In this document: piece after piece, positions 1-37,895 of the stretch | Numbering within the stretch: the first letter of the stretch is position 1 | How the letters are laid out: every line of letters starts with the position of its first letter | DNA from: Polaromonas sp. | Lineage (GTDB): Bacteria; Pseudomonadota; Gammaproteobacteria; Burkholderiales; Burkholderiaceae_C | Length of the DNA stretch: 37,895 nt | Assembly: GCA_028291905.1 (NCBI GenBank) | Contig: JAQGNK010000167.1 | Location: 1 to 37,895 of the forward strand | Direction: 5' to 3' | The notes under the pieces: model-generated | Database searches by the model: none | What the model saw: the letters and a program-made list of their open reading frames with translations, nothing else | Told to the model about the DNA's origin: nothing | Made by a program: the position numbers and the translations under genes

Positions 1-976
1 GCAGGAACACGGCGGTCGAGTAGATGCGGGTCGCCGCCATCACGCCGATGTTCTCGGCATAGGTGGTGACGCCGGTGCCGCCGGCGCTGCCCGACACCAT
101 CGTCGCCAGGCCGTCGCCGATGAAGGCCCGGCCCATGTAGCGGTCCAGGTCCCTGCCGGTCATGGCGGTCACCGCCTTGATGTGGCCCAGGTTTTCGGCC
201 ACCAGGATGATGACCACCGGCACGATCAGCAGCATTGCATGGGTGCTGAACACCGGCGCGGCAAACCCCGGCAGGCCGAACCAGGCGGCGCTGGCCATGC
301 CGGAGAGGTCTATCGGCTTGCCCAGGCCCAGGCCGTTGGTCAGCAGCGCATAGATCAACGACGCGGCGATCAGCCCGACCAGGATCAAGAGGCGCTGCAG
401 CATGCCGCGCGCCAGCACCGCCACGAGCGCCACGCTGACGAAGGTGACCACCTGCATCCAAGCATCGAAGTTGCTGGCGGCCATGTTCTTGATGGGAATG
501 CCGGCCAGGTTCAGGCCGATCACCGCCACCACCGCGCCGGTGACCACCGGCGGCATGAAGCGCTCGATCCAGCGTGTGCCCACTGCCTGCACCAAGGCGC
601 CGATGACTGTGTACACCGCGCCGCAGGCAATGATGCCGCCCAGCGCCAGGCCGATGTTCGCATTCGGCCCCTTGCCGGCATAGCTGGTCGCGGCAATCAC
701 CACGCCGATGAAGGCAAAGCTCGACCCCAGGTAGCTGGGCACCTTGCCGCCGGTGACGGCAAAAAAGATCAGCGTGCCGATGCCGCTCATCAGGATCGCA
801 ATGTTGGGATCGAACCCCATCAGCAGCGGCGCCAGCACCGTCGAGCCGAACATCGCAATCACATGCTGCACGCCCATGAGGGCGGTTTGCGGCCACGGCA
901 GGCGCTCATCGGGCGCGATGACCCCGCCCTGGCGCAGCACGGCGCTGCTTTTTTCGGTCCAGTCCAGCATGCCCAT
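1..976 (-). CDS. NCS2-family uracil/xanthine permease, C-terminus beyond left window edge
   Basis: Reverse-complement translation MGMLDWTEKSSAVLRQGGVIAPDERLPWPQTALMGVQHVIAMFGSTVLAPLLMGFDPNIAILMSGIGTLIFF... open to base 1; not in the ORF track because it has no stop in the window. Confidence 0.88.
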   Translation of the reverse strand, partial: MGMLDWTEKSSAVLRQGGVIAPDERLPWPQTALMGVQHVIAMFGSTVLAPLLMGFDPNIAILMSGIGTLIFFAVTGGKVPSYLGSSFAFIGVVIAATSYAGKGPNANIGLALGGIIACGAVYTVIGALVQAVGTRWIERFMPPVVTGAVVAVIGLNLAGIPIKNMAASNFDAWMQVVTFVSVALVAVLARGMLQRLLILVGLIAASLIYALLTNGLGLGKPIDLSGMASAAWFGLPGFAAPVFSTHAMLLIVPVVIILVAENLGHIKAVTAMTGRDLDRYMGRAFIGDGLATMVSGSAGGTGVTTYAENIGVMAATRIYSTAVFL

Positions 977-1141
977 TCCTTACTCCTGATTGCAAAAGTG
1001 GCAATGCTAATGGAACTGGACAGGCTAATCGTTGAAAACGCACCAATTTGAGGCAAGCGGCGTTTCAGCAAACCCTCGTCAGCCGCTTAACAGGCGCTCG
1101 CCAGACGCTCAAGACCTGCCTGGCGGCAGGCCTGGACAGCT

Positions 1142-2656
1142 TCAGCTCCCCAGGCGCAGGAATTGCCGCGTGGCATGCAGGCCCGCCGGCGTCCAGTGCA
1201 GGGCAGGCGACATGGCCTGGACCAGCAGCTGCTTGCGGCCAGCCAGGCCGTCAGCGGCGGCCAGCTCTGCCTGCAGCGCCTGCAGGTCGGCATCAAGCAA
1301 CTCATCCTGGGACACATCCAGCAGATGCAACTGGTCCAGGCCCGTCAGGCCGGCTTGCCGCTGCGCCAGCCGCGCACGCGCCCTGAAGCTGGCGCGGCGC
1401 TGGCCAGCCAGCAGCGCCGGCTCGTCGTCATGGGCCTGGCCGTCCGCCGAACCCGCATCGCCGCGAATCCAGTCGTGGACCAGCTGCAGCTCGTACGGGC
1501 TGAAGACGCCGAACATCTCGGCCTTCTCGCCCTGCAGCAGTTTCCAGAAGCGGCTCTCGGACGCCGGCGCGCCGCGCTTGATCCAGCCGGCCTGCTCAAG
1601 CGCCGCCAAAAAAGCCGGCATGCCTTCTGGCTGGCCCAGCCAGTCGTTGACGCTGCGGCCGGCCACGCGGCAGTAATCCGAATGCGCGCCCAGTCCGGTC
1701 GCGCTCTTGCGCGCAAAGAGGCGGGTCACTTCCCGCTCGATGTCAAAACCGGCGATGACCTCGGTGGTGCCAGTGCCGGCGTTGCTGAGCCGAAATCCGC
1801 TTTGCACCCGGCGCCAGAAATCGTCCGGGCTGCCCAGGCGCGGCAGGTTGTCCAGCACCGCCTGCACCGCCCGCCGCGCATGCCCGCTGTCGGCGTTATC
1901 GACGGTGACGTGGAGAGTGAAATAGTAGGGGTCGATGCCCAACTCATTGAGTTCGTAGGCGGTGATCAGAAGATGCAGCGGCAGCTGCTCATAACCCAGG
2001 TTGAAGCCGATCACCTCAGGCAAAAAATCCTCCACGTTCAGGCCCAGGGCAAGCTGCAGCACCCCCTGGGTGTAGAAATCATCGGGCAGCGCGTCCGCCG
2101 GGCTCAGGCCATGGGTGGTCATCAGCCTGCGGTACAGCAGCACATGGTTCTTGTCGGGTCGGCCTTCGCCGAGTTCCTCGACATAGGTGGCGATCAGGTC
2201 GGCAAAACGCGGGTTCCGCCAGTGCGCCAGCACCCCGTGGAGCCAGGCTCCATCGACCAGCTTGGTGGGCGCCACCGCGCGTAAAAAATACAGCGCATGG
2301 GCGCGGTTCTTGAAATAGCGGCGCGGCTGGCCGGCCTTGCGCTCGGCCAGGTAAGAGCGGTATTTGGCGCTGGCCAGCTGTGCCGAATGATGCATCCAGG
2401 CGCTCAGGTCCTGCGGCATCTCAGGCAGGTCGCACGCCTCGGTCTGCGCCTGCTCCAGCGCATGCGCAAGAAAAGCATACCCATCGAGCCGGGCCGCTTC
2501 GTCGGGCGAGGCGGCCAGCAAGCGCTCGTACAACTGGCGGACCTTGCCCTCGGTGGAGGGCGGCGGCAAATTGCGTGGCGGCAAAGGGCTGGCGGGCAGT
2601 GAGCGTGAAGCGCTGTCAGCGGGGGACGGTCTCCATTCGTGGGCGGCAGCAAACAT
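1142..2656 (-). CDS. Iron-containing redox enzyme / heme-oxygenase-like diiron oxidase (Haem_oxygenas_2-like)
   Basis: Motifs YVEELGEGRPDKNHVLLYRRLM, GFNLGYEQLPLHLL and DPYYFTLHVTVDNADSGHARRAVQAV carry the E/H/E/H/D/H ligand pattern of this fold; start placed at MFAAAHEW. Confidence 0.82.
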   Translation of the reverse strand: MFAAAHEWRPSPADSASRSLPASPLPPRNLPPPSTEGKVRQLYERLLAASPDEAARLDGYAFLAHALEQAQTEACDLPEMPQDLSAWMHHSAQLASAKYRSYLAERKAGQPRRYFKNRAHALYFLRAVAPTKLVDGAWLHGVLAHWRNPRFADLIATYVEELGEGRPDKNHVLLYRRLMTTHGLSPADALPDDFYTQGVLQLALGLNVEDFLPEVIGFNLGYEQLPLHLLITAYELNELGIDPYYFTLHVTVDNADSGHARRAVQAVLDNLPRLGSPDDFWRRVQSGFRLSNAGTGTTEVIAGFDIEREVTRLFARKSATGLGAHSDYCRVAGRSVNDWLGQPEGMPAFLAALEQAGWIKRGAPASESRFWKLLQGEKAEMFGVFSPYELQLVHDWIRGDAGSADGQAHDDEPALLAGQRRASFRARARLAQRQAGLTGLDQLHLLDVSQDELLDADLQALQAELAAADGLAGRKQLLVQAMSPALHWTPAGLHATRQFLRLGS

Positions 2657-2802
2657 TGATTTTTGATGGATGTTGAAGAGCTTGCAGTCTGGGCCGGCCA
2701 GCAAGGCGCGTTTATAGGCTTGCTACCCCGCTGCTCGTCGGCGCCTTCCTACCGCTGCCGTCAACCGATTTCCATCAGTCCATTTCCAGCCGGTATGGCG
2801 AT

Positions 2803-2826
2803 GCCTTGCCTGGGCCAGGCCAAGGC
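2803..2826. promoter_or_regulatory. Near-perfect GC-rich palindrome in the spacer between ATP-grasp and diiron oxidase genes
   Basis: gccttgcctgggccaggccaaggc is self-complementary apart from a one-base bulge. Confidence 0.35.
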
Positions 2827-2873
2827 CTGTGCTCCGGCTTCACGCTTGATCTCGGACTGAAATGGAACCGGCA

Positions 2874-4172
2874 TCACAGCCAGCCCAGCGCTGCCAGCCG
2901 CGCCAGGTCGTGTTGCCATACCCGCTCGCCGATGTCCAGGCGGTAGCGCAGGTTGGGCACGACCACCTTGCGCGCCAGCCGGTAGGCCGCGTCGCTGGCG
3001 GCCTGCACGCTGGCGCCGGTGCCGGTCGCCACGCCGACATAGCCGCAGCTGCCGCTGGTCACTAGGTGCCCGCCCAGCCGCGCCACTTCGGCGAAATAGA
3101 GGGCGGCATGGTCAGCGGCCGTCATGCCCGGATGAAAGCAGATCGGCTCGCCCTTCGACAGCTCGGCATAGCCGTGCGAATACGGAAAAGGCGGGACTGT
3201 CAGCACCACGCCGGCGGCAAAGCCGGGCTGGGTGGAGATGCGCAGGCCGTCCCGGCGCAGCATGCGGCGAAAAATCGCTTCCCAGCCTTCTTCGTGCAGC
3301 GCCTCGCAGATTGCAAAGCCGGGGTAGCCGAAGCGGCTGGTGAATTCGAGCGGCCACAAACCGTCCTCATTGGCAATCATGTTCAGGTTGATATAGCCGC
3401 AGTAGCCGCTGTCCCGCAGCAGTGGCGCCACCTTGGCCAGCGAGGCGTCGAAGAGCTTTTCAGCGCCCCGGTAGCTGACGATGGTGCCCATCTCGCCGGT
3501 CAACTCGCCCAGTTCGCCCGGAAAGAACCGCTTGTGCTCGAAGTCGATGCAGGCCGGCGCCAGGAAGTCCTCGCCGTTGAAATAGGCCCCGACGCCGACC
3601 TCCACACCCTGTACGAACTGCATCAGCACGAAGTCGGGCAGCGGCTGCGCGGCATGGTGCATTTGATACATCCCCAGCAGCGCCAGCATGTCGGCGGCGT
3701 CGTCCATCTCGCCGATGTAGTTGCGGCTGCGCGGGCTGTCGGCGCCGTTGAACTTGAGCACAAAGCGCCCGCCCCGCCGGCGCAGGAAATCAATGGCGCT
3801 GGCGTAGTCGGTGAAGCCGTGGCTGGCAGCGGTGCACAGGCCAAAGCCGCGCAGCGCCGCCTGTCCAAATTCGCGTTCGGCCTCCAGCCGGTCGCCCAGG
3901 GCGCTGCCGCCAATCACCTGAAAACCATCCCGCCGCAGCGCATCCTGTGCATGTCCGTTTATGGCTGACTCAAACAAGGCGATGCCATCCACGCCAGCCT
4001 CGCGCAGCCAGCCCAGCTCGGCCTGCCAGTCGTCGGTGAAGTCGAGCATGCCGCCGTACACGTCTTTCGAGGCCTCATGCGCGACGAACACCCTTACCTC
4101 ATGGCCGCGCGCCGCCAGCCCGTGGTACAGGGCGCCCAGGTCGTTGTATTCGCCGATGCCCAGGAACCTCAT
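2874..4172 (-). CDS. ATP-grasp ligase, PurD (phosphoribosylglycinamide synthetase)-like
   Basis: MRFLGIGEYNDLGALYHGLAARGHEVRVFV N-domain; RFVLKFNGADSPRSRNYIGEM and LWPLEFTSRFGYPGF ATP-grasp-like motifs; about 430 aa. Confidence 0.78.
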   Translation of the reverse strand: MRFLGIGEYNDLGALYHGLAARGHEVRVFVAHEASKDVYGGMLDFTDDWQAELGWLREAGVDGIALFESAINGHAQDALRRDGFQVIGGSALGDRLEAEREFGQAALRGFGLCTAASHGFTDYASAIDFLRRRGGRFVLKFNGADSPRSRNYIGEMDDAADMLALLGMYQMHHAAQPLPDFVLMQFVQGVEVGVGAYFNGEDFLAPACIDFEHKRFFPGELGELTGEMGTIVSYRGAEKLFDASLAKVAPLLRDSGYCGYINLNMIANEDGLWPLEFTSRFGYPGFAICEALHEEGWEAIFRRMLRRDGLRISTQPGFAAGVVLTVPPFPYSHGYAELSKGEPICFHPGMTAADHAALYFAEVARLGGHLVTSGSCGYVGVATGTGASVQAASDAAYRLARKVVVPNLRYRLDIGERVWQHDLARLAALGWL

Positions 4173-5146
4173 GGCGCCGGCCCGGCTGGCCCGCCCAGCA
4201 CCAGCGGACGCGTCGCCACCAGCGCCACGGCGGCGATGCGCTCGGCTTGCCGGTAGGCCGGTGCGTCGAGTTCCTCGCCGAACACATCCGGGTCAATCTC
4301 GCGGTAGCTGAAAGGGCAGCCGGCCTGGCGCAGCAGCGCTTGCGCCTCCTGCCCGAACGCATCCTGGCCATCGACCACCGGCGCGCCGGTGTAGAGCACC
4401 AGCCGCCCGCCGGGCGCCAGCCGCGCCAATCCTTCGCGCACGATGCGCAGCGACAGCCCGCTGCCCAGCGGCCCGCCGCCGTGGCGGTAGGTACGCTCGC
4501 CGGCGTCGAGCAGATAGGGCGGGTTGGCGACGATCAGGTCAAAGCCGTCGCCCAGCGCTTCATACAGGTCGCTTTGTTGGAACCGCACCGCCGGCAGGCC
4601 TGCCAGCGCAGCATTGGCGCGGGCAAACTCCAGCGCCTGCGGATTGATGTCGGCCAGCAGCAGCTCCGTGCGGCCCGCCGGGCTGGCCAGCGCCGCCGCG
4701 ATGCCACCGGGGCCGGCGCCGCAGCCGATGTCGAGGATGCGGGTGCCGTCCGGAAGCGGCTGGCGGGCCAACTCTGCTTCGATCAGCGCGGCGAAGCGGT
4801 AGGTATCGGGGCCAAAGAACACCGCGTCCGCTGCGGTCGTGGGATAAGCCGAGTGGGCGTAAAGCTGGCCGCCCAGCGTTGAAAACCGCACCTTGCTGTG
4901 CAGCAGCTCGCCGCGCTGCGCCACCAGGCCGCTGTCACGCAACCAGACCATGGGAGCGGTCGGTAGCAGATCAGCCGGAAACGGACGGCTCCAGCCGAAC
5001 ACATCGCGCAGCGTGCTGGCGACTTCGGCGCCACGCCGCACATTGACGCGGCCATGGGTGGTGGGCGTGACGGTGGTAAAGGCGTAGCCGGCTTGCCGCA
5101 GCCAGCAACCCAGCAAAACCAGCGAATCGGGAACGGGCAGCGTCAT
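4169..5146 (-). CDS. Class I SAM-dependent methyltransferase, PrmC/HemK-like (small MT domain)
   Basis: ILDIGCGAGPGGIAAA (motif I) and FDLIVANPPYLL (NPPY); stop overlaps the ATP-grasp start by 4 nt. Confidence 0.85.
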   Translation of the reverse strand: MTLPVPDSLVLLGCWLRQAGYAFTTVTPTTHGRVNVRRGAEVASTLRDVFGWSRPFPADLLPTAPMVWLRDSGLVAQRGELLHSKVRFSTLGGQLYAHSAYPTTAADAVFFGPDTYRFAALIEAELARQPLPDGTRILDIGCGAGPGGIAAALASPAGRTELLLADINPQALEFARANAALAGLPAVRFQQSDLYEALGDGFDLIVANPPYLLDAGERTYRHGGGPLGSGLSLRIVREGLARLAPGGRLVLYTGAPVVDGQDAFGQEAQALLRQAGCPFSYREIDPDVFGEELDAPAYRQAERIAAVALVATRPLVLGGPAGPAP

Positions 5147-5387
5147 TTGAAAACCGCAGTTTAAAGAAAGATGCAGCCTAATCTACCCGCCGCCCGGCCA
5201 GCTGGCTGTCGGCGGCTTCTACGATGAGCTGTAGGAAACCGGCGGCGCGCAGCCCGGAGCAGGCCAGGCCGGGCGCTACGCTTGCCGACGCGGTATTTGC
5301 TATTTATTTAATAGCTGCAGCGCAGGCAACACCTGCGCTGCAGGCCTGAATGATGTATTAAATTCGATTTTCGGACTGCTGGGCGCT

Positions 5388-6125
5388 CTAGTGGCGCCAG
5401 GAAGCCAGCCCGCCGGCCCGCGGCCCGAGCAGCGCGGTCAGGCTGTGCAGGTCCAGCAAGGTGAAATGCCCCTGGCCCGGCCGCCAGCCGCCGGTGTCGA
5501 TGAAATACACATTGCCCAGCACTTGCATCACCGGCAGCGTGGTGTGGCCATGCACCACGGCGCGGACATGCTTGATGGGGTCTGCATCGCCGCAAAGCAG
5601 GCGCTCCCTGGACCATAGGCAGCAGTCCAGCGCATCATGGGACAAGGGCTGGCGCATCGCGTCCCAGTCGTCGTGCGGACAGTCGGCATGCACCAGGCCG
5701 ACTAGGCCCTTGGGCGTCTGCACCTCCATGGCCACGGGCAGCGCGGCCAGGCGCTCGCCAATGCGCTGGCGCTCATCGCCCCTCACTTGGTCGAGCCACA
5801 GGCCGCCGTTGGCCCGGTGATCGACATCCAGGCACGGGTGGCCCAGCGCGCTGCGCCAGGTCATGAAGTCGTGGTTGCCGCAGATGGCGTGAAACCAGGG
5901 CTTGTCCAGCCAGTCCAGCACCTGCCCGGACTCTGGCCCCCGGTCCACCAGGTCGCCCACCGAGAACAGCCGGTCGGTGGCCGGCGAAAAGCCGATGCCG
6001 TCGAGCGCCCGCTGCAGCGCGCTGAAGGCGCCGTGGATATCGCCCACCGCGAAATCCCGCCCCGCCCGGTTCATGTCGTAGTGGACGAGCGCGGCGTTGA
6101 CCTGGAGGGATTCGGGGGGGTTCAT
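5388..6125 (-). CDS. Metallophosphoesterase / Ser-Thr protein phosphatase family
   Basis: AVGDIHGAF, FSVGDLVDRGPES and AICGNHDFM motifs. Confidence 0.9.
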   Translation of the reverse strand: MNPPESLQVNAALVHYDMNRAGRDFAVGDIHGAFSALQRALDGIGFSPATDRLFSVGDLVDRGPESGQVLDWLDKPWFHAICGNHDFMTWRSALGHPCLDVDHRANGGLWLDQVRGDERQRIGERLAALPVAMEVQTPKGLVGLVHADCPHDDWDAMRQPLSHDALDCCLWSRERLLCGDADPIKHVRAVVHGHTTLPVMQVLGNVYFIDTGGWRPGQGHFTLLDLHSLTALLGPRAGGLASWRH

Positions 6126-6493
6126 GTCATGGTGTCGAAGGGTTTCATGGTTCCATAGGGTAATCGTGAAGGCTTGCCTTTTCCAGTGCGTTGGCCGGTG
6201 CCGGCTTGCGGCGGGTTGCCGCTAAAACAGCGGCGTGGCGCGCCGGCAGCGGCTGAAAACAGGCAGTTCGCGCCGGCGAGTCAGGGCGCCATAGCAGATG
6301 GAAACCAGTTGGAAAATTTGTAAGCAAGTAATTGACCAATGCTTTTCTTTTTCTGGTGGAGGTAGCCGTGGCAAAGACGCCCGGCAGACCTGGCCTTACG
6401 CAACGAGCTTGACAGTTGCAGGATTTATATAAAAAAGCGTGGCAACCCAGGCAATGACAGCGCAGGCAGCTATTAAAAAACGAGCAACTTGGC

Positions 6494-7033
6494 TCAGGCC
6501 GCGATTTGCAGGGCCTGCGTGGTCACCAGGCGAACCGTCGGCCCAAAGCTTGAGATATTGGCCAGCGTCAGGTTGTGGTGCTGCACAACTTGTTGCGGGC
6601 TCAGCACCGCATTGCCGGCGGACGTGTGCGCGTCCTCGACCAGCCGCACCGGATAGCCCAGCGCCAGGGCGCGGCGGGTAGTGGTGTCGATGCAGAACTC
6701 GCTGTGCATGCCGCAGACGATCAGCTCGGTGATGTTGCGGCGTTGCAGCAGTTCGTGCAGCCCCGTGCCGAGAAATGAATCCGGCGTGGTTTTCCTGACC
6801 CGAAGGTCCTCCGGCCCGGCCTGCAGGCCATCGGCCAATTGCCAGGCGCGGGAGGCGTATTCCAGGTAGCCGGGGCCGGATTCATGCTGGACAAAGATCA
6901 CCGGTGCGCCAGCCTGGCGGGCTTTGGCGGCAACCTGGTTGATGTGGGCGATGACTTCATCGCTTGCGAATGCCTTGCCATCTCCTTCGCAAAGGCCTTG
7001 CTGGACATCGATGATGAGAAGGGCGGTTTTCAT
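6494..7033 (-). CDS. Cysteine hydrolase, isochorismatase family
   Basis: MKTALLIIDVQQGLCEGDG, VRKTTPDSFLGTGL, ELIVCGMHSEFCIDTTTRRAL. Confidence 0.88.
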   Translation of the reverse strand: MKTALLIIDVQQGLCEGDGKAFASDEVIAHINQVAAKARQAGAPVIFVQHESGPGYLEYASRAWQLADGLQAGPEDLRVRKTTPDSFLGTGLHELLQRRNITELIVCGMHSEFCIDTTTRRALALGYPVRLVEDAHTSAGNAVLSPQQVVQHHNLTLANISSFGPTVRLVTTQALQIAA

Positions 7034-7110
7034 AAGGAATCCTGTGCGGGTATGCAACATTTTAGGAACGCTCAAGAAACAGAGCCTGCCTGGCTTGGGC
7101 CTTGTTAACG

Positions 7111-7227
7111 CTATCGAATCGCCTCGGCAATGCGCGCAACGGTAATAAAGTCAGCAAACATCACATCAGTCATGTCATAGCGCGTAAACACGCGCTGCCA
7201 GGCCTTGAGCCGGCGAAACATTCGCTC
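7111..7227 (-). pseudogene. C-terminal fragment of IS5/IS4-type DDE transposase, separated by recombinase insertion
   Basis: Minus-strand reading ERMFRRLKAWQRVFTRYDMTDVMFADFITVARIAEAIR*. Confidence 0.85.
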
Positions 7228-9600
7228 TACGCACCATCAATAATGCCGCCATAAGATTGATGGATGCTGATAGCGCTCCCATATTGGGTCGTGAAGCCCT
7301 GCTGGGGTTGGCAGACTGGCTGGCGAGGCGGGCAAGCAATGCGAGCTCAGAGCGAAACGCAGATATGGATCGGGTTGCCGCTCCAAGCGCGGCGCACTGT
7401 GGTGTGCTGCCTGAGCCAGATCGCCTACCGCCAGTGGCAAGCGGCAGCGCAGTCGAAGGAGGCCAATCATGAACGAAAGCAGCAGTCCATCGTTGCCCCA
7501 TCCCAAGATTTACCGCCATCATCAGGAACGGCTGGCGGTGGTGTACGTGCGCCAATCCACACCCCAGCAGATGACGCGCCATCCCGAGTCGACCCGGCTG
7601 CAGTACGGCCTGGTCGATCGCGCCCTGACGCTGGGCTGGTCGCGAGCAGACGTGCTGGTCATCGATGAAGACCTGGGCAAATCGGGCAGCACCGCCCAGG
7701 GGCGCAGCGGCTTTCAACGGCTTGTGACCGAAGTCAGCCTGAACCGGGTCGGACTGGTGCTGGGCATAGAAATGTCGCGCCTGGCGCGCTCGTGCCGCGA
7801 CTGGTACCAGTTGCTTGAAGTGTGCGGGCTGTTTACCACGCTCATTGGCGACTGGGATGGCGTTTACGATCCGGCGGACTACAACGACCGGCTGCTGCTG
7901 GGCTTGAAGGGCACCATGAGTGAGGCTGAGCTTTACCTGATCAAGCAGCGCATGCTCGCGGGCAAGCGGGCCAAGGCCGAGCGCGGTGAGCTGGGCATGG
8001 CGCTGCCGCGTGGCTACATCCGGCAACCTTCCGGCGAGGTCGCCAAGGATCCCGACGCGCAGGTGCAGGGCACCATCGCGCTGGTCTTCAGTCAGTTCGA
8101 GCGTTTGAACACTATCCACGGCTTGCTGCAGTATCTGGTGCGCCACCAGGTCTTGTTGCCCGATCGGCTGCGCGGGGGTCTGCGCAAGGGCGACCTGCAA
8201 TGGCGCCGACCGAACCGTGCGACGCTGAGCGATCTGCTGCACAACCCGATTTATGCCGGCGCCTATGCTTATGGACGCCGGCCCACCGATCCGCGGCGCT
8301 GCAAGCCTGGGCAACCGGGCACAGGCAGGGTGGTGGCCAGGCCGCTGCAATGGGGCATCTTGCACAGGGACCGCTTGCCCAGCTACATAAGCTGGGAACA
8401 ATACGAGCGCAACTTGCGTCAACTGCAGATGAACAATGCCCAGGGCGCCATCCGCCAGGGACCATCACTACTGTCTGGCCTGCTGATTTGTGGACGCTGC
8501 GGACGGCGCATGGCGCCCAACTATCGCAACAGCGGACACCGTTTGCGTTACGAATGCAATCAGATGGCGACCAGTTACGGCCTGTCGCGGTGCCAGTCGC
8601 TGGTGGGCCGCACGCTCGATGAATTTGTGGCGCAGCAGGTGCTGCGTGCGCTGGAGCCGGCCGCCCTGGAGATCAGCCTGCAGGTGGCCGACCAGATCGA
8701 GGCTGAGCGCGCGCAACTGCAGCAGCACTGGCAGCAGCGCCTGGAGCGGGCGCATTATGAAGTGGAGCGGGCTGCGCGGCAATATCAGTGCGTCGAGCCC
8801 GAACACCGCTTGGTGGCGCGAACGCTGGAGCATCAGTGGGAGGACGCCTTGAATGCCGAGTCAGCGCTCAAGGCTGACTACGAGCGCTTCGTGGCCGAGC
8901 ACCCCTGCCGCCTTTCGGCCGAGCAGCGCGAGGCGATCCGCCGGCTGGCCACGGATATTCCAGCACTCTGGCATGGCGCCTGCACCACCGCGGCCGATCG
9001 CCAGGCCATCGTGCGCCAACTCGTCGAGCGTGTCACAGTCACCGTGCAAGGCGACAGCGAGAAGGTCGATGTCCATATCTGCTGGGCCGGCGGTCACAGC
9101 ACACAAGGAACGCTGACCCGACCGGTCGCGCGGCTCGATCAGCTCAGCTACTATCCCGAACTGACAGCCCGCGTGGCCGCGCTGCACGCCCAAGGGCATG
9201 CGGGCCCTGGTATTGCACGCCTTCTCAACGAGGAGGGTTGGCGGCCGGCCAAGCGGTGCGAGACGTTCAACGCGTCAATGGTCGGCGCCTTGCTAGTGAG
9301 GATGGGACTGCGCACCAGGCATCAAACGCCTGCGACGGTGGTGCAAAGGCAAGGCGATGAATGGACGCTGGGCGAGCTGTCGCACCTGCTGGACATGCCG
9401 CAGCCCACGCTGGTTTCCTGGCTTCGCCGCGGCGAGTTGCAGGCCCGGCAAGTGATGAGTCAGTCCCATCGGCTTTGGCTGGTTCACGCTACGGCCCAGG
9501 ATCTGGCGCGGCTGCAGTCACGGCGAAACGCAGCATCGGCAAAAGCCAATGATGAATTCGCCATTTGAGTGTTACGGAGGTTGTATGGCTGGTAGATCTC
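7228..9600 (+). mobile_element. Serine-recombinase element of about 2.37 kb inserted in the IS5/IS4-type transposase remnant
   Basis: Removing this interval with one shared CTC (7225-7227 / 9598-9600) restores in-frame LYCRRNEVERMFRRLKAWQRVFTRYD; imperfect inverted end motif TTG-ATGGTGCGTAGA / TTGTATGGCTGGTAGA. Confidence 0.8.
7469..9568 (+). CDS. Large serine recombinase (resolvase + recombinase + zinc-ribbon domains)
   Basis: AVVYVRQSTPQQ catalytic Y-x-R-x-S; LGIEMSRLARS; LLSGLLICGRCGRRM zinc ribbon; 699 aa. Confidence 0.95.
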   Translation: MNESSSPSLPHPKIYRHHQERLAVVYVRQSTPQQMTRHPESTRLQYGLVDRALTLGWSRADVLVIDEDLGKSGSTAQGRSGFQRLVTEVSLNRVGLVLGIEMSRLARSCRDWYQLLEVCGLFTTLIGDWDGVYDPADYNDRLLLGLKGTMSEAELYLIKQRMLAGKRAKAERGELGMALPRGYIRQPSGEVAKDPDAQVQGTIALVFSQFERLNTIHGLLQYLVRHQVLLPDRLRGGLRKGDLQWRRPNRATLSDLLHNPIYAGAYAYGRRPTDPRRCKPGQPGTGRVVARPLQWGILHRDRLPSYISWEQYERNLRQLQMNNAQGAIRQGPSLLSGLLICGRCGRRMAPNYRNSGHRLRYECNQMATSYGLSRCQSLVGRTLDEFVAQQVLRALEPAALEISLQVADQIEAERAQLQQHWQQRLERAHYEVERAARQYQCVEPEHRLVARTLEHQWEDALNAESALKADYERFVAEHPCRLSAEQREAIRRLATDIPALWHGACTTAADRQAIVRQLVERVTVTVQGDSEKVDVHICWAGGHSTQGTLTRPVARLDQLSYYPELTARVAALHAQGHAGPGIARLLNEEGWRPAKRCETFNASMVGALLVRMGLRTRHQTPATVVQRQGDEWTLGELSHLLDMPQPTLVSWLRRGELQARQVMSQSHRLWLVHATAQDLARLQSRRNAASAKANDEFAI

Positions 9601-10040
9601 GACCTCGTTGCGCCTACAGTACAGCGCTTTGTCCAGCTTGCACGGCTGGCGCCGCCGGGGGTTGCACAAAGCCCCGCTGCTGCACCAGCTCGTGCGTGGC
9701 CCTACCCTCGTAGGCACTGTCCATCAGCAAAGCGACTTGGCCGGCTTGCTGCGGCACCAGATGAGGTTGGGGGTCCAGCTGCCCCGACGCTTGCCGATGG
9801 CGCGGGGGCCGTTTTTTGGGCGCCGATGCCGTCCGGTTGCAACTTGATGATAGTGGAGCCCAGCCTCACCGCCTCGATGCGCACGCGCATCAAGGCGCTA
9901 GCGATGCAGCCGTTTCGCGCACTGCATCGAGCACGCCGGCCTTGGGGCCTGCGGCACATGCGCGTGTAGATGCTGTGCCAGCAGCCATTGTGGTCCGGCA
10001 GCGGGCGCCACTTGCAGCCGCTCGACCGGCAACCGGCCAA
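9598..10040 (-). pseudogene. N-terminal/middle part of the same IS5/IS4-type transposase, frameshifted and partly deleted
   Basis: Minus-strand fragments CKWRPLPDHNGCWHSIYTRMCR, MRVRIEAVRLGSTIIKLQPDGIGAQK, KLDKALYCRRNEVE in different frames. Confidence 0.82.
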
Positions 10041-10065
10041 ACCGCAAAGCCACCGCTGCCGGGCG

Positions 10066-10365
10066 TCACAGCTTCCTGTAGGCGCGCTCCAGTTCAGGCG
10101 CCTTGCTGGTGTCCTTCAGGCCGCCTTCAATGTCCTTGGCCGCCTGCTCGATCATCGGGCTGGTCTGGCCGCTGGTCATGTCGGTGGCTTCATCGCGGTC
10201 ACGGGGCAGCTCCAGCGTCTGCTCGGCCGAGCCGTCGTTGAAGTCAGGCTGCCGGTCGGTCATCGGCTTTTGCGGCTGCGGGTCTTTGGCCGGCTGGCCC
10301 TTGCCGGCGGCAGGCTGCTGGGGGGTATTGGCGGGGGCGGTTCGGGAAGGATTTTCTGGGTTCAT
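10066..10365 (-). CDS. Small hydrophilic hypothetical protein
   Basis: MNPENPSRTAPANTPQQPAAGKGQPAKDPQPQKPMTDRQ...LERAYRKL; low-complexity N-terminus. Confidence 0.55.
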   Translation of the reverse strand: MNPENPSRTAPANTPQQPAAGKGQPAKDPQPQKPMTDRQPDFNDGSAEQTLELPRDRDEATDMTSGQTSPMIEQAAKDIEGGLKDTSKAPELERAYRKL

Positions 10366-10646
10366 GGCCTGACTATCGCCAGCCTGGCCGGGCCCGGCTG
10401 TCAGCCTTCCAAAGATATGGCTGTAGGAAAACCCGGCGATTGGCACGCATTGCCAGCGCGCCGCATCCGGCTGGCCGGCCCAGGCCCAGGCCGCTGCCTT
10501 CGGCGGTCAAGCCTTGGCACCCGCCGCGCACCAGCGATTTCCTACAACTGCCAAAGGCAAGCCCCTGCAGGCGGGCCGCAAGCGGCCGTCGAACACTGAA
10601 CCTGCTTTTTTCACTGTCCTTAACCTTTTGATGCAGGGAGTTTCTT

Positions 10647-11444
10647 ATGCAATATCAAGTCACCGAATGGAGCGGCGCGCTGATGACCTCGCTGGCCTCG
10701 GCCATGGCGCTGCTTTTTAGCGCCATCCCGAAAATTCTCGGCTTCGTGGTCATCATCGTCGTCGGCTGGCTGCTGGCGTCGCTGGTTGAAAAGGCCGTGG
10801 CCGCGCTGCTGCGAACCGTCCGGTTCAATGAACTCGCCAAGCGCTCCGGGCTGGCCGATTTCGTCGGCAAGATGGGCACCGGCACCGATGCCTCGGGCGT
10901 GCTCGGTGGAGTGGTGAAATGGTTCATCCGCCTGATTGCGATGGTCGTGGCCTTCGATGCGCTCGGGCTGCCTGCAGTGTCGGACGTGCTGCGCCAGCTG
11001 CTGCTGTGGCTGCCCAACGTGGTGGTGGCGCTGGTGGTGCTGGTGATCGGCGGGCTGCTGGCCACGGGCCTGGGCAACGTGGTGCGGGCGGCTGCAGCCA
11101 AGAGCGCGCTAGGCAACCCGGACTTTCTGGCACGGGTGGCCTCGGCGCTGGTCTGGGCCTTTGCCGTCGTGGTGGCGGTCAACCAGATCGGCATTGCCAC
11201 GGCGCTGGTCAACACGCTGTTCATGGCGGTGGTGGGCGCGGTGGCGCTGGCGCTGGGCCTGGCGTTTGGTCTGGGCGGGCGCGAGACGGCTGCTGAAATG
11301 GTGCGCGACTGGTACCAGAAAGGCCAGCAGAACAAGGAAAAGATTGCCCGCGCCGCCAACATGGCGGGCAACGACATCTCCAGCACCGCCGCCAACGCCA
11401 GCAGCCCGTCCCAGGGCAGCCGCCGCCATTTTGGAGATGCCTGA
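10647..11444 (+). CDS. MscS-like conserved TM-helix protein (mechanosensitive channel related)
   Basis: Repeated TM helices ILGFVVIIVVGWLLASLVEKAV, VVVALVVLVIGGLLATGLGNVV, ALALGLAFGLGGRETAAEM. Confidence 0.85.
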   Translation: MQYQVTEWSGALMTSLASAMALLFSAIPKILGFVVIIVVGWLLASLVEKAVAALLRTVRFNELAKRSGLADFVGKMGTGTDASGVLGGVVKWFIRLIAMVVAFDALGLPAVSDVLRQLLLWLPNVVVALVVLVIGGLLATGLGNVVRAAAAKSALGNPDFLARVASALVWAFAVVVAVNQIGIATALVNTLFMAVVGAVALALGLAFGLGGRETAAEMVRDWYQKGQQNKEKIARAANMAGNDISSTAANASSPSQGSRRHFGDA

Positions 11445-11519
11445 AAAAATCCCGGCGGGACGCAAGCCAGCCGGTCGCGCCTTGGGTGATGTGGCTGAAG
11501 CCGAGGCTGCGGATCGCGC

Positions 11520-12896
11520 TCAGGCCGGCGACAACCCGCCCTGGCGGCTGGCGCGGCTAATGCCGTAGAAACCGAAGTTCATCCCCGGCATTTCGCCGCT
11601 GATGAGTTCGGCCATGGCCTTGCCGGAGCCGGCGCCGTGGGTCCAGCCCAGCGTGCCGTGGCCGGCGTTCACCCACAGCCCGCCCACCCGGGTCTTGCCG
11701 ATGTACGGGATGTTGGTCGGCGTGGCGGGCCGCAGCCCGGTCCAGAAGCGCGGGTTGCCGCCTTGTTCGGCCAGCCGGGTGTCGCACACGCCGGGCAGCA
11801 CCTCTTCGATGCGCCGGGCCAGCATGTGGCAGCGCGCCCTGGCGACTGGCGTGTCGAGCGACAGGTCGTAGCCGCCGACCTCGATGGTGCCGGCCACCCG
11901 CAAGTCGTCGCCCAGGCGGCTCAGGGCGCACTTGACCTCATCGTCGATCATGCTGACAAAAGGCGCCAGCTCGGGTTTGAGCAGTTTGAAGGTGGCGCTG
12001 TAGCCCTTGCCCGGATAGATCGGCAAATCGACGCCGACGGTGCGCAGCAGCGGCGCGGTGTAGGAGCCGCAGGCTATCACCACCGCGTCGGCCTTCAAGC
12101 GGGTAGTGGGCGCACCGGGTCCAGCTTGTGCATCATTTTTGCCTGCAGCGCTTGCAGTGCGTGCGCGCACAGCTACTGAATCAATAGCATTGCCGGTTTT
12201 TTCAAGCTGCACGATGTCGTGGCTGTAGAGAAAGCGCGCGCCGCGCTCGGCGCAGCGCCGGGCCAGCGACTGGGTGAACACCCGCGCATCGCCGCTTTCG
12301 TCGCTGGCGGTGTAGGTGCCGCCGACGATGCGGTGGGCAAACTGCCCAAGGGCCGGCTCGATCTGCAGCAGCTCGGCGGTGGAGACCAGCCGGCGCGCCA
12401 CGCCGTACTTGCGCATCAGCGCAGCCGCGTCGCCGGCGGTGTCGAATGATTTCTGGTCGGTGTAGTAGTGGGCAATGCCGCGCTCGAGCCGGTGGTAGTC
12501 GATGCCGGTGGCCCGCACCACCTCCTTCAGGGCTTCATGGCTGTAGGCGCCCAGGGCGACGAGCTGCTGCACATTGCGCTCGAAGGCGGCGTCGTTGCAC
12601 TGCGCCAGAAACTGCAGGCCCCAGCGCCACTGCTGCCAGCCCTGGCCGAGCGGAAACTGCGGCCGGAACAAAAGCGGCGCATCGTCGCGGAACATCCACT
12701 TGAGCGCCTTCAGCGGCGCATCCCGGTTGGCCCACGGCTCGCAGTAGCTGACCGAGATCTGCGCGGCATTGGCGAAGCTGGTCTCCAGCGCCGCGTCGGG
12801 CTGGCGATCCACCACCGTGACCTCGTGCCCGCGCTCGAGCAGATGCCAGGCGGTGCTGACGCCGATGATGCCCGCGCCCAAGACCACTACGTTCAT
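11520..12896 (-). CDS. dadA: D-amino acid dehydrogenase
   Basis: MNVVVLGAGIIGVSTAWHLLERGHEVTVVDRQP; NPRFWTGLRPATPTNIPYIG; WVNAGHGTLGWTHGAGSGKAMAELISG. Confidence 0.92.
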   Translation of the reverse strand: MNVVVLGAGIIGVSTAWHLLERGHEVTVVDRQPDAALETSFANAAQISVSYCEPWANRDAPLKALKWMFRDDAPLLFRPQFPLGQGWQQWRWGLQFLAQCNDAAFERNVQQLVALGAYSHEALKEVVRATGIDYHRLERGIAHYYTDQKSFDTAGDAAALMRKYGVARRLVSTAELLQIEPALGQFAHRIVGGTYTASDESGDARVFTQSLARRCAERGARFLYSHDIVQLEKTGNAIDSVAVRARTASAAGKNDAQAGPGAPTTRLKADAVVIACGSYTAPLLRTVGVDLPIYPGKGYSATFKLLKPELAPFVSMIDDEVKCALSRLGDDLRVAGTIEVGGYDLSLDTPVARARCHMLARRIEEVLPGVCDTRLAEQGGNPRFWTGLRPATPTNIPYIGKTRVGGLWVNAGHGTLGWTHGAGSGKAMAELISGEMPGMNFGFYGISRASRQGGLSPA

Positions 12897-13003
12897 GACA
12901 GTTCCTTTTTAGAAATTCAAGTGTGCAGCAGCGCGGCGCTGTTGACGCGTCAAATTAAACTGTCAGCAAAAACATCAGAATCCCTAATACTGGAGCGCCT
13001 TAC

Positions 13004-13918
13004 ATGAGCACTTTTGACCCGGATGCGCTGGAATGCCTGGCCGCCATCGTGGAGGAGGGGGGGTTCGAGCGAGCCGCCCAGCGCCTGTCGATCACCCAGT
13101 CGGCGGTGTCGCAGCGGCTGCGCGCGCTGGAGGCGCAGGTCGGCACGGTGCTGATCGTGCGCAGCCGCCCGCTCAAGGCGACCTCGGCCGGCCAGCTGCT
13201 GCTCAAGCACACCAAGATGCTGCGCCTGCTGCGCGCCGACCTGGAGCGCGACCTCAAGGAGCTGGCGCCCAGCTCGCTGCGCGGCGCCCGCGAGGAGGAG
13301 CGCATCTCGATAGCCATCAATGCCGACAGCATCGCCACCTGGGCGCTGCCGGCGCTGACCGCTCTGGCAGTGCAGGGCCTGCCGATGGAAATCATCACCG
13401 ACGACCAGGACTTCACCCAGGAATGGCTGCGCCAGGGCCAGGTGCTGGGCTGCGTCACCACGCTGAAGCAGGCGCTGCGCGGCTGCAAGGTGGTGGCGCT
13501 CGGTGCGATGGACTATGTGGCCGTCGCCACGCCGGCGCTGGCGCGGGAGCGGCTGGGCGGCGAGGCGCTGACGGCGCACAACTTTCGCAGCATCCCGTTC
13601 GTCGCCTTCAACCGCAAGGACGACATGCAAAGCGAGTTCGTCGGCAAGGCCTTTGGCCTGAAGCGGGTGGCGCTCAACCAGCTGTTCGTGCCCTCGTCGG
13701 AAGGGCAGGTGCGCGCCGTGCAGGCGGGATGGGGCGCCAGCGTGCTGCCGCGCCTGCTGACGCAGGAGCTGATCGACCAGGGGCTGCTGGTCAATCTGGT
13801 GCCCGCCCATGCCCTGCCGATTCAGCTCTACTGGCACTGCTGGAACCTGGAGTCCGAAGTGCTCGACACCCTGACCAGCGCGCTCAAGCAGTCGGCCGCG
13901 CAATTTCTCCGGCCCTGA
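13004..13918 (+). CDS. argP: LysR-family regulator, ArgP/IciA type
   Basis: FDPDALECLAAIVEEGGFERAAQRLSITQSAVSQRLRALEAQVGT; 304 aa. Confidence 0.85.
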   Translation: MSTFDPDALECLAAIVEEGGFERAAQRLSITQSAVSQRLRALEAQVGTVLIVRSRPLKATSAGQLLLKHTKMLRLLRADLERDLKELAPSSLRGAREEERISIAINADSIATWALPALTALAVQGLPMEIITDDQDFTQEWLRQGQVLGCVTTLKQALRGCKVVALGAMDYVAVATPALARERLGGEALTAHNFRSIPFVAFNRKDDMQSEFVGKAFGLKRVALNQLFVPSSEGQVRAVQAGWGASVLPRLLTQELIDQGLLVNLVPAHALPIQLYWHCWNLESEVLDTLTSALKQSAAQFLRP

Positions 13919-13957
13919 TGCGTTTTGCGATGCTAAACAAATTGGAAATTGGCTTTT

Positions 13958-13977
13958 TACGTAAGGGTACGTAAGGG
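13958..13977 (+). promoter_or_regulatory. Two perfect head-to-tail 10-bp repeats TACGTAAGGG upstream of the substrate-binding protein gene
   Basis: TACGTAAGGGTACGTAAGGG read directly. Confidence 0.6.
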
Positions 13978-14036
13978 AAAGCACCGGACGCTTTTGCGCT
14001 AGGACGCGTATTCTGGCCCGAACCAGGAGACACATC

Positions 14037-15287
14037 ATGTCAGCTTTGTTACGTTATATCCATTTTGGCGCTGCACTCACTTTGTCCGGCGTTCTGGCGG
14101 CGGCCTTTCCCGCGCTGGCCCAGACCGCGCCCGCCAGCGCCGCGTTGCCCGATCCGCAGGCCAGAAGCAGCCTGAAAATTGGTGTGATCGGCCCGTTCAC
14201 CGGCCCCTCCGCCGACTTCGGGCTGCCCATGCTCAACGGCATCCAGCAGGCGGTCGACGAGATCAACGCAGTGGGCGGCTACCTGGGCCGCCAGCTTGAA
14301 ATCGTACGCAAGGACGACCAGGCCAATCCGGAGGTCGGCCTGAAAATGTCGCAGGAACTGGTCGCGGAAAAAGTCGTGGCGACCATCGGCTTCTGCAACA
14401 CAGGCGTGGCCATGAAGTCCCTGCAAGTCTTCCAGGATGCCCAAAATCCGCTAATTGTTCCCTGCGCGACCGGCACGCCTGTCACGTCGGCCTATGCGCC
14501 CGCCCAAAGCTATATTTTCCGTACCTCGGCGCCCGACTCGATCCAGGCGCCGTTTGTCGTGCAGGACATCCTCAAGCGCGGCTGGAACCAGGTGGCCGTG
14601 TTTGCCGACACCAGCGGCTACGGAGAAGCGGGGCTGAAGGACGTCGAAAAGGCATTGCTGGCGAAAAACCTCACGCCGGTGCATGTCTCGCGTTTCCCCC
14701 TGGGCGTCAAGGATCTTTCCGAAGAGCTGAAGGCAGCCCGCGCAGCCGGCGCCAACGTCGTGTTCAGCTACACCGTCGGCCCTGAGAATGCCGTCATCGC
14801 GCGCGGCCGCCAGGCGCTGAACTGGAAAGTGCCGCAGGTCGGCGCATGGACGCTGTCCTTTCCGTTCTTCATTGATGGCGGCAAGGAAGCCGCCGAGGGC
14901 TCGCTGATGGCCCAGACCTTCATCGCCGAGCCCAGCAACGAGCGGCGCGCCTCCTTCCTGACCAGCTATGCGCGCAAGTTCAAGGTCAAGAGGATTCCGG
15001 TCCCGATGGCTGCGGCGCAGGGTTACGACGCGGTTTACATACTGGTCTATGCCCTGAACGGCATACGCAACGGCAACCTGAGCGGGCCGTCGGTCAAGAC
15101 GGCGCTTGAAACCAAGAACCGCACCTACTACGGCGTTGTCGCCACGTATGACCAGCCCTTCAGCAGCAAGGACAAAGACGCCATGACCGAAAACATGCTC
15201 GTGATGGGCATGGTCAAAAATAGCGCCATCACCTTTGCCTACCCCGAGGATGCCAAGCGCAACCTGTTCGTGCAGCGCAAGCAATAA
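14037..15287 (+). CDS. ABC transporter substrate-binding protein, branched-chain amino acid type
   Basis: Signal peptide; LKIGVIGPFTGPSADFGLPMLNGIQQAVDEINAVGGYLGRQLEIVRKDDQANPEVG. Confidence 0.92.
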   Translation: MSALLRYIHFGAALTLSGVLAAAFPALAQTAPASAALPDPQARSSLKIGVIGPFTGPSADFGLPMLNGIQQAVDEINAVGGYLGRQLEIVRKDDQANPEVGLKMSQELVAEKVVATIGFCNTGVAMKSLQVFQDAQNPLIVPCATGTPVTSAYAPAQSYIFRTSAPDSIQAPFVVQDILKRGWNQVAVFADTSGYGEAGLKDVEKALLAKNLTPVHVSRFPLGVKDLSEELKAARAAGANVVFSYTVGPENAVIARGRQALNWKVPQVGAWTLSFPFFIDGGKEAAEGSLMAQTFIAEPSNERRASFLTSYARKFKVKRIPVPMAAAQGYDAVYILVYALNGIRNGNLSGPSVKTALETKNRTYYGVVATYDQPFSSKDKDAMTENMLVMGMVKNSAITFAYPEDAKRNLFVQRKQ

Positions 15288-15420
15288 GTCCGCTTGACAG
15301 GGCCGGCCAACCCTTCCGCTCAGGCTGGCCATGGCCAGCCACCACTGCCGGCTGGCGACTGCTTCTGGGCAGTGCGCGGCAGGCAAGGGCTCATGCACCC
15401 CATGAAGCCCACCTAATCCC

Positions 15421-15573
15421 GCCCTGCTGATTCGTTCGGTCTTTGCACACGGCCGGGGCCGCCGGGGGCTGATCGTGCGGGGGCTGGCAGCCCGCTTGGC
15501 GCCGGCCCCCGCCCTGCCGATTGAGCTCTGCCGGCATTGCTGGAGGCTGGCCTTCGACATGCCGGCCACCTGA
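15421..15573 (+). pseudogene. Eroded copy of argP 3' end
   Basis: LIVRGLAARLAPAPALPIELCRHCWRLAFDMPAT* resembles intact ArgP LIDQGLLVNLVPAHALPIQLYWHCWNLESEVLDT. Confidence 0.75.
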
Positions 15574-15726
15574 TGCGCCGGCCCCGCCGCGAGCACCTCC
15601 CCGACAGTGGCGGGTTTCTCAGGAATGGTTTTTCAGGCAACTGTTTCTATACTCAGCCGCAGCGGAAAAAATGACGCCTTCATGCTTCACCGCACTCGAT
15701 ATCCGATGATGGCGCCGGCCGGCCGT

Positions 15727-15768
15727 GAAAAGGCCAGGCGCAAGCTGTTCGTGCAGCGCAACCCCTGA
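15727..15768 (+). pseudogene. Eroded copy of the substrate-binding protein 3' end
   Basis: EKARRKLFVQRNP* versus intact EDAKRNLFVQRKQ*. Confidence 0.65.
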
Positions 15769-15893
15769 CCACGGGCAGCCTGGCTGCCCACTTCGACCAT
15801 GACAAGCCCCGTACCTGCTCACGCATCGCAAAAGGCCGGCCGGCGCTGCGCGCAGAGCTGCCGCAGCACTGCCGACTCCGCCTGGAAAGCGGC

Positions 15894-18800
15894 ATGCTGA
15901 GCCACCTGGGCCTTCGTTCGCGCCTGGCCTTGCTGGTGCTGATTGCCCTGCTGCCGGTCTTTGGCCTTTTCCTTTATTCAGCCGCCGCCAACCGGCAGGC
16001 GGTGGAGACCTTTGCCCAGGCCAGCCTGCGCTCCGAAGCACTGCTGGCCGCAGCCCACCAGCAGCGCCTGGTCGAGCGCATCGCCCAGCTCCTGGCCGAC
16101 ATGGCCAGTACCCCTTCGGTCCAGGACAGCACCAATCGGCTGTGCGTGCAGTACTTCAAGAACCTGCAGGCGCAAAACGCCGGCTATTCCAACCTGGGTG
16201 TCGTGGCGTTGAACGGCAGGCTGTCGTGCGACGCGGCCGACACCGGCGAAGCGGTGGACATCAGCGATCGGGTCTTCTTCAGGAAAGTTCTGGACGAGAA
16301 GAAGTTCTCGATAGGCGAGTACACGGCTTCGGGCCTGGGCGGGCGGCCCGGCATTGCCTTTGGCATGCCGGTTTATAGCAGCCAGCAGGTGCTGACCGGC
16401 GTCGCGTTTGCATCCCTTGATCTGGACGAGGTCGCGAGGGCCTTGGGCCAGGACGAGATTCTGGACGGTGCCAAGCTGCGGGTGATGGACCGGCGCGGCA
16501 GGGTACTGGCGGCCTATCCAAAAACACCCGGCCCGCCGGGCCGGCAGGAGCCCGATGCGCTGGTGGTGGAGGCCGCCCGCATGGCAGCGCCCGGCATGCG
16601 GGAGGCAGTCGATGCCCAGGGCATCGAGCAGGTCTATGCCTATGCCCCGGTCGATGCACCCGGGACGGCAGGCGGCCTGTTCGTGGCCATCAGCGTGCCG
16701 CGCGCCGTCATCACGGCAGCGCCACGCGCGCTCATGCTGGGCAATCTGGCCGCCTTGCTGGCCATGACTACGCTGGGCATGGCCTGCGCATGGGCCCTGG
16801 GCAAGCGCCTGGTGGTCAATCCCGCCAATGAAATCCTGCAGGAAGCGGATCAAATCGCTCATGGCAATTTCGAGCCGCGTGTCAAGGCCAGCCCCGGCAG
16901 CCAGCACGAGATCGGCCGGCTGGGCGCGGCGTTCAACCACATGGCCGAGTCGCTGCAACTGCAGCGCACCAAGCTGGACGCGGCGCTGCGCCAGGCTGAC
17001 GAAGAGCGCGCCATGCTGGACCTGATCCTCAACAGCATGAGCGAGGGCGTGGTGGCCATCGACTGCAGCGACCGCTTCATGCTGTTCAATGCGGCGGCCC
17101 GCAAGATATTTCCACCGCCAGCGGTTGGTGAATCATTTACTCATTGGCGGCGCGACAATCCTCTGCAGGTGGTGAGCACCAAGGCCGTTGACCTTAACGG
17201 GCCGCTGACCCAGACCCTGGCTGGCGCCACCTTTGCCAACCAGGACATGCTGTTCAGCCGGCCCAATGCCCAGGACCGCATCCTGAAGATGAGCGCACGG
17301 CCCCTGCTCGGCCCAGACCGGCAGCAAATCGGCGCCCTGACGGTGTTCACCGATGTCACTGAGCTGAGGGCAGCCGAAAGTTTTGCCCTGGCGCAGGAAA
17401 AAGTGCTGGTGCTGATCGCCGGCGGCGCACCCGCGCGCCAGTCACTCGAGGCGGTGCTGCGCCTGATAGAAAGCAGCGAGCCGCAAAGCCTGTGTTCAAT
17501 TCTGATGGTTGAGGACGGACAGCTGCGCCATGGCATCGCGCCCAGCTTGCCTGCAGACTTTGTGCAGGCGATTGACGGCCTGGCGGTTGCCGAAGGCAGC
17601 GGGGCCTGCGGAACCGCGGCGTTTCGCAAGAAAACCGTCATTGTTGAGGACGTTGAGCAGGACCCGCTGGCGCATGCCCACCTCCCGCTGCTGCAGGCGC
17701 ATGGGCTGCGGGCCTGCTGGAGCACGCCGGTCGTGGCAGGCGACGGCGAAGTGCTCGCCACCTTTGCTATTTACCGCCGCGCACCTGGCCGGCCGCAGGC
17801 CCGGGACCTGACCCTTATTGCCACGGCGACCCGGCTGGCCGGGCTGGTGCTCGAGCGGGTGCGGGCCGAGGCGGCGCTGGTCAGCAGCGAGGCGCGCTTT
17901 CGCGAACTGGCTGAAAACATAGAAGATGTCTTCTACAACGTCGATGTCCGTACCCATCAGATGCATTACATCAGCCCCAGCTACGAAAAAGTCTGGGGCC
18001 GAACTTGCGAAAGCTTGTATGCCCATCCATATTCCTACCTGGAGGCGGTGCTGCCGGCCGACCGTCATATTCTGAAGCTTGTCAACGAGCAACACCTGCT
18101 CGGCAAGCCGACCAGCCTGGAGTACCGCATCGTTCTACCGGACGGCCGGATACGCTGGGTGAACGGCCGCTCCTACCCGATAGTGAACGCCAAGGGCGAG
18201 CTGGAGCGTGTCGTGGGCACCGGCCGGGACATCACCGAGCGCAAGCTGGCGGCCCTGGAGCTGGCCGCCACCTACCGCGCGTTGCAGATGCTGAGCCGCT
18301 CCAGCATTGCCATCAACCGGATCAACGAGGAGGCCGGTTTGCTGGCCGAAGTGTGCCGCGTGGCGGTCGAGGTGGGGGGCTACCGCATGGCCTGGGTGGG
18401 CTATGCGCAGGACGATGAAGCCAAAACCATCACGCCTGCGGCCCATGCGGGCGAGGAACTGGGCTACCTGTCGGCAATCAGCCTTTCGTGGCGCGATGAT
18501 GTGCCCGGCGGGCAGGGGCCGGCGGGCCAGGCCATCCGCACCGGAAAGCCGCAGCAAAGCACCGATATCGGACAATCCGACAACCGGTTCTACTGGAGCC
18601 GCGAAGCCATGGAGCGTGGCTACCACAGCACCCTGATCCTGCCTTTGTGCAACGAGCAGCACAGTTTCGGCGTGCTGGCGCTGTATGCCGGCGACATCCA
18701 GCAGTTCGCCCCCGAGGAGGTCAAGCTCCTGCAGGAACTGGCCGATAACCTGGCCTTCGGCATTCTCAGCCTGCGCGCCCGGCTGGCGCACCATCGCAGC

Positions 18801-19964
18801 GAAGAGGCCGCGCGCCAGGCGGCGGCCCGGCTCAATGAGCAGGCGTCGCTGATCAACCTGTCGCGCGACGCCATCATGGTGCGCAATCTCGACAGGACGC
18901 TGCGCTTCTGGAACAAGGGGGCGGAGCGGCTGTATGGCTGGACGGCAGAGGAGGTGATGGGCAAGACCATGGAGGCGCAGATGTACCGCAGCCCGCAGGT
19001 GCTGATCGCGGTCATGGAGCAGACCCTGGCCGACGGCGGCGAATGGAACGGCGAGCTGGAGCAGGTGACGCGGGACGGCACGTCCGTGCATGTCGAAACC
19101 CGCACGACGGCGGTGCGCGATGCGCAGGGCCGGGTCACCGGCATGCTGGGCATCAACACCGACATCCGGGAGCGCAAACACGCGCGCGAGGAAATCCTTC
19201 GCCTCAACACCAGCCTTGAAGAGCGGGTCGAGCAGCGCACCGCCCAGCTGAAGTTCGCCAACCAGCAGCTCGAAGCCTTCTCCTATTCGGTCTCGCATGA
19301 CCTGCGCAGTCCGCTCAGCGCCATCAACGGCTTCAGCACCCTGCTTGAAAAAGCGCTCAGCAAGCCCGGCGAGCCGCCGCTCACCGACCGCAACCGGCAT
19401 TACCTGGCGCGCATCCGCGCCGGCGTCGGGCAGATGGGCGAGCTGATCGACGCCATGCTGTCGCTGGCCCAGGTGTCGCGCTCGGTCCTGTGCTGGGAAC
19501 AGGTTGACCTCAGTGCCCAGGCCGAAGCGCTGCTGGCGAGCCTGCAGGAGCATGCGCCCGGCCGGGCGGCCCAGCTGCAGGTCGAGCCTGGCCTGGTGGT
19601 GCAGGGCGACCCGCGCCTGCTCAGGCAGGTGCTGGACAACCTGCTGGCCAATGCCTGGAAGTTCACTGCCGGCAAAGCCTGCGCCCGCATCACGCTGGGC
19701 CGCCAGCAAGGCAGCGCGGGCGAGTCGGTTTTCTTCGTGCGCGACAACGGCGCCGGCTTTGACATGGCCTATGCCCCCAAGCTGTTCGGCGCCTTCCAGC
19801 GGCTGCATACCCAGGCTGAATTCGCCGGCACCGGCATTGGCCTGGCCACGGTGCAGCGCATCATCGTGCGCCACGGCGGCCGGGTCTGGGCCGAGTCGGT
19901 CAAGGACGAAGGCGCCACCTTCTACTTCACGCTGGGCGCGGCGACGCCCTTGAATTCGCCCTGA
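15894..19964 (+). CDS. Sensor histidine kinase: TM-Cache-TM-HAMP-PAS-GAF-PAS-GAF-PAS-HisKA-HATPase
   Basis: N-terminal TM, HAMP (NPANEILQEADQIAHGNFEPRVK), PAS segments, H-box FSYSVSHDLRSPLSAINGF, N/G boxes VLDNLLANAWKFT, FFVRDNGAGFDM, GTGIGLATVQRIIVRHGG. Confidence 0.93.
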   Translation: MLSHLGLRSRLALLVLIALLPVFGLFLYSAAANRQAVETFAQASLRSEALLAAAHQQRLVERIAQLLADMASTPSVQDSTNRLCVQYFKNLQAQNAGYSNLGVVALNGRLSCDAADTGEAVDISDRVFFRKVLDEKKFSIGEYTASGLGGRPGIAFGMPVYSSQQVLTGVAFASLDLDEVARALGQDEILDGAKLRVMDRRGRVLAAYPKTPGPPGRQEPDALVVEAARMAAPGMREAVDAQGIEQVYAYAPVDAPGTAGGLFVAISVPRAVITAAPRALMLGNLAALLAMTTLGMACAWALGKRLVVNPANEILQEADQIAHGNFEPRVKASPGSQHEIGRLGAAFNHMAESLQLQRTKLDAALRQADEERAMLDLILNSMSEGVVAIDCSDRFMLFNAAARKIFPPPAVGESFTHWRRDNPLQVVSTKAVDLNGPLTQTLAGATFANQDMLFSRPNAQDRILKMSARPLLGPDRQQIGALTVFTDVTELRAAESFALAQEKVLVLIAGGAPARQSLEAVLRLIESSEPQSLCSILMVEDGQLRHGIAPSLPADFVQAIDGLAVAEGSGACGTAAFRKKTVIVEDVEQDPLAHAHLPLLQAHGLRACWSTPVVAGDGEVLATFAIYRRAPGRPQARDLTLIATATRLAGLVLERVRAEAALVSSEARFRELAENIEDVFYNVDVRTHQMHYISPSYEKVWGRTCESLYAHPYSYLEAVLPADRHILKLVNEQHLLGKPTSLEYRIVLPDGRIRWVNGRSYPIVNAKGELERVVGTGRDITERKLAALELAATYRALQMLSRSSIAINRINEEAGLLAEVCRVAVEVGGYRMAWVGYAQDDEAKTITPAAHAGEELGYLSAISLSWRDDVPGGQGPAGQAIRTGKPQQSTDIGQSDNRFYWSREAMERGYHSTLILPLCNEQHSFGVLALYAGDIQQFAPEEVKLLQELADNLAFGILSLRARLAHHRSEEAARQAAARLNEQASLINLSRDAIMVRNLDRTLRFWNKGAERLYGWTAEEVMGKTMEAQMYRSPQVLIAVMEQTLADGGEWNGELEQVTRDGTSVHVETRTTAVRDAQGRVTGMLGINTDIRERKHAREEILRLNTSLEERVEQRTAQLKFANQQLEAFSYSVSHDLRSPLSAINGFSTLLEKALSKPGEPPLTDRNRHYLARIRAGVGQMGELIDAMLSLAQVSRSVLCWEQVDLSAQAEALLASLQEHAPGRAAQLQVEPGLVVQGDPRLLRQVLDNLLANAWKFTAGKACARITLGRQQGSAGESVFFVRDNGAGFDMAYAPKLFGAFQRLHTQAEFAGTGIGLATVQRIIVRHGGRVWAESVKDEGATFYFTLGAATPLNSP

Positions 19965-19995
19965 CATGCAAGCGTCGCAGCCCGGCTGCATGGAC

Positions 19996-20264
19996 GCTAC
20001 TGAATTCATAGCTGCTTGCGCACGATTGGCCTGCGCGAGAGTCGCTTTTGATGCCAAAGCGTGTAAGTTTCCCGCTGCCCCGTGCCTTTCCTTTCTCCGC
20101 TGGGAAGGCGGGAATGGGGGCCGCAGCAGGGCATGGCGCACTGGATTCCCGCCTTCGCGGGAATGATGCCGGGGAAGGCGTGTCTGAGGCAACTAGCCAA
20201 TCGGGCAAAAAACGGCTGCAGCGCAGGCGGTGATTTTGCAGGCAGCTATCAATTCAGTAGTATT
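19996..20264. repeat. Composite repeat block: two inverted family-3 elements enclosing partial family-1 and REP hairpin
   Basis: gctactgaattcatagctgcttgcgcac (19996) facing gcaggcagctatcaattcagtagtattc (to 20264); attcccgccttcgcgggaat near 20145; ctccgctgggaaggcgggaatgggggcc near 20096. Confidence 0.8.
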
Positions 20265-20266
20265 CA

Positions 20267-21241
20267 TCAGGCGCCCAGTCCTCTGGACGCCAGGCCACGG
20301 TACGACTCGCCGGCTGCGTTCGCGGCCTGCTGGCGCGGCATTGACGGCATGGCAAAGGCCTTGCGCACCAGCAGGGCAACGCCTGCGTCGGCCGGCAGTG
20401 CCAGGCGCAGCTGGGTCTCGGCCTGCGCCAGGTGCCCGGCCAGGCACTGCGCCACCGCCTCCCGGCCCAGCAGGGCCACCAGCGTCGATTTGCCCACGTC
20501 CTTGTGGCGGTCCTTGCCAAAGGTGGCCGGCGTCTGGGCGCCATCCTCCAGGTCGTCGCGCAGCTGGAAGGCATGGCCCAGCGCGCTGGCGGCCTGGCGC
20601 AGCGCCAGGCGCACCTGTTCATCCGCGCCTGCCGCCAGCGCGGCCATCTCGAAGCCGGCGGAAAAAAGCGAGCCGGTCTTTTGCTGGTTGGTGCTGGCAA
20701 TGTCCTCGGCCAGCCGGGCGGCCCTGCCTTCGCGCAGGTCGCGGTACTGTCCGCGCACCAGGCCCTGCATGCCGACGGCGTGGCACAGCACCCCCGCCAG
20801 CTGCGCCCGCAGCTCGCCACTCAGGCCGGGCGCGCCGGCCACCATGGCGCAGGCCTGCGCCAGCAGCGCCACGGCGCCCAGCATCGCCACATCCTCGCCG
20901 TACCTGGCATGCACCGCCAGCCGGCCACGGCGCAGCCGGGCGTTGTCCATGCAGGGCATGTCGTCCAGAAAAAGCGATGCCGCATGCACCAGCTCCACCG
21001 CGCACGCCAGCTCCAGCAATGCCCTGGAACGGTGGCCCAGGCTGCGGCCCACCAGCAGCACCAGCAAAGGCCGCATCCGCTTGCCCGGCGCCAGCACGCC
21101 TTCATGCAGCGCCGCACCCAGCAGATCGTGGCCGTCGTCAGGCTGGGGCACCAGTTCGGCCAGGCGGGCATCAACCTGCCTGCGCAGGCACTCCAGCAGG
21201 TCTGCAAATTCATCGCTTGAGGAAGGCGCGGAGTAATACAT
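20267..21241 (-). CDS. crtE: Geranylgeranyl diphosphate synthase
   Basis: GKRMRPLLVLLVG; SLFLDDMPCMDNARLRRGRLAVH (first Asp-rich); GHAFQLRDDLEDGAQTPATFGKDRHKDVGKSTLVALLG. Confidence 0.93.
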   Translation of the reverse strand: MYYSAPSSSDEFADLLECLRRQVDARLAELVPQPDDGHDLLGAALHEGVLAPGKRMRPLLVLLVGRSLGHRSRALLELACAVELVHAASLFLDDMPCMDNARLRRGRLAVHARYGEDVAMLGAVALLAQACAMVAGAPGLSGELRAQLAGVLCHAVGMQGLVRGQYRDLREGRAARLAEDIASTNQQKTGSLFSAGFEMAALAAGADEQVRLALRQAASALGHAFQLRDDLEDGAQTPATFGKDRHKDVGKSTLVALLGREAVAQCLAGHLAQAETQLRLALPADAGVALLVRKAFAMPSMPRQQAANAAGESYRGLASRGLGA

Positions 21242-21420
21242 GGTCGGTGGTGAAAGTGGCATGCACCGCAAGATGGCTGTTGTGCCTTTATAGGGCGCTA
21301 TCGGGCAAATAAACAGGCTGTTCAGCCGAATAGGCAGCTGATGAAGAAAAACGCGGTGGATTCCTACAAGTACCCCGGCTTGCCTGGATACCCTTGGTTT
21401 GACATGCCAGACCTTTGCCC

Positions 21421-23106
21421 ATGACCCATTTCACGGTGATTGCCCCGCCCTTCACCAGCCACGTCCGGGCGCTCGAAGCGCTGGCCGGCGGCCTGATCGC
21501 GCGCGGCCACCGGGTCAGCTGGATTCACCAGGCCGATGTCGGGCAGCTGCTGCAGGACAGCCGGATCGAATTCCGTCCCGCCGGCCTGGCCAGCCACCCC
21601 GCCGGCTCGCTGGCGCAAACCGTGGCGCGGGCGGCCAGCCCCGGCGGGCCGCTGGGCCTGGGCCGGGTGATTGCCGATGTGGCCGCCAGCACCGACATGC
21701 TGTGCCGGGAGGGGCCGGCGCTGCTGCGCGCCCTGGGCAGCGAGGCGCTGATTGCCGACCAGATGGAGGCGGCAGGCGGCCTGCTGGCCGAAGGCCTGGG
21801 CCTGCCCTTCATCTCGGTGGCCTGCGCCCTGCCGGTCAACCGCGACCCAAGGGTGCCGCTGCCGGTCATGCCCTGGGGCTATGCGGCAGGCCGGCGCGGC
21901 GAGCAGCTCAACGAAGGCAGCGCGCGGGTGTATGACTGGATGATGCAGCCGCATGCCCGCGTCATCGCCCGCCATGCCCGGGCCTTCGGCCTGCCGCCCA
22001 AGGCCACGCTGGCCGATTGCCTGTCGCCGCTGGCGCAGATCAGCCAGGCCACCCGGTCATTCGATTTCCCGCGCAGCCCGCCGCCGGCCCACTTTCATCC
22101 GGTCGGCCCGCTGCGCCCGCCGCTGGCGCGGGAGCCGGCGCTGGACCTCCCCGTGGACAGCCGCCGGCCTTTCGTCTTCGCCTCGCTCGGCACGCTGCAG
22201 GGCGGGCGCGTCAAGCTGTTCAGGCGCATCGCCCAGGCGTGCAGGGCGCTGGATGCGCAGCTGCTGCTGGCCCACTGCGACCAGCTGGACGCCGGCCAAG
22301 CCGAGGCCCTGCTCCAGGCCGGCGCCACCTGGGTGGCCGGCTTCGCGCCCCAGCGGGCGGCGCTGGCGCGGGCCGATGCGGCCGTCAGCCATGCCGGGCT
22401 GAACACGGTGCTCGATGCGCTGGCAGCCAACACGCCGGTGCTGGCGCTGCCGATAGCCTTCGACCAGCCCGGCGTGGCGGCGCGGCTGGCGCATTGCGGC
22501 GCCGGGCTGCGGCTGCAGCCTGCGCTGGCGAGTGCGGCGGCCATTCAAAAAGCGCTGCGGCGGCTGCTGGAAGAACCCGTTTTCGGCCAGCGCGCAGCGC
22601 TGTTGGGCGCGGACGTGCGGCAGTCCGGCGGCGTCGGGCGGGCTGTCGAAATCATCGAGGCCGCCTTGTCGGCACCCAAACGTCCCCGCCCGGCCCCAGC
22701 CGACGAGACCGCGCTGAGCGGGGGCTGGCGCCGGGCTGACGCGTTTGCCATGGCCGACAACCAAGCCGGAATCAAGCCGCTCGCGGCCACGGGGCAGGGG
22801 CTTGCCGCCCTCGGGCTAGCGCTTGCGCAGATTTTTTCAGCCCCGTTTTCCTCCTTCCCCCGCTGGGGAAAGGCCGGGATGGAGGCCTTCCCGAATCCGC
22901 CTCATCCGGGCGCCAAACAGAGGCCGGACCTGCCTGAAAAGGCTGAAAGCTGGCATTCAAGCACCGCTGGCCCCCATCCCGGCCCGCCCCCAGCGGGGGA
23001 AGGCGCCAGAGCGGCGTGGCTCGAAACGATGTGTGCCGACCGCAGCACTTCCGCAGGAATGCCCGCCTTGCCGCCCAGGCCAGCCGCCGCCAGGGGAAAC
23101 CCATGA
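21421..23106 (+). CDS. crtX: Zeaxanthin glucosyltransferase-like (UGT) with about 140-aa repeat-derived C-terminal extension
   Basis: MTHFTVIAPPFTSHVRALEALAGGLIARGHRVSWIHQ; donor-site region WVAGFAPQRAALARADAAVSHAGLNTVLDALAANTPVLALPIAFDQPGVAARL; in crt cluster. Confidence 0.88.
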   Translation: MTHFTVIAPPFTSHVRALEALAGGLIARGHRVSWIHQADVGQLLQDSRIEFRPAGLASHPAGSLAQTVARAASPGGPLGLGRVIADVAASTDMLCREGPALLRALGSEALIADQMEAAGGLLAEGLGLPFISVACALPVNRDPRVPLPVMPWGYAAGRRGEQLNEGSARVYDWMMQPHARVIARHARAFGLPPKATLADCLSPLAQISQATRSFDFPRSPPPAHFHPVGPLRPPLAREPALDLPVDSRRPFVFASLGTLQGGRVKLFRRIAQACRALDAQLLLAHCDQLDAGQAEALLQAGATWVAGFAPQRAALARADAAVSHAGLNTVLDALAANTPVLALPIAFDQPGVAARLAHCGAGLRLQPALASAAAIQKALRRLLEEPVFGQRAALLGADVRQSGGVGRAVEIIEAALSAPKRPRPAPADETALSGGWRRADAFAMADNQAGIKPLAATGQGLAALGLALAQIFSAPFSSFPRWGKAGMEAFPNPPHPGAKQRPDLPEKAESWHSSTAGPHPGPPPAGEGARAAWLETMCADRSTSAGMPALPPRPAAARGNP

Positions 23107-24431
23107 CCCCGGCGCCGCTGCGCCTGCTGGAGCGGCTCGGCGCCCACCTGCCCGAAGGCACGGCCGCGCCCCGCGATGCCGACCTGATCCTGGCCGGCGG
23201 CGGGCTGGCCAACGGCCTGATCGCCTGGCGCCTGGCGCAGGCCCGGCCCGGGCTGCGCATCCTGCTGCTCGAAAGCGGCAGCGCGCTGGGCGGCAACCAC
23301 ACCTGGTCGTTCCACGACGGCGACCTGACGCCCGCCCAGCACGCCTGGCTGGCGCCACTGGTGGCGCACCGCTGGGCCGGGCACAGCGTGAAGTTTCCCG
23401 GTGGCGAACGCCGCCTGGCCACCGGCTATGCCTCGGTCACGTCAAGTCGCTTCGACGCGGTGCTGCGTTCGGCGCTGCCGGCGCAGGTGCAGGTGCGTTT
23501 TGGCGCGCCGGTCGCCTGGCTGACCGCCAGCGCCGTGACGCTGGCCAGCGGCGAGGTGCTGCGCGCCGGCGCGGTGATCGACGGGCGCGGGCTGCGGCCC
23601 AGCCCCCACCTGAGCCTGGGCTACCAGAAATTCCTCGGCCAGGAGCTGCGCCTGGACGGCCCGCACGGCCTGAGCCAGCCGGTATTGATGGATGCGACCG
23701 TCAAGCAGCACGGCGGCTACCGCTTCATCTACCTGCTGCCCTTCAGCGCCGACACGCTGCTGGTCGAGGACACCTGCTACGCCGACGATGAACTGCTTGA
23801 CGCCGACCGGCTGCGCGCCGGCATTGCCGACTATGCCCAGGCACGCGGCTGGACCGTGGCCGAGGTGCTGCGCGAAGAGCGGGGCGTGCTGCCGATCACG
23901 CTGGACGGCGATATCGAAGCCTACTGGCGCGAAGCCCACGGCGTGGCGCGCGCCGGGCTGGCGGCGGGCCTGTTCCATGCCACCACCGGCTACTCGCTGC
24001 CCAGCGCGGTGCGGCTGGCCGACCTGATCGCCTCGCTGCCCGACCTGTCGAGCGCGCCGCTGTTCGACGCCATCCGGGGGCATGCCCTGGCGCAATGGCG
24101 GGCGCAGGGGTTTTTCAGGCTGCTCAACCGCATGCTGTTCCGGGCCTGCGCGCCCGGGCAGCGCTGGCGCGTGATGCAGCGCTTCTACGGCCTGCCGGCG
24201 CCGCTGATCGAACGGTTCTATGCGGCGCGCCTGGGCCTGCTCGACAAGGCGCGCCTCCTGGCCGGCAAGCCGCCGGTGCCCGTGGGCGCGGCCTGGCGCG
24301 CCAGCTGGCCGGCACCAGCGGGCCAGGGCGGCGGCCTTGCCGGCAGCGCGGCCAGGGAAGACAAAAACGGCAAATCCGGTGTTTCCAGCACCTCCGACAG
24401 CCTGGAGGGAATTCATCCTGACGTGCGATAG
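23103..24431 (+). CDS. crtY: Lycopene beta-cyclase
   Basis: DLILAGGGLANGLIAWRL; GGNHTWSFHDGD; YRFIYLLPFSADTLLVEDTCYAD; ATTGYSLPSAVRLAD; ATGA overlap with crtX. Confidence 0.93.
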   Translation: MTPAPLRLLERLGAHLPEGTAAPRDADLILAGGGLANGLIAWRLAQARPGLRILLLESGSALGGNHTWSFHDGDLTPAQHAWLAPLVAHRWAGHSVKFPGGERRLATGYASVTSSRFDAVLRSALPAQVQVRFGAPVAWLTASAVTLASGEVLRAGAVIDGRGLRPSPHLSLGYQKFLGQELRLDGPHGLSQPVLMDATVKQHGGYRFIYLLPFSADTLLVEDTCYADDELLDADRLRAGIADYAQARGWTVAEVLREERGVLPITLDGDIEAYWREAHGVARAGLAAGLFHATTGYSLPSAVRLADLIASLPDLSSAPLFDAIRGHALAQWRAQGFFRLLNRMLFRACAPGQRWRVMQRFYGLPAPLIERFYAARLGLLDKARLLAGKPPVPVGAAWRASWPAPAGQGGGLAGSAAREDKNGKSGVSSTSDSLEGIHPDVR

Positions 24432-24719
24432 CAGGGGTTCTGCAATGCGCCTGGTTGCTACTGAATTCATAGCTGCTTGCGCACTGTCTGCATACGCCAA
24501 AGGCCTGTTTGACCTGATTGGCCAGCGGCCTGGGATGTTGATCCCCGTGTCATTCCCGCGAAGGCGGGAATCCAGCCGGAGCCGGGCAGGGAGGCACTGG
24601 AGTCCCTCCTTCCTCGGGAAGGACGGTTTGTGGCGTCTGAGGCAGAGAGTGAACCGGGCTGCCTGATGCCCAGAAAAGTTGTTTGCCGGTTAAAACGAAA
24701 ACGCCCTAGAAAGCAATTC

Positions 24720-26204
24720 ATGACTTCTTCTTCAAAAACAGCCGCCGTCATCGGCGCCGGCTTCGGCGGCATCGCGCTGGCCATCCGGCTGCAGGCGGCA
24801 GGGGTGCAGACCACGCTGTTCGAGGCGCGGGACAAGCCCGGCGGGCGCGCCTATGTCTATGAAGACCAGGGCTTCACCTTCGACGCCGGCCCGACCGTCA
24901 TCACCGACCCGAGCGCGCTCGAAGAGCTGTTCGCACTTGGCGGCCGGCGCATGGCCGACTATGTGGAGCTGCTGCCGGTCACGCCTTTTTACCGGCTGTG
25001 CTGGGAGGACGGCACGCATTTCGACTATGCCAATGACCAGGAGGCGCTGGACCGGCAGATCCATGCCCGCCACCCGGCCGACGTGGCGGGCTACCGGCGC
25101 TTCCTGGCCTATTCGCAGGCGGTGTTCGAGGAAGGCTACCTGAAGCTGGGCACCGTGCCCTTCCTCAACTTTCGCAGCATGGTGCAGGCCGGGCCCCAGC
25201 TGGCCAAGCTGCAGGCCTGGCGCAGCGTCTATTCGATGGTCTCCAAGTTCATCGCCGACGAAAAGCTGCGGCAGGTGTTTTCGTTTCACTCGCTGCTGGT
25301 GGGCGGCAACCCGTTCGCCACCTCGTCAATCTACGCGCTGATCCATGCGCTGGAGCGCAAATGGGGCGTGTGGTTTCCACGCGGCGGCACCGGGGCGCTG
25401 GTGCGCGGCCTGCTGCGGCTGTTCGAGGATTTGGGCGGCACGGTGCGGCTGAACGCGCCGGTCGAGCGCATCGAACTCAGCAACGGGCGGGCCAGCGCGG
25501 TGGTGGTGCATGGCCAGGCGCTGCCGTTCGGCCAGGTGGCGTCGAACGGCGACGTGGTGCACACCTACGAGCAGCTGCTGGGCCATGCGCCACGCGGCGT
25601 TGCAGAGGCCAAGCGGCTCAAGTCCCGGCGCTTCAGCATGTCGCTGTTCGTGGTGCATTTCGGCCTGAGCACGCCCCAGCCGCAGCTGGCGCACCACACG
25701 GTCTGCTTCGGGCCGCGCTACCGCGAGCTGATCCACGACATCTTTCACGGCAGCGCGCTGGCCGATGATTTCTCGCTCTACCTGCACGCGCCCTGCGCCA
25801 CCGACCCGTCGCTGGCGCCGCCGGGGTGCTCCAGCCACTATGTGCTGGCGCCGGTGCCGCACCTGGGCCAGGCGCCGCTGGACTGGAAAATTGAAGGCCC
25901 GCTGCTGCGGGACCGCATCCTGGCCTACCTGGAGCAGCGCTACATCCCCAACCTGCGGCAGGACCTGGTCACCTGCCGCATCTTCACCCCGGCCGACTTC
26001 AAGACCGAGCTGTCGGCGCACCTGGGCTCGGCCTTTTCGCTGGAGCCGCTGCTCACGCAAAGCGCCTGGTTCCGCAGCCACAACCGTGACGACGTGATTC
26101 CCAACCTGTACATCGTCGGCGCCGGCACCCATCCGGGCGCCGGCGTGCCCGGCGTGGTCGGCTCGGCCAAGGCCACCGCCGGCCTGATGCTGGAGGACGC
26201 ATGA
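24720..26204 (+). CDS. crtI: Phytoene desaturase
   Basis: AAVIGAGFGGIALAIRLQAAGVQTTLFEARDKPGGRAYVYEDQGFTFDAGPTVITDP; YIVGAGTHPGAGVPGVVGSAKATAGLM. Confidence 0.96.
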   Translation: MTSSSKTAAVIGAGFGGIALAIRLQAAGVQTTLFEARDKPGGRAYVYEDQGFTFDAGPTVITDPSALEELFALGGRRMADYVELLPVTPFYRLCWEDGTHFDYANDQEALDRQIHARHPADVAGYRRFLAYSQAVFEEGYLKLGTVPFLNFRSMVQAGPQLAKLQAWRSVYSMVSKFIADEKLRQVFSFHSLLVGGNPFATSSIYALIHALERKWGVWFPRGGTGALVRGLLRLFEDLGGTVRLNAPVERIELSNGRASAVVVHGQALPFGQVASNGDVVHTYEQLLGHAPRGVAEAKRLKSRRFSMSLFVVHFGLSTPQPQLAHHTVCFGPRYRELIHDIFHGSALADDFSLYLHAPCATDPSLAPPGCSSHYVLAPVPHLGQAPLDWKIEGPLLRDRILAYLEQRYIPNLRQDLVTCRIFTPADFKTELSAHLGSAFSLEPLLTQSAWFRSHNRDDVIPNLYIVGAGTHPGAGVPGVVGSAKATAGLMLEDA

Positions 26205-27154
26205 CGGTCGATGCCGACGTGGTGGCCCAGGCCACCCAGACGATCAAAGCCGGCTCCAAGAGTTTCGCGGTGGCGGCGCGGCTGTTCGACGAGGCCACCC
26301 GCCAGAGCGCGGTGATGCTCTACGCCTGGTGCCGCCATTGCGACGATGTGGTCGATGGCCAGCAGCTCGGCCACGGCCAGCTGGTGGGCGACCGCAGCGG
26401 CGGCCTGGCCCGGCTGGCGGCGCTGGAGCAGGCCACGCGGCGGGCCTGCGCCGGTCAGCCGGGCGGCGATCCGCTAGTGCCGGCGGACCCGGTGTTCGCC
26501 GGCTTGGGGGAAGTGGTGCGCCGCCACGCCATTCCCGAGCGCTACCTGCTGGAGCATCTGGCCGGCTTTCGCATGGATGTCGAGGGCCGGCACTACGCCA
26601 GCCTGGACGACACGCTGGCTTACTGCTGGCGCGTGGCCGGCGTGGTCGGCGTGATGATGGCGATGGTCATGGGCACCCGGCAGCCGGCCACGCTGGACCG
26701 TGCCGCTGACCTGGGGATGGCCTTTCAGCTGACCAACATCGCCCGGGATGTGGTGGAAGACGCCGGCATCGGCCGCATCTACCTGCCGGCCGACTGGCTG
26801 CGGGAGGAAGGACTCACCGGCCTGGCCGATGTGCTGGATTCGCGGCATCGCCCGGCCCTCGGGCGCGTCGCGGCGCGGCTGGTGGATGCGGCCGATCCGT
26901 ATTACCGCTCGGCCGTGGCCGGCATCGGCGAGCTGCCGCTGCGCTCGGCCTGGTCGATTGCCACGGCGCGCGGTGTCTATCGGGACATCGGGCGCAAGGT
27001 CAAGGTTCATGGCGCCCATGCCTGGGACAGTCGCCTCTCGACCAGCCGCATGGGCAAGCTCTGGTTCCTGGCACGCGGCGCGGCGGTGGCCGTGGCGGCG
27101 CATGGGCTCAAGCCGCTGCCGCGGGCTGACAAGCTGTGGCAGCGCCCGCTGTGA
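26201..27154 (+). CDS. crtB: Phytoene synthase
   Basis: SKSFAVAARLFDEATRQSAVMLYAWCRHCDDVVDGQ; GMAFQLTNIARDVVEDAGIGRIYLPADWL; overlaps crtI stop. Confidence 0.96.
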   Translation: MTVDADVVAQATQTIKAGSKSFAVAARLFDEATRQSAVMLYAWCRHCDDVVDGQQLGHGQLVGDRSGGLARLAALEQATRRACAGQPGGDPLVPADPVFAGLGEVVRRHAIPERYLLEHLAGFRMDVEGRHYASLDDTLAYCWRVAGVVGVMMAMVMGTRQPATLDRAADLGMAFQLTNIARDVVEDAGIGRIYLPADWLREEGLTGLADVLDSRHRPALGRVAARLVDAADPYYRSAVAGIGELPLRSAWSIATARGVYRDIGRKVKVHGAHAWDSRLSTSRMGKLWFLARGAAVAVAAHGLKPLPRADKLWQRPL

Positions 27155-27160
27155 AGCAGC

Positions 27161-27182
27161 ATGCCGTGCTTGGCATTTTTTT
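27161..27182 (+). terminator. Short rho-independent terminator after crtB
   Basis: ATGCC-gtgctt-GGCAT followed by a T run. Confidence 0.5.
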
Positions 27183-27429
27183 GCGCGCTGCAGAAACCGC
27201 CGTATCGACAGCGAAACTTAAACAGGCCGCATCCAATGACCTGAGCCTGATCATTTGATTTTTATGCATCAAACAGGCTTGCAGCGCAGGCAACGCTTGC
27301 GCGGACAGCTACGAATTAAATAGCATTCACCCTGGCTTGCAACAGCGACGGCGCGGCCCTCAATTTGCTACTGAATCAATAGCTGCTTGCGCAGGCAGTC
27401 CATGCGCTGGAGGCATTTTTCGGGGATTG

Positions 27430-27864
27430 CTAAATAGGTATTGAGATATCGTCATCCCACAGCCGGGGGCAGACGATGGTGGAGGTTTGCGCGGCCAGCT
27501 CGCAGCGCAGGCAGCGCTGAAAGATAAAAAGGAGCGAGTCGCGCAGGTTGTTTACGCTCTTGGAGTAGCAGTGCGTTTTGCGCCGCAGCCGGGCCAGGTG
27601 GCAGCGCAGCCGGTTGTTCATGCTTTCAATCGTGTGGGTGTGCGCCTTGCCGATGAGGTGCCGGTCTTGGCCGAAGATGGCGCTGTAGGAGCGGTGCCCG
27701 TCGGTGGCGTAAGTGATTGCGTCGCCGCGAGGAACCTGCGCAGCCAGCGCTCGGGCTGCCGGGGTGTCGCGATCACCCAGCGCCCAGCCGAGAACTCGCT
27801 GGGTAGCGCGATCAGCAGCCCACCAGTGCCAGACAGGGCTTTTTTTTCGCTCACGTAGCTCCAC
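27430..27864 (-). CDS. IS1-family InsB-like ORF (transframe partner)
   Basis: WHWWAADRATQRVLGWALGDRD, YATDGHRSY, HTHTIESMNNRLRCHLARLRRKTHCYSKS. Confidence 0.9.
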   Translation of the reverse strand: MELRERKKSPVWHWWAADRATQRVLGWALGDRDTPAARALAAQVPRGDAITYATDGHRSYSAIFGQDRHLIGKAHTHTIESMNNRLRCHLARLRRKTHCYSKSVNNLRDSLLFIFQRCLRCELAAQTSTIVCPRLWDDDISIPI

Positions 27865-28175
27865 AGCTCGTCGGCCTCGACAAACTCGATCTCGCTCGCC
27901 TCGATGCGCGCCAGCGCCTTGCCGGCGACCTCCTCGCGGACCCAGTTCATCACGGCGTTGTGGCTCACGCCCACCAGGCGCTCGGTCGCGCGCAGCCCCA
28001 CGCCTTCGGCGTAGTGCGCCAAGGCGCTTTGCTTGAGTGCTTCGGGCACGAGCCGGCGGTCCACCTCGCCAAACGTGACGCCGCAGCTTTTACACCGGTA
28101 GCGCTGGTGCCCGTGGCGGCTGCGCCCGTTTTTGACCCATTGCTCGCTTGCGCAGGCAGTGCATTGGATTGACAT
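27618..28175 (-). CDS. IS1-family InsA-like ORF
   Basis: MSIQCTACASEQWVKNGRSRHGHQRYRCKSCGVTF zinc finger, HTH region; A8 slippery run at 27840-27847. Confidence 0.88.
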   Translation of the reverse strand: MSIQCTACASEQWVKNGRSRHGHQRYRCKSCGVTFGEVDRRLVPEALKQSALAHYAEGVGLRATERLVGVSHNAVMNWVREEVAGKALARIEASEIEFVEADELWSYVSEKKALSGTGGLLIALPSEFSAGRWVIATPRQPERWLRRFLAATQSLTPPTGTAPTAPSSAKTGTSSARRTPTRLKA

Positions 28176-28291
28176 GGCTGCATGTCATAAAGCAAAACTT
28201 AATGAAATTCAATACCTATTTAGCAATCCCATTTTTCATACTCAATCTCGTAAATTTTCCACTCCCGTGTTTTCCCTTCCCGACGGCTACC

Positions 28292-28515
28292 ACATGCACA
28301 CATTTTGTCGTGTCCGGTTTTGCGCTTCCCCGCTGGGGAAGGCGGGGATGGGGGTTTCACCAACTGCGTTTTCCGCCGGTTTTCTGGCAGCCGGAACGCC
28401 TCAAGTCAGCATGAAAATCCCGCTTTTGGGAGTTGACGACCGCCGGCCTCATCCCGGCCTTTCCCAGCGGGGAAGGGGCCGGCAGCAGCGCGCCCTGAAA
28501 AGATACGTGCATACG
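28292..28515. repeat. Family-1 MITE-like repeat, copy B
   Basis: cttccccgctggggaaggcggggatggggg ... inverted cctcatcccggcctttcccagcggggaagg, flanked by inverted catgcacacatttt / aaaagatacgtgcat. Confidence 0.75.
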
Positions 28516-28630
28516 CTGGCCCCCGCTGGGGGAAGGAGCAAAGCGGGTTCGGGCGCCATGGTGCTTTTAGTAATTACGATGAATCAGGTAAAAAATCCTG
28601 AGTAGCTACTTGCCCCGGACAATAAAACCC

Positions 28631-28702
28631 GTCATTCCGCGAAGGCGCGAATCCAGCGCCACATGCCCAATACCGGCTGGACTCCCGCCTTCGCGGAATG
28701 AC
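28631..28702. repeat. Inverted REP pair (BIME-like)
   Basis: gtcattccgcgaaggcgcgaatccag ... ctggactcccgccttcgcggaatgac. Confidence 0.85.
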
Positions 28703-28787
28703 GCGGGGCACTGCCTATCTGAGCCACGTAGCCAATCAGGTAAAAATGGCTTTAGCGCAGACACTGCCTGCGCAGGCAGCTATTGAA

Positions 28788-28833
28788 AAAATAGCAAAAA
28801 ATCAGCCAGGCGGCAGTTTTCCGTCAGGCTGAT
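28788..28833 (-). terminator. Rho-independent terminator overlapping the crtZ stop
   Basis: Minus strand ATCAGCCTGACGGAAAACTGCCGCCTGGCTGATTTTTTGCTATTTTTT. Confidence 0.7.
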
Positions 28834-29324
28834 TCCGCCCTGGCCGGCGGCTTCGCGCCGCGCCGGGCCTGCAGCTGGCGCTTCAGCGCGGCGGGCGAGG
28901 GCGCCCACAGAAAACCGAACGAGACGCAGCCGTGCGGCCCGTGCACCGCATGGTGCAGCCGGTGCGCCTGGTACAGGCGCTTGAGGTAGCCGGTGCGCGG
29001 CACCCAGCGCAGCGGCCAGCGCTGGTGCACCAGGCCGTCGTGCGCCACGAAGTACAGCAGGCCGTACAGCGTCATGCCGGCGCCGATCCACTGCAGCGGC
29101 CACAGGCCTCTGGTGCCCAGGGCGATCAGGGCAATCGCCACGCCGGCAAACACCGCCGCATACCAGTCGTTGCGCTCGAACCACCCGCTGCGCGCCTCAT
29201 GGTGCGACCGGTGCCAGCCCCAGCCCCAGCCGTGCATCACGTATTTGTGCGCCGCCCAGGCGAACACCTCCATGCCCGCCACGGTGGCGAAAACGATCAG
29301 CGCATTGAGCAGAGCCGTGGGCAT
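28824..29324 (-). CDS. crtZ: Beta-carotene 3-hydroxylase
   Basis: Histidine boxes AAHKYVMHG, HRSHHE, VAHDGLVH, HRLHHAVHG. Confidence 0.94.
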   Translation of the reverse strand: MPTALLNALIVFATVAGMEVFAWAAHKYVMHGWGWGWHRSHHEARSGWFERNDWYAAVFAGVAIALIALGTRGLWPLQWIGAGMTLYGLLYFVAHDGLVHQRWPLRWVPRTGYLKRLYQAHRLHHAVHGPHGCVSFGFLWAPSPAALKRQLQARRGAKPPARAESA

Positions 29325-29337
29325 GGCCGGTGCACTC

Positions 29338-29835
29338 TCAGGCCGCCAGCGCCGCTTCGATGTCGCGGGCCAGGCCGGCCGGCTTGTCCAGCGGCGCATA
29401 GCGCTTGATGACCCGGCCGTCCTTGCCGACCAGGAACTTGGTGAAGTTCCATTTGATGGCCTTGCTGCCGAGCAGGCCGGGCGCCTCGGCCGTCAGCCAC
29501 TTGTACAGCGGATGCGCGGCCGGGCCGCTGACCTCGACCTTGGACATCATCGGAAAGCTCACGCCGTAGTTGACCTGGCAAAAGCTGGCGATCTCGCTGT
29601 CGGGGCCGGGGTCCTGTGCGCCGAACTGGTTGCACGGAAAGCCCAGCACCGCCAGCCCCTTGCCGGCATAGGCCTTGTGCAACTCCTCCAGCCCGCCGAA
29701 CTGGGGCGTGAAGCCGCAGGCGCTGGCGGTGTTGACGATCAGCATGACCTTGCCCTTGAAGGCCGACAGGTCAATGTCCTGGCCGTTGATCTGGCGGGCC
29801 TGGAAGTCGTAGATGCTGGCGGTGCTGGTGCTCAT
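29338..29835 (-). CDS. Glutathione peroxidase
   Basis: LIVNTASACGFTPQFGGLEELHKAY; GFPCNQFGAQDPG; KWNFTKFLVGKDGRVIKRYAP; Cys active site. Confidence 0.95.
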   Translation of the reverse strand: MSTSTASIYDFQARQINGQDIDLSAFKGKVMLIVNTASACGFTPQFGGLEELHKAYAGKGLAVLGFPCNQFGAQDPGPDSEIASFCQVNYGVSFPMMSKVEVSGPAAHPLYKWLTAEAPGLLGSKAIKWNFTKFLVGKDGRVIKRYAPLDKPAGLARDIEAALAA

Positions 29836-29890
29836 GAAAAACTCTCCTGACGGAAATATGGCGATGCGCGGCAAGTGATTTTGCACTCAT

Positions 29891-30802
29891 TCAGTCTTTT
29901 TTGGCCGCAGGCGCCAAAGCCGCCATGAGCGAGGCCAGCACGATCAGGCCGCCGCCCACCAGGATGCGCGGGCTGAACTGGGCCGCCTCCATCAGCGCCG
30001 ACGACACGCTGGCAAAGACGATCTCGGTCAGCATCACAATGGCCGTCGTGCCGGCCGCCAGCCGCGCCGCGCCATACTGCAGCGCCGCGTTGCTGGCCAT
30101 GAACGCCAGGCCCAGGCCGAGCAGCACCGGCAGGCCGCCGGGCTCAAGCGCCGGGGCGGGCACCACCTGCAGCGCCATGCCCAGCAGCCCGGCCAGCGCC
30201 GCCAGCAGGCCGCTGCCGCCGAACATGGCCAGCATGCGCGAGGCGCCGGGCGTGTGGCCGTATTTGCGCAGCAGGGAATTGGTCACCGCAAAGCTGAAAC
30301 CGCCGGCAATCGCCAGCCAGTCGGCGGCGCCCTGTGGCAGCGGCCAGGGCGAATCAGGGGTTTTCAGCACGATCAGCACGCCCGCCATGGCCAGCAGCAG
30401 CCGGGCCAGCGACGCCAGCGTCGGCTTTTCGTCCAGCACAGCCCAGGCCACCAGCACCGACCAGGCCGGCATCAGGTAGAACAGCAGCACCACCCGCACC
30501 ACATCGCCCAGGGTCACGGCCCAGTTGAAACCCACATTCGTCAGGCCCGCCGCCAGCCCCATCAGCCAGAGCTGCGGATGCGCGGCCAGGCCACGCCAGG
30601 CCTTGAAATGCAGGATCAGCAGCCCGGCGGCGATCATCAGGTAGATCAGCGCCGTGGCCCACAAGGGATGCAGGCCATGGCCCTGCAGCGCGCGAAACGG
30701 CCACCAGGAAACGCCCCAGACCAAGGCATTGAGCACCAGCGCCCCGGCCGCCAGCGCGGCCGTCGGCACCCTGGCGGCGCCAGTGGCCTGCAACCCTGCC
30801 AT
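29891..30802 (-). CDS. EamA/DMT-family transporter
   Basis: Ten-TM pattern, MAGLQATGAARVPTAALAAGALVLNALVWGVSWWPFRAL; TGATG-type overlap with lplT stop. Confidence 0.88.
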   Translation of the reverse strand: MAGLQATGAARVPTAALAAGALVLNALVWGVSWWPFRALQGHGLHPLWATALIYLMIAAGLLILHFKAWRGLAAHPQLWLMGLAAGLTNVGFNWAVTLGDVVRVVLLFYLMPAWSVLVAWAVLDEKPTLASLARLLLAMAGVLIVLKTPDSPWPLPQGAADWLAIAGGFSFAVTNSLLRKYGHTPGASRMLAMFGGSGLLAALAGLLGMALQVVPAPALEPGGLPVLLGLGLAFMASNAALQYGAARLAAGTTAIVMLTEIVFASVSSALMEAAQFSPRILVGGGLIVLASLMAALAPAAKKD

Positions 30803-32082
30803 CAGTGCGATTTGTCGCTGCGGGCGATGCTCATCAGGTGGTCGAGCTGCAGCTTGTACTTGACGGTGTTGCTCTGGTGCCAGCGCTGGATGATCCACAT
30901 GAAGCCGGCCACCACCACGCCAAAGGCGGTGATGGCGCCAAAGGCCGACATGCCCATGGCGGTGGACAGGCTGTAGCCCGCGCCCAGGCTCAGGATGCAG
31001 GCCTGCTCGTTGAAGTTCTGCACCGCTATCGAGCGGCCCGCGCCCATCAGGTTGTGGCCCCGGTGCTGCAGCAGCGCATTCATCGGCACCACCAGAAAGC
31101 CGCCCAGGCCGCCCAGCAGGATCAGGTAGGGCGCGGCGACCCAGACATTGCTGATGAAGTTCATCAGGATCACCAGCACGCCCATGGCAATGCCCAGCGG
31201 CATCACCTTGGTCGCCTGGTCCAGCCGCATCCGCATCGACGCCAGAATGGCGCCGACCGCCGTGCCAATCGCCACCACGCCGACCAGGCTGGAGGCCTGC
31301 GTGGTGCTGTAGCCCAGCGCCGCCGCGCTCCAGGCCAGCACGATGTAGCGCAGGTTGCCCGAGACGCCCCAGAACAGCGTGGTGGTCGCCAGCGAGATCT
31401 GGCCCAGCTTGTCGCGCCACAGCGCCGCGTTGCAGTTCCAGAAATCGGGCAGCAGCTCGAACTTGTTGCGCGGCATGGGCCGCATTTCAACCCCGGTGCT
31501 GGGGATGCGCAGGTTGAACCAGGCGCCAATGATGTAGAGCAGGATCAGCAGCGAGATCGCCGCTTCGGGCGGAGTGTCGATGCCGGTGGTGACGAGCGGC
31601 AGGTCAAACGCCAGCAGATGCTGGGAAATCGTATGGCCGACCAGCTGGCCGCCCAGCAGCACGCCCAGGATGATGGAGGAAATCGTGAGGCCCTCGATCC
31701 AGCCGTTGGCCTTGACCAATTGCGAGGCTGGCAGCAGCTCGGTCAGGATGCCGTACTTGGCCGGCGAATAAGCCGCCGCGCCCAGGCCCACGATGGCGTA
31801 GGCCAGCAGCGGATGCGAGCCGAACAGCATCATCAGGCAGCCCACCACCTTGATGGCGTTGCTGACGAACATGACATTGCCCTTGGGCCGGGCGTCGGCA
31901 TAGGCGCCGACGAAAGGCGCCAGGATCACGTAGAACAGGGCAAACATCGGCACCAGCGCCGCCGGCTGCCATTTCGGCGCGCCATTGGTCTTGAGCAGTT
32001 CCACGGCGGCTACAAATAGCGCGTTGTCAGCCAGCGAGCTGAAAAACTGGGCTGCCATGATGGTGTAAAAACCGCGCTTCAT
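30802..32082 (-). CDS. lplT: Lysophospholipid transporter (MFS)
   Basis: MKRGFYTIMAAQFFSSLADNALFVAAVELL; YSPAKYGILTELLPASQLVKANGWIEGLTI. Confidence 0.93.
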   Translation of the reverse strand: MKRGFYTIMAAQFFSSLADNALFVAAVELLKTNGAPKWQPAALVPMFALFYVILAPFVGAYADARPKGNVMFVSNAIKVVGCLMMLFGSHPLLAYAIVGLGAAAYSPAKYGILTELLPASQLVKANGWIEGLTISSIILGVLLGGQLVGHTISQHLLAFDLPLVTTGIDTPPEAAISLLILLYIIGAWFNLRIPSTGVEMRPMPRNKFELLPDFWNCNAALWRDKLGQISLATTTLFWGVSGNLRYIVLAWSAAALGYSTTQASSLVGVVAIGTAVGAILASMRMRLDQATKVMPLGIAMGVLVILMNFISNVWVAAPYLILLGGLGGFLVVPMNALLQHRGHNLMGAGRSIAVQNFNEQACILSLGAGYSLSTAMGMSAFGAITAFGVVVAGFMWIIQRWHQSNTVKYKLQLDHLMSIARSDKSH

Positions 32083-32284
32083 TGAACTGTATTGATCACC
32101 GTAAAAAAATGCACCGGCTGGCCCGATGGCTCAAGATAGAAGGTGAATGTCTCCAAAATATCGCCGTTTATAGCATGGGGCTCCCTTTTGAAATCCATGC
32201 GCCGCCCCAGGCTGTTTGTTAAGCTGATGGCGCCCGCCCAGCCAACCGGCCAACCCAACCGTTCACTCCAATTTCATTGCGCCC

Positions 32285-33385
32285 ATGCCACGCCCCATTC
32301 TTGCCACCGTTCACCCCACGGCGCTGAGCCACAACCTGGCGCGCGTGCGCGCCGCAGCGCCTGACGCCCGCGTCTGGGCCATCGTCAAGGCCAATGCCTA
32401 CGGCCACGGCATCGAGCGCGTCTTCGATGCGCTGCGCAGCGCCGACGGCTTTGCGCTGCTGGACCTGGCCGAGGCCCAGCGGCTGCGCGCGCTCGACTGG
32501 CGCGGCCCGATCCTGCTGTTGGAGGGCTGCTTCGAGGCACGCGATCTGGAGCTGTGCTCGCGCCTGGGCCTGTGGCACACCATCCACTGCAACGAGCAGA
32601 TCGAGCAGCTCGCCGCCCACAAGACGCAGCTGCCGCACCGGGTGTTCCTGAAGATGAACACCGGCATGAACCGGCTGGGCTTTGCGCCCGAGCGTTTTCG
32701 CGCCGCCTGGACGCGCCTCAATGCCCTGCCGCAGGTCGAGGAAATCTCGCTGATGCAGCACTTCCCCGACGCCGACGGCCCCAGGGGCATAGCCGCGCAG
32801 CTTGAGATATTCGACGCGGCGACGCACGACCTGCCGGGCGAGCGCACGCTCAGCAACAGCGCGGCCATCCTGCGCCACGGCGATGTGCTGGCGGGCCGCT
32901 CCGACTGGGTGCGGCCCGGCATCGTGCTCTACGGCAGCGCGCCCGACTTTCCGCTGCACGGCGCTGGAGACTGGGACTTGCAGCCGACGATGACGCTGGC
33001 GTCCCGGATCATCGGCTTGCAGCAGCTAAAGCCTGGCGACACGGTGGGTTACGGCTCCAGCTTTGCGGCCACGGAGCCGATGCGCATCGGCGTGGTCGCC
33101 TGCGGCTACGCCGACGGATATCCGCGCCACTGCGGCACCGGCACGCCGGTGCTGGTGAACGGGGTGCGCACGCGCATGGTGGGCCGGGTCAGCATGGACA
33201 TGATCACGGTCGATCTGACCCCGGTGCCCAAGGCCGGCATGGGCAGCGAGGTCACGCTCTGGGGCCGTGCCGCCGGCGGCGCCGTGCTGCCCATCGACGA
33301 GGTGGCGCAGGCCGCCGGCACGGTGGGCTACGAGCTGATGTGCGCGGTGGCGCCGCGCGTGCCGTTTGCCGCCATGGCCGAATGA
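32285..33385 (+). CDS. alr: Alanine racemase
   Basis: [20 protein letters not shown] motif; [33 protein letters not shown]. Confidence 0.96.
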
Positions 33386-33753
33386 ACCAGGCCGCCATCC
33401 CGGAGCTGCTGGCGATCTACGCCTTCGGCAGCCGCGTCCAGGGCACGGCCGGGGCCGACAGCGACCTTGACCTGGCGGTGCTGGTGGCCGGCTACGCCGA
33501 CCCGCTGGCGCTGTGGGCGCTGTCGGGCGAACTGGCCGACGCGGCGGGCTGCCCGGTCGATTTGCTCGACCTGCGGGCCGCGTCCACCGTGATGCAGCAC
33601 CAGGTCCTCACCACCGGCCAGCGCTGGTGGGCCGGGGATGCGCAGGCCGGCCTGTACGAGGCCACCATCCTGAGCGAGAAAACCACGCTTGATGCCGCCA
33701 GGGCCGGCTTGCTGGACGACATCCAAAAAAGGGGAAGCATTCATGGCAGATGA
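33382..33753 (+). CDS. mntA: MntA-type nucleotidyltransferase antitoxin (MNT)
   Basis: [22 protein letters not shown] (GSX10DXD); ATGA overlap with alr stop; followed by HepT-like gene. Confidence 0.88.
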
Positions 33754-34170
33754 GGTGCTGCTCAACAAGGCCGCCAGCATCGAGCGCTGCGTGCGGCGGG
33801 CGCGCGAGGAATATGGCCGCGACCTAGCCACCTTCGCCACCGATTTCACGCGCCAGGATGCCGCCATCCTGAATATCCAGCGCGCCTGCGAGGCCGCGCT
33901 GGACATGGGCCACAGCACCTGATTCGCCGGGAAAGGCTGGGACTGCCGCAAAGCGCCCGCGACGTGTTCGCGCTGCTGGCGCAGGCCGGCTGGATACCCG
34001 CGCCGCTGGCCGATGACCTCAAGCGCATGGTCGGCTTTCGCAATATCGCGGTGCATGATGACCAGAGCCTGCAGCTGCCCATCATGGTCGCCATCATTGA
34101 AAAGCACCTGGATGAATTCCTGGACTACAGCCAGGCCCTGCTGCTGCGGGATGCCACGCCAGCGGCTTGA
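33743..34170 (+). pseudogene. hepT: HepT-like HEPN toxin, frameshifted
   Basis: Frame 1 [24 protein letters not shown]...EAALDMGH|ST* continues in another frame as HLIRRERLGLPQSARDVFALLAQAGW...FRNIAVHDD (R-x4-H). Confidence 0.85.
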
Positions 34171-34172
34171 AT

Positions 34173-34228
34173 GCTACTGAATTCATAGCTATTTGCGCAG
34201 GAGCTGCCTGCGCCAAAGGCCTGTTTGA
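34173..34228 (+). repeat. Family-3 repeat copy immediately after hepT
   Basis: gctactgaattcatagctatttgcgcaggagctgcctgcgccaaaggcctgtttga. Confidence 0.85.
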
Positions 34229-34273
34229 TGTAAAAAATAACCATTCAGGTCGCTACGGCGTCTGAATCCGCTT

Positions 34274-34485
34274 TACCCCTTCCCCCGCTGGGGAAGGCGG
34301 GGATGGGGGCCTCCCCGACTCCGTTTCCCGTCAATTTCCTGGCAGCCGGAATGCCTCAAGCCAGCATGTAAAAAATCCCGCGTTTGGTAGTTGACGACCG
34401 TCAGCCCCCATCCCAGCCTTCCCCCCGCGGGGGAAGGAGCAAGAGCAGCACGCCCAGAAAAGATGTGTGCATACGGTAGCCAGAA
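34274..34485. repeat. Family-1 MITE-like repeat, copy C
   Basis: ccttcccccgctggggaaggcggggatgggggcc ... cagcccccatcccagccttccccccgcgggggaagg...agaaaagatgtgtgcatac; middle closely matches copy B. Confidence 0.8.
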
Positions 34486-34512
34486 AGGGAAGGAGCCATG
34501 CAAAAACAGAAC

Positions 34513-35358
34513 TCAGCCCTGCCCGAACCCGAACAGCCGCACCGGCGTGCGCCAAAAAATAGCGTCCCGCGTGTCCGCATCCGGCATGGCCTGCGCCAGC
34601 TGCTGCAGCAGGGCGCCGTAGTCCTGCCGGCTAGTCGCCCGCAAAAAAGGCCAGTCCGACGCCCAGACGCACTGGTCCGGGCCGAAGGCTTCCAGCAGGG
34701 CGCGGGTATGCGCCAGCGTGTCGGTGAACGGATAGCCGGTTTTTGAAAACTTGTAGAAGCCTGACAGCTTGACGGTGGTCCGGCCGTTGCCGGCCAGGCG
34801 CAGCAGGGCGGCAAAGCCCGGCGCCGAGATGCCGCCGTCAATCGCAGGCCGGCCGCAGTGGTCCACCAGCACCCGGGCGCCGCAACCCTCCAGCCGGGGC
34901 GCCAGCGCCGCCAGCTGGTCGTGCTCGACCTGCACCTGGGCGAACATGTCCAGCGCGGCCAGGCGTTCGAGCAACGGGCCGATGTCGGCGTAGTGATCAA
35001 GCCCGTGCAAGGCGAAGTTGAACGCGACGCCGACGATGCCCTGAGCCTTGAGTTCCTGCAGCTGGGGCAGCGGCGCATCGCTCGGCAGCACCGCAATGCC
35101 CTTGAACCGGCCCTGGCCCTGCGCAATCGCATCGAGCAGGCAGCGGTTGTCCATGCCGTAGCCCGAGTTGGGGCCGACCAGCAGGGCATGCCTGACGCCA
35201 TGGCTCTCCAGCACCTGCGCGAAGTACGCGGCCGACCCGGTTTCCTGGCCGGCCGGCCGGTAGGCTGTATCGGGCGCGTAGGCAAACCGCGCCGGGTCCA
35301 GCACATGGCAGTGGCAGTCCACCTTGGGCTGGGCGTAGATTTGGAAATCGGCCGCCAT
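34513..35358 (-). CDS. Amidohydrolase family (TIM-barrel, LigI/2-pyrone-4,6-dicarboxylate lactonase-like)
   Basis: VDCHCHVLDPARF; ARVLVDHCGRPAIDGG; VWASDWPFLRATSRQDYG. Confidence 0.85.
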   Translation of the reverse strand: MAADFQIYAQPKVDCHCHVLDPARFAYAPDTAYRPAGQETGSAAYFAQVLESHGVRHALLVGPNSGYGMDNRCLLDAIAQGQGRFKGIAVLPSDAPLPQLQELKAQGIVGVAFNFALHGLDHYADIGPLLERLAALDMFAQVQVEHDQLAALAPRLEGCGARVLVDHCGRPAIDGGISAPGFAALLRLAGNGRTTVKLSGFYKFSKTGYPFTDTLAHTRALLEAFGPDQCVWASDWPFLRATSRQDYGALLQQLAQAMPDADTRDAIFWRTPVRLFGFGQG

Positions 35359-36198
35359 TTACAGCGTGGCTTCGATGGCGCGGCGCAGCTCGGGCGTGAT
35401 CTCGGGCATCACGCCGAACCAGGCGTTGAAGGCGGGCCGGGCCTGGTTGAGCAGCATGCCCAGGCCATTGACCGTCGGGTTGCCGCGCAGGCGGGCAGCG
35501 GCCAGCAGCGGGGTTTCCAGCGGCACATAGATCACGTCCGACACCAGCGCCTGGACGGGCAACCGGGCCAGGTCAAGGTCCAGCGCCGGGTTGCCGTGCA
35601 TGCCCTGGCTGGTGGTGTTGACCAGCAGCGCCGCGCTTTCGAGCGCCTCGTGCCGCGCCGCCCACGGCAGCACCTGCACCGGGCCGCCGAACTCGTCGGC
35701 CAGCGCCTGCGCCTTGTCCTGCGAGCGGTTGAGCAGCCGGATCTCGCGCGCGCCGCGCTCGGCCAGGCTCAGCACCACGGCCCGCGCCGCGCCGCCGGCG
35801 CCCAGCACGGTGATCGGGCCGGCATCGGCGCGCCAGTCGGGCTGGGCATCGAGCAGGCTCTGGATGTAGCCGAAGCCGTCGTTGTTGAAGCCCTTGAGCG
35901 AGCCGTCGGGCTGCACCACGATGGTGTTGAGCGCGCCCATGCGCCGGGCCACCGGATCGAGCGCCTGCACCAGCTTCATCGCCTCGACCTTGTGCGGAAT
36001 GGTCACGTTGCAGCCCCGAAAGCCCAGCGCGGCCAGGCCGGGCAGGGCCACGCCCAGCTGCCCGGGCACGACCGGCAATTGAACATAGGCACCCAGCAGA
36101 TCATATTTTTTCAGCCAGTAGCCATGCAGCGCCGGGGAGCGCGAATGCGCCACCGGCCAGCCCATGACGCCGGCCAGGCCGAATTTTTTGTCACTCAT
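35359..36198 (-). CDS. aroE: Shikimate/quinate dehydrogenase family protein
   Basis: VMGWPVAHSRSPALHGYWL; GCNVTIPHK; GFNNDGFGYI; VLGAGGAARAVVLSL; NGLGMLLNQARPAF. Confidence 0.87.
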   Translation of the reverse strand: MSDKKFGLAGVMGWPVAHSRSPALHGYWLKKYDLLGAYVQLPVVPGQLGVALPGLAALGFRGCNVTIPHKVEAMKLVQALDPVARRMGALNTIVVQPDGSLKGFNNDGFGYIQSLLDAQPDWRADAGPITVLGAGGAARAVVLSLAERGAREIRLLNRSQDKAQALADEFGGPVQVLPWAARHEALESAALLVNTTSQGMHGNPALDLDLARLPVQALVSDVIYVPLETPLLAAARLRGNPTVNGLGMLLNQARPAFNAWFGVMPEITPELRRAIEATL

Positions 36199-36222
36199 AA
36201 ATGAATCTTTTTGATGAAGTTG

Positions 36223-37362
36223 TTATTTGCGGCCGATCGGCGGCAGCACGGCGCTGATGACCTGCTTGCTATTTTCCACCTTGGTCATGTAGCTTTCCCG
36301 GTCCAGGTCGCCATTCTGGTCAAAGCTCACATCCATCAGGATGCCCGGATGGTCCTTGACCGACAGCGACACGCCCTTCATGGCGGCGGCAAAGGCCTTG
36401 GGGTCGAACTTGCCGACTTTCTCGGTCACCGCCTTGACGATGTACATGCCGCTGTAGCCCTTCAGGCCGTTGTGGTCCGACTTGACCTTGTATTCGGCCT
36501 GGAAGGCGTCGCTGAATTTCTTGATCAGCGGCTGCGGCGCATCGGCGGTCAGGCCCACATGCGCCACCGCGCCGTTGGCCGCTTCGCCGGCCAGCTCGAT
36601 CACCTTCTGGCTGGTCAGTACGGTTTCGCCGATGATCGGCTTGGCATAGCCCTGCTTGCGCAGTTCGCGCAGGGCGCGGGCCGATTCCTCTTCGTTGCTG
36701 TAGACAAACACCGCATCGCTGCCCGATTGCTTGGCCTTGAGCACCGGCGAGCTGAAATCGACCTGGCCGGGTTCGGTGGAAATGCTGTTGGCCACCTTGA
36801 CGCCGCGAGCCTCCAGCTCTTTCTTGATCAGGTCCAGCCCGCCCTTGCCGAAGTCATTGTTCACATAGATCACATCGACCGTCTTGGCCTTGACCGTGTC
36901 GCGAATATAGAGCGCGACCTTCGGCATGGCGGTCGCCTGGGTGAACGACGTGCGGAAGACGTAAGGATTGCCCTGCTGGGTGATCGAGGCCGCCTCGCCG
37001 CCGGTGAAATTGGGAATCTCGGCGCGGCGCGTCTCGGCCATGCTGACCATGATGGAGCCTGAAAACACCGGCCCCATGACCACATAGGCCTCCTGGTCCA
37101 CGGCTTTTTGCGCCAGCGCCTTGGCCACCCCCGGATTGGACTGGGTGTCCATCGACAGGTAGTTGACCTTGCGCCCGAGAATGCCGCCGGACGCGTTGAT
37201 TTCTTTGACCGCCAGCTTGACGCCGTTGTCAAAATTGCTGCCGGACGTGGCGCCGGTGCCGCTGAGCTCGACCAGTCCGAAAATCGGGACCGGCTGGGCC
37301 GTGGCGAAGGCCGCGGCGCAAAGCGCGATGCTGCCGACAAGGGATTTGAGGCTGGTTTTCAT
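36223..37362 (-). CDS. ABC transporter substrate-binding protein, branched-chain amino acid type
   Basis: Signal peptide MKTSLKSLVGSIALCAAAFATA; VPIFGLVELSGTGATSGSNFDNGVKLAVKEINASGGILGRKV. Confidence 0.92.
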   Translation of the reverse strand: MKTSLKSLVGSIALCAAAFATAQPVPIFGLVELSGTGATSGSNFDNGVKLAVKEINASGGILGRKVNYLSMDTQSNPGVAKALAQKAVDQEAYVVMGPVFSGSIMVSMAETRRAEIPNFTGGEAASITQQGNPYVFRTSFTQATAMPKVALYIRDTVKAKTVDVIYVNNDFGKGGLDLIKKELEARGVKVANSISTEPGQVDFSSPVLKAKQSGSDAVFVYSNEEESARALRELRKQGYAKPIIGETVLTSQKVIELAGEAANGAVAHVGLTADAPQPLIKKFSDAFQAEYKVKSDHNGLKGYSGMYIVKAVTEKVGKFDPKAFAAAMKGVSLSVKDHPGILMDVSFDQNGDLDRESYMTKVENSKQVISAVLPPIGRK

Positions 37363-37630
37363 GTTGTCTCCTGTGTAGTTTTTGGCTAAGAACCAGTTGC
37401 CCCTGCTGGCGCTGCGGCTGGCTTGTTTTATTTCTGGTTCATTCCCAGGGCAGGCCCGAAGCTGCAATCGGTGCCGCACTACGGCATTCACGGCAACGGA
37501 CTGCCGGGATGAATTAGAAAGGGAAATAGCGTAGCCTTGTTTCGCCAGGCGGCATAGCAGCTATAGCCTAAATGCTGCTCGTGGAAACCCTAAAGCCCAT
37601 CGGTTGCGGGCGGCAAACCGGTTTCAAGCA

Positions 37631-37683
37631 TCAAATAGCCCTTTGGCGCAGTTTCTGCCTACGCAAGCAGCTATTAATTCAGG
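37631..37683 (-). repeat. Family-3 repeat copy
   Basis: tcaaatagccctttggcgcagtttctgcctacgcaagcagctattaattcag. Confidence 0.7.
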
Positions 37684-37820
37684 AGCAGATTGCAGCCTGG
37701 CAGGCCTTCATTGAACGCCAAGGTGATTTCGCGGCAGCCTGAAAAGAAGCTGTGCAGCGCCATGGGCACCCCGCAGCCAGCGGCAGTCAGGCGCCTGCCG
37801 TTGGCCATCGGTGGCTGACT

Positions 37821-37895
37821 TTATTCAGGCAGCCCGGCGCTGCCGGCCAGGGCCAGGCTGCTGTGGTCCTTCAGCCCGATGCCGGTCTGCCCCAG
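37821..37895 (-). CDS. Possible 3' end of a CDS entering from the right edge; product unknown
   Basis: Minus-strand reading LGQTGIGLKDHSSLALAGSAGLPE*. Confidence 0.3.
   Translation of the reverse strand: MGQTGIGLKDHSSLALAGSAGLPE

Follow-up and report, generated by a model that had tools for sequence, protein, structure and literature searches.

A co-conserved methyltransferase, PurD-like ATP-grasp and diiron oxidase gene trio of Polaromonas as a candidate biosynthetic pathway

In streptozotocin biosynthesis, the arginine guanidino N-methyltransferase SznE (StzE) works together with SznF (StzF), an N-oxygenase of the heme-oxygenase-like diiron oxidase/oxygenase (HDO) type (PMC11705231). HrmI and BelK convert L-lysine to 6-nitronorleucine, with HrmI acting as L-Lys N-oxygenase, and the peptide bonds of belactosin, which arises from the BelK pathway, have been attributed to ATP-grasp ligases (PMC10764440). 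The mbo cluster for mangotoxin encodes the HDO MboA together with the ATP-grasp proteins MboC and MboD, and at least 25 types of HDO/ATP-grasp clusters have been reported (PMC13185094). Here we analyzed a stretch of 37,895 nucleotides from a Polaromonas MAG (hereafter the window), which harbors an HDO gene in the company of both a methyltransferase (MT) and an ATP-grasp gene. All three ORFs are located on the minus strand, and the locus is composed as follows:

4169..5146, minus strand: MT, class I SAM-dependent N-methyltransferase with MTS fold and NPPY motif (325 aa; PF05175)
4169..4172, minus strand: overlap of the MT stop and the ATP-grasp start (4 nt, ATGA)
2874..4172, minus strand: ATP-grasp, PurD-like carboxylate-amine ligase (432 aa; GARS_A/GARS_C matches and PurD-like fold)
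2657..2873, minus strand: gap from the ATP-grasp stop to the HDO start (217 nt; HDO start set by a conserved ATG)
1142..2656, minus strand: HDO of the long type, predicted to belong to the N-oxygenase branch (504 aa; PF14518)
5388-6125: calcineurin-like phosphatase, upstream of the trio
6494-7075: isochorismatase-like hydrolase, upstream of the trio

Orthologues of the trio with 55-86% protein identity occur in several genera, which excludes chance ORFs, and the GC profile across codon positions, with 0.82-0.84 at position 3, is that of ordinary coding DNA. An HDO start at TTG 2704 was dropped in favor of ATG 2656 (MFAAAHEW...), because the orthologues share that start (MFVAAHEW or MYIADHEW). 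Given this start and the 217-nt gap, the overlap is limited to MT and ATP-grasp. The arrangement described in the original prediction, i.e. a 4-nt overlap of these two ORFs with the diiron gene next on the same strand, thus holds with a corrected HDO start. The phosphatase and the isochorismatase-like hydrolase were rejected as pathway members, as neither is kept beside the trio outside Polaromonas. A permease-like gene downstream of the trio, recognized by its sequence and not by a profile, is a neighbor in Polaromonas only and was likewise left out.

The trio MT-ATP-grasp-HDO is conserved in Polaromonas, Ramlibacter and Acidovorax. An ATP-grasp orthologue is present in 8 of 87 Polaromonas genomes, window included (67-86% identity, counting one fragment at 73%), and HDO is the next gene in all eight (genome-level p 8e-6). 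In four of the eight (window, G088, G090 and G086), MT lies directly upstream of ATP-grasp, and G061 and G074 encode it at another site; it was not found in the other two, which are fragmented MAGs whose contig breaks off. The same HDO is found at 17 and MT at 13 of 80 ATP-grasp loci taken from genome contigs. These loci include five from Acidovorax strains whose records are not labelled as MAGs and three from Ramlibacter-labelled MAGs, and their flanking genes differ. The original prediction depended on a joint conservation of the three genes, and the neighborhood analysis documents a firmly co-conserved unit in Comamonadaceae, with the HDO beside an ATP-grasp ligase across genera as in HDO/ATP-grasp biosynthetic clusters. 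The window shares this combination with the mangotoxin mbo cluster, but it differs in its PurD-like ATP-grasp, in the presence of a methyltransferase and in lacking a recognized MboB-type redox partner or MboE-type enzyme. A literature search for the trio combination yielded the mangotoxin paper and a review, and nothing else. Judged from the sequences, the trio is a candidate undescribed pathway within an established class; it represents a variant and not a new class, since HDO/ATP-grasp combinations are already known (PMC13185094).

Beyond the trio, MT and HDO form the core and ATP-grasp is an optional add-on. MT occurs in 17, PF14518 in 23 and both in 16 of the 87 Polaromonas genomes (Fisher p 3e-11), and among 399 sampled Pseudomonadota genomes PF14518 is found in 107 (background 27%) and MT in 18, of which 17 also contain PF14518 (p 3.5e-9, window excluded); these Fisher p-values assume independent genomes and are inflated by shared ancestry. 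HDO adjoins MT in 14 of 17 MT genomes of the Pseudomonadota sample (window excluded), whereas ATP-grasp was detected in none of the 398 sampled genomes other than that of the window. Some Polaromonas genomes harbor MT-HDO without ATP-grasp, with an HDO of either the long or the short type (about 300 aa). A close MT is present in 14 of 30 ATP-grasp genomes outside Comamonadaceae. In 13 of these a short HDO lies beside MT, including Methylocystis with the order MT-HDOshort-ATP-grasp, and the last one (L143) exhibits HDOshort-ATP-grasp with a convergent MT. Acetobacteraceae genomes contain MT-HDOshort pairs with ATP-grasp elsewhere in the genome. On the MT tree the HDO type changed at least two to three times on well-supported branches, thereby indicating repeated exchange of the HDO partner within a lasting association.

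The ATP-grasp family also occurs in genomes that have neither MT nor HDO, namely in those of DPANN, CPR and some Roseomonas. Because MT-HDO pairs without ATP-grasp are common as well, the role of the ligase may be only loosely tied to the pair. MT and HDO could be regarded as a stress module of two genes, acting in the chemistry of a protectant, of radicals or of NO, with ATP-grasp as an independent hitch-hiker in Comamonadaceae. The wide distribution of MT-HDO without the ligase, the occurrence of the latter in archaea and CPR without MT and HDO, and the Ku/LigD, hemerythrin, catalase and trehalose genes close to the pair in other genomes would fit such a scenario. However, ATP-grasp directly adjoins HDO in several genera whose flanking genes vary, it stands beside a different HDO type in Methylocystis and L143, and it overlaps MT by 4 nt in the window, all of which makes the hitch-hiker scenario improbable.

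MT matches PF05175 (2.4e-16) and combines the SAM fold with the NPPY motif of the NPPY N-methyltransferase superfamily. This motif is typical of methylation at planar nitrogens. Together with an N-terminal region of its own it is conserved across 21 relatives, with NPPF in two rows. The best PDB profile matches are RsmC, HemK/PrmC and a gentamicin N-methyltransferase. The designation of MT as PrmC-like in the original prediction is valid for the fold, but the protein falls below the NCBIfam PrmC equivalog cut-off (71.6 versus 199.1 bits) and also below the curated cut-off for RsmC. The best matches of its core, RsmC and HemK, could still be taken to mean that MT methylates RNA or protein, that HDO serves as a sensor or detoxifying oxidase, and that no metabolite is made. 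This interpretation is very unlikely in view of the missed PrmC and RsmC cut-offs, the sporadic distribution of MT (17 of 87 genomes in the genus), which is not that of a housekeeping gene, its co-occurrence with an N-oxygenase-type HDO and its fusion to a dimethylargininase-like domain in Legionella.

The ATP-grasp protein exhibits GARS_A/GARS_C matches of about 3e-8, and no GARS_N domain was detected in the Pfam profile search. Its AF2 model (pLDDT 92.6) can be assigned confidently to the PurD fold, with GAR synthetases as top Foldseek matches (E about 1e-30). K140, E191 and E276 are invariant and correspond to the conserved ATP-binding Lys and Glu residues of ATP-grasp ligases. The protein shares the overall fold and the ATP-grasp core with PurD (GAR synthetase), but differs by the lack of GARS_N and by the changes of RFGDPE to RFGYPG and of TGGMG to TGEMG. 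With 86.3 bits against a cut-off of 288 for the NCBIfam PurD equivalog, the original label "PurD-like" is adequate at the level of the fold only. Similar non-PurD paralogues have been noted in haloarchaea (PMC3261824). In a random sample, a YbdK carboxylate-amine ligase is located immediately beside MT-HDO at five gammaproteobacterial loci, and judging from this placement it could be a functional stand-in for ATP-grasp or a passenger of a stress island. The PurD fold with its invariant K140, E191 and E276 and the YbdK genes beside the five loci argue for ligation as the role of ATP-grasp, which we regard as somewhat favored.

The window HDO belongs to PF14518 (115 bits, cut-off 28.9; 4.5e-33). 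E161, H171, E223, H249, D253 and H259 are invariant in 15 orthologues and match the six-ligand pattern E, H, E, H, D, H of SznF, whose ligands E215, H225, E281, H311, D315 and H318 all have counterparts; D256 is invariant, too. At the aligned positions, the set of putative metal ligands is hence complete, and the original prediction, which would have suffered from their absence, stands in this respect. In contrast to SznF, the window HDO is devoid of a C-terminal cupin (PF14518 is the sole domain found in the protein), its last ligand His (H259) is offset by a preceding three-residue insertion, and a pairwise sequence match is not detectable. The AF2 model is mediocre (pLDDT 72.6), with values below 50 for residues 248-257, where the last ligand helix carries the insertion. 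Its top Foldseek matches are the HDOs HrmI, RohS and SznF, with weak E-values of 0.019-0.2. PDB sequence searches with the window HDO alone or with its own profile retrieved no relative, and NCBIfam contains no match for either the long or the short type.

The short-type HDOs of the MT-linked group (about 300 aa) are homologous to HrmI (1.1e-28 over about 230 residues). All of the closest solved HDOs, i.e. HrmI, RohS and SznF, are N-oxygenases, and the model suggests that the window HDO likely falls into this branch as a predicted iron/O2 enzyme. N-oxygenase chemistry appears quite probable, because the short HDOs are homologous to HrmI and the long-type model best matches HrmI, RohS and SznF; the identity of only about 18% between the long type of the window and the HrmI-like short type, the PDB profile search without a relative, the mediocre model and the missing SznF-like cupin count against it. 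The original prediction had considered N-oxygenation as well as C-C cleavage, and the evidence points to the former and away from UndA-/BesC-type cleavage. As HrmI is the nearest solved HDO and makes 6-nitronorleucine, and belactosin biosynthesis couples this HDO with ATP-grasp ligases (PMC10764440), the enzyme might instead oxidize a non-guanidino substrate, for example the lysine epsilon-amine to a nitro or hydroxylamine group as in HrmI/BelK, with MT and the ligase completing a belactosin-like small peptide. This scenario is rather unlikely, since no BelL/HrmJ-type cyclopropanase was recognized among the neighbors and the genes beside MT in other genomes indicate arginine (see below). The relationship to BelK/HrmI accordingly comprises the homologous short-type HDOs and the use of ATP-grasp ligases, but the window HDO is of the distant long type, neither a cyclopropanase nor an NRPS was recognized, and the constant partner is a methyltransferase.

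At the threshold applied, a single sampled MT genome (G290) lacks PF14518; it encodes a GntA-type heme N-hydroxylase directly upstream of MT (236 bits, cut-off 145) and an EgtD-type histidine methyltransferase directly downstream. The GntA heme family hydroxylates guanidine N-H (PMC12866846). A GntA in the place of the HDO beside MT was observed in this one genome. On a plasmid of Legionella sainthelensi, a dimethylargininase/arginine-dihydrolase-like domain, scoring under the cut-offs of the dimethylargininase and arginine-dihydrolase families, is fused to MT; a short HDO comes next, and LigD and Ku are encoded close by. Plasmid pKN1 of Sphingobium yanoikuyae harbors a contiguous run of genes, namely cphA and those for isoaspartyl peptidase, cyanophycinase, MT, HDO and a dicarboxylate symporter, and cphA and cyanophycinase adjoin HDO-MT in a further genome (G430). 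Cyanophycin is an Asp-Arg polymer. The GntA beside MT, the dimethylargininase-like fusion and the cyanophycin genes beside the pair are the basis for the arginine reading, a reasoned inference from the genes at a handful of loci, and for a guanidino substrate the chances appear evenly balanced. Each of these clues stems from one or two relatives and none from the window locus, which counts against the assignment.

The trio hence probably modifies a nitrogen-rich amino acid such as arginine. With O2 and its diiron site, HDO would oxygenate a nitrogen in the side chain of a basic amino acid or dipeptide; the most likely target is a guanidino group of the arginine type. MT would act on the same molecule and methylate a planar nitrogen in analogy to the SznE/SznF pair, and the PurD-like ATP-grasp would convert a carboxylate to an acyl phosphate and couple it to an amine, yielding a small amide or peptide. 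We see about an even chance that the trio is such a small biosynthetic unit, in which a guanidino or basic amino acid is N-methylated and N-oxygenated and then ligated through an amide bond. The original proposal that an amino acid is ligated, methylated and oxidized is in agreement with the known HDO/ATP-grasp pathways for belactosin and mangotoxin. More tentatively, there may be a hitherto undescribed pathway that is widespread in Alpha-, Beta- and Gammaproteobacteria and frequently encoded close to stress genes. It would methylate and oxygenate nitrogens of arginine or of a dipeptide with arginine, and its products might be N-N-bonded or NO-releasing. Its N-oxygenases would be interchangeable, being either one of two HDO types or a heme enzyme of the GntA type, and in the window it would include a new ligase derived from PurD. 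The recurrent but uncharacterized pair of MT and N-oxygenase, present in about 1/20 of the sampled Pseudomonadota genomes, thereby gains a concrete and testable chemistry. An exchange of non-homologous N-oxygenases beside one MT would, if true, guide the assignment of the substrate, and the PurD-derived ligase family, which extends to archaea and candidate phyla, would obtain its first functional lead.

A metallophore or signal as product, as originally envisaged, is unsupported: the neighbors in other genomes point to the stress functions named above (Ku/LigD, hemerythrin, catalase, trehalose), and no TonB receptor or siderophore gene was recognized by eye, i.e. without profile search, beside the trio loci with listed neighbors. 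Finally, the annotation of plasmids from Acinetobacter and another Comamonadaceae bacterium contains long-type HDOs without a nearby ATP-grasp or a close MT, thus indicating that the HDO can stand alone.

The PurD-like ATP-grasp family is widespread in DPANN archaea, Patescibacteria (CPR) and other bacteria (compared loci L090-L130), and the PF14518 diiron protein (HDO) is absent from the tested genomes among these carriers. Relatives of the long-type HDO reside in stress-like islands on an Acinetobacter plasmid (L006) and a Comamonadaceae plasmid (L005), with the following surroundings:

Island genes around the long-type HDO relatives, L006 and L005: catalase, trehalose, YsnF/AvaK and ferritin-like genes

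Neither a close methyltransferase nor an ATP-grasp gene is located near the HDO relative in these two islands. On a Sphingomonas daechungensis plasmid (L008:7217-10301) the ATP-grasp reading frame is disrupted and that of the HDO apparently likewise, reflecting either a pseudogene or a sequencing error.

The methyltransferase also occurs in a single-strand row of consecutive genes (L195:6017-8893), between a GntA-type guanidine N-hydroxylase and an EgtD-type histidine methyltransferase.

Near the trio, the window encodes a large serine recombinase (Resolvase/Recombinase, 699 aa; 7469-9568), which possibly marks the boundary of a mobile element. Further genes comprise one for a sensor histidine kinase (15894-19964), a large protein that carries Cache, HAMP, GAF and PAS domains, and carotenoid genes (23016-27154) for lycopene cyclase, phytoene synthase and a candidate desaturase of the amine-oxidoreductase family.
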